Shown: in pieces, positions 1 through 64,000 of the stretch
How the letters are laid out: every line of letters begins with the position of its first letter
How positions within the stretch are numbered: the first letter of the stretch is position 1
Origin: Clostridia bacterium
Lineage (GTDB): Bacteria; Bacillota; Clostridia; Oscillospirales; Acutalibacteraceae
Direction of reading: 5' to 3'
Assembly: GCA_017516965.1 (NCBI GenBank)
Contig: JAFXAP010000004.1
Span: 1-64,000 of the forward strand
DNA length: 64,000 nt
Program-made: the position numbers and the translations under genes
Notes under the pieces: generated by a model
Seen by the model: the letters and a program-made list of their open reading frames with translations, nothing else
Told to the model about the DNA's origin: nothing
Databases searched by the model: none

Positions 1-2
1 CG

Positions 3-1262
3 GCTTTAAAGGTGATCAATATACCAAATAGTGTAACCCGTATTGGAGCAGAAGCATTCGAAGGTTGCACAAGTCTTATAACAGTGGATATTCCGGATAG
101 TGTTGTTACAATTGGATATGATGCATTCCATGGTTGCTCTCGCTTATCTTCTGTGATTATACGGGGTAATGTTCTCACGGTTGATTTTGCAGCTTTTGCT
201 AATTGTATAAATTTGAGCAATGTATGGTTTAGCGGAACAGAAACCGACAGAAATGGCATCTCTTTTAATGGTGACAACGAAATAATTGAGAATGCTGTCT
301 GGCATTATAATACTTGCAATGAGCACTCATATTCTAAAATTTGTGATACTACTTGTGATGAATGTGAGTGGATAAGACCAAACCCTGTGCCGCACACATA
401 CAATAATTCTTGCGATACTTCTTGCAATATATGCAAAGCAACCAGAACGATTACCCATACTTACAGCAACAACTGCGACAAGTCTTGTAATGTTTGCGGT
501 AAAACTCGAACAGTAGGTGCTCATAAGTATTCTAACAATTGTGATACCACCTGTAACTACTGTAGTGCAAAGCGCACGATAAAACATACTTACTCTAACA
601 ACTGTGACACCAAGTGTAATGTATGTAGTGCAACCAGAACCATTACTCACACTTATAAAACAACCACCACTAAAGCAACCTTATCGAAAAACGGTAGCAT
701 TGTTAAGAAATGTACAGTATGTGGCAAGGTAGCGAGCAATACCGCTATCAAGTATGCAAAGACCTTCAAGTTGTCTACGACAACTTACACCTACAACGGC
801 AAGGTGAAAACGCCCAGCGTTACTGTAAAAGATTCTGCAGGAAAGACACTCAAAAAGAACACCGACTATACGGTGTCCTATGCAAGTGGCAGAAAGAACG
901 TGGGAACTTATAAAGTTACCATTAAAATGATTGGCAAGTACAGTGGTACAAAAACACTGACCTTCAAGATCAACCCTGCCAAGACGACAGTGTCAAAACT
1001 TACCGCTGGCAAGAAGAGTATCACAGTAGCGATTACCAAGAAATCCACACAAGTTACCGGATATCAAATTCAGTACTCAACCTCAAAAAAGTTTACCAAT
1101 GCAAAAACTAAAACCATTTCGAGTTATAAGACTACGAAATATACTTTAAAGAGTTTGAGTGCCAAAAAGACATACTATGTAAGAGTCAGAACCTATAAAA
1201 CTGTTGGAAAAACCAAGTATTATTCCGGTTGGTCTACTTACAAGTATGTAAAAGCCAAATAA
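3..1262 (+). CDS. BspA-like leucine-rich repeat surface protein, 3' part
   Basis: The reading frame is open to the left edge, so this is the C-terminal 419 residues of a longer protein; the first possible start (GTG at 12) falls inside a leucine-rich repeat and is not a real start. In order: two or three BspA/LRR_5-type repeats (IPNSVTRIGAEAF, then IPDSVVTIGYDAF), five cysteine repeats of the form H-x-Y-x3-C-D-x2-C-x2-C (about 318-650), one more CTVC pair, a beta-rich Ig/MBG-like domain, and a fibronectin-III-like domain ending with YYVRVRTYK and YYSGWS. The family is exported and found on the cell surface, often in gut Firmicutes. No sortase or choline-binding motif is seen at the C-terminus. 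The ligand is unknown. The signal peptide lies outside the window. Confidence 0.85.
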   Translation, partial: ALKVINIPNSVTRIGAEAFEGCTSLITVDIPDSVVTIGYDAFHGCSRLSSVIIRGNVLTVDFAAFANCINLSNVWFSGTETDRNGISFNGDNEIIENAVWHYNTCNEHSYSKICDTTCDECEWIRPNPVPHTYNNSCDTSCNICKATRTITHTYSNNCDKSCNVCGKTRTVGAHKYSNNCDTTCNYCSAKRTIKHTYSNNCDTKCNVCSATRTITHTYKTTTTKATLSKNGSIVKKCTVCGKVASNTAIKYAKTFKLSTTTYTYNGKVKTPSVTVKDSAGKTLKKNTDYTVSYASGRKNVGTYKVTIKMIGKYSGTKTLTFKINPAKTTVSKLTAGKKSITVAITKKSTQVTGYQIQYSTSKKFTNAKTKTISSYKTTKYTLKSLSAKKTYYVRVRTYKTVGKTKYYSGWSTYKYVKAK

Positions 1263-1269
1263 CACAGCA

Positions 1270-1310
1270 AACGGGGCAAGGAGAGAATTCTCCTTGCCCC
1301 GTTATTTTTA
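1270..1310 (+). terminator. Rho-independent terminator after the LRR protein
   Basis: A perfect 15-bp stem (1270-1284 with 1289-1303, starting AACGGGGCAAGG) and a 4-nt loop are followed by TATTTTTATT. It lies 8 nt after the stop codon. Confidence 0.93.
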
Positions 1311-1374
1311 TTAAGTTGTAATTGTGAAATTAACGTCCTTACGGAGTGTCTCCCTTGGTGAGTGCTTTTTTTGC

Positions 1375-2385
1375 TTATTCTACAGGTGTATAAAAAACAT
1401 CTATAACTGTTTGAAGCACCGAGTCTTCATTTGGTTCAAATTCAACCCATTGTTCGCCTTGCGTGAGAGTGCCTTCTATAGTTTTATATTCTAATGAATC
1501 TCCAAAGTTTTTAGTTAGGCAGTTTTGCGCAAGATAGGTTACTTGGGCAAAGGTTACGTTGGTTTTATAATAGGGAGATAGTGTATTATAAATTTTTCCA
1601 AGTTTTGAAAAATCGTTTAAAACGGCATTGCCTGTTTTATTCATAAGGGCTGATAAAAATTGTTTTTGACGCTGCATACGGCGAGCGTTTGCTTCGGTAT
1701 CATCGCCACGATATTTTATATATGCAGTGGCTTGTTTTCCTTTTAATTGAAGTTTTTGTCCTTTGGTAGCCATTAGTCGTTTCGTTTCTATATTTTCGAG
1801 ACAAGTAACTTCAATTCCGCCTACAATATTGGTCAATTCTTCAACTCCAACCATTTCCAAAGTAACAAAAGCGTTTATATTTATACCATAAAGCAGTCGT
1901 CTTACAGATGTCATAACATTTCGACTGCATTTCTCGGTAGAATTTCCGTAAGCATATGCAAGGCATAGTTGTTCGCGTTTTGAACCAATAAACTGGCCAT
2001 TATCAGCGTATTGATTAATATCAACCATTGTTTCCCTTGAAATAGGTATAATACAAGCCTTTTTAGTTTTGGTGTCAATAGTCGCTACAAAAATAACGTC
2101 GGCATGACCATTATTACCGCTGCCTAAATTTTGATTCAAATCATCACGGTCAATTCCCATTACCAAAATACTTACAATGTTTTTGTTTAAAACATACCTA
2201 TTGCCATTATATGTTACTACATCTTCGTCCTCTATTGTTACACCGTCAGCAGATACGTGAGTGTCATCCTTGTGAAATTGATGCTTACCAACAGCAGTTA
2301 TAATAAAAAATGTGCCAACAAGCAGCAATATAATTGCAAGAATAATCGAAATAATAATGATTGCTGTCTTTTTGTTTTTTTTCAT
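1375..2385 (-). CDS. LytR-CpsA-Psr (LCP) family protein
   Basis: A 336-aa membrane-anchored protein. A short basic N-terminus (MKKNKK) is followed by one transmembrane segment (about residues 8-33) and then an extracellular LCP domain with the typical VMGIDRDD stretch, the IPISRETMVDI motif containing the phosphate-binding arginine, and the RRMQRQKQ segment. LCP proteins transfer undecaprenyl-linked glycopolymers (wall teichoic acid, capsule) to peptidoglycan outside the membrane. The start is the ATG at 2385, with GGTGAT five bases upstream. The gene is alone and divergent from trkA, so its substrate polymer cannot be read from context. Confidence 0.9.
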   Translation of the reverse strand: MKKNKKTAIIIISIILAIILLLVGTFFIITAVGKHQFHKDDTHVSADGVTIEDEDVVTYNGNRYVLNKNIVSILVMGIDRDDLNQNLGSGNNGHADVIFVATIDTKTKKACIIPISRETMVDINQYADNGQFIGSKREQLCLAYAYGNSTEKCSRNVMTSVRRLLYGININAFVTLEMVGVEELTNIVGGIEVTCLENIETKRLMATKGQKLQLKGKQATAYIKYRGDDTEANARRMQRQKQFLSALMNKTGNAVLNDFSKLGKIYNTLSPYYKTNVTFAQVTYLAQNCLTKNFGDSLEYKTIEGTLTQGEQWVEFEPNEDSVLQTVIDVFYTPVE

Positions 2386-2528
2386 TTACAATCACCAATA
2401 GTAATTTATTTTAGCAATGATTATTATAACCTCAGCTTTTATTTATGTCAATGCAAAAAAAAGTAGTGGAAATATTAATATATATGTAGTATAATAAAAA
2501 AGTTAATGTACAAAGGCGGGGTAGTAAG

Positions 2529-3893
2529 ATGAAAATAATAATTGTGGGCGGCGGAAAAATAGGCGAAACACTAATCGAAAATCTTGAGGGAGAAGGCCAC
2601 GACATAACAGTTGTTGACCGTGACCAAAAGGTTATAGATGAAATAAGTAACATCTATGATGTTATGTGCGTTTGCGGTAATGCCGTTGATAATGACACAT
2701 TAAATGAAGCTCAGGTTTCTAACGCTGAGTTGTTAATTGCCGTTACAGATTCCGATGAAATAAATATGCTTATCTGCTTCATTGCCAAAAAGATGGGCGC
2801 CGCATACACAGTTGCTCGTGTGCGCAATCCTGAGTTTAATGATAAACGTATGGCGCAGGTAAAGCAGTATCTTGATATATCTCTTACAATAAATCCTGAA
2901 TTATTGGCGGCATTGGAAATTTTCAATATATTAAAGCTACCCGCAGCATTAAATATAGAAACATTTTCAAGACGCAATTTTTCAATGATAGAGTTATTGC
3001 TGAAAGAAGGGTCACACCTTGACGGTATGAGCCTTATTGAACTAAGAAAAAAATATAATTTAAACTTTTTGATTTCTGTTGTAAAACGCGGAGAAGAGGT
3101 GTATATTCCTGACGGTAATTTTGTGCTTAAATGTGGTGATCATATATGCCTTACAGCAAACTTTACCGAAATTCAAAAATTGCTTAAATTGCTTGGTATC
3201 GCTAAGAAGCAGTCTAAATCAGTTATGATTTTAGGCGCAACTACTACAAGTTTTTATCTTGCAAAAATGCTTTTGCGTTCAGGTTCGGAAGTTACTATTA
3301 TTGATAAAGATATTGAAAGATGCAACGAGTTTGCAGAAAAGTTACCCGATGCAGTTATCATAAATGGAAATGGCGCCGAACAAGAAGTTTTGTTAGAAGA
3401 GGGAATAAGATCGGTTGACGCGTTTGTTTCACTTACCGGTATAGATGAAGAAAACATCCTCATATCTTTCTTTGCTCAGTCACAAAATGTTCCGCGTGTT
3501 GTTGCCAAGGTTAATCGCAATGAACTTGCAAATATGGCTGAAAAATTAGGACTTGACTCTATTGTGTCGCAAAAAAAAGCGGTATCTAATGTAATTACAA
3601 GATATGCTCGCGCACTTCAGAATTCACTGGGAAGTAATGTTGAAACAATGTATAAATTAATGGACGGCGCGGTAGAAGCGTTGGAATTTAACGTGCAGTC
3701 AGATTTTAAGGGTCAGCACATACCTCTTAAAGAAATGAAACTCAAAAAAGATGTGCTTATTGCAGGTATTATTAGAAAAAGAAAGGCATTTGTTCCAACA
3801 GGTCTTGATGAGATTATTGCCGGAGATAAAATTGTTGTTATTGCAAAATCCGGTGAGGAAAAAATGAACGATCTTTCCGATATTTTGAGGTAG
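2529..3893 (+). CDS. trkA: Trk potassium uptake system, NAD-binding peripheral subunit TrkA
   Basis: A 454-aa cytoplasmic gating subunit with duplicated RCK (TrkA_N plus TrkA_C) units. The first nucleotide-binding site is canonical (IIVGGGKIGETL, then the acidic VVDRD end of beta 2). The second begins near residue 232 with ILGATTTSFYLA, so its glycine-rich loop is degenerate although the IIDKD acidic end is kept; that half may bind nucleotide poorly. It forms a ring under TrkH and controls K+ flux in response to NAD(H)/ATP. The stop is 4 nt before the trkH start, so the two are co-transcribed. GGCGGGG upstream serves as ribosome site. Confidence 0.95.
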   Translation: MKIIIVGGGKIGETLIENLEGEGHDITVVDRDQKVIDEISNIYDVMCVCGNAVDNDTLNEAQVSNAELLIAVTDSDEINMLICFIAKKMGAAYTVARVRNPEFNDKRMAQVKQYLDISLTINPELLAALEIFNILKLPAALNIETFSRRNFSMIELLLKEGSHLDGMSLIELRKKYNLNFLISVVKRGEEVYIPDGNFVLKCGDHICLTANFTEIQKLLKLLGIAKKQSKSVMILGATTTSFYLAKMLLRSGSEVTIIDKDIERCNEFAEKLPDAVIINGNGAEQEVLLEEGIRSVDAFVSLTGIDEENILISFFAQSQNVPRVVAKVNRNELANMAEKLGLDSIVSQKKAVSNVITRYARALQNSLGSNVETMYKLMDGAVEALEFNVQSDFKGQHIPLKEMKLKKDVLIAGIIRKRKAFVPTGLDEIIAGDKIVVIAKSGEEKMNDLSDILR

Positions 3894-3897
3894 TCAT

Positions 3898-5343
3898 ATG
3901 AACAAGAGAATGGTTTTTAGAACAATTGGCAGACTGCTTCAAATAACAGCTTTGCTTTTATTGGTACCGGCTGTCGTTGCAGTTGTTTACGGTGAAACAA
4001 AACAGCTGTTAGCATTTGCTGTTACAGCGTTAGGTTCGTTGCTTTTAGGTTTTTTAATATCACTTGTGACCAGAACTAAAAACAGGGTAATATATGCAAA
4101 AGACGGTTTTGTAATTACTGCATGCGCTTGGATAATGATGGCTGTGGTAGGCGCTTTACCTTTTGTAATAACCCGTGAAATACCATCCTATGTAGACGCC
4201 ATTTTTGAAACAGTTAGTGGTTTTACGACTACAGGCGCGTCAATACTTAGCGATGTAGAGTCTATGAGTCGCAGTATGTTATTTTGGCGTAGTTTTACCC
4301 ATTGGATAGGCGGTATGGGTGTGCTTGTGTTTGTGATGGCTATCATACCAAATTTTACCGACCGTTCAATACACATAATGCGCGCCGAAATGCCCGGTCC
4401 AATCATCGGTAAACTTGTGCCGCGCGTTAAGGATACTGCAAAAATATTGTATCTTATTTATATTTTTCTTACTGCTTTACAGGTGTTGCTGTTACGTGTT
4501 GGTGGAATGCCGCTGTTTGATAGCCTTGTGCATACATTCGGCACTGCCGGCACAGGCGGTTTTGGTATTAAGGCAGACAGCATTGCTTCATATAATCCAT
4601 ATTGCCAGTGGGTTATTGCTATATTTATGTTGATATTTGGTGTCAATTTTAACATATATTATTTATTGTTACTGCGCCGAATTCGAACGGCACTTAAGAG
4701 TAGTGAATTATGGTACTATATATTGATTGTTTTTTCGAGCATAGCTTTAGTTACAATAAATATAATGCCTATTTATAAAAATTTTGCTGTTTCACTTCGT
4801 GCTTCGGTGTTTCAGGTAGCATCAATAGTTTCTACTACGGGCTTTGCCACAACCGATTTTAATGTGTGGCCTGGACTTTCAAAGGCAATATTGCTGTTGC
4901 TTATGTTTTCAGGTGCTTGCGCAGGTTCGACTGCAGGTGGATTAAAGGTTTCACGCATCGTAATGCTTTTCAAATCTGTTGGAAGAGAACTACGAAGGTT
5001 GCTTCATCCTCGTTCGGTTGCTAAAATTCAGTTTGAAGGCAAACCTATAGAAGACTCTACGCTCAATAGCGTATGTATGTATTTTGTGATTTATATGATA
5101 TGCTTTTTTGCAATGTTTTTGCTTATTGCATTTGAACCATTTGGTTTAGAAACCAATTTTTCAGCGGTAGCTGCATGCTTTAATAACGTAGGTCCAGGTT
5201 TTGAGGCTGTCGGTCCAGCATCAAACTATAGTGCATATACTGATTTTTCAAAAATAATTTTATCGTTTGCTATGTTGCTTGGACGACTTGAAATATTCCC
5301 AATGATTATTATGCTTTCGCCGCGAACATGGTTAAAGAAATAG
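3898..5343 (+). CDS. trkH: Trk potassium uptake system, pore subunit TrkH
   Basis: A 481-aa integral membrane protein of the TrkH/KtrB family, full length. The four pore loops that make the K+ filter can be seen in order: SGFTTTGAS, FGTAGTGGFG, STTGFATTDF and NNVGPGFEAVG, each with the central glycine. Hydrophobic segments alternate with these as in the fourfold M1-P-M2 architecture. It follows trkA directly and partners with it for K+ uptake. No c-di-AMP riboswitch-like leader is evident in front of trkA. Confidence 0.95.
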   Translation: MNKRMVFRTIGRLLQITALLLLVPAVVAVVYGETKQLLAFAVTALGSLLLGFLISLVTRTKNRVIYAKDGFVITACAWIMMAVVGALPFVITREIPSYVDAIFETVSGFTTTGASILSDVESMSRSMLFWRSFTHWIGGMGVLVFVMAIIPNFTDRSIHIMRAEMPGPIIGKLVPRVKDTAKILYLIYIFLTALQVLLLRVGGMPLFDSLVHTFGTAGTGGFGIKADSIASYNPYCQWVIAIFMLIFGVNFNIYYLLLLRRIRTALKSSELWYYILIVFSSIALVTINIMPIYKNFAVSLRASVFQVASIVSTTGFATTDFNVWPGLSKAILLLLMFSGACAGSTAGGLKVSRIVMLFKSVGRELRRLLHPRSVAKIQFEGKPIEDSTLNSVCMYFVIYMICFFAMFLLIAFEPFGLETNFSAVAACFNNVGPGFEAVGPASNYSAYTDFSKIILSFAMLLGRLEIFPMIIMLSPRTWLKK

Positions 5344-5365
5344 GGAGTCGTATGGTATAATTTTC

Positions 5366-5394
5366 TTGACAAAACACATAAAAAGATATAAAAT
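5366..5394 (+). promoter_or_regulatory. Sigma-A-type promoter of efp
   Basis: TTGACA (5366-5371), a 17-bp spacer and TAAAAT (5389-5394), 56 bp before the efp start. No clear terminator separates it from trkH. Confidence 0.8.
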
Positions 5395-5449
5395 ATAGTG
5401 TGTATGTTAAGTTATTTAACAAAATTGTTTTTTATGGAGGAAATTAAAA

Positions 5450-6007
5450 ATGGTTAGTGCCGGTGATTTTAGAAATGGCGTTACTTTTGAAGAGGATGGA
5501 CAGGTTTTGCAGGTTGTTGAATTTCAACACGTAAAACCGGGTAAGGGTGCTGCTTTTGTAAGAACAAAGACCAAGAATGTTATTACAGGCGCAGTTATTG
5601 AAAAATCATATAACCCAACCGCTAAATTCCCAACAGCTTATATTGAGCGTAAAGATATGGAATATTCATATCAGGATGGCGATCTTTACTATTTTATGGA
5701 TCAGGAAACATATGAACTTGTTCCTATCAACGCATCAGAAATGAGCGATAACTTTAAGTTTGTTAAAGAAAATATGGTATGCAAAATCTTGTCATACAAG
5801 GGTAAGGTTTTTGGCGTAGAGCCACCAACATTTGTTGAGCTTACCGTTACCGCTACCGAACCCGGTTTTGCAGGCAACACTGCTACCAACGCTACCAAAC
5901 CTGCAACAGTTGAAACAGGTTGCGAAATTCGCGTACCTCTCTTTATTAACGAGGGTGAGGTTATTCGTATCGATACTCGTACAGGCGAGTATATGGAACG
6001 CGCATAA
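5450..6007 (+). CDS. efp: Translation elongation factor P
   Basis: A 185-aa protein of the usual length with the three beta-barrel (KOW-like, OB, OB) layout. It binds ribosomes stalled at polyproline stretches and promotes peptide bond formation. The tip of the domain I loop is H-V-K-P-G-K-G with the modifiable lysine at residue 32, as in Bacillus EF-P; no modification enzyme is nearby. The domain III signature [16 protein letters not shown] is complete. A strong GGAGG site precedes the ATG. The CD1247-like gene follows after 24 nt, an arrangement common in clostridia. Confidence 0.97.
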
Positions 6008-6031
6008 TTTTTTTAACGGAGGAAATACACA

Positions 6032-6487
6032 ATGGATATTTGTGAAAAAATTGCTTATATAAAAGGTCTTGCAGACGGTCTTGAGCTCGACACAAACAGC
6101 AAAGAGGGTAAAATTATTGCCGCTATTGTTGATCTTTTGGGCGACATTACCGAAGAAATTTGCGATATTGAAGATGCTTGTGATGATATGAGCGAACAAA
6201 TCGACGCTGTAGACGAGGACCTTGCTTCTTTAGAAGACGTTGTTTACGGTGATGACGATTGTGATTGCGATTGCTGCGAAGATGATTGCGACTGCTGTGA
6301 CGATGATGATCTTTACGAGGTTGAATGTCCTTCTTGCAACGATATCATCTATCTTGATATGGAAATGCTCGAACAGGAAAGCATTGATTGCCCCAACTGT
6401 GGCACACATTTAGAGTTTGATTTTGACTGTGATTGCGATTGCGATGATGATTGTGACTGTGATTGCTGCGGCGAGGACGCTGAATAA
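6032..6487 (+). CDS. CD1247-type small protein with Asp/Cys-rich segments and a zinc ribbon
   Basis: A 151-aa acidic protein. Residues 1-70 are helical (starting MDICEKIAYIKGLADGL) and match the conserved N-terminus of the clostridial CD1247-like family. Then come two tracts made almost only of Asp and Cys (for example DCDCCEDDCDCC) flanking a four-cysteine ribbon, CPSCNDIIY ... CPNCGTHLEF. The ribbon should bind zinc; the Asp/Cys tracts could bind more metal, but that is inference. It is cotranscribed with efp and has its own GGAGG site. Function is not known. Confidence 0.8.
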   Translation: MDICEKIAYIKGLADGLELDTNSKEGKIIAAIVDLLGDITEEICDIEDACDDMSEQIDAVDEDLASLEDVVYGDDDCDCDCCEDDCDCCDDDDLYEVECPSCNDIIYLDMEMLEQESIDCPNCGTHLEFDFDCDCDCDDDCDCDCCGEDAE

Positions 6488-6501
6488 TATTTAAATAAAA
6501 T

Positions 6502-6546
6502 GCCGTGCCGATTTCGTAACCATACGGAAAGGTGCGGCTTTTTTTA
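6502..6546 (+). terminator. Terminator after the efp unit
   Basis: GCCGTGCC pairs with GGTGCGGC (two G-U pairs), with an inner TTTC/GAAA stem, followed by seven T residues. It separates efp-CD1247 from ispD. Confidence 0.75.
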
Positions 6547-6557
6547 AGGAATTTAAA

Positions 6558-7295
6558 ATGAATAAAACACAAGTTGAATTACAGTATGATATTTGCAAAA
6601 AAAATGATACGGCAATACCTGCCATAATTGTTGCCGCAGGTAGCTCTACCAGAATGCAGGGCATAAACAAACAGTTTATGCCTATTTTAGGCGTTCCGGT
6701 TATCGCACGCACTTTAATGGCTTTTGAATCTTGCGCCGATATTTCAAAAATTATAATTGTAACTGCAAAAGACAGCATATCTCAGATGCAATTGATTTGC
6801 GAAAAATATATGATATCTAAACTTACCGATATTGTCGAAGGCGGAGCCAATAGACATAAATCGGTTATGAATGGTATTGCGCGTCTTGATGTTAGCGATA
6901 AAAAAGTTTTAATTCACGACGGTGCTCGTCCCTTTGTTGATGCAGGCACAATAAGCGAAGTGGCAACTTCACTTCAAAATTTTGATGCGGCTCTTTGCGT
7001 TTGCAAAATAAACGATACTGTAAAACAACTTTCTGACGATGGTTTTGTTACTGCAACCATTGACCGCAGTCGGCTATATTCAGCGCAAACACCTCAAGGT
7101 GTTGACGTAAAAAAATACGTATCAGCTTGTGAAGCGTTAACCGATGTTGAAAGCCTTACTGATGATGCTTCGGTTATGGAAGCGGCAGGGTATAGCGTTA
7201 AGGCGATAATTGGCAGTAGTAAAAATATTAAAATTACAACACCCGATGATATTGCTATTGCCGAAAGTCTGGTGAAAGGGGAACGCGAGATATGA
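6558..7295 (+). CDS. ispD: 2-C-methyl-D-erythritol 4-phosphate cytidylyltransferase
   Basis: A 245-aa cytosolic enzyme of the MEP isoprenoid pathway; it makes CDP-methylerythritol from MEP and CTP. The CTP-binding loop [10 protein letters not shown] followed by N-K-Q is intact, as are IHDGARPFV and the SAQTPQG motif. About 12 extra residues precede the usual family start; the next in-frame methionine lies inside the glycine-rich loop, so the ATG at 6558 (with AAGGAA upstream) is kept. It overlaps ispF by four bases (ATGA), indicating translational coupling. Confidence 0.95.
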
Positions 7296-7759
7296 GAATA
7301 GGTCACGGTTACGATGTTCACCGCTTGGTCTTTGAGCGTAAACTGATTTTAGGCGGAGTGACTATTCCTTATGAAAAAGGTTTGATAGGTCACTCTGATG
7401 CCGATGTATTGCTTCACGCTGTAAGCGATGCGCTGTTAGGCGCTGCGGCTCTTGGAGATATAGGAAAACATTTTCCCGATACCGACCCCGCATTTAAAGA
7501 TGCCGATTCGCGAAAACTTTTGCGTCACGTTGTAAAACTTATAAACGATAAAGGGTACAAAGTTGGTAACGTTGATTGCACAGTTATAGCCCAAAAACCT
7601 AAACTAAAAGATTATATCGATACTATGCGTAAAAATATTGCAGATGATTGCGGTGTTGATGTGTCGCAGGTAAATGTAAAGGCCACCACCGAAGAAAACC
7701 TCGGTTTTACGGGGGACGGCAGTGGTATTTCTGCGCACGCAGTATGTATAATAGTATAA
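7292..7759 (+). CDS. ispF: 2-C-methyl-D-erythritol 2,4-cyclodiphosphate synthase
   Basis: A 155-aa trimeric zinc enzyme that acts two steps after IspD. The metal ligands Asp8 and His10 are in GYDVHRL, and the third ligand is in the [10 protein letters not shown] segment. The C-terminal A-T-T-E-x-L-G-F-T-G and GISAHAVC motifs are present. Its start overlaps the ispD stop. The pairing supports use of the MEP pathway (not mevalonate) for undecaprenyl lipids in this organism. Confidence 0.97.
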
Positions 7760-7765
7760 AATTTT

Positions 7766-7796
7766 AAATCACCTCATAAAATCTATGGGGTGATTT
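7766..7796 (+). terminator. Hairpin after ispF that also holds the next gene's ribosome site
   Basis: AAATCACCTCATA (7766-7778) pairs with TATGGGGTGATTT (7784-7796), 13 bp with one G-T wobble. It is followed by only T-G, so it is a weak terminator. The 3' arm contains GGGGTGA (7787-7793), the only Shine-Dalgarno candidate for the ATG at 7800. Confidence 0.6.
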
Positions 7797-7799
7797 TGA

Positions 7800-8246
7800 A
7801 TGAGAGCATATGTTATTTTTACCAAAAAAGGATTTTTGGTAATGTTATCCTTACTTTTTTGTATGGGTTTTATTTTTAGTGAAATTTATGCTGTAAATAA
7901 TACCGGTTTTAATGCAAAAAATAATTCCGACAGGGTAGATTTTATTAAGTCTCTGGGTTGCGTTTTATTATCAAATCAACCCGATACCAAAACGGTAACA
8001 ATACCTGAAGTCTTTTATGACGTTTATAATAACTATAATGATATGCAAAAATCAGCAGGGTATGACCTTTCTTTATATAAGGGTTGCCAAGTAACAATAT
8101 ATACATATCAAATTAATCCCGTGCAAAACAGTGCAGGGGAAAGTGTAGTAAATTTGATGGTGTATAACAATAAAATTATCGGCGGCGATATCTCTTCAAC
8201 AGCGCTTGGCGGATATATGCTACCTTTAAAACAGGTGATAACTTGA
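7800..8246 (+). CDS. Small exported or membrane-anchored protein, DUF4830-like
   Basis: A 148-aa protein with a basic start, one hydrophobic segment (about residues 12-30) acting as signal or anchor, and an extracytoplasmic domain of about 110 residues. The segment from F-I-K-S-L-G to the IPEVF-Y-x-V-Y-x-x-Y-N stretch resembles DUF4830 proteins of clostridia; this is recognition from memory, not a search. Function unknown. It overlaps the pseudouridine synthase gene by four bases (TTGA), so the two are coupled. No lipobox cysteine is seen. Confidence 0.7.
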   Translation: MRAYVIFTKKGFLVMLSLLFCMGFIFSEIYAVNNTGFNAKNNSDRVDFIKSLGCVLLSNQPDTKTVTIPEVFYDVYNNYNDMQKSAGYDLSLYKGCQVTIYTYQINPVQNSAGESVVNLMVYNNKIIGGDISSTALGGYMLPLKQVIT

Positions 8247-8956
8247 AAAAACAAAGACTTGATAAATTTATTTCTAATCAATTAATTCTTTCAAGAAGTG
8301 TTGTACGCACAGGCATTCATCGCGGACAGGCTACCGTTAACGGAACGGTTCAGCGCGATATTGCCTTTGCAGTTGATGCGAGTAATGATGAAATAAGCTA
8401 CAACGGCGAAAAAATTGGGTTTAAAGAATATGTATATATACTTATGAACAAACCTGCCGGTGTTTTATCGGCCGCAACCGACAAGTCGCGAAAAACTGTG
8501 GTTGACCTTGTGCCCGAACACATCAAACGCCAAAATTTAGCGCCGGTTGGCAGATTGGATAAAGACACTACAGGCTTACTGCTTATAACCGATGATGGTG
8601 TGTTTGCTCATAATTGCATTTCACCTAAAAAAGCAATATCAAAGTCATATATTGCTACCCTTGACGGCGATATAAATGACGATATAATAACAAGGTTTAA
8701 AGAGGGCGTTATTCTTGCCGATGGAACACCTTGTCGCCCGGCAACGCTCCAGCGTATATCACAAAATGTTGCCCGTATAATAATTACCGAAGGTAAGTAT
8801 CATCAAATTAAAAGAATGTTTGGTACGGTATCTCTTGGGGTAAACGCATTGCACCGCGAAGCAATAGGAAAACTGTATTTGCCTGAAAGTTTAAAAAGCG
8901 GCGAATGTATTGAAATGACAAAAGAAGAACTGGAAAGTGCTATTTTGCATAAATAA
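8243..8956 (+). CDS. rsuA: RsuA-family 16S rRNA pseudouridine synthase
   Basis: A 237-aa protein that starts at TTG (8243) overlapping the upstream stop. An N-terminal S4 RNA-binding domain (residues 1-60, QRLDKFISNQ) is followed by the RsuA/RluB/E/F catalytic domain with GRLDKDTTGLL; the catalytic aspartate is residue 106. The KYHQIKRMF motif near residue 190 is typical of RsuA, which modifies U516 of 16S rRNA. The exact target base cannot be settled from sequence alone, as RluB-type enzymes are close relatives. Confidence 0.85.
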   Translation: MKKQRLDKFISNQLILSRSVVRTGIHRGQATVNGTVQRDIAFAVDASNDEISYNGEKIGFKEYVYILMNKPAGVLSAATDKSRKTVVDLVPEHIKRQNLAPVGRLDKDTTGLLLITDDGVFAHNCISPKKAISKSYIATLDGDINDDIITRFKEGVILADGTPCRPATLQRISQNVARIIITEGKYHQIKRMFGTVSLGVNALHREAIGKLYLPESLKSGECIEMTKEELESAILHK

Positions 8957-9084
8957 GTGCAAAAGGTTAGATACTTTTACCAAAAGTGTGAAAAAAACAT
9001 TGTATGAAATAGTTATAGCATTTAGTAGAAAAGTTTGTTATAATAACAAGGTAAATTAGCAAATTCATTAGGAGGTCCATTTTT

Positions 9085-10227
9085 ATGGCAAGTTTATCTC
9101 TACGCAACGTTTACAAAAGATACCCCGGTGGCGTAACCGCGGTAACTGACTTCAACCTTGAAATTAAGGACAAGGAATTCATCGTTTTCGTTGGTCCTTC
9201 AGGTTGCGGTAAATCTACAACTCTTCGTATGGTTGCAGGTCTTGAAGAAATTTCAGAGGGTGAAGTTTACATTGGCGATCGTCTTGTAAACGACGTAGCA
9301 CCAAAAGATCGTGACATTGCGATGGTTTTCCAGAACTACGCACTTTATCCACATATGACAGTTTTTGATAATATGGCATTTGGTCTTAAACTTCGTAAAA
9401 CACCGAAGGATGAAATCAAGCGCCGTGTTGAAGAAGCTGCTCGCATTCTTGACATAGCTCATCTTCTTGAGCGTAAGCCAAAGGCTTTGTCAGGTGGTCA
9501 GCGTCAGCGTGTAGCACTTGGTCGTGCTATTGTTCGTGAACCTAAGGTATTCCTGCTTGACGAACCTCTTTCAAACTTGGACGCTAAACTTCGTGCGCAG
9601 ATGCGTACCGAAATTTCAAAACTTCATCAGCGTTTGGGTACAACCTTTATCTACGTTACCCATGACCAGACCGAAGCTATGACAATGGCTACCCGTATCG
9701 TTGTTATGAAGAGCGGTATTATTCAGCAGGTTGACACCCCACAGAATCTTTACCTCTATCCTTGCAACCTCTTCGTTGCAGGCTTTATCGGTTCACCTCA
9801 GATGAACTTTATCGAGGCTAAGATTCTTAAAGAAGGTAACGACTTCTTTGCTGAATTCGGTTCAGAAGATACCAAAACTCGCGCAGGCGTTAAGTTTAAG
9901 ATTAAGCTTCCTGCAGAAAAGAACAAGAACGATGCTCTCGTTCCTTATATCGATAAAGAAGTTATCATTGGTGTTCGTCCTGAGCACGTTCACAATGAAG
10001 AAGACTTACTTGCTGCAAACCCAGACGGTATTGTAGAGGCAGACGTTGAAGTAACCGAACTTATGGGTGCTGAAACCTACCTTTATATGAATTGTGAAGG
10101 TCAGACAATCAACGCTCGCGTTGCTCCTACCAACACAGCTCGTCCTGGCGACAAGATCAAGATTGCTCTTGAACCTAGCAAGATTCACATCTTTGATAAG
10201 GATACCGAACTTACAATTTGTAACTAA
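9085..10227 (+). CDS. ugpC: Sugar ABC transporter ATPase of the MsmK/UgpC type
   Basis: A 380-aa ATPase of the CUT1 carbohydrate family: Walker [10 protein letters not shown] (residues 37-45), signature [14 protein letters not shown] (from about 135), Walker B VFLLDEP, the H-loop [10 protein letters not shown], and C-terminal OB/TOBE domains. No permease or binding-protein gene is near, and it has its own promoter region (TATAAT near 9038) and terminator. In Firmicutes such solitary MsmK-like ATPases energise several oligosaccharide importers, so a shared role is inferred. Codon use is strongly biased, consistent with high expression. Confidence 0.9.
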
Positions 10228-10240
10228 GGTACTCAAATGG

Positions 10241-10268
10241 CTGCACCGCAACAGCGGTGCAGTTTTTT
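10241..10268 (+). terminator. Terminator of the MsmK-type gene
   Basis: CTGCACCGC, loop AACA, GCGGTGCAG, then six T residues: a perfect 9-bp stem 13 nt after the stop. Confidence 0.95.
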
Positions 10269-10349
10269 GTTTAAAATATCAATTTTAAATATAGTTTTAT
10301 ATGCAATATGTAAAAATCGAGATTTTTTTCATTTTTTATGAAAAAAGTC

Positions 10350-10378
10350 TTGATTTTTTTCTTTTGTGGTACTATAAT
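10350..10378 (+). promoter_or_regulatory. Promoter of the dcw cluster (PmraZ)
   Basis: TTGATT (10350-10355), 17 bp, TATAAT (10373-10378). The expected transcription start is near 10385, at the edge of the first MraZ box. Confidence 0.85.
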
Positions 10379-10384
10379 ACATTT

Positions 10385-10440
10385 AAGTGGTGAAAAGTGT
10401 ATCAAAAATCCATAAAAGTGTACAAAAGTGGTGAAAGCGA
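10385..10440 (+). promoter_or_regulatory. MraZ-box array (operator of the dcw cluster)
   Basis: AAGTGG/AAGTGT boxes at 10385, 10395, 10416 and 10426 and a weaker AAGCGA at 10435, mostly in a 10-bp period with one degenerate place (AAAATCC, about 10406). The motif fits the published MraZ site AAAGTG(T/G) repeated with short spacers in Mollicutes. The boxes lie between the -10 element and the mraZ start, the expected place for autorepression. Confidence 0.75.
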
Positions 10441-10450
10441 GGTGGCAATT

Positions 10451-10876
10451 ATGCTTTATGGCGGATACGACCATACAATAGATAAAAAGGGCAGAATTGC
10501 CATACCTGCAAAACTGCGTGACGCTTTTGGCGAAACATTTATGATTGCCAAGGGTATTTTTGGTAAAAACTGTTTGTGTGTTTATTCAAACGAGCAGTGG
10601 GCAGCGCTTGTTGAAAAAATCGGCAATCTGCCATCTGCAAAATCAAGCGTTGTAAAACGTTACCTTTACGAAGGCGCATTTGAGGTAGAGTTTGATTCTC
10701 AGGGTAGAATACTTATTCCGCAAGCGCTTCGTGAATTTGCTTCACTTGAAGGTGAAGCGCACATCATTGGTGTTGACACCAATCTCGAAATATGGAATAA
10801 AGAACTCTGGCAGAAAGAAAATTCAGACTACACTCCCGAATCTATTGCTGCTATTGTTAACGAACTTGATTTTTAA
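10451..10876 (+). CDS. mraZ: Transcriptional regulator MraZ
   Basis: A 141-aa protein with two SpoVT/AbrB-like DNA-binding half-domains: GGYDHTIDKKGRIAIPAKLRD at the N-terminus (bulk of the first DXXXR-type motif) and the repeated form FDSQGRILIPQALRE near residue 85. It forms a ring that binds repeated boxes before its own gene and represses the dcw operon. The ATG at 10451 is chosen over a GTG 18 codons upstream because GAGGTGG lies just before it, the family begins here, and the upstream stretch is the operator array. The rsmH start follows 3 nt after the stop. Confidence 0.95.
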   Translation: MLYGGYDHTIDKKGRIAIPAKLRDAFGETFMIAKGIFGKNCLCVYSNEQWAALVEKIGNLPSAKSSVVKRYLYEGAFEVEFDSQGRILIPQALREFASLEGEAHIIGVDTNLEIWNKELWQKENSDYTPESIAAIVNELDF

Positions 10877-10879
10877 GCT

Positions 10880-11800
10880 ATGGAATTCAAACATATTTCT
10901 GTACTTCTTAACGAGACAATTGATTCATTAAATATTAAACCCGACGGCATATATATTGACGGCACAGCAGGTGGCGCAGGTCACTCAAGTGAGATTGCAA
11001 AGCGACTTACAACAGGTCGGCTGATTGCGCTTGACCGCGACCCCGACGCAGTTGCTACTGCAAGTGAGCGTCTAAAAGATTACAACGCAACGGTTGTGCA
11101 GTGTAATTTTTCTGAAATGAAGTTAGCCGCCAATGAATTGGGAATTTATAAGGTTGACGGCATTTTGCTTGATTTGGGCGTTTCATCTTATCAGTTAGAT
11201 AACGGTGACAGAGGTTTTTCTTACAAATATGAAGCACCACTTGATATGCGAATGAGTCAAAGTGGTATAACTGCCGCTGATTTGGTAAACGATTTATCGG
11301 TTGATGAACTTACAAAAATCTTTCGTGACTATGCGGAAGAAAAATTTGCCTATAAAATTGCAAATCGAATCGTAAGTGAGCGACAAGAAAAAAGAATAGA
11401 AACCACAACACAGCTTGCTGATATCATAGCCTCGTGCTATCCGGCGGCTGCGCGTAGAGACGGCAATCCCGCAAGAAAATGTTTTCAGGCGCTTAGAATT
11501 GCTGTAAACGATGAACTCGGAAGTTTAGAACGCGTACTCGATACAGCTTTTGATATGTTAAATCCCGGTGGTGTGCTTTCGATAATAACATTCCATTCAC
11601 TTGAGGATAGAATTGTTAAACTCCGTTTTAAAAAATACTGCACAGGCTGCACCTGTCCGCCTGATTTTCCCGTTTGTGTTTGCGGTAACAAACCAAAAGG
11701 GGAACTAAGGTTCAGAAAGCCTGTTACAGCATCAAAAGAGGAGTTAGAGGTTAACCAACGCAGCAGAAGTGCAAAATTACGCGCAATTGTAAAATTGTAA
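10880..11800 (+). CDS. rsmH: 16S rRNA (cytosine1402-N4)-methyltransferase
   Basis: A 306-aa SAM-dependent enzyme (MraW) that methylates C1402 in the ribosomal P site. The SAM-binding motif DGTAGGAGHSSEIA is near residue 28, the catalytic-region motif LLDLGVSSYQLD near residue 95, and IITFHSLEDR near residue 235. A cysteine group (CTGCTCPPDFPVCVCG) near residue 255 is typical of the family. It is the second gene of the cluster, as usual in Firmicutes. Confidence 0.97.
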   Translation: MEFKHISVLLNETIDSLNIKPDGIYIDGTAGGAGHSSEIAKRLTTGRLIALDRDPDAVATASERLKDYNATVVQCNFSEMKLAANELGIYKVDGILLDLGVSSYQLDNGDRGFSYKYEAPLDMRMSQSGITAADLVNDLSVDELTKIFRDYAEEKFAYKIANRIVSERQEKRIETTTQLADIIASCYPAAARRDGNPARKCFQALRIAVNDELGSLERVLDTAFDMLNPGGVLSIITFHSLEDRIVKLRFKKYCTGCTCPPDFPVCVCGNKPKGELRFRKPVTASKEELEVNQRSRSAKLRAIVKL

Positions 11801-11834
11801 TTTAAGTTTCAAATAAAAGGATGGAGGAAATACG

Positions 11835-12305
11835 GTGGACAATTTAAAATATTATAACGACAGTCTAGCGTACGATTTTGAGATGTTTATGCCGCGTTCA
11901 GCAGAACCGGTTAGAAAAAATAATATTGTTAAATTGCCACAAAGCAAAACACGCACCAGAGCCAAAAAACGCGCAGTAAGACGTGCATCGGCATCGGCCT
12001 TTGCAGTTATGGCATCGGTTTTTGTTTTAGCGGCAATGTGCGGAAACATCTTTTTAAGACTTCAAATAAATGAGGTAAACTCAAAAATAAATGATGTAAA
12101 ATCTGAAATAAATACACTCGAGAGCAAAAAGACCGCGCTTGAGGTTGAACTGGAGCGCGTAATTTCATATTCAAACATCGAGCTTGAAGCCGCTCAGATT
12201 GGTATGCAAAAAATGGACAAGGACCAGGTAAAATACATTAGAGTAAATGATAAAAACACTGCAGTAACAAAAAATGGAAAAACTGTAGAAATCCCTTGCG
12301 AATAA
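11835..12305 (+). CDS. ftsL: FtsL-like divisome protein
   Basis: A 156-aa bitopic membrane protein starting at GTG 11835 behind GGAGG. The first 50 residues are cytoplasmic and basic near the membrane (R/K-rich, residues 35-50). One transmembrane segment (about 52-74) is followed by a coiled coil (about 78-115, with EVNSKINDVKSEIN-type heptads) and a short tail. Sequence conservation in FtsL is low; the call rests on topology and on its place between rsmH and the PBP gene. FtsL pairs with DivIC and DivIB/FtsQ to activate septal synthesis by FtsW and the PBP. Confidence 0.85.
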   Translation: MDNLKYYNDSLAYDFEMFMPRSAEPVRKNNIVKLPQSKTRTRAKKRAVRRASASAFAVMASVFVLAAMCGNIFLRLQINEVNSKINDVKSEINTLESKKTALEVELERVISYSNIELEAAQIGMQKMDKDQVKYIRVNDKNTAVTKNGKTVEIPCE

Positions 12306-12349
12306 TGTGATTTTTTAATAAAATATATAATATAATGTTAACAATGAAT

Positions 12350-12383
12350 ACGAGAGTTGCGGAAAAATCCGACTCTCGTTTTC
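12350..12383 (+). terminator. Terminator-like hairpin inside the dcw cluster
   Basis: ACGAGAGT-tg-CGGA, loop AAAA, TCCG-ACTCTCGT, followed by TTTT: 12 pairs with a 2-nt bulge, between ftsL and the PBP gene. An A/T-rich stretch with TATAAT precedes it. It may be an attenuator that lowers readthrough to the murein genes. Confidence 0.6.
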
Positions 12384-12416
12384 GAGCATAGTTTGACACT
12401 AAGGAGGCGATGAAAA

Positions 12417-14717
12417 ATGTCAGTGAAACCTAATATGCAAATGTTTAAAAGAACGTTTATTGTTATGGTCATTGTAATTTTATCGCTTACTTTAGTTTCT
12501 ACGGGTAGCCTTGTTAATATAATGATTTTTAAGGGTGAAGAATATCAGGCAAAAGCGTCTGAACAGCAGCTTTATGACAGCTTGATTTCGGCGCCGCGCG
12601 GCGATATTTATGATAGCAGTATGAATTTGCTCGCTACAAGTTCGCCTGCGTGGACAGTTTATTTAACACCTAACGGTATAAATAAACTTAGTGATAAAAC
12701 CGCCGCTGATAACGTGCGTAGGGTTATTGCAGAGGGGCTTTCCTCTTTGCTTGAAATGAAATATGAAGACATATATGAAATGACACAAAAGAATTCATAC
12801 TACGTTATCGTTAAAAAGAAAATAGAACAAAAAACCGTTGATAAAATTAGACAGTTTATTTTAGATAATAAAGACCTTGAAATTGCAAGCTATATCGGTC
12901 TTGATGAAACTACAAAACGTTATTATCCTAATGATACGTTAGCATCAACCGTTTTAGGCTTTGTTGGTGATGACAATCAGGGTCTCGCAGGACTTGAAAG
13001 CTATTATGATAACGAACTTACAGGCGTAGCAGGTCGTGTTGTTGCGGCAAAAAATGCCAAGGGAACTGATATGCGTTTTAGCTATGAAAAGGTTGAAGAG
13101 GCAAAAAAAGGTAATTCTTTGGTACTCACAATCGACTCTTACGTTCAGTATGTTTGCGAAAAGTATTTAGATATTGCAGTAGAGCAAGAGCAAGTCGAAG
13201 AGCGTGGCGCAGTTATTGCAATGAACGTAAACACCGGCGCTATACTTGGTATGGCGGTAAGCGGAGACTTTAATCCAAATCAACCGTTTACTTTATCTGC
13301 TGAAGACCAGGCGATAGTTGATTCTATAACCGATGAAAAAGAAAAAAGTGAAAAACGTAGCGAACTTTTAAACCGCCAATGGCGAAACAAAGCGGTTTCT
13401 GATACCTATGAACCGGGTTCCGTTTTTAAAATCTTTACGGCATCAGCCGCTTTAGAAGAAGATTTAATAACCCAAAACAGCACTTTTACCTGTAACCACA
13501 ATTACGTTGTTGCAGGAAACACCTACCATTGTCACGACAAGAAAGGTGGTCACGGCACACAAACCTTAGCTCAGTCAATTTCAAACTCTTGTAACCCCGC
13601 TTTTATACAAATTGGACAGTTAATGGGCAGCACAGCCTTTAACAAATATTTTAAAGCGTTTAATCTTATCGGTAAAACAGGCATTGACCTTCCGGGTGAA
13701 GCAACACCATATTACCATAAGGAAGAGGATATGGGCCCTACCGAACTTGCATCTTCCTCTTTTGGTCAAACGTTTAATATTACACCTATTCAAATGATTA
13801 GTCTTGCGGCAACATCGGTTAACGGCGGTTATGCTGTAAAGCCGCATCTTGTTGAAAAAATAATTGACAGTGATAAAAACGTGGTTGAAAGTTTTTCTAA
13901 CGAAAACCGCAGGCAAGTTATTTCGGAAACCACCTCCGCCACAATGAGAACAATGCTGGAATATGTAGTACAAAACGGCGCAAAAAACGGTATTGTTGCA
14001 GGTTATAGAGTGGGCGGTAAAACAGGTACTTCACAAAAAATGGCTAAAATTTTAGCTACCGGTAATTCACATCTCTATATCGGTTCATATGTAGGTATAG
14101 CGCCGATTGATGACCCCGAAATTGCAGTTTTTGTAATGTTAGATGAGCCTACGGGCGCTAACTATTACGGCGGATTAATTTCAGCCCCTGTCGGTTCAAA
14201 AATTATGGCAGACGTTTTACCTTATCTTGGTTTTGAACCACAATATACCGAAGAAGAACTTAAAAAGATTTCTGTTTCGGTACCTGATGTAACAGGTGAT
14301 GAAATAGCAGCAGCAAAAACAAAGATAAACAGCCTCAAATTATCATATAAAGTTATTGGTAACGGCAACAAAGTGGTAAAACAACTACCCGAGGCAGGTA
14401 GTTCGGTTTACAACGGCGGTATGGTGATTTTATATGCTGAAGAAAGTGAATCACAAACAGTATCAGTTCCTAATTTGGTTGGGCTTACTGCTGCCGAGGC
14501 TAACTCCGCTGCAGCTGATGCGGGCGTAAATATTAAGTTTTCAGGCAATGTATCTTCAAATGAAGTTTTATCATATGCGCAAGATATAAAGGCTGGAGAA
14601 AAAGTATCATTAGGACAGATTGTTACAGTATATTTCCGTGATGAAGCCTCAGCCGATATGGCCGAAAGGGAATCAACCGAAGAAGAAAGAACACAAACCA
14701 ATGCTACCCAACAGTAA
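12417..14717 (+). CDS. ftsI: Division/sporulation transpeptidase PBP2/SpoVD type with PASTA domains
   Basis: A 766-aa class B penicillin-binding protein. In order: cytoplasmic tail, one transmembrane segment (about 12-37), dimerisation/pedestal domain, and transpeptidase domain with the active serine in SVFK (Ser335), the SCN triad (391-393) and the KTG motif (535-537). Two PASTA domains follow (about 619-748) and then an acidic Glu/Thr-rich tail. It crosslinks septal peptidoglycan with FtsW. B. subtilis has both pbpB and spoVD here; this cluster has one, so it cannot be told whether it acts in vegetative division, in spore cortex synthesis or both. Confidence 0.93.
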   Translation: MSVKPNMQMFKRTFIVMVIVILSLTLVSTGSLVNIMIFKGEEYQAKASEQQLYDSLISAPRGDIYDSSMNLLATSSPAWTVYLTPNGINKLSDKTAADNVRRVIAEGLSSLLEMKYEDIYEMTQKNSYYVIVKKKIEQKTVDKIRQFILDNKDLEIASYIGLDETTKRYYPNDTLASTVLGFVGDDNQGLAGLESYYDNELTGVAGRVVAAKNAKGTDMRFSYEKVEEAKKGNSLVLTIDSYVQYVCEKYLDIAVEQEQVEERGAVIAMNVNTGAILGMAVSGDFNPNQPFTLSAEDQAIVDSITDEKEKSEKRSELLNRQWRNKAVSDTYEPGSVFKIFTASAALEEDLITQNSTFTCNHNYVVAGNTYHCHDKKGGHGTQTLAQSISNSCNPAFIQIGQLMGSTAFNKYFKAFNLIGKTGIDLPGEATPYYHKEEDMGPTELASSSFGQTFNITPIQMISLAATSVNGGYAVKPHLVEKIIDSDKNVVESFSNENRRQVISETTSATMRTMLEYVVQNGAKNGIVAGYRVGGKTGTSQKMAKILATGNSHLYIGSYVGIAPIDDPEIAVFVMLDEPTGANYYGGLISAPVGSKIMADVLPYLGFEPQYTEEELKKISVSVPDVTGDEIAAAKTKINSLKLSYKVIGNGNKVVKQLPEAGSSVYNGGMVILYAEESESQTVSVPNLVGLTAAEANSAAADAGVNIKFSGNVSSNEVLSYAQDIKAGEKVSLGQIVTVYFRDEASADMAERESTEEERTQTNATQQ

Positions 14718-14731
14718 AAAAGGAGTAAAAA

Positions 14732-16156
14732 ATGCTATTAAAAGACCTTTTGCCTGACGTTTGCGGCAATTTATCTGACATTGAAATCAAGGGTATAACC
14801 AGTGATTCGCGCGAGATAAAGCAGGGCTTTGCCTTTGTTTGTATAAAGGGCGTAACCGATGATGGCCATAAATATGCCAAAAACGCGGCGGCGCAAGGCG
14901 CAGTGGTGGTTATAACCGAACAAAAGATGAATGTTGATAACGAAATTGTTGTATCAGACACTCGCGAGACCTATGCCGATATGTGTGCAAAATGGTTTAA
15001 TAATCCTTCGCGTTCGCTTAAACTTATAGGTGTTACCGGCACAAACGGTAAAACGTCAATAACCTATATGATAAAAGCTATACTTGAATCTGCAGGTCAC
15101 AAGGTTGGTCTTATAGGAACCATTCAAAATATGATTGGTGACGAGGTAATTGAAACCAAAAATACCACACCGGGTGTTTATGAACTCAACCGTTTGTTTG
15201 CCTTGATGAAAGAAAAAGGTTGCGACTACGTGGTTATGGAGGTTTCTTCACACGCGCTTGACCAAAAACGCGTATGCAACCTGTGTTTTGATGTTGCGGT
15301 TTTTACCAATCTTACACAAGATCATCTTGATTACCATATCACTATGGAAAACTATTTAGATGCTAAGAAAAAACTGTTTAAAATGTGCAAAACAGCAGTT
15401 GTTAATGCTGATGATGAATACTACGAAGAACTAATAAAAGAACTTGATTGCAAAATCGTTTCATATTCTTTGGGTGATAGTTCAACTTATAGTGCTAAAG
15501 CTGTGAAATACCTACCTGCCAGTGTAGAATATGAGCTTGTAAGCAATGATATATTAAATCATATCAAATTTAACACAGGTGGTAAATTCAGTGTTTATAA
15601 TTCAATGTGCGCCGCAATTTGCGCACTGGAACTAGGTTTTCCCATTAACACGGTAGCCACTGCTATTGAATCAATAAAGGGTATCAAGGGCAGGGCAGAG
15701 TCGGTTCCTACAGGTCGTGATTTTACTGTAATTATTGACTATGCGCACACTCCTGACGGTCTTAAAAATATTTTAAAAACCTTTAGAGATTGCGAAAAGA
15801 ACCGTGTTATTGCGCTTTTTGGTTGCGGCGGTGACCGCGATAAAACAAAACGACCCATTATGGGTAAAATAGCGGTAAGATATGCCGACTACGTAATTGT
15901 AACAAGTGATAATCCTCGTAGTGAGGACCCTGAAATGATAATAAAAGATATTCTTGAGGGAACTCAAGGTGCGTCAACACCGGTAAAGGTGATTGAAAAC
16001 CGTGTCGAAGCAATAAAATATGCCGTTTCGATAGCGCTTCCGGGAGACATTATTGTTTTGGCGGGCAAAGGTCACGAAACATATCAGATACTAAATACAG
16101 GCACAATACATCTTGATGAGCGTGAAATTGTGTGTGAAGCGCTTGATTTGCTTTAA
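14732..16156 (+). CDS. murE: UDP-MurNAc-L-Ala-D-Glu : meso-diaminopimelate ligase
   Basis: A 474-aa Mur ligase. The ATP loop GVTGTNGKTS is at residues 100-109, the carbamoyl-lysine region and EVSSHAL near 172, and the specificity motif D-N-P-R at 393-396. DNPR marks enzymes that add meso-DAP, so the organism should have DAP-type peptidoglycan. It lies 14 nt after the PBP stop. The genes for the next ligase (murF) and the previous ones (murC, murD) are not in this cluster. Confidence 0.97.
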   Translation: MLLKDLLPDVCGNLSDIEIKGITSDSREIKQGFAFVCIKGVTDDGHKYAKNAAAQGAVVVITEQKMNVDNEIVVSDTRETYADMCAKWFNNPSRSLKLIGVTGTNGKTSITYMIKAILESAGHKVGLIGTIQNMIGDEVIETKNTTPGVYELNRLFALMKEKGCDYVVMEVSSHALDQKRVCNLCFDVAVFTNLTQDHLDYHITMENYLDAKKKLFKMCKTAVVNADDEYYEELIKELDCKIVSYSLGDSSTYSAKAVKYLPASVEYELVSNDILNHIKFNTGGKFSVYNSMCAAICALELGFPINTVATAIESIKGIKGRAESVPTGRDFTVIIDYAHTPDGLKNILKTFRDCEKNRVIALFGCGGDRDKTKRPIMGKIAVRYADYVIVTSDNPRSEDPEMIIKDILEGTQGASTPVKVIENRVEAIKYAVSIALPGDIIVLAGKGHETYQILNTGTIHLDEREIVCEALDLL

Positions 16157-16184
16157 AATTCAGGATTTTTAAGAGGGGGAAATT

Positions 16185-17222
16185 ATGAAAGATTTTACCG
16201 CAGTAATTGTTGCAATTATATCATTTGCAGTAACTTCCTTATTAGGATTTATTGTTATACCATATCTTAGAAAACTTAAGTTTGGGCAAACTATTCTTGA
16301 AGAAGGTCCAAAATGGCATAAAGATAAGCAGGGAACACCAACCATGGGCGGCGTTATGATGGTTGCCGGCGTTCTGGTTGCTATGGTTTTAGGGTTTACT
16401 TTTTCATTTTTTACAAATGGCGGTTATGCGCTTGAAATGAAAGACCCCAAAAAACTTGCCATATTGTTAGCAGGTATTGTAATGTCCTTGGGTATGTGCG
16501 CAATAGGATTTTTTGATGATTATATAAAGGTTGTTAAAAAACAAAATCTTGGACTTACAGCAAAACAAAAAACATTTTTGCAACTGCTTGTTGCCGCCGC
16601 ATACCTTGCGACACTTGCTATAAACGGAATGAGTGAAACATATATACCATTTATTGGTGAAGTTTCTATTGTTAAAGGCTTTGGTCTGTTGTTTTGGCCT
16701 ATAGCGCTTATGTTTATTTATGGCTTTACCAATGCGGTTAATCTTACCGACGGTCTTGATGGCTTGGCTTCAAGCGTTACATTGGTTGTTGCTTGTGCTT
16801 TTATGTTGGCATCGGCAAGTTTGTCCTCAGATACCAGAAGTTTTGACGCTATAAACAGCCTTTCTGCAGCGCTTGCAGGCTCATGCGCAGGATTTGTGGT
16901 ATGGAATGCCAAACCTGCCAAGGTGTTTATGGGTGATACCGGTTCAATGTTTTTGGGCGGTATGGTTGTAGCATTATCTTTTGGAATTGAACGTCCGATT
17001 TTACTGCTTGTTATGGGTTGCGTTTATTTTATTGAAGCAATTTCAGTAATGTTGCAGGTAGCATATTTTAAATTAACTAAAAAACGTTTGTTTAAAATGG
17101 CACCGCTTCATCATCATTTTGAGATGAGTGGTTTTAGTGAACAAAACGTTGTATTGTTATTTTCATTCATAGCATTAATTGGTTGTGTTATTGCATTATT
17201 AACCGTAATATTTAATATTTAA
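16185..17222 (+). CDS. mraY: Phospho-MurNAc-pentapeptide translocase
   Basis: A 345-aa polytopic membrane enzyme that transfers phospho-MurNAc-pentapeptide to undecaprenyl phosphate, making lipid I. Family motifs are intact: WHKDKQGTPTMGG near the N-terminus, the catalytic aspartates in GFFDDY, the NLTDGLDGLAS loop, MGDTGSMFLG, and PLHHHFEMSG near the C-terminus. About ten transmembrane segments. It follows murE by 28 nt. Confidence 0.98.
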   Translation: MKDFTAVIVAIISFAVTSLLGFIVIPYLRKLKFGQTILEEGPKWHKDKQGTPTMGGVMMVAGVLVAMVLGFTFSFFTNGGYALEMKDPKKLAILLAGIVMSLGMCAIGFFDDYIKVVKKQNLGLTAKQKTFLQLLVAAAYLATLAINGMSETYIPFIGEVSIVKGFGLLFWPIALMFIYGFTNAVNLTDGLDGLASSVTLVVACAFMLASASLSSDTRSFDAINSLSAALAGSCAGFVVWNAKPAKVFMGDTGSMFLGGMVVALSFGIERPILLLVMGCVYFIEAISVMLQVAYFKLTKKRLFKMAPLHHHFEMSGFSEQNVVLLFSFIALIGCVIALLTVIFNI

Positions 17223-17249
17223 ATTTACTAGAAAAGGAGGAAGGTAGTA

Positions 17250-18401
17250 ATGGCAAAAGCAAATTCAAAAAAACAAAAAAACGGTGTGTTTCAAACAGGA
17301 AAACTCGATATTACCTTCCTATCTCTGATACTTATTTTACTTACTGTAGGTCTTGTTATGCTCTTTTCGGCAAGTTATGCCTATTCACTTGAGTATTACA
17401 ACAGCAGTTATAAATTTATTGTAAAACAGGCGCTTTTTGCCGGCGGTGGTTTGCTTTTAATGTTCATATTTTCGTGCATTAATTATCATTTCTGGCAAAA
17501 AGTAAGTTGGATTGTATTTTTGGGAACGTCACTAATTTTGCTTGTGCTGTTGGTATTACCGCCAATGGTGAGCGGTATGAGTGTAAAGCGGTGGTTTGTT
17601 ATTGGACCGATTTCATTTCAGCCGTCCGAATTTGCAAAATTTTCGATTATAATACTTTTTTCAACACTTATATCGGCAAATCAAAAACTAATGAAAAACG
17701 GTAAGTTTTTGCTTATATTGTTTGGAATTTTAGGTGTTACGTGCGGTCTTGTAGTTTTAGAACCGCATCTTTCTGCTACAATATTAATTGCGGCAATCGG
17801 TGTTGTTTTGATTTATGTGGGTGGACTTAGTGGTAAATTAGTAGCGGCAGGTGTTATTTCTGCTGTAGGCGCAGTTGTTGCAGTTATAGTTACCCAATCT
17901 ACAGGTTTTATCAGCTATGGTGCTGACCGAATTAAGTATTGGCTTGACCCTTGGGCAGATGCCACCGGCGCGGGCTTTCAGACCATTCAGTCATTGTTGG
18001 CAATTGGCTCTGGCGGAATACTTGGTAGGGGAATTGGTCAATCACGTCAAAAATATCTATGGGTTCCCGAACCACATAATGACTTTATTTTTTCAATAGT
18101 TTGCGAAGAATTGGGTCTTATAGGCGCAATCATTATTATTGGACTTTTTGCACTTCTTGTATGGCGCGGATTTACAATTGCTATGCGCGCAAAAGATAAG
18201 TTTGGCTCTATGTTAGCATTAGGTCTTACCTTCCAGGTAGGTCTTCAGGCGCTACTTAATATATGGGTTGTTACAAACACCATTCCTAACACCGGTATCG
18301 GTTTGCCATTCTTTAGTTATGGCGGTACATCACTACTTATTTTATTGGCTGAAATGGGTATAGTACTTTCGGTATCGCGTGGTTCAAATGTCGATAAATA
18401 A
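17250..18401 (+). CDS. ftsW: SEDS-family peptidoglycan polymerase FtsW/SpoVE
   Basis: A 383-aa membrane protein with about ten transmembrane segments. Motifs seen: GPISFQPSEFAKFS, EPHLSATI, the large outer loop with GAGFQTIQSLLAIGSGG and GRGIGQSRQKY, then PEPHNDFIFS and the C-terminal PFFSYGGTS. SEDS proteins polymerise lipid II together with a class B PBP, here probably the one encoded upstream. Whether it is the vegetative FtsW or the sporulation SpoVE cannot be decided from one copy. A GGAGGAAGG ribosome site precedes the ATG. Confidence 0.95.
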   Translation: MAKANSKKQKNGVFQTGKLDITFLSLILILLTVGLVMLFSASYAYSLEYYNSSYKFIVKQALFAGGGLLLMFIFSCINYHFWQKVSWIVFLGTSLILLVLLVLPPMVSGMSVKRWFVIGPISFQPSEFAKFSIIILFSTLISANQKLMKNGKFLLILFGILGVTCGLVVLEPHLSATILIAAIGVVLIYVGGLSGKLVAAGVISAVGAVVAVIVTQSTGFISYGADRIKYWLDPWADATGAGFQTIQSLLAIGSGGILGRGIGQSRQKYLWVPEPHNDFIFSIVCEELGLIGAIIIIGLFALLVWRGFTIAMRAKDKFGSMLALGLTFQVGLQALLNIWVVTNTIPNTGIGLPFFSYGGTSLLILLAEMGIVLSVSRGSNVDK

Positions 18402-18417
18402 TAGGGGAGGCTAGTTT

Positions 18418-19533
18418 ATGCATATTCTTTTTGCAGGTGGTGGTACTGCAGGACATATAAATCCTGCACTGGCTATTGCAAGTTATATAAGAGAAAAACA
18501 TCCCGATGCTCATATAAGTTATATCGGAACACCCGATAAGTTAGAGTCAAAACTCGTTCCCGAAGCGGGCTATAATTTTAGAACAATTTCTGTTGCAGGC
18601 TTTCAACGCTCTTTGTCACTTGAAAGCATTGGTAAAAACATTTCTGCTGTTTGTAAAGCGGTTACGTCTTCAGTAGCAGCAAAGAAAATTTTAAAAGAAA
18701 TCGAGCCTGATGTTGTTATCGGAACGGGTGGCTATGTAAGTGGTCCCGTGCTTAGACAGGCGGCTAAACTTGGAATAAAAACTGCTATACACGAACAAAA
18801 CGCGTTCCCAGGTGTAACAACAAAAATGTTGGCCCCTTATGTTGATGAGGTTATGCTTGCTATGCCCGAGGCTCAAAAGTATTTAAAATTAAATAAAAAA
18901 CCTCATATAACAGGTAATCCTGTAAGAACAGAGCTTTTAAATATGACGCGTGAAAACGCGCGTAAAAAATTGGGCATTGACAATGACAGTGTGCTCATAT
19001 TGTCTTTTGGTGGTTCTTTGGGCGCGGCAAAAATTAATGAGGCTGTGTCAGGTTTTATTAAGTGGCATAATGGTACCGATAGGTTTTATCATATTCACGG
19101 TACAGGTAAGTCAGGTTTTGCTGATTTTAATGCGACACTTAGTGAGATTTCATTATCTGATAAGATTGATGTAAGGGAATACATCAAGGATATGGATGTA
19201 TGTATGGCGGCAGCAGACCTTATTGTGTGTCGAGCAGGTGCGATTACCCTTAGCGAATTACTTGCTTGCGGCAAACCCGCAATACTTATTCCCTCGCCAT
19301 ACGTTGCTGAAAATCATCAGTTTCATAATGCTATGACGTTAAAACGAATCGGTGCGGCAGAAATAATTGAAGAAAAAGAGTTGACCGCTCAAAAACTTAT
19401 AGATGTTGTATCACAACTCACCCAAGATAAATCGCGTCTTGCAAAAATGGCTGATGCAGCGCGCAACGGCGCAATAATCGATGCAAATGATAGAATTTAT
19501 CAAATTGTGATGCGATTATATAACAAAAACTAA
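18418..19533 (+). CDS. murG: UDP-GlcNAc : lipid I N-acetylglucosaminyltransferase
   Basis: A 371-aa GT28 glycosyltransferase that turns lipid I to lipid II on the inner membrane face. The first glycine-rich loop is FAGGGTAGHINPALA at the very N-terminus, the second GGSLGAAKINEAV near residue 197, and the donor-binding segment CRAGAITLSELLACGKPAILIPSP is near 275. It follows ftsW by 16 nt. Confidence 0.98.
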   Translation: MHILFAGGGTAGHINPALAIASYIREKHPDAHISYIGTPDKLESKLVPEAGYNFRTISVAGFQRSLSLESIGKNISAVCKAVTSSVAAKKILKEIEPDVVIGTGGYVSGPVLRQAAKLGIKTAIHEQNAFPGVTTKMLAPYVDEVMLAMPEAQKYLKLNKKPHITGNPVRTELLNMTRENARKKLGIDNDSVLILSFGGSLGAAKINEAVSGFIKWHNGTDRFYHIHGTGKSGFADFNATLSEISLSDKIDVREYIKDMDVCMAAADLIVCRAGAITLSELLACGKPAILIPSPYVAENHQFHNAMTLKRIGAAEIIEEKELTAQKLIDVVSQLTQDKSRLAKMADAARNGAIIDANDRIYQIVMRLYNKN

Positions 19534-19603
19534 GATTATTAGCAAAAAAAATTAAATTGCATAATATGACATTGTAAAAGTTTTCTCTTTGGGAGGATTT
19601 ATA

Positions 19604-20860
19604 ATGTCAAAATATGTAGTTAACGGTGGTAAAAAATTACGCGGAAAAATTGATATTCAAGGTGCCAAAAACAGCGCATTGCCTATTCTTGCGGCAACTG
19701 TACTGTGCCGCGGTACTTGTGTGTTACATAATTGCCCACAGCTTTCTGATGTAAATGCTTCGGTTAATATTTTGAGGCATTTAGGCTGTCAGTGTGAAGT
19801 GAACAAAAATACCGTAAAGGTTAACACAAGCACCTTGCATTGCAGTTATATTCCTGATGAGCTTATGCGCGAAATGCGCTCGTCTATAATTTTTTTAGGC
19901 GCAATACTTGGCAAATGCGGAAACGCTGTAATAAGCAGCCCCGGTGGCTGTGAACTGGGTCCCAGACCTATTGATTTGCATATATCATCATTAAAGAAGT
20001 TAGGCGCTGTTATAAACGAAAGTCACGGCTTAATAGAATTCAGTGCGCCTAACGGACTTTTTGGTACAGAAATTAACCTGTCTTTTGCTAGTGTTGGCGC
20101 TACCGAAAACATTATTTTGGCGGCGGTAACCGCAAAGGGTACAACGGTAATTCATAATGCCGCAAAAGAACCCGAAATTTGTGATTTGGCTCAGTTTTTA
20201 AATTCATGTGGTGCAAAAATTCAAGGCGCAGGAAATGCCAAAATTAAGATTATTGGTGTTCCTGAACTTAGTGGTTGCACACACGCAGTATTACCCGATA
20301 GAATTGTTGCGGCAAGTTATATGTCGGCAGCGGCTATAACGGGTGGAGAAATTTTATTAAACAATGTAGTTCCGTCTCATCTTACAGCAATTAATGCTGT
20401 ATTTGAAGAATGCGGTTGTTTAATAAAATGCAGTAAAAACAGTATTCATTTTATTGCACCTGAAAAGCTTAACCGTGTTTCTTGTATAAGAACTACAATA
20501 TATCCCGGTTTTCCCACCGATGCCGGTCCATTAATACTTACTATGCTATGTCGCGCAAAGGGTACATCTATAATGATTGAAAATATTTTTGAAAATCGTT
20601 TTCGTTATATAGATGAATTAAAACGCTTTGGCGCAAATGTTAAAACAGAGGGGAAAATAGCCATAATTGAAGGCGTAAAGTCACTTTCTGGAGCGCCCTG
20701 TAGATGCACAGATCTAAGAGGCGGCGCGGCATTGGTTGTGGCGGCTTTGGCGGCGCAGGGTAAAAGTGTTATAAGCGATATCTATCACATAAATCGTGGG
20801 TATGAAAATTTTGATGAATGTTTGCAAAATTTAGGGGCAGATATAAAAGTTACGTTATAG
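19604..20860 (+). CDS. murA: UDP-GlcNAc 1-carboxyvinyltransferase
   Basis: A 418-aa enzyme for the first committed step of peptidoglycan synthesis (enolpyruvyl transfer from PEP). The active cysteine is Cys116 in SPGGCELGPRP, so the enzyme is of the fosfomycin-sensitive type. The GAKNSALPILAA motif binds near the N-terminus and TTIYPGFPTDAGP near residue 300. The start is the ATG at 19604; a TTG five codons upstream overlaps the GGGAGGA ribosome site and is rejected. A murA in this place takes the position that murB often has in bacilli. Confidence 0.96.
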   Translation: MSKYVVNGGKKLRGKIDIQGAKNSALPILAATVLCRGTCVLHNCPQLSDVNASVNILRHLGCQCEVNKNTVKVNTSTLHCSYIPDELMREMRSSIIFLGAILGKCGNAVISSPGGCELGPRPIDLHISSLKKLGAVINESHGLIEFSAPNGLFGTEINLSFASVGATENIILAAVTAKGTTVIHNAAKEPEICDLAQFLNSCGAKIQGAGNAKIKIIGVPELSGCTHAVLPDRIVAASYMSAAAITGGEILLNNVVPSHLTAINAVFEECGCLIKCSKNSIHFIAPEKLNRVSCIRTTIYPGFPTDAGPLILTMLCRAKGTSIMIENIFENRFRYIDELKRFGANVKTEGKIAIIEGVKSLSGAPCRCTDLRGGAALVVAALAAQGKSVISDIYHINRGYENFDECLQNLGADIKVTL

Positions 20861-20872
20861 GAAGTGAATTCA

Positions 20873-21643
20873 ATGCAATCAGAGGTAAATAAACGTCGTG
20901 CACAGCGTCAAAAACAAGCGCGAAAAAGACAGCTAAAGGCTGCATTTATTATTTTTATAATTATTGCATTGATTGCGCTTGTTGTTATGTGCTTTACAAT
21001 ATTTTTTAATATTAAACATATAAGCACCTCTGGTAGTAAGATTTACTCTAAAGCGGAGATATATGATGCTGCCGGAATTACAAAAGATGATAATTTGCTG
21101 GTAATCAGTGAAAAGGAAATTGAAAATAGAATAAGAAAAAAATTACCTTATGTTGACAGTGTAAAAATCAAACGCAATTTGCCTGATAAAATTATTCTTA
21201 CAATTACCGATGCTAAGGAATATGCTTACTTTACATCGGGCAAGAGCAACTTTATTTTAAGTGAAAACGGTTATATATTAAAAGAGCAACCCAAAACCCC
21301 AAAAAACGTTTTTGAGATTATTACAAGCGGTATTGAGGGTAGTGTTGGTGAAAAAGCTGTTTATAAAAATTCGGCCGAGGAAAAACTTATCGGAGAGTTG
21401 ATTACGACTTTGCGCCAAAAGCAAGTAAATATTGACAAAATTGATGTGACAAGTATGTTGCAAATTAAAATTTTTGTTGATAATAGGTTTGAAGTTATAA
21501 TAGGCGACAGTAAATATATAACAGAAAAAATTGCTCATTTATCAAGTATGATTGAAAGTATATCAAACCGAAAAGGTAAGATAGATTTGAGTATGTGGAC
21601 TCCCCAAAAAAGCCAGGGAAGCTTTGTAGAACAAAAAGAATAA
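20873..21643 (+). CDS. ftsQ: Divisome protein FtsQ/DivIB
   Basis: A 256-aa bitopic protein: very basic cytoplasmic tail (RRAQRQKQARKRQ), one transmembrane segment (about 23-45), a POTRA domain beginning with the H-I-S-x-S-G pattern and ending near residue 110 (LPDKIILTITDA), then a beta domain. It links FtsL/DivIC to the divisome. The start is the ATG at 20873 because AGGAAG lies eight bases upstream; a GTG at 20864 is possible. It is the last gene before the separate ftsZ promoter. Confidence 0.88.
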   Translation: MQSEVNKRRAQRQKQARKRQLKAAFIIFIIIALIALVVMCFTIFFNIKHISTSGSKIYSKAEIYDAAGITKDDNLLVISEKEIENRIRKKLPYVDSVKIKRNLPDKIILTITDAKEYAYFTSGKSNFILSENGYILKEQPKTPKNVFEIITSGIEGSVGEKAVYKNSAEEKLIGELITTLRQKQVNIDKIDVTSMLQIKIFVDNRFEVIIGDSKYITEKIAHLSSMIESISNRKGKIDLSMWTPQKSQGSFVEQKE

Positions 21644-21672
21644 AAAAAGTTACAATTTTGTAAGAAAAAGTA

Positions 21673-21701
21673 TTGAAATTTGTTTTAACATATGATAATA
21701 T
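21673..21701 (+). promoter_or_regulatory. Putative promoter of ftsZ
   Basis: TTGAAA (21673-21678), 17 bp, TAATAT (21696-21701), in a 111-bp gap before ftsZ. It would allow FtsZ to be made independently of PmraZ. Confidence 0.55.
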
Positions 21702-21754
21702 ATACATGTATTAATGCGTATTTCTATATTATATAAAGACGGAGGAATTTTAAA

Positions 21755-22819
21755 ATGCCATTCGAAGTAGCAGAAGAGATGGAAAATGTAGTTCAAATTA
21801 AGGTTGTCGGTGTAGGCGGCGGCGGCGGTAACGCTGTTAACCGCATGGTTGCTGCAGGTGTTCGCGGTGTTGAATTTATTGCTATCAATACCGATAAAGC
21901 AGCCCTTTTCCTTTCAAAAGCCGATCAAAAAATTCAAATTGGTGAAAAATCATCAGCAGGTATGGGTGCAGGTGGTAATCCTGATAACGGCCGTACTGCA
22001 GCAGAAGAATCACGCGACGAAATTGCAGCAGCTATTCGCAGCGCGGATATGATATTTATTACCGCAGGTATGGGTGGCGGTACCGGTACAGGTGCAGCTC
22101 CTGTTGTTGCAGCAATTGCTAAAGAACTTGGTATTCTTACAGTTGGTATCGTAACTAAGCCCTTTAACTTTGAGGGTAAAAAGCGTATGGCACAGGCTGA
22201 GGCAGGTATAGCAGCTCTTGGTGAGCAGGTTGATAGCCTTATTGTTATTCCTAATGAAAGACTTCAGTTTGTATCAGAACAGAAAATTACATTCAAAAAT
22301 GCGTTCAACATTGCTGATGACGTTCTTCGTCAGGGTGTATCAAGCATTTCTGAACTTATCAACGTTACAGCACTTGTTAACCTTGACTTTGCTGACGTTA
22401 AAGCTATTATGGCTGACGCTGGCTATGCTCATATGGGTGTTGGCGTTGCTACAGGTCGTGATAAGGCAGAGCAGGCTGCTCGTATGGCTATTACAAGTCC
22501 TCTTATCGAAACCTCTATGGACAACGCTCGCGGTGTTATCATCAGCATTATCGGTTCTGAAGATATCACTCTTGATGAGGTTACACAGGCTTCAACCATT
22601 ATTTCTGAAATGGCTCATCCCGATGCTACAATCATTTGGGGCGCTCAGATTGATGAAAGCATTGAAGACACTATTCGTGTTACCGTTGTTGCAACCGGTC
22701 TTGGCGATGATAAAAAGGCTGAAAAGAGCAACGACCTTGGCATTCTTCTTGGCAACACAAATGATGACGAGGAAGAAGATAACTTCGGTTCAGTTTTGAA
22801 ATTCTTTGAAAATAACTAA
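21755..22819 (+). CDS. ftsZ: Cell division GTPase FtsZ
   Basis: A 354-aa tubulin homologue. The tubulin signature GGGTGTG is at residues 107-113 and the synergy loop [11 protein letters not shown] near 210. The N-terminus and the core are standard. The C-terminal part is unusual: only about 35 residues follow the core, acidic and ending with LKFFENN, with no D-x-P-x-F-(L/I)-(R/K) tail, the normal docking peptide for FtsA, SepF or ZapA. ftsA is also absent next door. Strong GGAGG site; high codon bias. Confidence 0.97.
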
Positions 22820-22829
22820 TTTCATACAT

Positions 22830-22864
22830 AAAGCCTGACAGTGTAAACTGTCAGGCTTTTTTGT
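22830..22864 (+). terminator. Terminator of the dcw cluster
   Basis: AAAGCCTGACAGT, loop, ACTGTCAGGCTTT then a T run: at least 12 perfect pairs. Confidence 0.95.
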
Positions 22865-22877
22865 TTTAATGTATAAA

Positions 22878-22908
22878 AGAAAAACCACCCACATGTGTGA
22901 GTGGTTTT
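22878..22908 (-). terminator. Terminator of the DapA-like operon
   Basis: Read on the minus strand, AAAACCACTCAC pairs with GTGGGTGGTTTT (one mismatch), followed by TCTTTT. It lies just after the stop of the aldolase gene. Confidence 0.75.
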
Positions 22909-22913
22909 GATTT

Positions 22914-23963
22914 TTAAATACTGTCTTTTGCAACAAATGATTTAACAAAATCATCGTCGGCAACCTCGGGATATGCCTGCCATAGTCTATCAATCTCTTC
23001 TGCCTGACCGTCTGATAATACTTCGTTAGGGTTAAGGCAGTGTAGGCTAGTCATAAGACCTTGTTTTTTTAGAACGTAGTGAAGACCGGGAATGCAACCT
23101 GCAAAACGGTTTGCTACGTCAAAAACAGCGCCGTTAGCTTCGGTAAGATGTTCGGCAATTGTAAGAAGCGAAGCATCTATTGTGCCGCTTTCACGACACT
23201 TACGACAACGTTCAAAAATTTCTACGGCGCGGTTGGTCCATACCGACCATTGACCTAAAAGACCACCTACAAAATATTTAGTTTTGCCATCGTGGTTAAA
23301 GGGTGTGAGTAGGTCCATAACTATATGGTCGTCATTACCTGTGTAAAGCGCTACATCATCAGCGCGTTTTGAAAGCATAACGCCTTTTACAAGGTCTTGG
23401 GTGCGATAACGGTCAAAACAAGCGCATTTTATTGCTACCACGTTTGGTATATCGGCAAGTTTTGTCCAATATTCTTTTGAAAGTTTACGTCCGCCAACTG
23501 CTTCTTGTAAATAAAAACCAATAACAGGCATAACTTTGGCTACTGCGCGTGTGCGCTCCAAGAGCTGTTCTTCACTCCAGTCGTTAAGGCCGCCTGGGCT
23601 TAACAGTACAGCATCGAATCCTAATTCTTTGGTTAGTTCAGCTTCGCGGCAAGCCTGCTCGGTACCGCCGCAAACACCCGAAATACGAACTAAAACTTTA
23701 CCCGTTTCACGTTCAAATTTTTCCATTTCAGCTATAACCGATTCAAGCACAGGACGGAAAAGATTGTGCTCGGGGTCGCGAATTTCAAACTGTGTGCTGT
23801 GAACAGCGGCCGCAACACCGCCTGAACCTGCATGCATATAGTAGCGCACCATACGCGCCTGTGTTTTTGCATCAAATTTACGGTTTTCATCAAGGGCAAG
23901 TGGAATTGCAGGAATAACCGTACCACTATGTAAAATTTCAAGTGCTTTTTCGTGTCTATTCAT
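22914..23963 (-). CDS. Dihydrodipicolinate synthase-family aldolase/lyase
   Basis: A 349-aa TIM-barrel protein of the DapA/NanA superfamily. The Schiff-base lysine is Lys179 in VVAIKCA. The usual Y-N-x-P segment of true DapA is replaced by GFYLQEAVGG (about 149-158), so it is probably not lysine biosynthesis but a catabolic aldolase or dehydratase acting on another 2-oxo acid. It is about 50 residues longer than DapA. It is the last gene of a four-gene operon; its ATG overlaps the stop of the SDR gene by one base (TAATG). Substrate unknown. Confidence 0.8.
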   Translation of the reverse strand: MNRHEKALEILHSGTVIPAIPLALDENRKFDAKTQARMVRYYMHAGSGGVAAAVHSTQFEIRDPEHNLFRPVLESVIAEMEKFERETGKVLVRISGVCGGTEQACREAELTKELGFDAVLLSPGGLNDWSEEQLLERTRAVAKVMPVIGFYLQEAVGGRKLSKEYWTKLADIPNVVAIKCACFDRYRTQDLVKGVMLSKRADDVALYTGNDDHIVMDLLTPFNHDGKTKYFVGGLLGQWSVWTNRAVEIFERCRKCRESGTIDASLLTIAEHLTEANGAVFDVANRFAGCIPGLHYVLKKQGLMTSLHCLNPNEVLSDGQAEEIDRLWQAYPEVADDDFVKSFVAKDSI

Positions 23964-24994
23964 TAGTATTTACCGTCTCTTTCTTCAAAATGTGTTGGTT
24001 TGCCAAGGCTTTTGCCACCCTGTAACAGCCATTCTGCCTGCCATTTAATAAGTGTATCAAGGCTTACTGTTGGGTAACCAAACATACTAAACATTTTACC
24101 TGCGTTGTTAAGATATGCGGTTTCGGCCTCTTCACCTGCAAAGGTTACCTCTTTTTCGAGTAGCTCGGCAAGTTTTTGCGCAGTTACCTTAACACCTGCT
24201 GTTTCAGGTCCTGTAACGTTTACAATGTTCATTTCAGGGCTTGTGTGAAGCAAAAGTCTGATAGCGGCCTCATTTGCATCCTTTTGCCAAATGCAGTTAA
24301 AACTGGGCATTGCGGCGAGATTGATTGGTGTGCCTGCCAAAATTGATTGAGCAATATCATGTAGTACGCCATATTGCAAATCGATTGCGTAATTAAGACG
24401 CATAATGCAAACGCTGGTGCCAAGCGCTTTTGCAGCATATTCAAATGCACGTTCACGGGCAAGACAAGACATTGGGTATTCACCAACAGGCTGTGGTTTT
24501 ACATCTTCGGTAACGCCACCGCTGCATGTAGCAACCTTTGGATAAAGGTTACCGCTTGAAAATACTACTATTTTAGAACTTGAAAATCTTTTAGCAGTCA
24601 TACAAGGGAGCCAACTATTCATACCCCAGGTAAGATATTCGCTGCCGTCGGTACCGAACTTTCTACCCGCCATAAAGATGATGTTTTCACAGTCGGGAAG
24701 TGATTCAAGCGCTCCGTCTTTAAGCAGGTCGGCGCATATAACCGTAACGCCAACTGATTCTAATTTTGCTATGAGATCTTTATCAGAAAAACGTGAAACG
24801 GCATAAACTTTTTTATTAATACCGGCTTTCTTTATTGCTTTTGCGGCAATAGTGCAAATGTCGGGGCCCATTTTACCGCCCGCGCCAAGCACCATAATAT
24901 CACCGTCTATTTTAGCAATATCGCTGACAAGCGCGTCTGATGGTGTAGTGAGCAGTTCGTTTAGCATCTGGTCGTTCCATTTGATAGTATTCAT
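23963..24994 (-). CDS. NAD(P)-dependent epimerase/dehydratase-like SDR
   Basis: A 343-aa extended short-chain dehydrogenase. The Rossmann loop GAGGKMG lies near residue 37 and the strand-4 motif IIFMAGRKFG near 108. In the catalytic place where Y-x3-K is expected, the protein has GEYPMSCLARE, so the tyrosine is kept and the lysine position is cysteine. SDRs that travel with this DapA-like subfamily seem to share this form, so it may be a family trait and not a defect. Strong AAGGAGA site. It probably oxidises or dehydrates the compound that the aldolase cleaves. Confidence 0.78.
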   Translation of the reverse strand: MNTIKWNDQMLNELLTTPSDALVSDIAKIDGDIMVLGAGGKMGPDICTIAAKAIKKAGINKKVYAVSRFSDKDLIAKLESVGVTVICADLLKDGALESLPDCENIIFMAGRKFGTDGSEYLTWGMNSWLPCMTAKRFSSSKIVVFSSGNLYPKVATCSGGVTEDVKPQPVGEYPMSCLARERAFEYAAKALGTSVCIMRLNYAIDLQYGVLHDIAQSILAGTPINLAAMPSFNCIWQKDANEAAIRLLLHTSPEMNIVNVTGPETAGVKVTAQKLAELLEKEVTFAGEEAETAYLNNAGKMFSMFGYPTVSLDTLIKWQAEWLLQGGKSLGKPTHFEERDGKY

Positions 24995-24995
24995 T

Positions 24996-25616
24996 TTAAT
25001 TCTCCTTTGTCATATATGATAAAATTAAATTGATTGTGTGTTGTTTTCTTTCTTCGATTATTTCTTTATCGGTAAGGTCGGTGTGAAAAATTTTTGATAG
25101 CGTATATTGGTTTGAAAAATTAGCAAAACAGGTAGTAATCATAGATAAAACAACCTGATATGAGTCAATATCTTTGCTGAAAACACCATTTTTCTTGCCA
25201 TCTTCTATAGAACTTATAAAATACTGAATAGTATGGCGCTCTATCATAGAACTTTCAAGTCTTTTTAAATTTTCGCCTTTGTTAAGATTTTCCCACATAA
25301 GAATATTTACAAAGTTTGGGTTGCTGTAAAGAAAATCAAAATAGGTTGAAATGATTTTTTCTACCAATTCTTTACCAATTAGCTTTTGCTTTTCAAGTTG
25401 TACTTCGACCTCTTCCATTTTTGAATAGGTATTTAATAGAACTTGATTGTATAACTCTTGCTTATCACCAAAATAGGCATAAATCATTCGTTTGTTGATA
25501 TTTGCGGCATTTGCTATTTCATCAACACGAGCACCCCAAAAACCTTTTTGCGCAAACTCATTTTCAGCAGCAGTTAAAATTGCAAGTCTGCTTTTTTGAG
25601 GATTTCTTTCTTTCAA
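24996..25616 (-). CDS. TetR/AcrR-family regulator of its own operon
   Basis: A 206-aa repressor with the N-terminal TetR helix-turn-helix (ILTAAENEFAQKGFWGARVDEIANAANINKRMIYAYFG, cited here only as the span of residues 13-50). The effector domain is not recognised. It starts at TTG (25616), overlapping the stop of the amidohydrolase gene by four bases, with GGAGG upstream. Its place inside the operon and the palindrome on the operon promoter make autoregulation likely. The inducer is probably a substrate of the pathway. Confidence 0.85.
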   Translation of the reverse strand: MKERNPQKSRLAILTAAENEFAQKGFWGARVDEIANAANINKRMIYAYFGDKQELYNQVLLNTYSKMEEVEVQLEKQKLIGKELVEKIISTYFDFLYSNPNFVNILMWENLNKGENLKRLESSMIERHTIQYFISSIEDGKKNGVFSKDIDSYQVVLSMITTCFANFSNQYTLSKIFHTDLTDKEIIEERKQHTINLILSYMTKEN

Positions 25617-26710
25617 GATAAATCCTCCTTCCAGTTGTGGCTTGCAATTTTACACCAAAGTTTTACACCTATTGGCAAGATTTCATTTGGTACATAAAAT
25701 TTTTCATTATGAAGTGGGGGAGTATCACCAATTCCAAGCCAAAGCATACAGGAAGGCGCATAGTCGCTAAAAAGTGAAAAGTCTTCGCCGGCGAGTGTTG
25801 GCGTTACATTATTAGATAGGTCAAAGTTGTTAACAAGTGTTATAACAATTTTTTCATCATTATATACAGGAGGGCAACCGCCATCATAGTCAATTTGCGC
25901 GGTTGTGCCATATTTTAATGCAATATCTTGGGCGGCTTGTGACAGCAGTTCTTTTACAGCATTTCTATGCTCTACTGAATAGGTACGGATTGTTCCGTAA
26001 ATTTCTGACAGGTCGGGTACAATATTATGTAGCGCTCCGCTATGAATACTTCCGCAAAAAATCAAGGCTTCATCATTGGTGGCTGTTTTATTTATATTTG
26101 GTAGGGCATTCACCATATCCACGGCTGAAAGCAAAGCGTTATTGCCCTTTTCTTGTTGTGAACAATGTGAACTCTTACCAAAAAACTTAATTTTGAAAAA
26201 GTCGCTTGACGCCATTAATGGACCAGACTTTGTCACAGCGCAACCCAGTGGAATTTGTGGCCATACGTGCATAGCAAAACAAGCGATCAGGTTTTCAGGA
26301 ATAACGCTGTCAATAACCTTTGAAGCGCCGGTTGTGGTCTCTTCTGCAGGTTGGAATAAAAATCGTATGTTATGTTGTAGCTTTTTACCATACAAATTTT
26401 CAGCCGCCTCTAAAAGCATAGCGGTGTGTGAGTCGTGACCACATGCGTGCATAACACCGTCGTTTTGCGATGAGTAGGGCAGACCGCTGTCTTCTTCAAT
26501 AGGTAGTGCGTCAATATCAGCGCGAAAAAGTAACCAGGGTAAACTGGCATCGGATACAAGGTCGGCAAAAACACCTGTGTCACCAACAATGTGTGGTGTG
26601 TAACCTATTTCTTTTAGTGCGTTTGCAATATATTCAGATGTTTTAAACTCTTTTTCTGAAAGTTCGGGTATCTGATGCAAGTTTTTATAATGTAGTAATG
26701 CGTTTGACAA
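25613..26710 (-). CDS. M20-family amidohydrolase
   Basis: A 365-aa metal-dependent amidohydrolase of the IAA-amino acid/N-acetyl-amino acid hydrolase type. Metal-site motifs: FRADIDALPIEE, HACGHDSHTAM and PAEETTTGA, with GEDFSLF near the C-terminus. It would release an acyl group or amino acid from an amide. It is first in the operon. The start is TTG at 26710, seven bases after AGGAGG. Together with the DapA-like lyase this suggests breakdown of an N-acylated amino or sugar acid; the substrate is unproven. Confidence 0.87.
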   Translation of the reverse strand: MSNALLHYKNLHQIPELSEKEFKTSEYIANALKEIGYTPHIVGDTGVFADLVSDASLPWLLFRADIDALPIEEDSGLPYSSQNDGVMHACGHDSHTAMLLEAAENLYGKKLQHNIRFLFQPAEETTTGASKVIDSVIPENLIACFAMHVWPQIPLGCAVTKSGPLMASSDFFKIKFFGKSSHCSQQEKGNNALLSAVDMVNALPNINKTATNDEALIFCGSIHSGALHNIVPDLSEIYGTIRTYSVEHRNAVKELLSQAAQDIALKYGTTAQIDYDGGCPPVYNDEKIVITLVNNFDLSNNVTPTLAGEDFSLFSDYAPSCMLWLGIGDTPPLHNEKFYVPNEILPIGVKLWCKIASHNWKEDLS

Positions 26711-26726
26711 AACAACACCTCCTAAT

Positions 26727-26748
26727 TAAGTAACTAATCAGTTACTTA
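26727..26748 (-). promoter_or_regulatory. Palindromic operator, probable TetR site
   Basis: TAAGTAACTAA followed at once by TCAGTTACTTA: an inverted repeat with 10 of 11 positions symmetric. It starts 2 bp after the -10 box of the operon promoter, so a bound dimer would block transcription. Confidence 0.8.
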
Positions 26749-26749
26749 G

Positions 26750-26778
26750 ATTTTAACATACATATTTTATAATGTCAA
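26750..26778 (-). promoter_or_regulatory. Promoter of the M20-TetR-SDR-DapA operon
   Basis: On the minus strand: TTGACA (26778-26773), 17 bp, TAAAAT (26755-26750). A near-consensus promoter directly in front of the operator. Confidence 0.88.
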
Positions 26779-26783
26779 GTACT

Positions 26784-26811
26784 AAAAAACCAAAGGCTGA
26801 GTAGCCTTTGG
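26784..26811 (-). terminator. Terminator of the Gfo/Idh-DMT unit
   Basis: CCAAAGGCT, loop, AGCCTTTGG (26790-26811), a perfect 9-bp stem, followed on the minus strand by six T residues. Confidence 0.92.
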
Positions 26812-26819
26812 TTTATGGA

Positions 26820-27740
26820 TTAGATAACATTTATCAAAATAATTGAGGTGGTAATCAAAATCATACCGATTATACTGCGAAGATTTATCTTTTCTTTAAA
26901 GAATATTGCCGCCATAACAGCAGAAAGCAGAAGGTTGCTTCCGAATTTTAATGGATATATCAATACAGTATTGTTAATATACGCATTTGTTAACGTGCCA
27001 AAATAGGTGTTAAAGTAAAGAAAAACTGCAATTAAGATTAAATAAATCCAAAGTTTTTTAAAAGGAAAGACCTTAATACTTTGTTTTACTGTGCTATTCT
27101 TTTTTTTGCAAACGATGGGTAGCGAAACAATTAATAATAATGCTGCAAAAAGAAATGTTATAAGACCAAAAAATGATGTACTGCAGTTAAGGTTTACCAT
27201 ATGCGTGTGATATGCAAAAAACTTTTCACAAAATCCCATAAGACCGTTTGAAAAGGCAACGCACAAGAGTAACAAAATATTTGAAAAAGACAATCTTTTG
27301 TTTGTAACGGTGGCATTGTACCCGCACATTACAAGGACTGCTACCATCATAATAAGGATGCCGATATACTGTATTATGGTGATGTTGCCGCCAAAAAATA
27401 TTGCGCCGCCAAAACAGGGAATAAGTATTCCGCCGGCAGTCAAACACACATCTACAAATAAATATGCGCCGCTTCTTACAGCAAAAAGCCAACTAAGCAG
27501 AAATGATGCGTTGGCTAAACCGTTTAAAAATGATATAAACAAAACCATTTTATCAATTTGCACATTATCTCGCGAAAACAATAATAGACAGCCGCCAATT
27601 ACAACACACAAAATTACTCTTACTGATTGTAAAATTAATCCATCTGTAATGCCATTTATAAATTCGCTTGTTTTTTTACCGCAATATCCCTTTGAAACGC
27701 CAATTAAAACAGTAATAAATAAAAATATATAACCTATCAT
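26820..27740 (-). CDS. DMT (EamA-like) membrane transporter
   Basis: A 306-aa protein with about ten hydrophobic segments and no other domain, arranged as two similar halves; the C-terminal end (AVMAAIFFKEKINLRSIIGMILI region) carries the F-x-E-x-x-x-x-x-x-x-x-G pattern usual at the end of EamA units. It is probably a metabolite or sugar permease. It begins 1 nt before the stop of the Gfo/Idh gene region ends, so the two are co-transcribed, and it likely moves the substrate or product of that enzyme. Substrate unknown. Confidence 0.75.
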   Translation of the reverse strand: MIGYIFLFITVLIGVSKGYCGKKTSEFINGITDGLILQSVRVILCVVIGGCLLLFSRDNVQIDKMVLFISFLNGLANASFLLSWLFAVRSGAYLFVDVCLTAGGILIPCFGGAIFFGGNITIIQYIGILIMMVAVLVMCGYNATVTNKRLSFSNILLLLCVAFSNGLMGFCEKFFAYHTHMVNLNCSTSFFGLITFLFAALLLIVSLPIVCKKKNSTVKQSIKVFPFKKLWIYLILIAVFLYFNTYFGTLTNAYINNTVLIYPLKFGSNLLLSAVMAAIFFKEKINLRSIIGMILITTSIILINVI

Positions 27741-27741
27741 A

Positions 27742-28794
27742 TCAAATTTCTATCCAGCAACGTTTTTCGGCTGACTCCAATATAGAATCAAGTATTTTTT
27801 GACTGCGCAAGCCGTCATCAATTGTAGGTAGAATATCATAACTGTCACCCTGTAGCATTTTTATAAATTCTGCTTCTTGAGTGGTAAAGAATTCCTGTGG
27901 TACATCTACGGTGTGTATGTTTTCGTTAGCAAGGTCAACCTCGCCATAACAAACATTTAAAACATTTGGGTTATTAAGGTCAAAAGAAACTATACCCTTT
28001 GTACCAAAAACATCAAATTTTACAGTGCCTTGATGGCCTATAGCGCAGCGAGAAATAACAAAACTTCCTTTGGCGCCGTTTTCCATATCACAAATAAAGC
28101 TGCAATAGTCATCGGTTTCTACGTTAGCAAGTTCTTCACTATCAAGGCGTTTCCTTTGCTTAACGACAATATCGGTAACAGCGCTTACGGCGGTTATTTT
28201 TCCTGTAAGAAGCTCCGCCATATCAATTAAATGCACACCAAGGTCACCTAAAACACCTGTGCCTGCCTTGTCTTTTTCAAAACGCCACTCGAGTCGTCTG
28301 CCCTTTATAAATCCGCTGTTTTTTATATATAGAACATCTACGTTAATAACATCGCCAATAAGACCTTTGTCAAGTAACCATTTGGCATATCTTATTGCGG
28401 GCATAAATCTATATGTAAAGCTCATCATATTCTTAACAGGATTTTCTTTAAGTGCGCATTTAAGTGGCTCACATTCTGCAAGATTAATAGATAACGGTTT
28501 TTCAATATTAACAGGTTTGCCGGCCTTTACTGCCGCGGTTGCAATTGGTACATGCAAATGATTTGGAGTACATATTTCTACAGCATCAACATCAGGTGAA
28601 TTTATTAAATCATTGTAATCAGTAAAACGTAATTCTTCCGGAATGTAAAGTTTATCGCCTACAGTTTTAAGACGATTTTCATCAATATCGCATATTGCAG
28701 TAATTTTGCAGTCCTTTACATCAATAAGTTCGGGAATGTGTCTACCACACGCTATACCGCCAACGCCTATAATGCCAATTCTTTTAATATCCAT
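27742..28794 (-). CDS. Gfo/Idh/MocA-family oxidoreductase
   Basis: A 350-aa NAD(P)-dependent enzyme: N-terminal Rossmann loop GVGGIACGRHIPEL (from residue 9), the E-K-P catalytic motif in NIEKPLS near residue 97, and the C-terminal alpha/beta domain with DLGVHLIDMAELL carrying the active histidine. Such enzymes oxidise sugars, inositols or glycosides. The ATG at 28794 is used because AAGGAG lies six bases upstream; 25 extra codons upstream cross the promoter. It is divergent from an AraC-type regulator, which probably controls it. Confidence 0.9.
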   Translation of the reverse strand: MDIKRIGIIGVGGIACGRHIPELIDVKDCKITAICDIDENRLKTVGDKLYIPEELRFTDYNDLINSPDVDAVEICTPNHLHVPIATAAVKAGKPVNIEKPLSINLAECEPLKCALKENPVKNMMSFTYRFMPAIRYAKWLLDKGLIGDVINVDVLYIKNSGFIKGRRLEWRFEKDKAGTGVLGDLGVHLIDMAELLTGKITAVSAVTDIVVKQRKRLDSEELANVETDDYCSFICDMENGAKGSFVISRCAIGHQGTVKFDVFGTKGIVSFDLNNPNVLNVCYGEVDLANENIHTVDVPQEFFTTQEAEFIKMLQGDSYDILPTIDDGLRSQKILDSILESAEKRCWIEI

Positions 28795-28825
28795 ATTATA
28801 CTCCTTTTTGCACGAGTTTAATTGT

Positions 28826-28854
28826 ACTATACAATAATAATTATCAAAATACAA
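28826..28854 (-). promoter_or_regulatory. Promoter of the Gfo/Idh-DMT unit
   Basis: On the minus strand TTGTAT (28854-28849), 17 bp, TATAGT (28831-28826). A short palindrome, ATTGTA-cta-TACAAT, overlaps the -10 box and could be a regulator site. Confidence 0.65.
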
Positions 28855-28896
28855 TAGATGTATCGTCATTTTTGTTGTACTTTTCGCTCAAATTTG

Positions 28897-28925
28897 TTGC
28901 TAAACAAAAAATTATGTGTTAATAT
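28897..28925 (+). promoter_or_regulatory. Promoter of the AraC-type gene
   Basis: TTGCTA (28897-28902), 17 bp, TAATAT (28920-28925), 18 bp before the ATG at 28944. Confidence 0.55.
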
Positions 28926-28943
28926 GTGTTTGGTGAGATGTAT

Positions 28944-29774
28944 ATGGAAAAAATAGAATTTTTAAAGCTTTATGAACTTGATTATAATTTGAGCGATATT
29001 TTTGCAATAAATCAATTTTGGAAGGAAAATACTAATTTTAAAATGACCACACCCAGAAGAACAAGCGGTTTATTGTATTTTTGTGGTTGCTCGGCAATAT
29101 ATAGCTTTAATAACACAGAATTAAAGGTGCCAAGAGGTTCATTGGTATATATACCGGAAGGCTCTGTTTATAAAACCAATTTTTTTGAAGTTGATGATAG
29201 TATTCCGTCTACAATACTTATAGAATTTAGTTTAGCTTTATCAAATGGCGAACATTTTTGCGTAGCAGAACAGCCTTGTATTTTAAAACAGGAAAGCAAT
29301 GTGCGTATAAATGAGCTATTTTACGAGGCGGTGAAAAATTACTCATTAGCGGTAATACCGTTATCAAAGGTTAAGTCGGTAGTATATCAATTATTATCGA
29401 TTTTAAGTCATGCTGAGCGACAGCAAAACATAAATTCACTTGGGTTTAACACCATTGCACAGGGAATAGCGCATTTAGAAAATGATTTAAAAAGCAAAAA
29501 AACAATTAAAGAAATAGCCCAGATGTGCAACGTAAGTGAAAGTACGTTCAGAAGGTTGTTCAATCAATATACAGGAAAAAGTCCTGTAGAATATAGAATT
29601 GAGCGACGAATTGAGTATGCAAAAAAACTTTTAAATACAAAAACCATGACTATACTTGAGGTGTCAATAGAGACAGGTTTTGATGACCCTGCATATTTTT
29701 GCCGTGTTTTTAAAAAGTGTACGGGAGTTACTGCAGGGGAATATCTATCTGCACTAGAAAATAATGATATATAA
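28944..29774 (+). CDS. AraC-family transcriptional regulator
   Basis: A 276-aa regulator. The N-terminal half looks like a cupin sensor domain (SLVYIPEGSVYKTNFFEV, residues 65-85); the C-terminal 100 residues hold the two AraC helix-turn-helix motifs (IKEIAQMCNVSESTFRRLF and ILEVSIETGFDDPAYFCRVFKK regions). It likely senses a sugar and activates the divergent Gfo/Idh-DMT genes. The ATG at 28944 with GGTGAG six bases upstream is preferred to a GTG at 28926. Confidence 0.9.
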   Translation: MEKIEFLKLYELDYNLSDIFAINQFWKENTNFKMTTPRRTSGLLYFCGCSAIYSFNNTELKVPRGSLVYIPEGSVYKTNFFEVDDSIPSTILIEFSLALSNGEHFCVAEQPCILKQESNVRINELFYEAVKNYSLAVIPLSKVKSVVYQLLSILSHAERQQNINSLGFNTIAQGIAHLENDLKSKKTIKEIAQMCNVSESTFRRLFNQYTGKSPVEYRIERRIEYAKKLLNTKTMTILEVSIETGFDDPAYFCRVFKKCTGVTAGEYLSALENNDI

Positions 29775-29807
29775 AAAAATGGGTGTCGCATTGACACCCA
29801 TTTTTTT
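29773..29807. terminator. Bidirectional terminator
   Basis: ATGGGTGTC, loop GCATT, GACACCCAT, flanked by A runs on the left and T runs on the right. It ends the AraC gene (+) and the high-cysteine peptide gene (-). Confidence 0.93.
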
Positions 29808-29822
29808 GCTGTATGGATTAAA

Positions 29823-29957
29823 TTAGCAACCGCAACCGTTATTGTTGCAACCGCAACCGCAGCCGTTGTCGTTTGTGTTGTTACCGCAGCAGCAGAACAA
29901 GAGGATAAGGATGATAATCCAAGTACAACCGCAACCACCAAAGCCATTATTACACAT
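29823..29957 (-). CDS. 44-aa high-cysteine/glycine membrane peptide
   Basis: A 44-codon gene: M-C-N-N-G-F-G-G-C-G-C-T-W, then a hydrophobic segment (IIILILLF, residues 14-21), a CCC triplet (22-24), and a tail of Gly-Cys and Asn repeats ending GCGC. It has 12 cysteines. It has a perfect AGGAGGT site eight bases before the ATG and the shared terminator after it. It resembles small clostridial peptides annotated as chorion-class high-cysteine proteins. Function unknown; a spore or envelope role is a guess. Upstream is CATAGTATG, somewhat like a sporulation -10 box, but this is weak. Confidence 0.8.
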   Translation of the reverse strand: MCNNGFGGCGCTWIIILILLFCCCGNNTNDNGCGCGCNNNGCGC

Positions 29958-30040
29958 AATCAAGACCTCCTTTTTTGTCTTTCATCACATACTATGCAAA
30001 AAAATAAAATGGTGTTACAAATATATTTAAAAAATAATTA

Positions 30041-30069
30041 TTGACTTTTACTGACCTTTGTTTTATAAT
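30041..30069 (+). promoter_or_regulatory. Promoter of the ctsR-clpC operon
   Basis: TTGACT (30041-30046), 17 bp, TATAAT (30064-30069). Confidence 0.85.
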
Positions 30070-30088
30070 AAAGTCAAAGAAAGTCAAA
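30041..30088 (+). promoter_or_regulatory. Two CtsR operators around the ctsR promoter
   Basis: AGTCAAA-GAA-AGTCAAA (30072-30088) agrees fully with the CtsR heptad repeat RGTCAAA-NAN-RGTCAAA and lies just after the -10 box. A second copy in reverse orientation, with one mismatch per half, covers the -35 box (30041-30058; minus strand GGTCAGT-AAA-AGTCAAT). Binding at both would close the promoter until heat or McsB inactivates CtsR. Confidence 0.88.
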
Positions 30089-30102
30089 AAGGGGATATGT
30101 AA

Positions 30103-30555
30103 ATGAAAATCAGTGATTTAATAACTAGTGAAATATTACGTATGCTTAACGAGTCTGAAGAGAATACGGCAGAAATACAACGTAATGATTTTGCAAACCT
30201 TATTGGTTGCGCCCCAAGTCAGATAAATTATGTGTTGTCATCACGTTTTACACCTGAACACGGCTACATTATTGAAAGCCGTCGCGGAGGCGGTGGCTAT
30301 ATAAGAATAAGTCGTGTTGTTATGCGTAAATCTACCGCCTTTATGCATATAATTAATTCTATAGGCGATAGAATTGATATGATGAGCGCACGCATTGTTA
30401 TTGAAAACTGTTTGCAGTCTGAACTTATAGATAAAAATACGGCAAAGGTTATGTATGCGGCTTTATCTAATAATGTTATGCGCAGTGTGCCTGTAATTTT
30501 ACAAGACAGCTTACGCGCGGCACTGCTTAAAGAAATGCTTTTGGTTCAAATCTGA
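30103..30555 (+). CDS. ctsR: Class III stress repressor CtsR
   Basis: A 150-aa dimeric winged-helix repressor. The N-terminal DNA-binding part begins ISDLITSEILRML, and the glycine-rich wing that senses temperature is SRRGGGGYIRI (about residues 62-72). The C-terminal part mediates dimerisation and McsB contact. It is the first gene of ctsR-mcsA-mcsB-clpC and is expected to repress this operon via the boxes before it. Confidence 0.96.
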   Translation: MKISDLITSEILRMLNESEENTAEIQRNDFANLIGCAPSQINYVLSSRFTPEHGYIIESRRGGGGYIRISRVVMRKSTAFMHIINSIGDRIDMMSARIVIENCLQSELIDKNTAKVMYAALSNNVMRSVPVILQDSLRAALLKEMLLVQI

Positions 30556-30568
30556 GAGGACTGATTTT

Positions 30569-31063
30569 ATGCTTTGTGAAATTTGCGGAAAGAATGCGGC
30601 AACAACACATATTCGCACGGTTGTTAACGGAGAAATATATGAAAAACACATCTGCTCTTCTTGCGCAGCAAAAGAAGGATATGGCGATATAAAAAGCAAC
30701 AACCTTTCAGAGTTATTGTCTTCAATGCTGGGGGAAAGTAATTTCCAGTTTAAGAAAAGCGAGGTTACACGATGTAAGTGTTGCGGTTCTAGTTTTTCAG
30801 ATATTGCCGAGAGTGGTAAATGTGGTTGCGCGGAATGTTATTCGGTGTTTTATGAACAATTATTGCCATATATAAAAAGGGTGCACGGCAGTACCGAGCA
30901 TATGGGTAAAACGCTTGAAAAAAATACTTGCGAACAAAATAAAGTTCAAGAAAAACTTAACAAACTTCGCGCGCAGTTAAATCAACTTATAAACGAGGAA
31001 AAATATGAACAGGCGGCAGTTGTTCGCGATGAAATCAAAAAACTGAAGGAGGGTGCGCTATGA
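30569..31063 (+). CDS. mcsA: McsA, activator of the protein arginine kinase
   Basis: A 164-aa protein with two zinc-binding parts, CEICGKNAAT ... CSSC (residues 3-33) and CKCCGSS ... CGCAEC (about 69-93), and a C-terminal UVR coiled-coil motif (QLINEEKYEQAAVVRDEIKKL). It activates McsB and tethers it to ClpC. It overlaps mcsB by four bases. Length is close to the Bacillus protein. Confidence 0.93.
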   Translation: MLCEICGKNAATTHIRTVVNGEIYEKHICSSCAAKEGYGDIKSNNLSELLSSMLGESNFQFKKSEVTRCKCCGSSFSDIAESGKCGCAECYSVFYEQLLPYIKRVHGSTEHMGKTLEKNTCEQNKVQEKLNKLRAQLNQLINEEKYEQAAVVRDEIKKLKEGAL

Positions 31064-32064
31064 GTTGCTGGTATAACCCCGTAAGTGCCCAGAGTTTTGT
31101 AGCTATCAGCACCCGAATAAGACTGGCTAGAAATATAAACGGTATTCCGTTTCCTTCAAAAATGACAGCGGAGCAATTTGAAAAGGTAAATAGTTTAGTT
31201 CGCAAGGCTATCGAAGAAAGCGAAGACTCTATTGCAAAAAAATTAAAATACATTTCTATGGATGCTGTTCCTGAAATTGAGCGTTTTGCTATGGTAGAGC
31301 GACATATTATCAGCAAAAGATTTGCTTTAAATTATCAAAACAGGGCAATAATTATTTCAGAGGATGAAAGCATTTGCATAATGTTAGGAGAAGAGGATCA
31401 TATCAGAATTCAGGTACTTGTTAGTGACCTTTGTCTTGAATCCGCCTACCAAACAGCAAATAGCATAGACAAGATTTTGTGCAGTAAGTTAGATATTGCC
31501 TTTGACAACCGCATTGGCTTTTTGACCGAGTGCCCAACAAATTTGGGAACGGGTTTACGTGCTTCGGTTATGTTGCATTTGCCCGTTACCGAAAGCAAGG
31601 GCGAAATTAGGGGACTTGCTGATTCTATCAGTAAAATAGGTCTTACCGTTCGCGGTATGTACGGTGAAGGAACAAAGGCGCTGGCTTCACTTTATCAGGT
31701 GTCTAATCAGGTAACCCTTGGCATTAGTGAAGAAAACGCAATAGATAATCTTAAAATTATTGCCACTCAGCTTATAAAAAAAGAAACCGAATCAAGAGAG
31801 CAACTTGACATACTAAAAATAGAGGATCGCGCCATGCGTTCTTATGGAATATTAAAAAACGCCAGAATACTAACAAGCGCCGAACTTTTAACCAGGGCAA
31901 GCGATTTGCTTTTGGGCGCTTCGCTGGGCGTTGCAGACTGTTTTGCGCCACCAATGCAAATTATAGTTGAAGGACAGCCATATATGCTTATGAAAAAGTA
32001 TGGTGAAATGTCGCCCGATTCACGTGATATTGAACGCGCAAATATGGTCAGAAATTTACTTTAA
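31060..32064 (+). CDS. mcsB: Protein arginine kinase McsB
   Basis: A 334-aa member of the phosphagen (guanidino) kinase family that phosphorylates arginines of damaged proteins and of CtsR, marking them for ClpC-ClpP. ATP-binding arginines lie in ISTRIRLARN near the N-terminus, and the catalytic-loop signature ECPTNLGTGLRASVM is near residue 150. The C-terminal regulatory part and the RD-type pArg-binding segment appear complete. Confidence 0.95.
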   Translation: MSCWYNPVSAQSFVAISTRIRLARNINGIPFPSKMTAEQFEKVNSLVRKAIEESEDSIAKKLKYISMDAVPEIERFAMVERHIISKRFALNYQNRAIIISEDESICIMLGEEDHIRIQVLVSDLCLESAYQTANSIDKILCSKLDIAFDNRIGFLTECPTNLGTGLRASVMLHLPVTESKGEIRGLADSISKIGLTVRGMYGEGTKALASLYQVSNQVTLGISEENAIDNLKIIATQLIKKETESREQLDILKIEDRAMRSYGILKNARILTSAELLTRASDLLLGASLGVADCFAPPMQIIVEGQPYMLMKKYGEMSPDSRDIERANMVRNLL

Positions 32065-32079
32065 AGGAGATTTTAAAAA

Positions 32080-34539
32080 TTGAAATATAGTTTTAACGGA
32101 TTTACCGAAAAAGCTAATGAAGCCTTAAATCAGGCAATAAATGGGGCATGTCGAATGGGACACACCTATGTTGGTAGTGAACATTTATTGTTAGGGCTAC
32201 TTAGAATAGGTAGCGGTGTTGCCGCAAGCGTGCTTAATAAGTTTGACGTCACCGCTGATAAGATAGAAGAGCTTATTGCCCAAAATATAGGTACAGGTAC
32301 ACCAACAAAACTTTCACCCGATTATTTTACACCGCGTGTAAAAAATGTAATTGAAATTGCAATGCGTACTGCGGCAAATATGGGTAAAAAATACATTGGT
32401 ACCGAGCATATACTTATAGGAATATTGAGTGAAAAAGACAGTTTTGCCATAAGATTTTTAAAAGAACTTGGAACTGATATATCATCAATTACCCAAGACA
32501 CCTTTGAATTTTCAGGTCTACAGCCTCAGGACGTTGCTGATATAAGCAATAATAAAAATGTTGGCAATAAACAAACAAAATCATCAAAAAGTGAAAACTT
32601 AGAAAAATTTGCGCGTGATTTAACTGCCGAAGCGAGAAAGGGCAAGGTTGACCCCGTAATCGGCAGAGAAACCGAGGTCGAGCGCATTATTCAAATACTA
32701 TGCCGTCGTACAAAAAACAACCCTTGTCTTATTGGTGAACCCGGTGTGGGTAAAACAGCAATTATCGAAGGGTTGGCTCAGCGTATTGTTGATGGCAATG
32801 TACCCGATATCTTGCTTGGTAAAAGACTGTTTACCCTTGACCTTACGGGTATGGTAGCAGGTACTAAGTATCGCGGCGATTTTGAAGAGCGTATTAAATC
32901 TGTAGTAGATGAAGTTAAAAATGCTGATGATATTATATTGTTTATTGACGAAATTCACACCATCATTGGCGCAGGCTCTGCCGAAGGCTCAACCGATGCG
33001 GCAAATATTTTAAAACCATCGCTCGCAAGAGGTGACTTTCAACTTATTGGCGCTACTACCATTAGTGAATATCGCAAAAATATTGAAAAGGATTCCGCGC
33101 TCGAACGTCGTTTTCAGACCGTAATGGTTGCCGAACCTAACGAAGATGACGCCATACTGATTCTTAAAGGATTAAAAGATAAATACGAAGCGCATCATAA
33201 GGTAGTTATTACCGATGAGGCTATTGAGGCGGCGGTAAAACTTTCTTCAAGATATATTAATGACCGCTTTTTGCCTGATAAGGCAATCGACCTTATTGAT
33301 GAAGCGGCTTCCCGCGTAAGACTTTCGTCAAGTCAGCCTTCTGATGAATTAAAGCAAACCGAACAACAGCTGTCAGAACTGCAGGCTGAAAAGGAAGATG
33401 CAATAAATTCGCAAGAGTTTGAACGCGCGGCAAACCTTCGCGATAAAGAAAAACAACTTAGTAAAAAAATTGCTGATATAAAACAGCAAAACAACGTCCA
33501 AAACGCGCACTCTTCAGGTCAGGTAACCGAACAAAACATTGCCGAGATTATATCGCTTTGGACTGGTGTTCCTGTAACACAATTAACACAAGAGGAAAGT
33601 GCAAGGCTTTTAAAACTTGAAGACGTTTTGCACCAGCGTCTTATTGGTCAGTCACAGGCAGTAACTGCTGTGTCAAAGGCAATCCGCAGAGGCCGAGTGG
33701 GATTAAAAGACCCCAAACGTCCAATAGGTTCTTTCATATTTTTAGGTCCTACAGGTGTCGGTAAAACCGAACTTTGCAAGGCGCTTGCAGAAGCAATGTT
33801 TGGTAGTGAAAATATGATGATTCGCCTTGATATGTCCGAGTATATGGAAAAACACACCGTTTCTCGACTTGTGGGTTCCCCTCCGGGATATGTTGGTTTT
33901 GATGAGGGCGGTCAGCTTACTGAAAAAGTGCGTCGCAATCCATACTCGGTAGTGCTTTTTGACGAAATAGAAAAAGCCCATCCCGATGTGTTTAATATTT
34001 TGCTTCAAATACTTGAAGACGGTGTTTTAACCGACTCACAGGGTAGAAGTGTCGATTTTAAAAACACGGTAATTATTATGACCTCTAATATCGGGGCGCG
34101 AATTATAACCGATAAAAAGGTGTCGTTTGGTTTTGGTGATGAAAAGGCGAGTGAGCGAGATGAAAGCAATATTAAGTCCCGTGTATTAGAGCAGTTAAAA
34201 GAAGCCTTTCGTCCTGAATTTTTAAATCGTGTTGATGATATTATCGTCTTTAGCAAGTTGACACAAGATGAAATAAAACAGGTCGCAGATAAAATGCTTA
34301 ATAATTTGAAAAAGCGACTGGAAAATCTTAATATTAAAATTGAATTTACCGACAGCGTTCTTACAGCGCTTGCGCAAAAAGGTTTTGACGCTGTATATGG
34401 CGCAAGACCCTTGAGACGTGAAATTCAAAATAGTATTGAAGACAGTCTTAGCGAAAAAATACTTGATTTGTCAATCAAAAACGGTGATAATATCATTTGC
34501 AATTTTGAAAATGAGCAGTTCACTTTTACAAAAAAATAA
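32080..34539 (+). CDS. clpC: AAA+ unfoldase ClpC
   Basis: An 819-aa Hsp100 protein. In order: two Clp-N repeats (residues 1-140), D1 with Walker A GEPGVGKT (219-226) and FIDEIH, a UVR-containing middle domain (about 420-465), D2 with Walker A GPTGVGKT (556-563), and the D2-small domain (GARPLRREIQ). It feeds arginine-phosphorylated substrates into ClpP. It starts at TTG 32080, nine bases after AAAGGAGA. Last gene of the CtsR operon. Confidence 0.97.
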   Translation: MKYSFNGFTEKANEALNQAINGACRMGHTYVGSEHLLLGLLRIGSGVAASVLNKFDVTADKIEELIAQNIGTGTPTKLSPDYFTPRVKNVIEIAMRTAANMGKKYIGTEHILIGILSEKDSFAIRFLKELGTDISSITQDTFEFSGLQPQDVADISNNKNVGNKQTKSSKSENLEKFARDLTAEARKGKVDPVIGRETEVERIIQILCRRTKNNPCLIGEPGVGKTAIIEGLAQRIVDGNVPDILLGKRLFTLDLTGMVAGTKYRGDFEERIKSVVDEVKNADDIILFIDEIHTIIGAGSAEGSTDAANILKPSLARGDFQLIGATTISEYRKNIEKDSALERRFQTVMVAEPNEDDAILILKGLKDKYEAHHKVVITDEAIEAAVKLSSRYINDRFLPDKAIDLIDEAASRVRLSSSQPSDELKQTEQQLSELQAEKEDAINSQEFERAANLRDKEKQLSKKIADIKQQNNVQNAHSSGQVTEQNIAEIISLWTGVPVTQLTQEESARLLKLEDVLHQRLIGQSQAVTAVSKAIRRGRVGLKDPKRPIGSFIFLGPTGVGKTELCKALAEAMFGSENMMIRLDMSEYMEKHTVSRLVGSPPGYVGFDEGGQLTEKVRRNPYSVVLFDEIEKAHPDVFNILLQILEDGVLTDSQGRSVDFKNTVIIMTSNIGARIITDKKVSFGFGDEKASERDESNIKSRVLEQLKEAFRPEFLNRVDDIIVFSKLTQDEIKQVADKMLNNLKKRLENLNIKIEFTDSVLTALAQKGFDAVYGARPLRREIQNSIEDSLSEKILDLSIKNGDNIICNFENEQFTFTKK

Positions 34540-34543
34540 GTTT

Positions 34544-34581
34544 TTAAGGGAATGGTGTTTGACATCATTCCCTTAATTTTT
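34544..34581 (+). terminator. Terminator of the ctsR-clpC operon
   Basis: TTAAGGGAATG (34544-34554), loop, CATTCCCTTAA (34566-34576), TTTTTG. Eleven pairs, four bases after the clpC stop. Confidence 0.9.
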
Positions 34582-34617
34582 GCTTAATCTACGCCTTGAA
34601 ACACGCATGAACAAAGG

Positions 34618-34638
34618 AATTCTACTCTCAGTAGAATT
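34618..34638. repeat. Small hairpin in the clpC-degV gap
   Basis: AATTCTACT, loop CTC, AGTAGAATT. It sits in a 225-bp A/T-rich gap which otherwise holds the clpC terminator and the degV ribosome site. No gene or known riboswitch was recognised there. Confidence 0.5.
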
Positions 34639-34764
34639 AAAATTTTACTTAGTGGAGTTAAATTTTGTTTAATAGATAGTATTTTTTATGGTTATCTTAT
34701 AGAATATTAGCGTTGTGATTTTCGCAATATAACATTTCTTTTATTTTAAAGGAGTATTTTATTT

Positions 34765-35631
34765 ATGCGTGATTATGTAATATTTGTCGATTCGGCATGT
34801 GATATTTCGTGCGATTTGTTAAATGAATGGGGTGTGCGCTTTTGTAGCTTGAGCCTTGTGTTCAGTGGCGATACAAAAGAATATTCTGACTACGAGATAC
34901 CCGCAGCTGAGTTTTATAACAAAATGAGAGACGGCGCGCAGCCTAAAACCTCTGCCGCTAATATGGGTAAGTTTTGCGATGCATTTGAGACAATTGTAAA
35001 AGAGGGGTACGATATTTTGTATCTTGGTTTTTCATCGGGTCTTTCAGCAACATGTAACTTTGCTCGTGAAGCTGCAGAAGAGATTATGTCTCAGTATGAA
35101 GGCAGTAAGATTATGGTTGTTGACTCGCTTTGCGCTTCTGCAGGTTATGGTTTGCTTGTAAAACTTTTGGTTGACAAGAAAAACGGCGGCGCTTCTATGG
35201 AAGAGCTTGCAGACTTTGCAGAAAATACCAAGTTAAAGGTATGCCATTGGTTTACGGTTGATGACCTTAAATATTTAAAGGCAGGCGGACGTATCAGCGC
35301 TACCACAGCTCTTGTTGGTGGAATGCTTAACATTAAACCTGTTATGAAGATGGACAATAACGGTAAGCTTATCAGCGTTTCAAAGGTTCGCGGTCGTAAA
35401 GCGGCGCTTAAAGCAATCGCAGATTTATATAAAGAAACTGCACTCGATAAAAAAGATGGCGTTGTGTTTATTTCGCACGGTGACTGCATTGACGATGCAA
35501 ATACTCTTGCACAAATGATTAAAGAAAACAGCGGCGCTACCGTGCAACTTACCACCTACGTAGGTCCGGTAATCGGTTCACACTCAGGTCCCGGAACATT
35601 AGCGTTGTTCTTCCTTGCAAATGAAAGATAA
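34765..35631 (+). CDS. DegV-family fatty-acid-binding protein
   Basis: A 288-aa cytosolic protein of the DegV (FakB-like) family that holds a fatty acid for phosphorylation by FakA. Typical elements: VDSACDIS at the N-terminus, KTSAANMGKF near residue 55, FSSGLSATCNFA near 90, VDSLCASAGYGLLV near 120, and YVGPVIGSHSGPGTLALFF at the C-terminus with the head-group histidine. No fakA is nearby. Strong codon bias and an AAAGGAG site suggest good expression. Confidence 0.92.
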   Translation: MRDYVIFVDSACDISCDLLNEWGVRFCSLSLVFSGDTKEYSDYEIPAAEFYNKMRDGAQPKTSAANMGKFCDAFETIVKEGYDILYLGFSSGLSATCNFAREAAEEIMSQYEGSKIMVVDSLCASAGYGLLVKLLVDKKNGGASMEELADFAENTKLKVCHWFTVDDLKYLKAGGRISATTALVGGMLNIKPVMKMDNNGKLISVSKVRGRKAALKAIADLYKETALDKKDGVVFISHGDCIDDANTLAQMIKENSGATVQLTTYVGPVIGSHSGPGTLALFFLANER

Positions 35632-35636
35632 ATAAC

Positions 35637-35668
35637 AAAATCCTCTGCAAAAGCAGGGGATTTTTTGT
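35637..35668 (+). terminator. Terminator of the degV gene
   Basis: AAAATCCTCTGC, loop, GCAGGGGATTTTTT with one G-T pair, five bases after the stop. Confidence 0.92.
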
Positions 35669-35734
35669 ATAATTACTTTACAAATTTCTTATTTAGTGAT
35701 ATGATTTATATAAAGATTTGTTGAGGTGATTAAA

Positions 35735-36475
35735 ATGAGAAAATTTCTTGATGTTTGTTATAGTGAAGAAACCAAACAGTTTTTAGATATTTATTTGCCC
35801 GAGTGTGAAGAGTTTAAAACCTTTGTTTATTTTCACGGAGGTGGAATTCAGGCAGGCGATAAGTCAGACGTTAAATTCTTTTGCGAGTATTTAGCAAACC
35901 GCGGTATTGCGGCGATAAGTGTAAATTACCGTATGTACCCTGAGGCTAAGTACCCTGAATTTATTTTAGACGTTGCCGAGTCGGTAGCTTGGGTGTTTAA
36001 AAATATTGGTAATTACGGTAAATCTACAGGTATATACGTTGGCGGTAGTTCGGCAGGCGGCTATATGTCACAACTGCTTTGCTTTAATAAGGAATATCTC
36101 GGTCGCCACAACATAAATGTTATGGACGTTGCAGGTTTTGTGCACGATGCAGGTCAGCCTACAGCGCACTTTAACATACTTCAAAAAAGCGGTATTGACG
36201 GAAAACGTGTAATCGTTGACGAGACTGCGCCGCTTTACTATGTAGGTATAGATAAAGAATACCCCCCAATGCTTATTATTGTGTCAGATAACGATATGTT
36301 TAATCGCTTTGAGCAAACTGAGTTGCTTATGACAACACTAAAGCACTTTGGTCACGGTGACAAGATTACATACAAACTAATGCACGGCAACCATTGCGCC
36401 TATGTTGAAGCCGAAACCCAGGACGGCGACGGCGGATTTGGTAAAAATGTTGCAGATTTTATTTTGGCAAATTAA
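35735..36475 (+). CDS. Alpha/beta hydrolase, esterase/lipase type
   Basis: A 246-aa cytoplasmic hydrolase of the hormone-sensitive-lipase-like fold. The oxyanion motif HGGG is at residues 34-37, the nucleophile elbow GSSAG has the serine at 106, an aspartate lies in VSDNDMF, and the histidine in HGNHCAY. The natural ester is not evident. The ATG at 35735 is used (GAGGTG six bases upstream) in place of a GTG three codons before. It stands alone. Confidence 0.85.
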   Translation: MRKFLDVCYSEETKQFLDIYLPECEEFKTFVYFHGGGIQAGDKSDVKFFCEYLANRGIAAISVNYRMYPEAKYPEFILDVAESVAWVFKNIGNYGKSTGIYVGGSSAGGYMSQLLCFNKEYLGRHNINVMDVAGFVHDAGQPTAHFNILQKSGIDGKRVIVDETAPLYYVGIDKEYPPMLIIVSDNDMFNRFEQTELLMTTLKHFGHGDKITYKLMHGNHCAYVEAETQDGDGGFGKNVADFILAN

Positions 36476-36514
36476 AAAACACTTTAAATTTTCTTTAATA
36501 TCATATATAATACT

Positions 36515-36545
36515 TGGAGTGGGTGAAAACCTGCTCCATTTTAAT
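36515..36545 (+). terminator. Weak terminator after the hydrolase gene
   Basis: TGGAG-tg-GGT, loop GAAA, ACC-tg-CTCCA then ATTTTAATTTT: an interrupted stem. Confidence 0.55.
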
Positions 36546-36563
36546 TTTAGGTAGGTGAAAGAT

Positions 36564-38609
36564 ATGGCTTTTTGTCCCGAGATTTTATCGCCTGTTGGCA
36601 GTCCGGAGTCCTTGGCGGCGGCAGTGCGCAGCGGCGCAGACGCCATTTATATTGGCGCAAAGCAGTTTTCGGCGCGCCGAAATGCTGATAATTTTGATGA
36701 CAGCGATATAATTGATACTGTGCGTTACTGTCACATTCGTGGGGTAAAGGTATATCTTGCGCTTAATATAATGATAAAGCAGTCAGAACTTGAGTCGGCA
36801 TTCAACGTGGCTGCTTTGGCATATAAATGCGGTGTGGATGCTATCATTATTTCTGATTTAGGGTTAGCATCGCTGCTACATAAACATATACCCGATTTAC
36901 AACTGCACGCATCTACTCAAATGACCGTTCATTCACCTGCGTGCTTGCCGCTTCTTAAAAGTTTGGGCTTTAGCCGTGTTGTTGTATCGCGTGAAATGAG
37001 CAAACAGGAACTGCAAGAATTTTGCAAAGCGGCAAATGAAATAGGTATTGAGGTAGAGGTGTTTGTTCACGGTGCTCTTTGTATGAGTGTGTCGGGTCAG
37101 TGTTTGCTGTCGTCGGTCTTGGGTGCTCGTAGCGGTAATCGAGGTCTTTGCGCAGGACCTTGCCGTTTGCCCTTTAAGGCGATGGGAGGCACGGGTTATG
37201 ACCTGAGCCTTAAGGACCTATGCCTTTATAAGTATATAAATGAGTTAAAAGAAATGGGTGTGGCTTCGCTTAAAATAGAGGGTAGAATGAAACGCCCCGA
37301 ATATGTCTCAGCCGCAACAGCCGCTTGTAGACAGGCGGTAGATAACGGATTTATCAACCAAAAACTTTTTAAAACATTGCAAGATGTTTTTTCGCGTTCC
37401 GGTTTTACCGACGGTTATTATAGTAGCAAGTTAGGCCGTGATATGTTTGGTATACGCACAAAAGATGACGTTATGGCGGCAGGGGATACATATTCTTATT
37501 TACACGAACTTTACCGTGCCGAAAGGCAAAGTGTTAATATTAAAATGAGTGCCGAAATTTTAGCCGATATGCCAATGACACTTTCAGTATCTGACGGCAA
37601 AAACACTGTTACTGTAAGTGGCAAATCACCACAAACTGCAAAAACAAGGTCGCTGGAAAAACAAACAGTTATTGACAACCTCACAAAACTTGGCAACACG
37701 CCATATTTTTGTGAAGATATATCGGTAAATCTACAAAATGGGCTTTTTGCCGCCGCCTCAACGCTTAATGCTTTGCGCCGCGAGGCAATCGAACAGCTTG
37801 ACAGCAAGAGGGCGCAGATAACTGTTAATGAATATACTGCGCCACAATTTAATGTTTCTTGTAATTTAAGTGGTAAAAAGCAGTTTATTGCCCGCTTTGC
37901 AAACAAAGAGCAAATACCCGAAAACCTTGATAGCATTAAGTCGGTTATTTTACCCTTTGAGTGTGATATGCCGCATATTGACGGGGTGGAGGTTATTGCC
38001 GAACTGCCAAGATATATCGGCAACGACAGCGTTATAGAAAAAAGGCTCAAAGTTTTAAAAGAGCAGGGAATCACTACTGCTTATTGCGGTAATTTATCTG
38101 CAATTGCTTTGGCAAAAGCGTTAGGCTTTAAGATAATGGGCGCTATAGGTCTTAATGCAGATAACAATGAAACATTAAAGACTTTAAAGCAAATTGGTGT
38201 TGACGCGCAGTTATTATCATCCGAAATCTCACTTAACGAGATTAAAAATATAGCCGCTGATATACCCGTTGGAATTTTTGCCTATGGGCGATTACCACTT
38301 ATGCTTACAAGAAATTGCCCTATAAAAAATGGTAAAACCTGCGCTGAGTGTGATAAAAAAGCAACGCTTTGCGACCGCAAGGGTATAGAATTCCCGGTTA
38401 TGTGCCGCGCAGGCTATAGCGAACTGCTTAATTCTGCGCCGCTTTATATGGGTGACAGACTAGGGGAGATACCCAATGTGGATTATTTGCTGTTTTACTT
38501 TACAAATGAAGCGGTAGACGAGGTTAGTAATATAATTGATATGTACAAATGCGGTGAAAAACCTACAGGGGAATACACCAGAAATTTATATTACCGTGAT
38601 TTAATTTAA
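36564..38609 (+). CDS. U32-family protein with DUF3656-like C-terminal half
   Basis: A 681-aa protein. The N-terminal U32 domain begins PEILSPVGSPESLAAAVRSGADAIYIG and contains the metal/cysteine region with CLLSSVLGARSGNRGLCAGPCRLPF. A long C-terminal half carries a second set of cysteines (CPIKNGKTCAEC and CDRKGIEFPVMC). U32 proteins were called collagenase-like peptidases, but characterised members such as RlhA, TrhP and UbiU/V act in RNA hydroxylation. The layout here fits RlhA-like 23S rRNA C2501 hydroxylation; this is inference. Start at ATG 36564 (GGTAGGTG upstream). Confidence 0.85.
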   Translation: MAFCPEILSPVGSPESLAAAVRSGADAIYIGAKQFSARRNADNFDDSDIIDTVRYCHIRGVKVYLALNIMIKQSELESAFNVAALAYKCGVDAIIISDLGLASLLHKHIPDLQLHASTQMTVHSPACLPLLKSLGFSRVVVSREMSKQELQEFCKAANEIGIEVEVFVHGALCMSVSGQCLLSSVLGARSGNRGLCAGPCRLPFKAMGGTGYDLSLKDLCLYKYINELKEMGVASLKIEGRMKRPEYVSAATAACRQAVDNGFINQKLFKTLQDVFSRSGFTDGYYSSKLGRDMFGIRTKDDVMAAGDTYSYLHELYRAERQSVNIKMSAEILADMPMTLSVSDGKNTVTVSGKSPQTAKTRSLEKQTVIDNLTKLGNTPYFCEDISVNLQNGLFAAASTLNALRREAIEQLDSKRAQITVNEYTAPQFNVSCNLSGKKQFIARFANKEQIPENLDSIKSVILPFECDMPHIDGVEVIAELPRYIGNDSVIEKRLKVLKEQGITTAYCGNLSAIALAKALGFKIMGAIGLNADNNETLKTLKQIGVDAQLLSSEISLNEIKNIAADIPVGIFAYGRLPLMLTRNCPIKNGKTCAECDKKATLCDRKGIEFPVMCRAGYSELLNSAPLYMGDRLGEIPNVDYLLFYFTNEAVDEVSNIIDMYKCGEKPTGEYTRNLYYRDLI

Positions 38610-38622
38610 TAGCGTTTTTTAG

Positions 38623-38662
38623 TTACTGTAAAGGAAAATTTAGCCTTTGCAGTAATTTTTTT
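38623..38662 (+). terminator. Terminator of the U32 gene
   Basis: TTACTGTAAAGG (38623-38634) pairs with CCTTTGCAGTAA (38644-38655), one G-T wobble, then seven T residues. It separates rpoBC from upstream transcription. Confidence 0.92.
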
Positions 38663-38682
38663 GAAAAAATTTCAAAAACCGC

Positions 38683-38711
38683 TTGACATCTACATTTTAC
38701 GGGTTTATAAT
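38683..38711 (+). promoter_or_regulatory. Strong promoter of rpoBC
   Basis: TTGACA (38683-38688), 17 bp, TATAAT (38706-38711): both hexamers match consensus. The leader to rpoB is about 130 nt. Confidence 0.95.
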
Positions 38712-38797
38712 ATGTAATTACTAATGATGGGGTAGTTTGCGCCTTTTTAACGGATTGGATGAAGTTTTTAAGCCAAAAAACCCGTAATTTATTGGCA

Positions 38798-38817
38798 GAT
38801 ATTTCTAAAGAAATATC
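38798..38817 (+). promoter_or_regulatory. Leader hairpin before rpoB
   Basis: GATATTTC, loop TAAA, GAAATATC, 31 bp before the rpoB start. No T run follows; role unknown. Confidence 0.5.
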
Positions 38818-38848
38818 GCAAATTTTAAGTAGGAGTGATTGAAAACCT

Positions 38849-41800
38849 ATGGAGCCAAACAAAATGGTTAAACCTGTCCAGATGGGTAAAAACACTCGTA
38901 TGACATTCTCTAAAATCAATGAAGTTATTGATATGCCTAACCTCATTGAAATTCAGAAGGATTCATACCATTGGTTCATCACCGAAGGTCTTAAAGAAGT
39001 TTTCAAGGATATGTCAGCTATTACTGACTATAGCGGCAACCTTGTTCTCAGCTTTATTGACTATCGTCTTGATGAGCAGCCTAAGTACAGCGTTACCGAG
39101 TGTAAGTCACGCGACACAACATATGCCGCGCCGCTTCGTGTAACAGCAAGACTGCTTAACAACGAAACCGGTGAGATTAAAGAAAGCGAAGTTTTCATGG
39201 GCGATTTTCCGCTTATGACCGAATCAGGCACCTTTGTTATAAACGGTGCTGAACGCGCTATAGTTTCACAGCTTGTTCGTTCACCAGGTGTGTACTTTGC
39301 TAAAAAGGTTGATGAAAAGACCGGTAAAAAGTTGTTTTCATCTACCATTATTCCAAATCGTGGTGCTTGGATTGAGTACGAAACAAGTGTTAACGACGTG
39401 CTTTATGTTCGTATAGACAAGAACAGAAAGCTCCCTGTTACCACCTTTGTTCGCGCTTTGGGTATTGGCACTAACGAGCAAATTCGTGAGCTTCTTGGTG
39501 AGGACGAGCGTCTTTCTGCAACACTTGAAGTTGACGAAACCAAAACAGTAGAAGAGGCTTTGGTTGAAGTTTATAAAAAGTTAAGACCTAGTGAGCCTGT
39601 TACAATTGAGGGCGCAAAGACATATTTAGAGCAGTTGTTCTTTGACCCACGTCGTTATGACCTTTCTCGCGTTGGTCGTTATAAGTACAATAAAAAGTTG
39701 GCTATTGGCGCACGTATTCGCGGCAAGGTTGCTGCTCGTCCAATTGTTGATTCAGAGACTGGTGAAATACTTGTTGATGCCGATACAGTAATCAGTCGTG
39801 AAATGGCTGAATTGGTAGAGAGCAAGGGCATTATGGAAGCCTACATCAACGTTTTAGATGCAGAGGGTAACAATCGCGAAGTTAAAGTGCTTTCAAACGG
39901 CATGGTAAATCTTAGTGATTTTGTAGACTTTACTGCTGAAGAAATGGCTGAACTTGACAACGCAGGCGTTAACGAAAAGGTTTGCCTTTCAGTTCTTAAA
40001 GAAATGATGGAAGAAATCAGCGACAAAGAAGAGCTTAAACAGGCTATTATCGACAACGTTGCTGTTCTTATTCCTAATCACATTACACTTGATGATATCT
40101 TTGCAAGTGTTAACTATTTCCTTGGTCTTCCCGCTGAAGTGGGTAACGTTGACGATATTGACCACCTTGGCAACCGTCGTATCCGTTCAGTAGGTGAACT
40201 TTTGCAGAACCAGTTCCGTATTGGTTTCTCACGTATGGAGCGTGTTGTTCGTGAAAAGATGACATTACAGTCACAAGACCCTGAAAATATTACACCTCAG
40301 TCACTTATAAATATTCGTCCTGTTGTAGCGGCTATTAAAGAATTCTTTGGTTCTTCACCGCTGTCACAGTTTATGGACCAAACCAACCCACTTTCTGAGC
40401 TTACTCACAAGCGTCGTTTGTCAGCGTTGGGTCCCGGCGGTCTTTCACGTGACCGTGCATCATTTGAAGTGCGTGACGTTCACTATTCACACTATGGTCG
40501 TATGTGCCCGATTGAAACACCTGAAGGTCCTAACATCGGTCTTATTTCTTATCTTGCTACCTATGCAAAGATTAACAAATACGGCTTTATTGAGGCTCCT
40601 TTCCGTCGCGTAGATAAAACAACAGGTCAGGTACTTGATGAAGTTGTTTATATGACAGCTGACGAAGAAGACGAGTTTGTAGTAGCACAGGCAAACGAAC
40701 CTTTGGATGAAAACGGTTACTTTGTTAACAAAAAGGTTAACGCCCGTGTTCGTGATAACTATAGTGAAGTTGAGGCTTCACGCGCCGACTTTATGGACGT
40801 ATCACCTAAGATGGTTGTATCTGTTGCAACTGCAATGATACCATTCCTTGAAAATGATGATACCAACCGTGCGCTCATGGGCTCTAACATGCAGAAGCAG
40901 GCAGTTCCGCTTCTTAAACCCGAAAATCCAATTGTTGCTACAGGTATGGAATATAAAGCAGCAGTTGACTCAGGTGTTGTAGTGCTTGCACGTCGCGCAG
41001 GTGTTGTAACATACGTTAGCGCTGACACAATTAAAATCCGCGCTAAAAACGGTGAAATTGATGAGTACAACCTCATTAAGTTCTTGCGTTCTAACCACGG
41101 TACCTGTATTAACCAGAAGCCTATTGTATCAGTAGGTGACACCGTAGTAGAAAAAGAAGTTATTGCAGACGGTCCTGCTACAAGCAATGGTGAAATTTCA
41201 CTCGGTCGTAACGCTCTTATCGGCTTTATGACCTGGGAAGGTTACAACTACGAGGACGCTGTACTTTTGAATGAGCGTCTTGTTCGCGAAGATATTTACA
41301 CCTCAATTCACATTGAAGAGTATGAAATAGAATGTCGCGATACTAAACTTGGACCCGAAGAAATCACACGCGATATTCCAAACGTTGGTGACGATGCGCT
41401 TAAAGACCTTGACGAACGCGGTATTATTCGTGTTGGTGCCGAGGTTAAGTCAGGCGATATTCTTGTTGGTAAGGTAACACCTAAGGGTGAAACCGAACTC
41501 ACCGCAGAAGAGCGACTTCTTCGTGCAATCTTTGGTGAAAAGGCTCGCGAGGTTCGCGACACATCTTTGCGTGTTCCTCACGGCGAATATGGCACAATTG
41601 TTGACGTTAAGGTATTTACACGCGAAAATTCATCAGAACTCAGCCCCGGTGTTAACGTGGTAGTTCGTTGCTATATCGCTCAGAAACGTAAGATTTCTGT
41701 CGGCGATAAAATGGCAGGTCGTCACGGTAACAAGGGTGTTGTATCACGTATACTTCCTAGTGAAGATATGCCATTCTTACCTGATGGTACTCCACTTGAT

Positions 41801-42580
41801 ATAGTTCTTAACCCATTGGGCGTTCCTTCTCGTATGAACATCGGTCAGGTTCTCGAAGTTCATTTGGGTTACGCCGCAAAAGCATTGGGTTGGAACATTG
41901 CAACACCTGTATTTGACGGTGCTCACGAGTCAGATATTCGTAAGTGCTTCGAACTTGCAGGTATGTCAGAAGACGGTAAGGTTCAGCTTTATGATGGCCG
42001 TACAGGTGAACCGTTTGACAATAAGGTAACTGTTGGTTATATGTATTACCTTAAACTTCACCACTTGGTTGACGATAAGATTCACGCTCGTTCAACCGGT
42101 CCATACTCACTTGTAACACAGCAGCCTCTCGGTGGTAAAGCACAGTTTGGTGGTCAGCGTTTCGGTGAAATGGAAGTTTGGGCGCTTGAAGCTTATGGCG
42201 CAGCATACACCTTGCAGGAAATTCTTACTGTTAAGTCTGACGACGTTGTTGGTCGTGTTAAGACCTATGAAGCAATCGTTAAGGGTCAAAACGTGCCTAA
42301 GGCAGGCGTTCCAGAGTCATTTAAGGTTCTTATTAAAGAACTTCAGTCTTTGGGTCTTGATATACGCGTGCTTGACGGTGAAGGTTTTGAGGTTGACCTT
42401 AAACAAACATTTGATGATGACGACGATATCGGTCTTTCAAAGCCTGTTGCTGATGATGAAGCATTTAATGAAGAGTTTGTAAATGACGGTAACTTTGATG
42501 GCTTTGGTCTTCAGGACGAAAACGGTGAAGATATTGTTGAAACATCAGAATCTGATGACTTTGATGAGTCAGATGAATAA
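38849..42580 (+). CDS. rpoB: DNA-directed RNA polymerase beta subunit
   Basis: A 1243-aa subunit, usual length for clostridia. The rifampicin region reads [26 protein letters not shown], that is the drug-sensitive residues at the main resistance positions (D, H and S). The conserved GHKGVVS-like active-site segment appears as [12 protein letters not shown], and the C-terminus has [28 protein letters not shown] 60-residue acidic tail follows. AGGAG lies 13 bases before the ATG, rather far; a start at 38864 ([10 protein letters not shown]) is also possible. Confidence 0.98.
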
Positions 42581-42599
42581 TAACGGAGGGTGAGAGATT

Positions 42600-45500
42600 A
42601 TGTCAGAAGAAAAGAATTTATCATTTGAATCTATAAAAATCGGTCTCGCTTCTCCCGAACAAATCAGAAGCTGGTCTTTTGGTGAGGTTACCAAGCCTGA
42701 GACCATTAACTACCGTACACTCAAACCCGAAACAGGCGGTCTTTTCTGCGAACGCATTTTTGGACCTACAAAGGATTGGGAATGTCATTGCGGTAAGTAT
42801 AAAAGAATTCGTTACAAGGGTAAGGTTTGTGAACGTTGTGGCGTTGAGGTAACTCGCGCAAAGGTTCGCCGCGAGAGAATGGGTACCATTGAACTCGCTG
42901 CCCCTGTATCACACATCTGGTATTTCAAGACAATTCCCTCACGTATGGGACTTGCTCTTGACGTATCTCCAAAAGCGCTTGAACACGTACTTTACTTTTC
43001 ACAATACATTGTAACCGACCCAGGTGATACACCACTCGAAAAGAAACAAATTCTTAACGAAAAGCAGTATCACGAAATGCGTGAAAAATATGAAGACGCA
43101 TTTAAGGCAGGTATGGGCGCTGAAACAATCAAAGAATTGCTTAGCGAAATTGACCTTGACGTAACTTGCGCAGAACTCCGCGAAGAACTTAGTGAAGCAA
43201 GTGGTCAAAAACGCACACGTATCTTAAAGCGTCTTGAAGTGCTTGAGGCATTCCGTCAGTCAGGTAATCGCCCTGAATGGATGATTCTTGACGTTATTCC
43301 GGTAATTCCACCCGATTTGCGTCCTATGGTACAGCTTGATGGCGGACGTTTTGCTACAAGCGACCTTAATGACCTTTATCGTCGTGTTATTAACCGTAAC
43401 AACCGCCTTAAACGTCTTTTGGAACTTGGCGCTCCTGAAATCATTGTTCGTAATGAAAAGCGTATGCTTCAAGAGGCTGTTGACGCTCTTATCGACAATG
43501 GTCGTCGTGGCAAACCTGTTACAGGACCTAACAACAGAGCGCTTAAGTCACTTTCAGATATGCTTAAGGGTAAACAGGGTCGTTTCCGTCAGAACCTTCT
43601 TGGTAAACGTGTTGACTACTCAGGTCGTTCGGTTATCGTTGTAGGACCTGAACTTCAGATGTATCAATGCGGTGTGCCAAAGGAAATGGCGCTTGAGCTC
43701 TTTAAACCGTTTATTATGAAACGCTTGGTAGAAACCAAGTCTGTTACTAATATTAAAACTGCACGTAAAATGGTTGAACGCGCTTCAGCAGAGGTTTGGG
43801 ATGCGCTTGACCTTGTTATCAAAGAACATCCAGTTCTTCTTAACCGTGCGCCAACACTTCACCGCTTGGGTATTCAGGCATTTGAGCCTGTACTTGTAGA
43901 GGGTAAGGCACTTAAACTTCACCCACTTGTATGTACAGCTTACAACGCCGACTTTGACGGTGACCAGATGGCTATTCACGTACCACTCTCAGCCGAGGCA
44001 CAGGCAGAGGCACGTTTCCTTATGCTTGCGGCAAACAACCTTCTTAAACCTGCCGATGGTAAACCTGTTGCAGTTCCTACTCAGGATATGGTTTTGGGTT
44101 GTTATTACCTCACACTTGTTAAGGCTGATGAGCCAGGTACTAATAAAGTGTTCCGCGATAAGGACGAAGCCATGATGGCATACAACGATGGTGTTGTTGG
44201 TCTTCATGCTCCTATCCGTGTTCGTATGACCAACGCTCAGGGTAAATCTGCGCTTGTTTGGTGTACTGTTGGTTTCCTTATCTTTAATGAATCAATTCCT
44301 CAGGATTTAGGTTTTGTTGACCGTTCAAATCCAGATAACGAGTTTGACCTTGAATGGTGCTTTAGCCTTAAAGATGCTACAAAGAAATTTATTGAATCTA
44401 ATGATGACATCATTCAAAACAAGGTTGGTAAAAAAGCTCTTGGTAAAATTATTGAGCGTTGCATTGATACCCACGGTACAAGTGAGTCATCAATCGTGCT
44501 TGATAAGGTAAAGGCTACAGGCTTTAAGTTCTCTACAAAGGGCGCTATCACAGTTGCAGTTATTGACGCTGTTATTCCTCCCGAAAAGAAAGAGATTTTG
44601 GCTGAGGCTGAAAAGAAGATTGACACTATTACCAAAAACTACCGTCGCGGTCTTATCAGTGATGATGAACGTAGCCGCCACGTAATTGAAATTTGGAACA
44701 ACGCTACCGAAGATATTGCCGGCGCTCTTAAGGGCAACCTTGATGAGTTTAACCCAATCTTTATGATGGCTGACTCAGGCGCCCGTGGTTCTATGAGCCA
44801 GATTCGTCAGCTTGCAGGTATGCGTGGTCTTATCGCAAATACTGCAGGTAAGGTCATCGAAGTTCCGATTCGTGCTAACTACCGTGAAGGTCTTAACATT
44901 TTGGAATACTTCATTTCATCTCGTGGTGCGCGTAAAGGTCTTGCCGATACAGCGCTTCGTACCGCTGACTCGGGTTACCTTACCCGTCGTCTGGTTGACG
45001 TTTCACAGGATGTTATTGTTCGTGATATTGACTGCGGTACCGAAGAAGGTCTTGAAGTATTTGATATTAAAGACGGTAACCACTTACTCGAATCACTTGA
45101 AGAGCGTCTTGTTGGTCGTTTCTTGCTTGAAAACGCAATTCATCCTGAAACAGGTGAGGTTATTTGTACAAATGACCACATGATGACCAAGGAAGATGCT
45201 AAACGTATTGTTGACGCAGGTATTGATCGTATCAAGATTCGTTCAATTCTTACCTGTCACTCTCATCACGGCGTATGTCAGAAGTGTTATGGTGCAAACC
45301 TTGCAACCAACAAGCCTGTTACCGTTGGTGAGGCAGTTGGTATAGTTGCAGCTCAGTCTATCGGTGAGCCTGGTACACAGCTTACGATGCGTACCTTCCA
45401 TACCGGTGGTGTTGCGGGTGGTGACGTTGCCGACGTTACACAGGGTCTTCCACGTGTTGAAGAACTCTTTGAAGCACGTAGACCTAAGGCTTGCGGTCTT

Positions 45501-46238
45501 ATCGCTAAGATTGGCGGTCGTGTTCGCATGGTTGAAGAAAAGCGCAGCAACGTGCTTGTAATCAACAATGAAGAAACAATGGCTGAAGAAAAGGTTGTTA
45601 TTCCTTACGGTTCACGCGTTCTCGTGAATGACGGCGATTATGTAAAAGCTGGCGACTTGCTTGTTCCCGGTGCTAAATATCCACAAGATATCTTAGAGGC
45701 ACAGGGTCCGGAAGCAGTTCAGGAATATATTATTGCTGAAATTCAAAACGCTTACCGTACACAAGGTGTTGATATCAACGATAAGCACATTGAAGTTATC
45801 GTTCGTCAGATGATGCGCAAACTTCGCATAATTGACGCAGGTTCAACTAAGCTTCTTGCAGGTAGCAGTTATGAATATAAAGAAATTGCCGATGCAAATA
45901 AGGCTGTTCAAGCTCGCATTGACGCAGGTGAAGAGGGTCTTACCAAGGCAACATATCAGGCAACATTGCTTGGTATTACCAAGGCATCTCTTGCTACCGA
46001 GTCATTTATGTCAGCCGCATCCTTCCAAGAGACCACACGTGTTCTTACCGAAGCCGCAATTAAGGGCAAGGTTGACCCACTCTTTGGTCTTAAAGAAAAC
46101 GTTATTATCGGTCAGCTCATTCCTGCAGGTACAGGTATGAAGCACCCCGACATTAACCCCGAACCGATTGCAGAGGAAGTAGAAGAAATCGAAACCGACG
46201 TAATGGTAGAGGAAGCAGTTGAAACTGTAGAAGCATAA
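42600..46238 (+). CDS. rpoC: DNA-directed RNA polymerase beta' subunit
   Basis: A 1212-aa subunit. N-terminal zinc finger CHCGKYKR ... CERCGVEV (about 61-78), the catalytic motif NADFDGDQM, and the second zinc site [11 protein letters not shown] with an upstream cysteine. The trigger-loop region [21 protein letters not shown] is intact. An acidic 30-residue C-terminal tail is present. It follows rpoB by 19 nt with a GGAGG site. Very strong codon bias in both genes. Confidence 0.98.
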
Positions 46239-46254
46239 TTAAATGCAAAATTAA

Positions 46255-46290
46255 ACACGGACTTATCTAAACGATAAGTCCGTGTTGTTT
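46255..46290 (+). terminator. Terminator of rpoBC
   Basis: ACACGGACTTATC, loop TAAAC, GATAAGTCCGTGT: 13 perfect pairs, followed by TGTTTTA. Confidence 0.88.
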
Positions 46291-46297
46291 TAAATGA

Positions 46298-46325
46298 AAC
46301 CCCCGCTCAATTAAGAACGGGGGTT
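46298..46325 (-). terminator. Probable terminator of the glycolytic operon
   Basis: AACCCCCG pairs with CGGGGGTT across a 12-nt loop, just past the gpmI stop on the minus strand. Confidence 0.65.
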
Positions 46326-46340
46326 AATGTTTTTATAAGA

Positions 46341-47855
46341 TTATTTTATAATCGATTCACCGGTCATTTCGGCAGGTTGGGGGAGGCCGAGAATCTTGAG
46401 CATTGATGGAGCAATGTCTGCAAGTCTACCGCCCTCGCGGAGTTCGCAATCGTAACCTACCACACAGAAGGGAACAGGGTTTGTTGTGTGTGGTGTAAAT
46501 GGATTGCCGTCTTCACCAACCATACAGTCGGCGTTGCCGTGGTCAGCGGTAATAATAACCGCACCGCCCATTTCGCGTGTTGCATCTACAACCTTGCCAA
46601 CACATTCGTCAACCGCTTCAACAGCGGCTACAGCAGCGTCAAACACACCTGTGTGACCAACCATATCGCAGTTAGCAAAGTTAAGAATAACAGCGTCATA
46701 CTGACCTGAGCGAATCTTGTCGCACACAGCGTCGCAAACAGGGTATGCGCTCATTTCAGGCTGTAGGTCAAAGGTAGGAACATCGGGTGACTGAATAAGA
46801 ACTCTGTCTTCGCCATTAAATGTTTTTTCTTCGCCACCGTTAAAGAAGAATGTAACGTGAGCATATTTTTGTGTTTCAGCAATACGAAGCTGTGTCATGC
46901 CTTTACTTGCTAAATACTCACCAAGTGTCATTTTGAGTTCTTCAGGTGGGTATGCAACACTTACGTTTGGCATTGTTTCATCATACTGTGTCATACAAAC
47001 GTAGTTTAGTGGGAAGAAACCATTCTTACGCTCGAATCCGTCAAATTCAGGGTCTACAAATGTTCTTGTAAACTGACGTGCTCGGTCAGGACGGAAGTTG
47101 AAAGATACAACGCTATCGTTTGCCTTAATCATACCCTCGTTATCAACAACGGTAGGAACTATAAATTCGTCGGTAACATCGTTTGAGTAAGACTCACTCA
47201 TAGTGGCAAGAATATCGTTTGTCTCGACACCTTCGCCATAAACCATTGCGGCATATGCTTTTTCTACACGGTCCCAGGCAAAGTCACGGTCCATTGCGTA
47301 ATATCTACCCATAACGGTAGCAATTTTACCAACGCCGATTTCAAGCATTTTGTCTTGCAAGTCTTTAATAAAGCCGATACCACTTGTGGTGGAAACGTCA
47401 CGACCGTCCATAAGGCAGTGAACATAAACTTTTTTAAGGTCGTTTTTCTTTGCCATTTCTAAAAGACCGTAAAGGTGTTCGATATGGCTGTGAACACCAC
47501 CGTCTGAAAGAAGACCGATAAGGTGAAGCGCACTGTCGTTACGTTTGCAGTTTTGGATTGCATTTTTAAGAACTTCTATATCAAAAAACTTGCCTTCGTT
47601 AATGTCTTTTGTAATCTTAACAAGCATTTGGTAAACAACGCGACCTGCGCCAATGTTGGTGTGACCAACCTCACTGTTACCCATCTGACCATCGGGTAGA
47701 CCTACGTCAAGACCTGATGCGCCAATTGTAGTAAAGGGGTTTTGGCTAAAAAACTTATCAAGATTAGGGGTACGGGCGGTAAAAATCGCATTGCCTTCGT
47801 TTGTGTTGCGAATGCCAAAACCGTCCATTATGCATAAAACAACGGGTTTTTTCAT
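46341..47855 (-). CDS. gpmI: Cofactor-independent phosphoglycerate mutase
   Basis: A 504-aa Mn-dependent enzyme of the alkaline phosphatase superfamily converting 3- to 2-phosphoglycerate. DGFGIR at residues 11-16 holds a metal aspartate; the catalytic serine is Ser61 in GNSEVGH; HCLMDGRDV, NFRPDRARQ and ITADHGNAD carry the other metal and substrate ligands. It is last in pgk-tpiA-gpmI, 15 bases after tpiA, with an AGGAGA site. Confidence 0.97.
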   Translation of the reverse strand: MKKPVVLCIMDGFGIRNTNEGNAIFTARTPNLDKFFSQNPFTTIGASGLDVGLPDGQMGNSEVGHTNIGAGRVVYQMLVKITKDINEGKFFDIEVLKNAIQNCKRNDSALHLIGLLSDGGVHSHIEHLYGLLEMAKKNDLKKVYVHCLMDGRDVSTTSGIGFIKDLQDKMLEIGVGKIATVMGRYYAMDRDFAWDRVEKAYAAMVYGEGVETNDILATMSESYSNDVTDEFIVPTVVDNEGMIKANDSVVSFNFRPDRARQFTRTFVDPEFDGFERKNGFFPLNYVCMTQYDETMPNVSVAYPPEELKMTLGEYLASKGMTQLRIAETQKYAHVTFFFNGGEEKTFNGEDRVLIQSPDVPTFDLQPEMSAYPVCDAVCDKIRSGQYDAVILNFANCDMVGHTGVFDAAVAAVEAVDECVGKVVDATREMGGAVIITADHGNADCMVGEDGNPFTPHTTNPVPFCVVGYDCELREGGRLADIAPSMLKILGLPQPAEMTGESIIK

Positions 47856-47870
47856 AAATTTTCTCCTGAA

Positions 47871-48638
47871 TTATTTACTTGCGGCTTTAACGATTACTGA
47901 GAAATCCTGTGCTTTAAGTGATGCGCCGCCGATAAGACCGCCGTCAACGTTTACCTTAGCAACCAATTCATCAGCATTAGCAGCGTTCATAGAACCGCCG
48001 TACTGAATTGTAACGGTTTCTGCTACATCTGCGCCATAAACTTCAGCAATAGCTGCGCGAACATAACCGTTGCCTTCATCTGCCTGATCAGCAGTAGCGG
48101 TAACGCCTGTGCCAATAGCCCAAACAGGCTCATAAGCGATAACAATATTTTTGAGCTGTTCTTTGCTTACGTTTGTAAGAGCCATCTTGGTCTGATATTT
48201 AAGAAGAGTTTCGGTATAACCGAGTTCGCGCTGTTCAAGTGTTTCACCAACGCAAACAATTGCTTTAAGACCTGCGTTAACAGCGGCAAGTGTGCGAAGG
48301 TTAACAGTCTGGTCGGTTTCACCAAAATACTGTCTGCGCTCACTGTGACCGATTACAACATATTCAACACCGGCAGCCGTAAGCATTTCAGCAGAGATTT
48401 CACCTGTGTATGCGCCAGAAGCCTTAAAGTGTACGTTTTCAGCGCCGATTTTAATGTTAGAGCCCTTTGCGGCTTCAATAGCGGCAGCAATATCAATAAA
48501 AGGAACGCAAAGAACAACTTCGCAGTCAGCGTCTGCTACAAGAGGTTTCATCTCGTTGATGAGCGCGGTTGTTTCTGCAGGGGTTTTGTTCATTTTCCAG
48601 TTGCCGGCAATAATAGCCTGTCTTTTTGCTTTGTTCAT
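47871..48638 (-). CDS. tpiA: Triosephosphate isomerase
   Basis: A 255-aa TIM barrel of normal length. Catalytic lysine 15 in GNWKMN, histidine in VIGHSERR, glutamate in AYEPVWAIGTG, and phosphate loop GGSMNAAN are all present. It lies between pgk and gpmI; the gap to pgk holds a GC-rich palindrome. Confidence 0.98.
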   Translation of the reverse strand: MNKAKRQAIIAGNWKMNKTPAETTALINEMKPLVADADCEVVLCVPFIDIAAAIEAAKGSNIKIGAENVHFKASGAYTGEISAEMLTAAGVEYVVIGHSERRQYFGETDQTVNLRTLAAVNAGLKAIVCVGETLEQRELGYTETLLKYQTKMALTNVSKEQLKNIVIAYEPVWAIGTGVTATADQADEGNGYVRAAIAEVYGADVAETVTIQYGGSMNAANADELVAKVNVDGGLIGGASLKAQDFSVIVKAASK

Positions 48639-48664
48639 AATAATTCTCCTTTTTATTACACAAA

Positions 48665-48701
48665 TGTAGGGGTCGATGCCATTTAAGCATCCGCCCCTAC
48701 A
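48665..48701. repeat. GC-rich palindrome between pgk and tpiA
   Basis: TGTAGGGG-tc-GATGC, 7-nt loop, GCATC-cg-CCCCTACA. Its form (TGTAGGGG...CCCCTACA) is like short dispersed palindromic repeats known from Oscillospirales genomes; only one copy was seen in the window. In the transcript it would form a stable hairpin without a T run. Confidence 0.65.
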
Positions 48702-48714
48702 AATACATTTTTAA

Positions 48715-49926
48715 TTATTTATCGTTAAGTGCGGCAATGCCTGGGAGTTCCTTACCTTCAAGGAATTCAAGACTTGCGCCGCCACCGGTAGAGATGTGTG
48801 TCATCTTGTCGCCAAAGCCTAAGATATTAACTGCAGCTGCTGAGTCGCCGCCACCGATAACTGTTACAGCGTCGGTTTCAGCCATTGCCTTAGCTACTGC
48901 CATTGTGCCTGCCGCAAGAATTGGGTTTTCAAACACGCCCATAGGTCCGTTCCAAACAACTGTTTTAGCGCCCTTAACTTCGTTAGCGTAAAGTTCAGCA
49001 GTTTTTGTACCAATGTCAAGGCTCATCATATCTGCAGGAATCTTGTCAGCATCTACAACCTCAATGTCGATTGGAGCATCGATTGGGTCAGGGAAGCTCT
49101 TTGTGATTGTGCAGTCGATAGGAAGAAGGATTTTAACGCCTTTTTCTTCAGCCTTTGCCATCATATCACGGCAGTAGTCAATTTTGGTTTCATCAATAAG
49201 TGAAGTGCCAACGCCGTAGCCCTTAGCTGCGAGGAATGTATATGCCATACCGCCGCCGATGATAAGAGTATCAGCCTTGGTAAGAAGATTTTCAATAACA
49301 GGGAGTTTGCTGTCAACCTTAGCACCACCGAGAATGGTAACGAAAGGACGAACAGGAGTCTCAACTGCGTTGCCGAGGTATTTAAGCTCTTTACCGATAA
49401 GGTAACCAGCAACAGCCTGCTTAACGTGAGATACAACACCAACTGTTGAGCAGTGAGCGCGGTGAGCAGTACCAAATGCATCGTTTACAAAGATATCAGC
49501 GAGTGAACCGAGTTCAGCAGAGAAAGCCTCGCCGTTTTTGGTTTCTTCAGCACGGTAACGTGTGTTCTCTAAAAGTACAACGTCGCCGTCTTTCATAGCA
49601 GCAACGGCCTTCTTTGCATTTTCGCCTACAACACAGTCATCAGCTGCAAAAACAACCTCTTGACCAAGTTTTTCTGAAAGGCAAGCTGCAACGGGGGCTA
49701 GTGAAAGCTCTGGCTTTGGTTCGCCCTTTGGCTTACCAAGATGTGAACAAAGAATAACCTGACCGCCGTCAGCGATAAGTTTCTTAATAGTGGGGAGGGC
49801 TGCATTGATTCTGTTTTCATCGGTTATAACGCCGTTTTTGAGCGGAACGTTAAAATCGCAACGAACAAGAACCTTTTGACCTTTTACATTAATGTCGTCA
49901 ACTGTTTTTTTGTTAAGTGCGTTCAT
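48715..49926 (-). CDS. pgk: Phosphoglycerate kinase
   Basis: A 403-aa glycolytic kinase that makes ATP from 1,3-bisphosphoglycerate. N-terminal substrate motifs [14 protein letters not shown] and [13 protein letters not shown] are intact, as are the C-terminal nucleotide motifs [10 protein letters not shown] and GGGDSAAAV and the [13 protein letters not shown] end. It is first in the operon. gap is not adjacent. Confidence 0.98.
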
Positions 49927-50014
49927 TTTAATACATCCTTTCGAGATTGTTAAAAATTATACAATTATATTTTACCACATTTTTTGAAATTTTCAATATA
50001 TATTTAATATAAAT

Positions 50015-50524
50015 TTATATATTATCTTCCCATTTGTAATTGTGCAATTGACCAAAATTTTCTAAAGCAGGGTAGTCCCACTGGCGCAAAACCTCGTATA
50101 CAGCAATTGCTACCGAGTTTGAAAGGTTAAGACTGCGTATTTCACCCTGCATTGGAATGCGAGCGCAAGAGTCAGGATTTTTAAGCAACAACTCTTCGGG
50201 CAGACCTTTGCTTTCTTTGCCAAAAAGCAAATAACAATTGTCAGGGTAACTGTGGTCAGAGTGAGTATGTCGACCCTTGGTTGTGAAATAAAAGAAATTA
50301 CCACCCGCATTTTTTTCAAAAAAGTCTTGCAAATTTTCATAATAGGTAATGTCAAGATATTTCCAATAATCAAGTCCTGCGTGTTTTAGCTTTTTGTCAT
50401 CGGGGGTAAAGCCCATAGGCTTTACAAGATGCAGTCTAGCTCCCGTTGCGGCACAGGTTCGCGCAACGTTACCCGTGTTTTGAGGTATTTCGGGTTCTAC
50501 CATTACTATGTTTATTTTTGCCAT
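50015..50524 (-). CDS. trmL: tRNA (cytidine/uridine34-2'-O)-methyltransferase
   Basis: A 169-aa SPOUT methyltransferase of the TrmL/YibK family acting on the wobble base of tRNA-Leu. Motifs: PEIPQNTGNVARTCAATGA near the N-terminus and the knot region LLFGKESKGLPEE ... IRSLNLSNSVAIAVYE. ATG 50524 is used, with GGTGA before it; a GTG four codons upstream overlaps that site. The gene is alone, head to head with a membrane protein gene. Confidence 0.93.
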   Translation of the reverse strand: MAKINIVMVEPEIPQNTGNVARTCAATGARLHLVKPMGFTPDDKKLKHAGLDYWKYLDITYYENLQDFFEKNAGGNFFYFTTKGRHTHSDHSYPDNCYLLFGKESKGLPEELLLKNPDSCARIPMQGEIRSLNLSNSVAIAVYEVLRQWDYPALENFGQLHNYKWEDNI

Positions 50525-50564
50525 AAAAATCACCAACCATCATTATATTATTTTTAATAAACAC

Positions 50565-50593
50565 TTGTCAAGTTGTGTTAAGTATTGTATAAT
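50565..50593 (+). promoter_or_regulatory. Promoter before the 207-aa membrane protein
   Basis: TTGTCA (50565-50570), 17 bp, TATAAT (50588-50593), 17 bp before the ATG at 50610. Confidence 0.75.
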
Positions 50594-50609
50594 GCTTTTT
50601 GGTGATTTT

Positions 50610-51233
50610 ATGAGAAAAAACGCAAATATTTTAGCCTATGTAGAAAAATACAAGTACAAATACGGTATATCAAACTTAAGCGATAACGACAAATTGATGA
50701 AGTTTTTGTTTGTTGTCGCTTCACTTGCTTGGGTATATGCCTTTTTTATGACTATGCTGTTTATTTTAGGTATGCTTGGTGAATTTAAGTTTGGCGGCTT
50801 TGATTTCGAGCTTTACAAAAACAGCTTTTTCTCGGTTGTTATTGGCGCAGTTGTTATGATCGGCGGTGCAGTTTTGCATTGCTTAAAAAAGGAAATTATT
50901 GCATCAATTTTGGTAATTGCTTCTCAGCCGATAATGTTACTGGCATATTTCAATTTAATGAAAGATCCTGCAGGTCAGTTAAACTTTTCGTTTTATTGGC
51001 GACACGCCATACCTGCGGCTGTGTTGGTTGTGGCTGCTGTTTTAATTATGATTATAGTTATCAACGGAATCGTAAAGGACAACAGGCTTTACAATATGTT
51101 GCTTGACGGTATTTATAAACAATATGGCAAACAAAACGGTGAAAAACTAAGTGAAGCCGAGTGGCAGGAATTTTTAAACAGTTATGACCCCGTCAAAGTA
51201 AACTCAATTGTTGATGATAACGCGAATAATTAA
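50610..51233 (+). CDS. Hypothetical membrane protein, four transmembrane segments
   Basis: A 207-aa protein I do not recognise. A basic N-terminus (residues 1-30, rich in Lys and Tyr) is followed by four hydrophobic segments (about 32-58, 72-92, 97-117 and 127-150) and a polar, acidic C-terminal domain of about 50 residues. The ATG at 50610 (GGTGAT before it) is chosen over a longer frame that runs back across the promoter. spoVAC follows after 43 nt in the same direction and may be co-transcribed. Confidence 0.75.
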   Translation: MRKNANILAYVEKYKYKYGISNLSDNDKLMKFLFVVASLAWVYAFFMTMLFILGMLGEFKFGGFDFELYKNSFFSVVIGAVVMIGGAVLHCLKKEIIASILVIASQPIMLLAYFNLMKDPAGQLNFSFYWRHAIPAAVLVVAAVLIMIIVINGIVKDNRLYNMLLDGIYKQYGKQNGEKLSEAEWQEFLNSYDPVKVNSIVDDNANN

Positions 51234-51252
51234 GTAGTTTAAGGTAATAATA

Positions 51253-51266
51253 TTCCCGAAAGGGAA
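51253..51266 (+). promoter_or_regulatory. Small hairpin at the spoVAC ribosome site
   Basis: TTCCC, loop GAAA, GGGAA. The 3' arm is part of AGGGAAGTGG, the Shine-Dalgarno of spoVAC, so pairing would partly hide it. Confidence 0.45.
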
Positions 51267-51276
51267 GTGGATTTAT

Positions 51277-51720
51277 ATGTTGCCTGATAATAAAAAATAT
51301 AGTGAAATGGTAAAAAAGGCATCGCCACCGTCACCCAAATTAAAAGATTTTATTTGGGCTTTTTGTGTGGGCGGTGCCATTTGCGTTTTAGGACAGTTGT
51401 TAATAGAACTTTATACAAGTTTGGGAATGGAAGAAACAAAGGTTAAAATGGCGGTTCCCGTAACCTTGATTTTTTTAGCGGCACTGCTTACGGGTATAGG
51501 TGTTTTTGATAAAATTGCCAGGCGCGCTGGCGCAGGCACTCTGGTACCTATAACCGGTTTTGCAAATGCGGTGGTCTCACCTGCAATAGAATTTAAAAAT
51601 GAAGGGTTTATATTAGGGGTTGGCGCAAAGATGTTTACGATTGCAGGACCGGTAATTGTGTACGGCACTATTGCGAGTGTGATTTATGGAATTATTTATT
51701 GGATTGTGAAGATGATATGA
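51277..51720 (+). CDS. spoVAC: Stage V sporulation protein AC
   Basis: A 147-aa membrane protein that forms part of the SpoVA channel, which loads dipicolinic acid into the forespore and releases it at germination. After a polar N-terminus (20 residues) there are about four hydrophobic segments; ITGFANAVVSPAIEFKNEG and GAKMFTIAGPVIVYG are the well-kept SpoVAC parts. spoVAD and spoVAE usually follow at once; here a retron on the opposite strand follows instead. A second copy of the last 40 codons lies at 52967-53101. It shows that the organism can form spores or had sporulating ancestors. Confidence 0.95.
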   Translation: MLPDNKKYSEMVKKASPPSPKLKDFIWAFCVGGAICVLGQLLIELYTSLGMEETKVKMAVPVTLIFLAALLTGIGVFDKIARRAGAGTLVPITGFANAVVSPAIEFKNEGFILGVGAKMFTIAGPVIVYGTIASVIYGIIYWIVKMI

Positions 51721-51728
51721 ATGACAAA

Positions 51729-51750
51729 CGGCACCGATGGCTCGGTGCCG
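51729..51750 (-). terminator. Hairpin between the spoVAC and retron RT ends
   Basis: CGGCACCGA, loop, TCGGTGCCG: 9 GC-rich pairs. On the minus strand it is followed by TTTGT, a modest terminator for the RT transcript; it may also end spoVAC. Confidence 0.7.
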
Positions 51751-51758
51751 CTTAGTAT

Positions 51759-52670
51759 TCATATTAAACTTTTTAAATAATTTCGATAGCCCATAAATTC
51801 TTTATCGTTTGGACATACAGATAAAACATAGTTCACCTTTCCCATCAGCTTTAATATGTAACTTTCGACAGTATCGTTTATATTCGTAGATTCCATATGG
51901 TTATATACGCCGAATTTTTTACAGTAATAAATAGCTTGGCGAATATCTTTTTTATATTTTCGAGGAATGTTAAGTTTTTTGTTTACTATAATTCCTGTTA
52001 CAATTTGTTTGTTTGATTTATGCGCAACAATAGTTTTTTTATTGTTTAAAAAGAATCCCATTTTCCTTAATTCAAATCTTACATATTTTATAACTTCATT
52101 TGGATTAAAATTACCGGAAAAGGTCATATCATCACAATAACGAGTATATGCGACACCGTGCTTTCCACACCAAGAGCCTACAGCGTTATCAAACTCACAC
52201 ATTATGATATTTGAAATAAAAGGTGATGTTGGTGCTCCCTGAGGAAGAGCATCATTATAGTAGCAAAGCATAGAAAGTAAAATTCGTATATTTTCCGAAT
52301 ATTTTTCTTTTGGAAAAGCTTTCTCTTTTACTGTTGAATATAGAATATTGTTAAAGAAATCGCGTATATCAAGTTTTAGAACAATGTCTTTGTTGATATG
52401 CGGAGTGGCGTTTTTAATATTGCTTCCACCATATCTGTATGCCTTAGCATAGGGAGAAATGGTTATTTGTGACAATAGTACATCGGCTATTCTTTTTTGA
52501 ATGCATTTAAGTGGCATGTCAGGTATTGACAGAACACGATAACCGCCTTGTCTCTTGGAAATCTTAATCGAATGATAATGTCTATGCAAGGAATAACTGA
52601 TGGAATACAATGTTCTAATATCATACTCTAAATCTTGTTCAATTGAGGAAATTTCTTTATATACAATCAT
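51759..52670 (-). CDS. Retron-type reverse transcriptase
   Basis: A 303-aa RT with all finger/palm motifs and both retron hallmarks. RT region: RVLSIPDMPLKCIQKRI (45-61); NATPH (87-91, the NAxxH motif); LDIRDFFNNI with the first catalytic aspartates (101-109); LPQGAPTSP (142-150); YCDD (178-181); VTG (224-226) in the thumb. It has no maturase, integrase or effector fusion. The start is ATG 52670, with GTAGGGG before it. The frame is open 36 codons further up, but that stretch is the msd/a2 part of the RNA gene. It should copy part of the adjacent RNA to give msDNA. No partner gene is linked. Confidence 0.93.
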   Translation of the reverse strand: MIVYKEISSIEQDLEYDIRTLYSISYSLHRHYHSIKISKRQGGYRVLSIPDMPLKCIQKRIADVLLSQITISPYAKAYRYGGSNIKNATPHINKDIVLKLDIRDFFNNILYSTVKEKAFPKEKYSENIRILLSMLCYYNDALPQGAPTSPFISNIIMCEFDNAVGSWCGKHGVAYTRYCDDMTFSGNFNPNEVIKYVRFELRKMGFFLNNKKTIVAHKSNKQIVTGIIVNKKLNIPRKYKKDIRQAIYYCKKFGVYNHMESTNINDTVESYILKLMGKVNYVLSVCPNDKEFMGYRNYLKSLI

Positions 52671-52697
52671 TGGAAATACCCCTACTGTTTTATAAAC

Positions 52698-52879
52698 ATG
52701 CCAGTTAAACAAAACTTTGTGTATAGGAAATTGTGAAGATGTGTTGCGATGCATATGAAATATGCTTAAACACATCAAGCAATTTACTTGAGTATACGAA
52801 TATGTAATAGTTTAGTTATGCGATAACGACTCGCTATCGTTTCAACAAGGTTGAATTAACACTAATGTTTAACTGGCAT
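52698..52879 (-). ncRNA. Candidate retron msr-msd RNA
   Basis: On the minus strand: a1 ATGCCAGTTAAACA (52879-52866) and its exact reverse complement a2 (52711-52698), 14 perfect pairs. TTAG follows a1, with the likely branching G at 52862. msr hairpins: TTCAAC-ctt-GTTGAA (52855-52841) and CGATAGCG-agt-CGTTATCG (52839-52821). msd: GATGTGTT (52776-52769) with AACACATC (52745-52738), enclosing GCATAT-ttc-ATATGC (52765-52751). a2 ends 28 bases before the RT start. Order and spacing match known retrons. Confidence 0.88.
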
Positions 52880-52884
52880 TGTTG

Positions 52885-52913
52885 AGTATAACACATTGTC
52901 CTAATTTTGTAAA
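52885..52913 (-). promoter_or_regulatory. Retron promoter
   Basis: On the minus strand TTTACA (52913-52908), 17 bp, TATACT (52890-52885). The start of transcription would fall about 5 bases before a1, as needed for a functional msr 5' end. Confidence 0.82.
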
Positions 52914-52966
52914 GGAATAAACATAGAACTGCTATTTATTATACAAATATAAATACTGCGTCCTAA

Positions 52967-53101
52967 CTTGACCACAAGCAGAAGGGTTTCATCTTAGGCA
53001 TCGGCGCAAAGATGTTTACGATTGCAGGACCCGTCATCGTTTACGGCACGATAGCGAGTGTGGTTTATGGAATAATCTATTGGCTTACAACACTATTCTA
53101 A
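52967..53101 (+). pseudogene. Displaced 3' fragment of a second spoVAC
   Basis: Codons from C-L-D-H-K-type context through GFILGIGAKMFTIAGPVIVYG to a TAA stop repeat the spoVAC C-terminus: 31 of 33 residues and 84 of 99 bases agree over the shared core, with nearly all changes at third positions. The first 100 or so codons are missing and an in-frame stop lies just before (52964). A 29-bp core is identical in both copies. The codons end more often in C than those of the intact gene, so the fragment comes from a different lineage or an old paralogue. Confidence 0.9.
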
Positions 53102-53105
53102 CTAA

Positions 53106-53136
53106 AAAAGGCTTGACCAAATCGGTCAAGCCTTTT
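53106..53136. terminator. Bidirectional terminator, GGCTTGACC family
   Basis: AAAAGGCTTGACC, loop, GGTCAAGCCTTTT: 13 perfect pairs. It ends the spoVAC fragment (+) and the glycosidase gene (-). Related hairpins are at 54965, 59778 and 61673. Confidence 0.92.
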
Positions 53137-53144
53137 GTGCAGTT

Positions 53145-54872
53145 TTAATCCCAAAAGTTAAGGCTCAGTTTTTCATCTAAAACAAAAGCCGCAGTCCCCG
53201 ACCAAGCTTGCAGTAACGAGCCGTCTTCGCACAAGGGAGAAAAATATTCAATAGGCGTATAATTACCTTGGGCAATATTATATTCAAACCAGCTTTCGAG
53301 AGCATACTTATATTCCATACCGTACTTACGTTTTGCATAGGCGTATATCGCAGATAGGTAGGGCCAGTTAGCGCCGTTGTGATAATTATAGGGCTGAGTA
53401 GATTTGTTGCAGGCTGCATTTGCCCCCACGTAAAAGGGGTAAACCGACATAACACCGAAATCCTTACACCTAACAGCAGGATTGTTTTTACTCTCCAACA
53501 AAGCCTCCATATTATTTAACATTCGCACAGCCTTTTCGTCATCGGCAATTCCAAAAATGCAGGCAAACACCGTATCAATAGAGAGATTTCGTTCTGTGTA
53601 TTGGGGGGTTTTATAGTTTATATAATAGCCCAGACCTTCGTCCCAAAGCTCTCTATTGATGGCTTCTTTTACCTCTTTAAACCGACTCTCATACATCAAA
53701 GCATCTGCATCTTTTCCCAATATGGCAGCCATTTTTGATAGGCAGAACAGCGCTCGGGAATACAGGATTTCGTTGTAGGTTACATAGCCGTTGCGATTGA
53801 CCTCGTCAGCCCAATCTCGCTTGTTATAAAGACCGTCTTTGTAAAGCAGTCCCGTGGAATCGGCAAAGGTAGAAAGCTTTTTAATGGCGGCGGCTGCCTT
53901 TTCATATAAGGCCATACCGTCTATTAAAGTGTAAAGGAAGTCTGTATCTTTGGTGTAGTGAATATAGTCATACAGCATCATAGCAAGGAACGAGGGGCTG
54001 TCATAGTGGTTACCCCACCATGCGCTGTAGTCTGATTTGACGGCAGATGGACAGTTACCGTCGGGGGAGATTCCTTTAGCCAAAGTAAGAATTTGCTCTC
54101 TTACCATATGGGTTTGACCGTTGTACATAGGCAGTACCGTATAATAGGAATCACGATAATATGTGCGCATTGGAAGCAAATATCGGTGTCCTGCCATAAA
54201 GCAACGAAAATCACCCTTAACCTTATAGTTTTCAAGTGCGCAGAAATAAGCGCTGTAAAACAAGGCTTTTTCCATTTCACTAAGCCCTTCGGGAACAGAG
54301 ATGGACGCAAGTTCTTTTATATACTCATTTTGAGCCATAGCGTATTCATTTGTTACGTCAAAGCCGTCGAGCTCTTCAAAGGTCAGATAAACAATAAGTT
54401 GATCGGTACCAACAGGAAGGTGCAAATAAACAGCGCTGTTGTCCGGTTCAATGGTGGCATTTCCGTCTGAGTAAATTCGTAATTTTTTTATATTGTCATA
54501 GGTACAGCCAACGGTGATATTTGCATCATCCTTACGCTCTAACACCTGATACACCGCAAATACACCGGCGTGAGACCTATCTATAAACAACTCTGAGCTA
54601 AGAATTCCAACAGGTGTCTTAATAGACACCGTTTGCTTTCTGCCAAGCATCTGAACGGTCTTTTCACAAAACATATCAATAAACTGATCGTTAATATACC
54701 AACTACAAAATCCACTGTTTATATGATTAGCAGTATCGGCTTCGGCGTAGCCAACCACAGATCCGCTACCATTAAAGATTGCACTGATTTTCTCATTGGA
54801 AACGTTATATTGAACCTTTTCGTGAAACAAACAGTTGCAAATAATTGCTCCATCGCAGTATGAGTGCTTCAT
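53145..54872 (-). CDS. Six-hairpin glycosidase (amylo-alpha-1,6-glucosidase/GH63-like)
   Basis: A 575-aa cytoplasmic protein without signal peptide. The N-terminal 190 residues are beta-rich; the rest is an (alpha/alpha)6 toroid with glycosidase-type segments such as TYYRDSYYTVLPMYNGQ, SAWWGNHYDSPSFLAMMLYDYIHYT, KRDWADEVNRNGYVTYNEILYSRAL and YNYHNGANWPYLSA. Acidic residues in R-D-S and D-W-A-D-E positions may be catalytic. The fold is shared by glycogen debranching, GH63 and related families; the linkage cut cannot be told. It stands alone between two terminators of the same kind, with GGAGGGAATGCA before its ATG. Confidence 0.8.
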   Translation of the reverse strand: MKHSYCDGAIICNCLFHEKVQYNVSNEKISAIFNGSGSVVGYAEADTANHINSGFCSWYINDQFIDMFCEKTVQMLGRKQTVSIKTPVGILSSELFIDRSHAGVFAVYQVLERKDDANITVGCTYDNIKKLRIYSDGNATIEPDNSAVYLHLPVGTDQLIVYLTFEELDGFDVTNEYAMAQNEYIKELASISVPEGLSEMEKALFYSAYFCALENYKVKGDFRCFMAGHRYLLPMRTYYRDSYYTVLPMYNGQTHMVREQILTLAKGISPDGNCPSAVKSDYSAWWGNHYDSPSFLAMMLYDYIHYTKDTDFLYTLIDGMALYEKAAAAIKKLSTFADSTGLLYKDGLYNKRDWADEVNRNGYVTYNEILYSRALFCLSKMAAILGKDADALMYESRFKEVKEAINRELWDEGLGYYINYKTPQYTERNLSIDTVFACIFGIADDEKAVRMLNNMEALLESKNNPAVRCKDFGVMSVYPFYVGANAACNKSTQPYNYHNGANWPYLSAIYAYAKRKYGMEYKYALESWFEYNIAQGNYTPIEYFSPLCEDGSLLQAWSGTAAFVLDEKLSLNFWD

Positions 54873-54964
54873 TGCATTCCCTCCCAGAGTTTGTAACTAT
54901 CGTTAGTATACTATTACAAATACTTTTTTGCAAGTAGAAGATGCTTTTTTTCGAGGTGTATAAC

Positions 54965-54995
54965 AAAAGGCTTGACCAATTGGTCAAGCCTTTTT
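54965..54995. terminator. Bidirectional terminator, GGCTTGACC family
   Basis: AAAAGGCTTGACC, loop AATT, GGTCAAGCCTTTT. On the minus strand it ends the CPBP gene. Its stem is the same as that at 53106. Confidence 0.9.
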
Positions 54996-55754
54996 CCAAA
55001 GCCAAAATGCATATGTGCCAGATATAATCATAATAAGCAAAGCGCTTAATAGGTCGGTAAGTTGTGTAGTTGCTTGTCCGAAAATAGCGGCTACAAAATT
55101 ATTAAAGGGACCGCGCTCCAGCGCAAAGACACTACTGCCGTTAACAAACACGTGACTTGCAATGCAAGGCCACAGACTGCCACCTTTCAAGACAATAATG
55201 GTATATAAAAAACCAATAACAATAGCATAGCATATCTGTAGCAGTACACCTATTGTATCTGCAGTGTTTACAAGGTTTACAACGTGTCCTGCGCCAAAGG
55301 TTACAGCAGAAACAATTATGGCAGTCCGTAGATTATCTTTTGCCATAGCTTTAAATAAAAAGCCTCGGAATATAATCTCTTCTACATAGCCTCCAACAGC
55401 CAAATTAACCGCCATTAACAGCGATACCAAAACAGGTGCCGAAAATGCAACGCCGTTTTTTAAGTTTGTACAAGACATAACTGCAAGAGGAATAAACCAA
55501 AGAAACATTTTTTTACTGCCTTTAAAGCAACATAAACCATACTTTTTTGCCAAACCATTTTTTAAAATCCACAATGTTGCGGCTATTGCGAGAAAGACAA
55601 TGCATATAACCGGTATCAGCATCTGCCAAACTGTTTTTGTTTCAAGGTTATCAAAGCCGCCGCAAAACTGCAAGGCAATATTCATTATAATTACATACAA
55701 GGCAATCCAAACCAATGCAAAAGCTACCTCGTTTTTCTTGTAAAGCTTTTTCAT
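54984..55754 (-). CDS. CPBP-family intramembrane metalloprotease
   Basis: A 256-aa polytopic membrane protein of the CAAX protease/bacteriocin-processing (Abi, Rce1-like) family. Eight or so hydrophobic segments. Motif 1 is EEIIFRGFLF with the paired catalytic glutamates, motif 2 is FGAGHV, and motif 3 has the later histidine in IASHVFVN. Substrates of such proteases are mostly unknown; some give bacteriocin immunity, but no bacteriocin gene is seen here. Start ATG 55754; several starts up to 55775 are possible. The stop codon lies within the shared terminator stem. Confidence 0.88.
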   Translation of the reverse strand: MKKLYKKNEVAFALVWIALYVIIMNIALQFCGGFDNLETKTVWQMLIPVICIVFLAIAATLWILKNGLAKKYGLCCFKGSKKMFLWFIPLAVMSCTNLKNGVAFSAPVLVSLLMAVNLAVGGYVEEIIFRGFLFKAMAKDNLRTAIIVSAVTFGAGHVVNLVNTADTIGVLLQICYAIVIGFLYTIIVLKGGSLWPCIASHVFVNGSSVFALERGPFNNFVAAIFGQATTQLTDLLSALLIMIISGTYAFWLWKKA

Positions 55755-55945
55755 TTTGCACACCATCCTTTGCAATATAATTATAGCATTGAGCCGTTAT
55801 AATGTAAATGTTTTTGTAGCCAAATTAATATAGCAGTTTGCATAAATCGTTTTTTGAACGATATCGATAGTTTTTTAATATTAGCAGTTTCAAATTTTAA
55901 ATGATAAAATATTAATGAAATAATATTTATGTGGGGTTTGTTTAT

Positions 55946-56980
55946 ATGAAAGCACTTGTTAAAAAATATCCGCAAAAAGGTCTCTGGTTTGAGGATGTGG
56001 ATGAACCACAGGTATCTGATAATGATGTAAAAATTAAAATACATAAAACGGCTATTTGCGGAACAGATTTGCACATTTATAATTGGGATGAATGGTCACA
56101 AAAAACAATTGAAACACCACGAGTAATTGGTCATGAATACGTTGGTGAAATTGTTGAGCTTGGCGCCAATGTTAAAAACTGGCGAATAGGTGACATAGTA
56201 TCGGGTGAGGGACACATTGTTTGCGGCAAATGCAGAAACTGCCTTGCAGGTAACGGACATTTATGTAAAGATACTGTAGGTGTTGGTGTAAACCGTGATG
56301 GTGCATTTGCGCAGTACTTGGTTATACCTCAAGAAAATGTACGCCGATGTGAAAAAGATATTCCTGAAGAGATGTATTCTATATTTGATCCGTTTGGCAA
56401 CGCAGTTCATACCGCGCTTTCTTTTGACCTTACCGGTGAAGATGTCTTGATTACAGGCGCAGGTCCTATAGGAATTATGGCAGCCGCTGTTTGCAAATTT
56501 GTTGGTGCGCGTCACGTTGTTATTACCGATATCAATGACGAAAGATTAGAACTTGCAAAAAAACTTGGTATAAAATATACTGTCAATACTGCAAAAACTG
56601 ATTTGAAATCATTTATGAGTGAAATTGGTATTAAAGAGGGCTTTGACGTAGGACTTGAAATGTCAGGTAGCGAGATTGCATTTAATTCTATGATTGATTG
56701 TATGATTCACGGTGGCAGAATTGCACTGCTTGGACTTTTAAAAAGTGATACTAAAATTGATTGGTCAAAGATTATATTTAACGGCCTTATTGTAAAGGGT
56801 ATTTACGGCAGACAAATGCATGAAACCTGGTATAAAATGTCGGCGATGCTTCAGGGTGGTTTAGATATTTCAAACATAATCACCCATAGACTAGATATCA
56901 CAGAATATGAAAAAGGTTTTGAAGCAATGAACAGTGGTAAATGCGGCAAGGTTATTCTTGACTGGACAAAATTAGATTAA
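55946..56980 (+). CDS. tdh: L-threonine 3-dehydrogenase
   Basis: A 344-aa zinc-dependent medium-chain dehydrogenase that oxidises threonine to 2-amino-3-oxobutyrate with NAD+. Catalytic zinc ligand Cys38 in [15 protein letters not shown], and the structural zinc cysteines in [15 protein letters not shown]. The NAD loop [12 protein letters not shown] lies near residue 172. Start at ATG 55946 (TGGGG upstream), giving the same Cys38 numbering as E. coli Tdh. The kbl gene follows after 11 nt. Confidence 0.96.
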
Positions 56981-56991
56981 GGAGAATATAT

Positions 56992-58173
56992 ATGAAAACT
57001 GCACTTAAATATTTTAAAGAGACCTGTGCAACAATCGAAAAAGAAGGACTCACAAAAAACGAAAAAATTATAACAACACCGCAGGGTGCAAAGGTAAAAC
57101 TTTCTGACGGAAAACAAGTTATTAATATGTGCGCTAATAACTATTTGGGTTTGGGAAATAATCGTGATGTTATTAACGCTGCTAAAGACAGTTATGACCA
57201 CTACGGTTATGGTCTTTCTTCTGTTAGATTTATTTGCGGTACACAAGAACTACACAAAGAGTTAGAGGGTAAATTAAGTTCTTTTTTAGGTACTGAAGAT
57301 ACTATTCTATACTCTTCTTGCTTTGATGCTAACGGCGGTTTGTTTGAAACACTTCTTACCGAAGAAGATGCAGTTATAAGTGATGAACTTAATCACGCAA
57401 GTATTATCGACGGTGTCAGACTTTGCAAAGCTAAGCGTTTTCGTTATAAAAACAATAATATGGAAGACCTACGCGCAAAACTTGAAGAAGCAAAAGATTG
57501 CCGTATTAAGCTTATAGCAACCGACGGTGTATTTTCTATGGATGGTATTGTTGCAAATTTAAAGGCAATTTGCGACCTTGCTGATGAGTATGACGCACTC
57601 GTTATGGTAGACGATAGCCACGCAGTTGGTTTTATGGGTGAAACAGGACGTGGCACACCGGAGCATTGTGGTGTAAGCGGTAGAGTAGATATTATTACCG
57701 GCACCTTTGGTAAAGCTTTGGGCGGCGCGTCTGGTGGATTTACATCAGGCAGAAGAGAAATAATAGACCTGTTGCGTCAGCGCTCTCGTCCATATCTTTT
57801 CTCAAACACATTAGCACCTGCAGTTGCGGCAGGTTCGTTGCAGGTTTTAAAAATGTTAGAAAACGACACCTCTATCAGAGAAAAGTTGTTTAGTAATACA
57901 AAGTTGTTTGCTCAAAAAATTAAAGAAATCGGACTAGACGTTATTGATAGCGGTACACCTATTATTCCGGTTATGCTTTATGATGAGCACAAAGCTGTAG
58001 AAATGGCTAAGCGTATGATGGATAAGGGTGTATATGTAGTTGCATTTTCGTATCCTGTTGTTCCTCGCGGCAAAGCAAGAATAAGAACTCAGATGTCTGC
58101 AGCTTTAAGTGAAGAAGATATAACTTATATTGTAAAATGCTTTAAAGAAGTAAAAGAGGAAATGGGACTTTAA
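56992..58173 (+). CDS. kbl: Glycine C-acetyltransferase (2-amino-3-ketobutyrate CoA ligase)
   Basis: A 393-aa PLP enzyme that cleaves the Tdh product with CoA to glycine and acetyl-CoA. The PLP lysine is Lys241 in [24 protein letters not shown] and NNYLGLGNN are typical. With tdh it forms the usual threonine degradation operon. AAGGAGA precedes the ATG. Confidence 0.97.
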
Positions 58174-58190
58174 TCCATAGTAAAAAGAAT

Positions 58191-58838
58191 ATGAACGAAA
58201 CATCAATAATTTTTATTATGGAACTGATAGGCACTATTGCCTTTGCAATTTCGGGCGCGTTGATTGCGGTTAGGCGCAGTTTAGATTTGTTTGGTGTGGT
58301 GCTTGTAGGTTGTATTACCTCGGTTGGTGGAGGAATAATTAGGGATTTGTTTTTGGGCAAATTTCCTCCCAACATATTTTATAATGTTATTGTGTTAATA
58401 GTTGCTGCTATAACATCTATTGTTGTTTTTGTTGTGTCATATCTCAATGTCGACAAATTTGAAGTTCTTGAAAAACGTATAGAAAGCATCAATAACTTTT
58501 TTGATGCAATAGGTCTTGCGGCGTTTTCGGCTATTGGTACCGAAATGGCATGCACGGCAGGTTTTTCTGATATGGCGGTGTTTTCAATCTCTATGGGATT
58601 GATTACCGGAATTGGCGGCGGCATAATGCGTGATATTTTGGTTGACAGCACACCGTATGTTTTAAAAAAGCATATATATGCGTTGGCATCTATTTTTGGT
58701 GGGGCTATATATTATTTTATTAGAACAAATGGAAATAAAATTGTTGCACTTATTGTTTCAATACCTATAATAGTAATTATAAGGGTTCTGGCAGCTAAAT
58801 ATCATTGGAAGTTGCCCAAAATTAGTTTTGAAAAATAG
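58191..58838 (+). CDS. TRIC/UPF0126-family membrane protein
   Basis: A 215-aa membrane protein with two repeats of the UPF0126 domain, each with the GxGGGIxRD motif (VGGGIIRDLFLGKFPP and IGGGIMRDILVDSTP) and three transmembrane segments. Related bacterial proteins are TRIC-like trimeric cation channels or, in some cases, linked to glycine transport. Its place after tdh-kbl, 17 nt downstream, would suit glycine movement, but this is inference. Ribosome site weak (AAAAAGAA). Confidence 0.88.
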   Translation: MNETSIIFIMELIGTIAFAISGALIAVRRSLDLFGVVLVGCITSVGGGIIRDLFLGKFPPNIFYNVIVLIVAAITSIVVFVVSYLNVDKFEVLEKRIESINNFFDAIGLAAFSAIGTEMACTAGFSDMAVFSISMGLITGIGGGIMRDILVDSTPYVLKKHIYALASIFGGAIYYFIRTNGNKIVALIVSIPIIVIIRVLAAKYHWKLPKISFEK

Positions 58839-58857
58839 TGTGATGAAAGGGTAAAAT

Positions 58858-59766
58858 ATGACTATAACACAGTGTAAATATGTTCTTAAAATTGCTGAAT
58901 GTGGTTCTTTTAACGAAGCGGCAAAGCAATTGTTTATCGCACAATCAAGCCTGTCAGTTAGTGTAAGACAATTAGAACAAGAATTTGATATTAAGATTTT
59001 TGAACGTTCGGGTAATGGTGTTTATCTGACCGAAGAAGGCGCTGAATTTGTAAGATATGTCAGACATATAGTAGAACAAAATGACTTTATCGTTAATAGA
59101 TATACCAATAAAAAATTAAGCAAGCGTTTATATGTTGCTACACAACACTACGATTTTGTTGCAGATATTTTTGGAAAACTGGTTGATGAAACAAAAGAAG
59201 ATTTCTTTGATTTTTCGTTAACAGAAATGAAAACTTATGATGTTATACATCAGGTTGAAACAGCATATTGCGATATTGGTATAATTGCAATCAGAGCTAA
59301 TGATATCAGCATTATGAAGCGATACTTGAGCAAGAGAGATTTGTTATTTACACCATTCTTAGAAGCTTTTCCGCATGTGTTTGTCCGCAAAAATCACCCT
59401 CTTTCCAATAAGAGTTTAATTACATTAAAGGCTTTGGAAAAATATCCGTATGTTACATACGAGCAAGGGGAGCATAATGTATCATTTTTTGCTGAAGAGA
59501 TAGTAGATATTCATAGCGATAAACACATAGCAATCAATGATAGAGCAACCCTGATGAATGCGTTGCTTTCGACCAATTGCTACACAGTAGGAACGGGAAT
59601 AATGCCCTCACAACTTAATGAGGGTAGAATAATAAGCATCCCGCTTGAAAGCGAAGACTATTATACGATAGGGTATATTTTGCGCACTGATAGAAACACA
59701 TCGGAATTAACAAAAGAATTTATAAAAATGCTAAACTTAACTGCCAAAGATTATATTAGCGAATAA
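58858..59766 (+). CDS. LysR-family transcriptional regulator
   Basis: A 302-aa regulator. N-terminal winged helix (ITQCKYVLKIAECGSFNEAAKQLFIAQSSLSVSVRQLE spans residues 3-40), followed by a periplasmic-binding-like effector domain. It follows the TRIC-like gene by 19 nt in the same direction, not divergently, so it may be the last gene of the tdh-kbl unit and control it, or threonine/glycine metabolism more widely. Confidence 0.88.
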   Translation: MTITQCKYVLKIAECGSFNEAAKQLFIAQSSLSVSVRQLEQEFDIKIFERSGNGVYLTEEGAEFVRYVRHIVEQNDFIVNRYTNKKLSKRLYVATQHYDFVADIFGKLVDETKEDFFDFSLTEMKTYDVIHQVETAYCDIGIIAIRANDISIMKRYLSKRDLLFTPFLEAFPHVFVRKNHPLSNKSLITLKALEKYPYVTYEQGEHNVSFFAEEIVDIHSDKHIAINDRATLMNALLSTNCYTVGTGIMPSQLNEGRIISIPLESEDYYTIGYILRTDRNTSELTKEFIKMLNLTAKDYISE

Positions 59767-59777
59767 TAAAATAATAC

Positions 59778-59811
59778 AAAAAGGCTTGACTAATTTAGTC
59801 AAGCCTTTTTG
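59778..59811. terminator. Bidirectional terminator, GGCTTGACT family
   Basis: AAAAAGGCTTGACT, loop AATTT, AGTCAAGCCTTTTT: 14 perfect pairs, T runs on both strands. Confidence 0.93.
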
Positions 59812-59829
59812 TATACAACGATAGAAAAT

Positions 59830-60651
59830 TTATTGTTTGTTTTCTTTATTTAATCTTGCTTTTGCCTCTTCCACGGTTTCGCCGTCTTTAGTAAGGTAAG
59901 CATCTACAAATTTATCTTCAATTTTGGTGTAGCCGCCAACAACACCTTGCTCAATTTTTTTATAACCGTCTACTACACCTTTTTCAATTTTTTTGTAACT
60001 ACCAGTTACCGCTTTGGCAATTTTTTGGTTTGCCTTTACAATTTTAGATTTAGCCATATCAGTATATTTTCCTCCAATTAAATTAACTCCAAGCAGTAGT
60101 ACAATACCCCAAACTACCGTTCCTGTAAAAATGTTTAGCAATAAAATTTCTGCTGACTTCATTCCCGGAAAAGAGACAAGCATAGATCTTTGCATTGTGT
60201 AAACAGAAACACACGCATCAGACAGTGAAATATTACGAAGAGTCTTTAATACCGGTGAAGCGGAACGCTTTGCTTTTACCATACCAATAATGGAAATGGT
60301 GATTTTAGTGAACGTATATGTTGCAATGGTAATCATTACAATTTCGTGAAAAAGTGTTCCTCTGTCTTTAACGGCAGACAGTATATTTACACCCACTATA
60401 CAAAAAGAAAGAATCACCAGCAAAACACCTGTAATTTTTCGGGCAAAGGATTCGGTGTCATAGTTGCCGTTTGCCCTTCGTTTAACCTGTAACACTGAAT
60501 ATCGGGTTACAGCAAGTACAATATAATATGCGCCTATTGTAATAAACCACCAAGAGTGTGTAACAAAACCCACAATACAGTTACCAAGCGCATAAATAAT
60601 GTTTATTATAAGGCTTACATAGGGACTTTTTATAATTTTTAAAGTTTTCAT
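59830..60651 (-). CDS. Membrane protein with C-terminal GYKKIE repeats
   Basis: A 273-aa protein. About five hydrophobic segments (residues 10-190) form the membrane part. The last 70 residues hold three near repeats of the form GxYKKIEKGVVDGYKKIEQGVV and end with KFVDAYLTKDGETVEEAKARL, an ending found in many small clostridial proteins. It overlaps the upstream gene by four bases and is co-transcribed with it under the divergent TetR regulator. Function unknown. Confidence 0.75.
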   Translation of the reverse strand: MKTLKIIKSPYVSLIINIIYALGNCIVGFVTHSWWFITIGAYYIVLAVTRYSVLQVKRRANGNYDTESFARKITGVLLVILSFCIVGVNILSAVKDRGTLFHEIVMITIATYTFTKITISIIGMVKAKRSASPVLKTLRNISLSDACVSVYTMQRSMLVSFPGMKSAEILLLNIFTGTVVWGIVLLLGVNLIGGKYTDMAKSKIVKANQKIAKAVTGSYKKIEKGVVDGYKKIEQGVVGGYTKIEDKFVDAYLTKDGETVEEAKARLNKENKQ

Positions 60652-61016
60652 TTTATGCCTTTAATCATTGGAATAAGCGCAATTAGCATAATGATGCCAA
60701 GCAAACCAACTAAAGTACCCCAAATAATTTGCTCCCACACAAGACACAGGCACATACCAATGCCGAGTATCAATGCGGCAACTATGGCATAAACTGTGCG
60801 AAACACATTTTTACCGTTTAACTTTGGCAGTTTTTTGTTCTCCATTTTGCACCATATAAGCGCAGTAACAATGCTAAGAGCAATACCAACACCGCCAAAA
60901 ATGACGCCTTCGGTAAAAGCGTTCCATTCAGGCAGTAACGCCATACACATACCAAGTGCAAAAAGCATACCGCTTACGGTTCCCATAATGAGTGCAACAA
61001 AACTACTCTTTTTCAT
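60648..61016 (-). CDS. Small four-helix membrane protein
   Basis: A 122-aa protein with four hydrophobic segments (about 7-30, 37-56, 72-92 and 97-117) and short basic loops. I do not recognise a characterised family. ATG 61016 has AAAGGAGA nine bases upstream; a start six codons earlier would overlap that site. First of a two-gene unit controlled from the TetR intergenic region. Confidence 0.75.
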   Translation of the reverse strand: MKKSSFVALIMGTVSGMLFALGMCMALLPEWNAFTEGVIFGGVGIALSIVTALIWCKMENKKLPKLNGKNVFRTVYAIVAALILGIGMCLCLVWEQIIWGTLVGLLGIIMLIALIPMIKGIK

Positions 61017-61038
61017 TTGAAAATCTCCTTTCATTAAA

Positions 61039-61120
61039 CCAACACTTGTGTTTTTATTGCAAATATATTATAATTTTTTTGTAAGGTTCAATCAATCAAC
61101 AATTAAAAAACAAGTGTTGG
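61039..61120. promoter_or_regulatory. Divergent promoters with paired operators
   Basis: CCAACACTTGT (61039-61049) and ACAAGTGTTGG (61110-61120) are an exact inverted pair at the two ends of the gap. Minus-strand promoter: TTGATT (61095-61090), 17 bp, TATAAT (61072-61067). Plus-strand promoter: TTGTGT (61046-61051), 17 bp, TATAAT (61069-61074). The left operator overlaps the plus-strand -35 box and lies after the minus-strand start, which fits TetR repression of both directions. Confidence 0.72.
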
Positions 61121-61138
61121 AATAATGGAGAATTATTT

Positions 61139-61657
61139 ATGAATGTAAAGAACAACAAGCGGCGCAGAGAGTCGCAAGAAAAAATTGAAAAAGCTTTTAT
61201 AGAACTGCTACAGAGTCGTGGAATTTCAGATATTACTGTTTCGGAGCTTATAAAAATATCAGGCTTAAACCGTAGTACTTTTTATGCAAATTATATTGAT
61301 ATATATGACCTTGCAGATAAAACAAGAGAAAAACTTGAAAATGATTTCAGCAACCTATTTGCCGATTATGATTATTTTAATGAGCGCACCGGCGCATTAA
61401 AGATGTTTAACCATATTAAAGAAAATCAACTTTTTTACAGAACTTACTTTAAGTTGTGTTATGATGATAAGCATTTAGTATCAATATACGATACAAAAAG
61501 AGCCGAAAAGGAACATATAGATGATAATATTAAGTATCATATTGAATTTTTCAGAAACGGTTTAAATGCTATTATAAAGCTATGGCTTGCTGGCGGTTGT
61601 AAAGAATCACCCGAAGAAATGGCAGAAGTTATCAAGGCGGAATATAGGGGAAGATAA
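61139..61657 (+). CDS. TetR-family regulator
   Basis: A 172-aa regulator. N-terminal HTH with ISDITVSELIKISGLNRSTFYANY (residues 28-51) and a short C-terminal domain of the type found in clostridial TetR proteins next to small membrane proteins. It is divergent from the two membrane protein genes and likely represses them and itself through the paired operators. Confidence 0.88.
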   Translation: MNVKNNKRRRESQEKIEKAFIELLQSRGISDITVSELIKISGLNRSTFYANYIDIYDLADKTREKLENDFSNLFADYDYFNERTGALKMFNHIKENQLFYRTYFKLCYDDKHLVSIYDTKRAEKEHIDDNIKYHIEFFRNGLNAIIKLWLAGGCKESPEEMAEVIKAEYRGR

Positions 61658-61672
61658 TTCTTTCTAAAAAAC

Positions 61673-61703
61673 AAAATGCTTGACAAATTTAGTCAAGCAT
61701 TTT
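61673..61703. terminator. Bidirectional terminator, TGCTTGAC family
   Basis: AAAATGCTTGAC, loop, GTCAAGCATTTT. It ends the TetR gene (+) and the deacetylase gene (-). Confidence 0.88.
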
Positions 61704-61710
61704 TAATACG

Positions 61711-62415
61711 TTATAACAAAATTTCTTTATTAGTACCGTAAAAAATATCTTCTTTGTTTGATATAAGCTTTAAAAACTCTTCAAACTTTACTCGGCAGTC
61801 ACTTCGATAATCAAATTCGTAAGAGTGCCCCATAATGCAGAAAATTTGTGGTGTATCGGGATTTAGGTCAATAAATTTATGACCTAAATCCATAAGCACA
61901 TCAAAATCAAGATGATAAACAGTTGGGTTATAGCGGTATAAATTTTCTTGCGCATTAAAGTCGTGCGTAAAGGTAATTGTTCGGCTGTATTTAACACCAG
62001 TATTGTTTTTAATAATTTGTGCAACACGGTCATCGTTATTAACACCGCCACCGGGATATGCCATACCAACAACCTCGTAGCCCACAAGCTCAGACAAATT
62101 CAGTCTGTCTTGCTCTACCTGGCGAATAACCTCTGCATCTTCAAGCGGTGGCAGATGCGGGTGAGTAAGCGTGTGCACTGCTACCTCATGACCTTCATAT
62201 ACACCTTTTACGTCATCAGGGTGTACTTTATAGTGCGCTATGCGTTTGTTTTCACGAATAAGCATACCTTTTTTGCCCAAAAGCTCAGAATTTATATTAA
62301 AAGTACCCTTTAAGTTATATTTATTTAAGAGTTCTATGAATTCAATATCTTGGGTTACGGCATCATCATAGCTAAAGGTAATTGCCTTTAGTTTTCCGCT
62401 GTCTTTAAAGTTCAT
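61711..62415 (-). CDS. Polysaccharide deacetylase-family (NodB) protein
   Basis: A 234-aa protein with the NodB homology domain. Motif 1 is TFSYDDA (the F-D-D motif in a S-Y-D-D form), motif 2 is HTLTHPHL with the metal histidines, and MAYPGGGVN and IFCIMGHSYEF supply the later motifs. No signal peptide is seen, so it may act in the cytoplasm on a soluble sugar. The Y-D-D form with the long GHSYEF end occurs in a clostridial subgroup. Substrate unknown. Confidence 0.85.
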   Translation of the reverse strand: MNFKDSGKLKAITFSYDDAVTQDIEFIELLNKYNLKGTFNINSELLGKKGMLIRENKRIAHYKVHPDDVKGVYEGHEVAVHTLTHPHLPPLEDAEVIRQVEQDRLNLSELVGYEVVGMAYPGGGVNNDDRVAQIIKNNTGVKYSRTITFTHDFNAQENLYRYNPTVYHLDFDVLMDLGHKFIDLNPDTPQIFCIMGHSYEFDYRSDCRVKFEEFLKLISNKEDIFYGTNKEILL

Positions 62416-62517
62416 ATTACCACCACCGTTTATTTGTAGCTACAGTATATCATAACATAATTCTTATTGCAAGTTGATTTGCGGTGCGATATAATATTTA
62501 AAAGAGAGGGTGAGGGC

Positions 62518-63390
62518 ATGTATAAAACCGCAAACGACCACTATAAACAAAAATTTGGTTGCAAGGTTTATAAGTTATCGCTTGATGGCGGTTTTACCTG
62601 TCCTAACCGTGACGGTACACTTGGCACAGGCGGGTGTATATTTTGCTCGGCTTTGGGTAGCGGTGAATTTGCCACTAAAGGAAACGATATAACCGAGCAA
62701 CTAGAAAGAGCAAAGCAGAGGGTAGAGAGTAAAAACAAAGGTGGTAAATACATTGCATATTTTCAGTCTTTTACCAACACCTATGCGCCGATTGAAAAAT
62801 TAAAAAGCATATATTATGAAGCGATTAAGCCTGATTATATCGTGGGTTTGTCAATCGGTACACGCCCCGATTGTCTGGGGAATGACGTAATATCACTTTT
62901 AAAAGAAATAAATAAAATTAAACCCGTAAGCGTTGAACTTGGACTTCAGACGACAAATGATGATACTGCCAAATACATACGCCGTGGCTATAAAACTGAG
63001 ATTTATTTTGATGCGGTAAAAAGCCTTAAAGAAGCAGGTGTTGAGGTAGTAACACATATAATCTTAGGTTTGCCAAACGAAACCAAAAAAGATATGTTAA
63101 AAACTACGTGCGATGTAATATCTGCCGGTAGTGATGGTGTTAAATTCCATTTGTTACACGTGCTAAAAAATACCGATTTAGAAAAGGAATATTTAAGCGG
63201 CAAGTTCGAGTGTTTAACACTTGAACAGTATGCCGGAATATTAAAGCAGTGTATTGCGGTTTTACCACCTGATATAGTTGTTCACCGCATAACAGGAGAC
63301 GGCGCAAAAAAAGACTTAATTGCGCCACTGTGGTCGGCTGATAAAAAGATGGTTCTAAATTTTCTTAATAGATATTTAAACGGGGGTTAA
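62518..63390 (+). CDS. Radical SAM protein, TIGR01212/YhcC-like
   Basis: A 290-aa radical SAM enzyme. The cluster cysteines are in SLDGGFTCPNRDGTLGTGGCIFC, the broad C-x-N-R-D-G-x(7)-C-x-x-C pattern of this family. The SAM site and TIM-barrel parts (SIGTRPDCL, SVELGLQTTND and THIILGLPNET) are well kept. Substrate is not settled; family members have been thought to act on tRNA or heme-like compounds. Start at ATG 62518 with GAGAGGGTGAGGG before it; a longer frame to 62467 is rejected. Confidence 0.9.
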   Translation: MYKTANDHYKQKFGCKVYKLSLDGGFTCPNRDGTLGTGGCIFCSALGSGEFATKGNDITEQLERAKQRVESKNKGGKYIAYFQSFTNTYAPIEKLKSIYYEAIKPDYIVGLSIGTRPDCLGNDVISLLKEINKIKPVSVELGLQTTNDDTAKYIRRGYKTEIYFDAVKSLKEAGVEVVTHIILGLPNETKKDMLKTTCDVISAGSDGVKFHLLHVLKNTDLEKEYLSGKFECLTLEQYAGILKQCIAVLPPDIVVHRITGDGAKKDLIAPLWSADKKMVLNFLNRYLNGG

Positions 63391-63393
63391 AAA

Positions 63394-63825
63394 ATGAAAA
63401 AAGCTAAAAATATATTTTTACTGGCAGGTATTTGTATTTATGTTTTAAAAACATTAGTAGATATTGGTATTAGAATTTTTTACATATTTTTAGGCGTTCC
63501 TCAGCTGAAACACTTTGTTGAAATTTTATTTTTATTTTTCCCAATTATTATTTATATGACATTGCCAACAATTTTACTTGCTTTAAATGTTAAGAATAAA
63601 TATAAAAAATCTTTTTCAATAACAGTGAGTATTTGTAGTGCATTTTCGTCCGTTTTGGTCGCTTTTCTTTTTAGTCCTGTTTTAGGAAATTTTATTATGT
63701 TTAGATTGGGACTAATAGATTGGATTTATTTGATTGGCGCATTTTTCCCAAATTATGGCATAGTTAGTTTGATAAGTTTTATTTTAATAACAATTGGCTC
63801 AATATTGTCGTGTAAAAAGTCATAA
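63394..63825 (+). CDS. Hypothetical membrane protein
   Basis: A 143-aa protein, not recognised. Four hydrophobic segments (about 5-30, 42-66, 75-100 and 107-138) and short charged loops. It starts 3 bases after the radical SAM stop, with GGGGG before the ATG, so the two are co-transcribed. Confidence 0.7.
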   Translation: MKKAKNIFLLAGICIYVLKTLVDIGIRIFYIFLGVPQLKHFVEILFLFFPIIIYMTLPTILLALNVKNKYKKSFSITVSICSAFSSVLVAFLFSPVLGNFIMFRLGLIDWIYLIGAFFPNYGIVSLISFILITIGSILSCKKS

Positions 63826-63828
63826 CTA

Positions 63829-63856
63829 AAAACTCCCTCTGGTGAGGGAGTTTGTT
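63829..63856. terminator. Bidirectional terminator
   Basis: AAACTCCCTC, loop TGGT, GAGGGAGTTT followed by GTTT: ten perfect pairs between two convergent genes. Confidence 0.9.
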
Positions 63857-63858
63857 TG

Positions 63859-64000
63859 CTATATAAATATTTTTCCGTTTTCTTGCTTTAACTCGGTAAT
63901 CACAGGGCGCTCTAATGTAGCTGTGTTTGGTTTGTGCATTATAAAATATTGCTTGTTGTCAAATGCTTTAAATATCATACCGTGTCCACCGTCAACTGCT
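63859..64000 (-). CDS. C-terminal end of a GH43-like glycosidase, partial
   Basis: The last 46 codons of a minus-strand gene that runs off the right edge. They read A-V-D-G-G-H-G-M-I-F-K-A-F-D and then M-H-K-P-N-T and L-E-R-P-V-I-T-E-L to a TAG stop. The D-G-G-H-G-M-x-F and E-R-P motifs are typical for the end of the GH43 five-blade propeller (arabinofuranosidase/xylosidase family). The linkage cannot be told from this piece. Confidence 0.75.
   Translation of the reverse strand, partial: AVDGGHGMIFKAFDNKQYFIMHKPNTATLERPVITELKQENGKIFI

What the first reader, a model, noticed from the sequence alone, without database searches (positions are those of the whole stretch)
51729..52913. A complete retron with no linked effector gene
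The RT has NATPH, YCDD and VTG, which together define retron RTs. Before it lie a promoter, a 14-nt perfect a1/a2 inverted repeat, a TTAG branch-point candidate, msr hairpins and an msd hairpin, all in the right order. Most described retrons carry an effector as a second gene or a fusion. Here the RT ends 38 bp from spoVAC and the promoter is about 50 bp from the spoVAC fragment, so there is no room for one. It may be an RT-only type, may work with a host protein or an effector elsewhere, or may be the remnant of a larger system.
Basis: partly seen in the sequence, partly recalled or inferred. Interest (0 to 1): 0.92.

Follow-up and report, generated by a model that had tools for sequence, protein, structure and literature searches.

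The report
Retron carried in spoVAC gene cassettes
A small bacterial DNA-making element (a retron without a toxin partner beside it) sits here as one of many single-gene cassettes that gut bacteria collect in rows at the end of a sporulation gene, a gene-swapping arrangement that resembles integrons but seems to use different enzymes.

Summary
The retron is real. Its RT's best PADLOC model is RT_Ec107-like (E 2.5e-125); a1/a2, msr and msd stems covary across 12 homologues; dN/dS is 0.10 against its closest relative. Lack of a linked effector looks normal for this RT clade: no neighbouring family is shared by more than two of 23 RT loci, bar one weak hit.

The bigger finding lies outside the given coordinates. 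The "spoVAC fragment" is one end of a cassette: the retron fills 51601-52980, between two GA dinucleotides, each starting a spoVAC 3'-end segment. Arrays of such cassettes, mostly one antisense gene with its own promoter, lie behind spoVAC in many MAGs of gut Oscillospiraceae/Clostridia, mostly ruminant by title. Extra spoVAC 3' ends occur in 11 of 60 relatives, tpiA ones in none; one site pattern gave 87 loci. A retron with an 82%-identical RT sits in another family's array. The same GA is where elements with large serine recombinases are inserted.

How cassettes move is unresolved: the spoVAC segment left of the cargo is not co-inherited with it. No integron integrase passes the cut-off in 12 array genomes. 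Our paper searches listed no report of it.

The parts
51277..51720 (+). spoVAC, intact; codons 1-108 lie upstream of the GA, codons 109-147 are the segment B' at the head of the cassette
   Evidence: TIGR02838 spore_V_AC 184.6 bits, cut-off 164; GA at 51601-51602
51601..52980 (.). the retron cassette, GA to GA, 1380 bp
   Evidence: 81% nt identity to the 1371-bp retron cassette of G058, right flank not alignable; alignment
51730..51749 (.). hairpin GGCACCGATGGCTCGGTGCC between the converging spoVAC and RT genes (terminator-like; a similar one in the G058 cassette)
   Evidence: sequence, alignment; termination itself not tested
51759..52670 (-). retron reverse transcriptase, 303 aa, NATPH / YCDD / VTG, Ec107-like
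   Evidence: PDLC03739 RT_Ec107-like E 2.5e-125, next RT_III-A 2.9e-99; PF00078; dN/dS 0.10 vs G058
52698..52711 (-). a2 arm of the ncRNA
52698..52879 (-). retron ncRNA (a1-msr-msd-a2), 182 nt
   Evidence: 92.9% of cells paired over 29 pairs in 12 homologues, 14 pairs with two-sided change, 0 of 500 shuffles as high
52866..52879 (-). a1 arm; TTAG with a candidate branch G follows
52885..52913 (-). promoter-like TTTACA-N17-TATACT before the ncRNA
   Evidence: sequence; the same arrangement in G058
52960..52980 (+). right end of the cassette (P: GTCCTAACTTGACCACAAGCA), just before the GA
   Evidence: close to the ends of other cassettes and of recombinase-bearing elements
52981..53101 (+). second B' segment: spoVAC 3' end, its frame shifted by one base relative to the GA, followed by GGCTTGACC...GGTCAAGCC

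Best explanation
Shown: the locus is an RT-only Ec107-like retron with conserved RT and ncRNA, lodged as a single-gene unit between two copies of the 3' end of spoVAC. It is one instance of a widespread array: units of about 1 kb, usually one gene antisense to spoVAC, each ending in a conserved stretch (P) plus GA, followed by another spoVAC 3' end (B'). The same GA is where elements whose P end abuts a large serine recombinase are inserted. Inferred: such elements (probably integrative conjugative ones) made the sites by site-specific insertion, an insertion supplying a new spoVAC 3' end and displacing the old one; cassettes then spread by the elements' recombinases in trans or as passengers, together with homologous exchange through the repeated B' and promoter/P stretches. 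Inferred: the retron makes msDNA and acts without a dedicated effector gene or with a partner encoded elsewhere, most likely in phage defence or stress; this last step was not tested.
For: RT class. Covariation of three stems. dN/dS 0.10. No common partner in 23 RT loci. spoVAC 3'-only fragments in 11 of 60 relatives besides the window's own genome, 16 of 19 of them starting at residue 107-109; tpiA control, same 60 genomes, 56 with the gene: no 3' fragment. Site pattern in 11 of 394 genomes of the order, reversed-pattern control 0 in each; 87 stretches in genome contigs, where 98 of 105 sites are followed by an in-frame spoVAC 3' end. 97 distinct units, median 984 bp. Of 74 under 1600 bp with an ORF of at least 60 aa, 65 have one such ORF and in 70 the largest is antisense. 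72 of 117 distinct ends have an exact TTTACA-N16..18-TATAAT, 0 of 117 on the other strand. 39 similar pairs: unit median 0.83 identical, left flank 0.63 (34 pairs), right beyond B' 0.60, random 0.62 (pairs overlap in members). Serine recombinase next to P-GA-spoVAC 3' end in L173, L113 and L162/L075, and a 56% homologue in G138 followed by spoVAC 3' end and spoVAD. spoVAC cut at the same GA by nearly the same sequence in G019 and G058.
Against: In 30 pairs with shared cargo (cargo plus P median 0.88) the left B' is 0.77 and the next B' 0.73 identical, so what moves is not simply GA to GA; left breakpoints vary around the spoVAC stop (by eye). No L173-like recombinase at E 1e-100 in the window's genome or 60 relatives (which has no positive control) and 1 of 394 genomes of the order at E 1e-120 (at most 3 candidates scored in nearly all genomes listed). 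No element circle (P joined to the other element end) in the loci held; a cassette circle could not be told from an array by sequence. The G058 layout (element between spoVAC 5' part and array) rests on two contig ends. A tyrosine recombinase-like ORF lies 4-5 kb from arrays in G007 and G011 and was not studied. No msDNA or phage data.
Confidence: 0.78

Rival explanations
1. Ordinary accretion of decayed integrative elements (CIMEs) at a serine-integrase site: each 'cassette' is what is left of an element after deletion, and the retron is passive debris.
For: CIME accretion at gene ends is established (PMC5704250, passages read); elements with serine recombinases sit at the same GA; multi-gene units up to 6357 bp also occur in the arrays.
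Against: Deletion debris should not converge on one antisense gene with the same promoter at the same distance from GA, nor recur nearly identical in unlike flanks; RT dN/dS is 0.10.
Confidence: 0.25
2. Cassettes move only by homologous recombination between arrays, through the repeated B' segment on the left and the promoter/P stretch on the right; site-specific recombinases made the sites long ago and no longer matter.
For: By eye, left breakpoints lie between about 55 nt before and 25 nt after the spoVAC stop, and mismatches occur within the promoter/P stretch of otherwise near-identical cassettes; left B' is not co-inherited.
Against: Similarity falls to background at the GA in 17 of 18 pairs aligned (in L138/L151 it runs on; P is conserved anyway, so this is weak); recombinase C-termini 98-100% identical over 127 aa stand next to this GA in three contigs, so insertion here is recent; a retron cassette is shared between families.
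Confidence: 0.35
3. A one-off duplication of the spoVAC 3' end when a retron inserted by itself.
For: Ec107 is described as replacing 34 bp of an intergenic region with no mobile element nearby (PMC6868368, passages read).
Against: The same boundary flanks dozens of unrelated genes; a spoVAC search found no piece of it in L012-L019, the stretches around eight other RTs.
Confidence: 0.03
4. The retron works with an effector encoded elsewhere in the genome.
For: Retrons typically include a toxic effector (start of the abstract of PMC12548924, seen in the listing); the genome holds a second Ec107-like RT on contig C12.
Against: No common linked partner in 23 loci; a partner in trans was not tested.
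Confidence: 0.3

Closest known systems
Retron-Ec107 (Eco5)
   Same: RT family (best PADLOC model RT_Ec107-like), YCDD motif (PMC6868368, passages); RT-only and about 1.3 kb (recalled)
   Different: Ec107 replaces 34 bp of an intergenic region with no mobile element nearby (same passages); this one is a cassette between spoVAC 3' ends and recurs in another family
Integron gene cassettes
   Same: arrays of small, mostly single-gene units, many of unknown function, separated by a repeated site, at one fixed gene (integron features recalled)
   Different: no integron integrase over the cut-off in 12 array genomes (no positive control); the repeated site is P plus the coding 3' end of spoVAC; cassettes carry their own promoter; the enzymes seen at the site are serine recombinases
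ICE/IME/CIME accretion (site-specific tandem accretion)
   Different: units are about 1 kb with one gene and a constant promoter, not decayed islands
SCC elements at rlmH of staphylococci
   Same: serine recombinases, tandem insertions at the 3' end of a conserved gene (recalled; one search gave only a listing)
   Different: SCC units are far larger and many carry ccr genes (recalled); here single-gene units without a recombinase, at a sporulation gene

Membership tests
Retron (Ec107-like) | RT of the retron clade with NAxxH, YxDD, VTG | tested here: met
   best PDB hits are Ec86, Ec83 and Ec67 retron RTs
Retron (Ec107-like) | adjacent ncRNA with a1/a2, msr and msd stems | tested here: met
   arms and structure were partly chosen by eye from these sequences
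Retron (Ec107-like) | produces msDNA with a 2'-5' branch | not testable with these tools
   needs wet work
Retron (Ec107-like) | no effector gene linked to the RT (recalled for Ec107) | tested here: met
   23 RT loci, neighbours within 1400 nt: no family shared by more than two loci except one weak 36-residue hit
Tripartite defence retron | linked or fused effector | tested here: not met
   303-aa RT with only RVT_1 in Pfam; no other long ORF between the two spoVAC 3' ends
Integron | IntI-type integrase in the genome | tested here: not met
   TIGR02249: 0 of 12 array genomes over the cut-off; weaker matches, in pieces, in all 12 and in all 14 control genomes, none of which passes the cut-off either, so there is no positive control; half of the 12 are not over 90% complete and under 5% contaminated
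Integron | attC sites with folded single-strand structure | not tested
   no attC search was made
CIME / accretion at a serine-integrase site | shared target with an element of the same specificity | tested here: met
   L173, L113, L162, G138 recombinases next to P-GA-spoVAC 3' end
CIME / accretion at a serine-integrase site | att ends of a decayed ICE or IME at both ends of each unit | tested here: inconclusive
   the one other-end sequence known (G019, G058) was found in no cassette among the loci held (exact 20-mer); but the units were defined by their spoVAC 3' ends, and other element ends may exist
Conjugative element | conjugation genes on the element that cuts spoVAC | tested here: inconclusive
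   DUF5348 next to the end in G019; three other ORFs scanned gave no Pfam hit; no complete element seen

The most novel reading that the evidence does not exclude
Gut Oscillospiraceae have an integron-like gene-cassette system that does not use an integron integrase: expression-ready single-gene cassettes are stacked behind spoVAC at a GA site served by large serine recombinases of spoVAC-targeting elements, which rebuild the end of the sporulation gene at each insertion. Retrons can be cargo, so a whole RNA-templated DNA-making system can be passed on as one cassette.
Probability: 0.5. Interest if true: 0.92.

Novelty: new variant of a known kind. Interest (0 to 1): 0.83.

Why it matters
It turns one odd retron into evidence for a cassette-exchange hotspot in rumen and gut Clostridia. 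It gives a site, candidate recombinases and dozens of cargo genes, many of unknown function, to test, ties gene capture to a sporulation gene, and shows an effector-less retron shared between families as a self-contained unit, which sharpens the open question of what RT-only retrons do.

Tried and rejected
Self-insertion of the retron with a local duplication: rejected, since unrelated cargo has the same boundaries. Integron: not supported. Strict GA-to-GA circle: not sufficient, because left B' does not travel with cargo. A shuttle model (the element excising with the next cassette and dropping it in a new host) fits the G058 layout but also predicts co-inheritance of B', so it stays one possibility. 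Which B' is native to the host, from 5' and 3' divergence of spoVAC: inconclusive, sequences too diverged (rho 0.33 in 23 empty loci, 0.24 and 0.18 in 42 array loci). RT in viral contigs: no match. L173 recombinase in viral contigs: only itself; in phages 11 records, all under 60% identity. PADLOC on 10 cargo proteins: one hit, mad1, E 3.8e-10. Pfam on 20 cargo proteins: none for 12, only below-cut-off hits for 2. Rfam: three sub-threshold hits, none on the ncRNA. Four genomes lack tpiA in the control, and in G006 it is split between two contigs. One pair (L111/L106, 1.000) was an artefact of free end gaps and was dropped; one search repeats the analysis with a coverage filter. Duplicate RT loci and L198 (no open frame) were dropped. 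The arm search picked wrong arms for L004, L008 and L002; L004 was corrected by eye, L008 and L002 were left out of the 12-sequence alignment. Cassette extraction used 80 of the 87 genome-contig loci; L166-L172 were only checked for sites and RT. Only exact duplicate cassettes were removed. A regular expression for a second class of ends counted 0 although variants are visible; I report those by eye only.

Full report
What is in the window. On the minus strand, 51759-52670, is a 303-aa reverse transcriptase with NATPH, YCDD and VTG. PADLOC's best model is RT_Ec107-like (E 2.5e-125, next RT_III-A 2.9e-99); Pfam gives only RVT_1; the NCBIfam retron_St85 model scores 217.5, under its cut-off of 235; by sequence the nearest solved structures are retron RTs Ec86, Ec83 and Ec67. 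Upstream lies a 182-nt ncRNA (52698-52879) bounded by a 14-nt perfect inverted repeat; 0 of 300 dinucleotide shuffles reach 14, maximum 12.

Is the ncRNA real? I took 12 Ec107-like loci with RTs 48-100% identical to the window's. On their alignment a three-helix structure (a1/a2, msr stem, msd stem) has 92.9% of cells paired, 14 of 29 pairs with two-sided changes and a covariation score of 0.330, with 0 of 500 shuffles as high on any measure; sliding the partners drops pairing to 33-49%. Arms and structure were partly chosen by eye from these sequences, which favours pairing, but the two-sided changes do not follow from that. Between the window and G058 the RT has dN/dS 0.10. So the element looks functional, not a relic.

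Is the missing effector unusual? Across 23 distinct Ec107-like RT loci (own genome and order; duplicates and one locus without an open frame dropped) no neighbouring family within 1400 nt is shared by more than two loci, apart from a weak 36-residue third hit (in L008) of a protein seen in L002 and L006. The other sharings are the sibling-like pair L188/L190, one protein in L008/L193, and a short antisense ORF in L006/L184. Ec107 of E. coli is described as having YCDD and as replacing 34 bp of an intergenic region with no mobile element nearby (PMC6868368, passages). RT-only thus looks like a clade property.

What the spoVAC fragment means. spoVAC (51277-51720) is intact; 52981-53101 holds a second, diverged copy of its last codons. 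A search with spoVAC in 60 relatives found 19 3'-only fragments, 16 beginning at residue 107-109, in 11 genomes besides the window's own: G001, G003, G007, G011, G022, G024, G027, G033, G046, G056, G058. The same search with tpiA, present in 56 of the 60, gave no 3' fragment; in G006 the gene is split between two contigs. In the fragments aligned, the copy starts at a GA after a conserved stretch such as GTCCTATATTGACAGCAGCA or GTCCTACTTGACCACAAGCA, with a few decayed exceptions. A 25-base degenerate pattern over this junction is in 11 of 394 genomes of the order, reversed-pattern control 0 in each; in 87 stretches of the 84,980-genome collection, titled Oscillospiraceae, Clostridia, Ruminococcus, Bacillota and the like, mostly ruminant-gut MAGs where the title names a source; and in one viral-collection contig. 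The window's own end has one base more and does not match it. In the 87 loci, 98 of 105 sites are followed by an in-frame spoVAC 3' end.

Cassettes. From 80 of the 87 loci plus loci fetched around spoVAC, 97 distinct GA-to-GA units were extracted (107 before removing exact duplicates), 454-6357 bp, median 984. Of the 74 under 1600 bp with an ORF of at least 60 aa, 65 have a single such ORF and in 70 the largest runs against spoVAC. 72 of 117 distinct right ends carry an exact TTTACA-N16..18-TATAAT reading into the cargo, 56 of them at 39-40 nt from the GA, none on the other strand. The 154 ORFs of these units fall into 97 loose clusters, 27 with two or more members. Of 20 cargo proteins scanned, 12 had no Pfam family and 2 only below-cut-off hits; the rest were HTH_3, peptidase M28, DUF4304, Y1 transposase, DMP19 and Imm32; another is GH43. 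The B' keeps the spoVAC frame in 43 of 43 first-position units and 51 of 54 later ones. In 39 pairs of similar cassettes identity is high inside (median 0.83) and at the random level outside (left 0.63 in 34 pairs, right beyond B' 0.60, random 200-nt pairs 0.62); the pairs overlap in members, and in one, L138/L151, the right flank is identical too.

The retron as cargo. G058, a MAG of another family of the order (contig JAGBHD010000062.1 by locus L149, from water deer by its title), has a retron cassette of 1371 bp, 81% identical to the window's 1380 bp; RT protein 82% identical; host spoVAC 5' part 69% (nt) and 53% (aa) identical. Counted from the spoVAC side the retron is the third cassette, behind a 157-aa ORF and a 173-aa lipoprotein-like ORF. 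No other retron cassette was found in the 87 loci and L173.

The recombinase. In L173 the junction abuts three consecutive large serine recombinases (535, 566, 550 aa; Resolvase and Recombinase domains, Zn ribbon in two). The C-terminus of the nearest one is 98% identical over 127 aa in L113, where P, GA and spoVAC 3' end are followed by a SpoVAD-like ORF (by eye), and in L162/L075 (G125), where a GH43 cassette follows. In G138 a 56% homologue, nearest to the junction of three such ORFs, lies next to a P-like end, the spoVAC 3' end and spoVAD. In G019 and G058 spoVAC is cut at the GA by nearly the same sequence (three differences in about 140 nt, by eye); in G019 a DUF5348 gene follows. The G058 array contig ends in nearly the same end sequence as L173, so an element probably sits between spoVAC and the array there; two contig ends, not one contig, show this. 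That TnpX/TndX recombinases use a GA core is recalled, not looked up.

What does not fit. If GA-to-GA circles moved, the left B' would travel with its cargo. In 30 pairs with shared cargo (cargo plus P median 0.88, up to 1.00) the left B' is 0.77 and the next B' 0.73 identical (medians; between-locus background 0.72, within-locus 0.76). By eye, similarity starts near the spoVAC stop at varying points, and mismatches appear within the promoter/P stretch of otherwise near-identical cassettes; right of the GA it falls to background in 17 of 18 pairs. So homologous exchange through the repeated flanks takes part, or excision and insertion use different crossovers. A divergence test could not tell which B' is native. 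No L173-like recombinase is in the window's genome or its 60 relatives at E 1e-100 (no positive control).

Comparison. It looks like an integron array but no integron integrase passes the TIGR02249 cut-off in 12 array genomes; weaker matches occur in all 12, two of them 4-5 kb from arrays (G007, G011), and none of the 14 control genomes passes either. It resembles CIME accretion (PMC5704250, passages), but the units are far smaller and more regular. Searches for a report: spoVAC + integrative + serine recombinase (0 papers); gene cassette / serine recombinase / tandem / ICE / array (15 of 61 listed); spoVAC + insertion (15 of 30 listed; PMC6907783 opened for passages, which mention spoVA genes on islands); serine recombinase / gene cassettes / integron-like / Clostridia / cassette array (15 of 53 listed); retron / cassette / integrative / spore / Ruminococcaceae (8 of 15 listed). 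No listed title or abstract start describes it; the unlisted papers were not seen, and the library lacks most subscription journals.

Verdict. The retron is a new member of a known kind; its setting, an array of single-gene cassettes at spoVAC linked to serine-recombinase elements, is at least a new variant of site-specific accretion and may be a separate cassette system.

Noticed in passing
G000:C12:88120-89001 (L002, L017, L197): A second Ec107-like RT in the window's own genome, 42% identical to the window's, E 1.7e-115 to the same PADLOC model, with a longer open frame; the spoVAC search found nothing in L017.
   Followed up: partly
G181:C26:164971-165720 and 169548-170444 (L198, L194): Two Ec107-like RT matches about 4 kb apart, the first with three stop codons inside.
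   Followed up: no
L064 (G019) and L052 (G058): spoVAC is interrupted at codon 108-109 by an element end that does not restore it, so sporulation may depend on excision, as with the B. subtilis skin element (recalled comparison).
   Followed up: no
L053 and L054 (G011): One genome has two spoVAC genes, each with cassettes behind it.
   Followed up: partly
L118, L129, L132, L135, L160 cassette ends: By eye, a second class of ends with variants of TTTAGTCCTAATAGAACACGAA before the site, often bounding sense-strand or multi-gene units; possibly another element family using the same GA.
   Followed up: no
L098, L132, L144, L149, L153, L155: A family of proteins, most beginning MSKKGIEAA, is cargo in six arrays, 55% or more identical; the one member scanned (L153) has no Pfam or PADLOC family.
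   Followed up: partly
G007:C22:82977-83783 and G011:C5:10916-12382: Tyrosine recombinase-like ORFs (weak matches to the integron integrase model) lie about 4-5 kb from arrays; not examined.
   Followed up: no
controls: Among 14 named control genomes only Methanosarcina acetivorans, an archaeon, matches the Ec107-like RT model at the threshold used.
   Followed up: no
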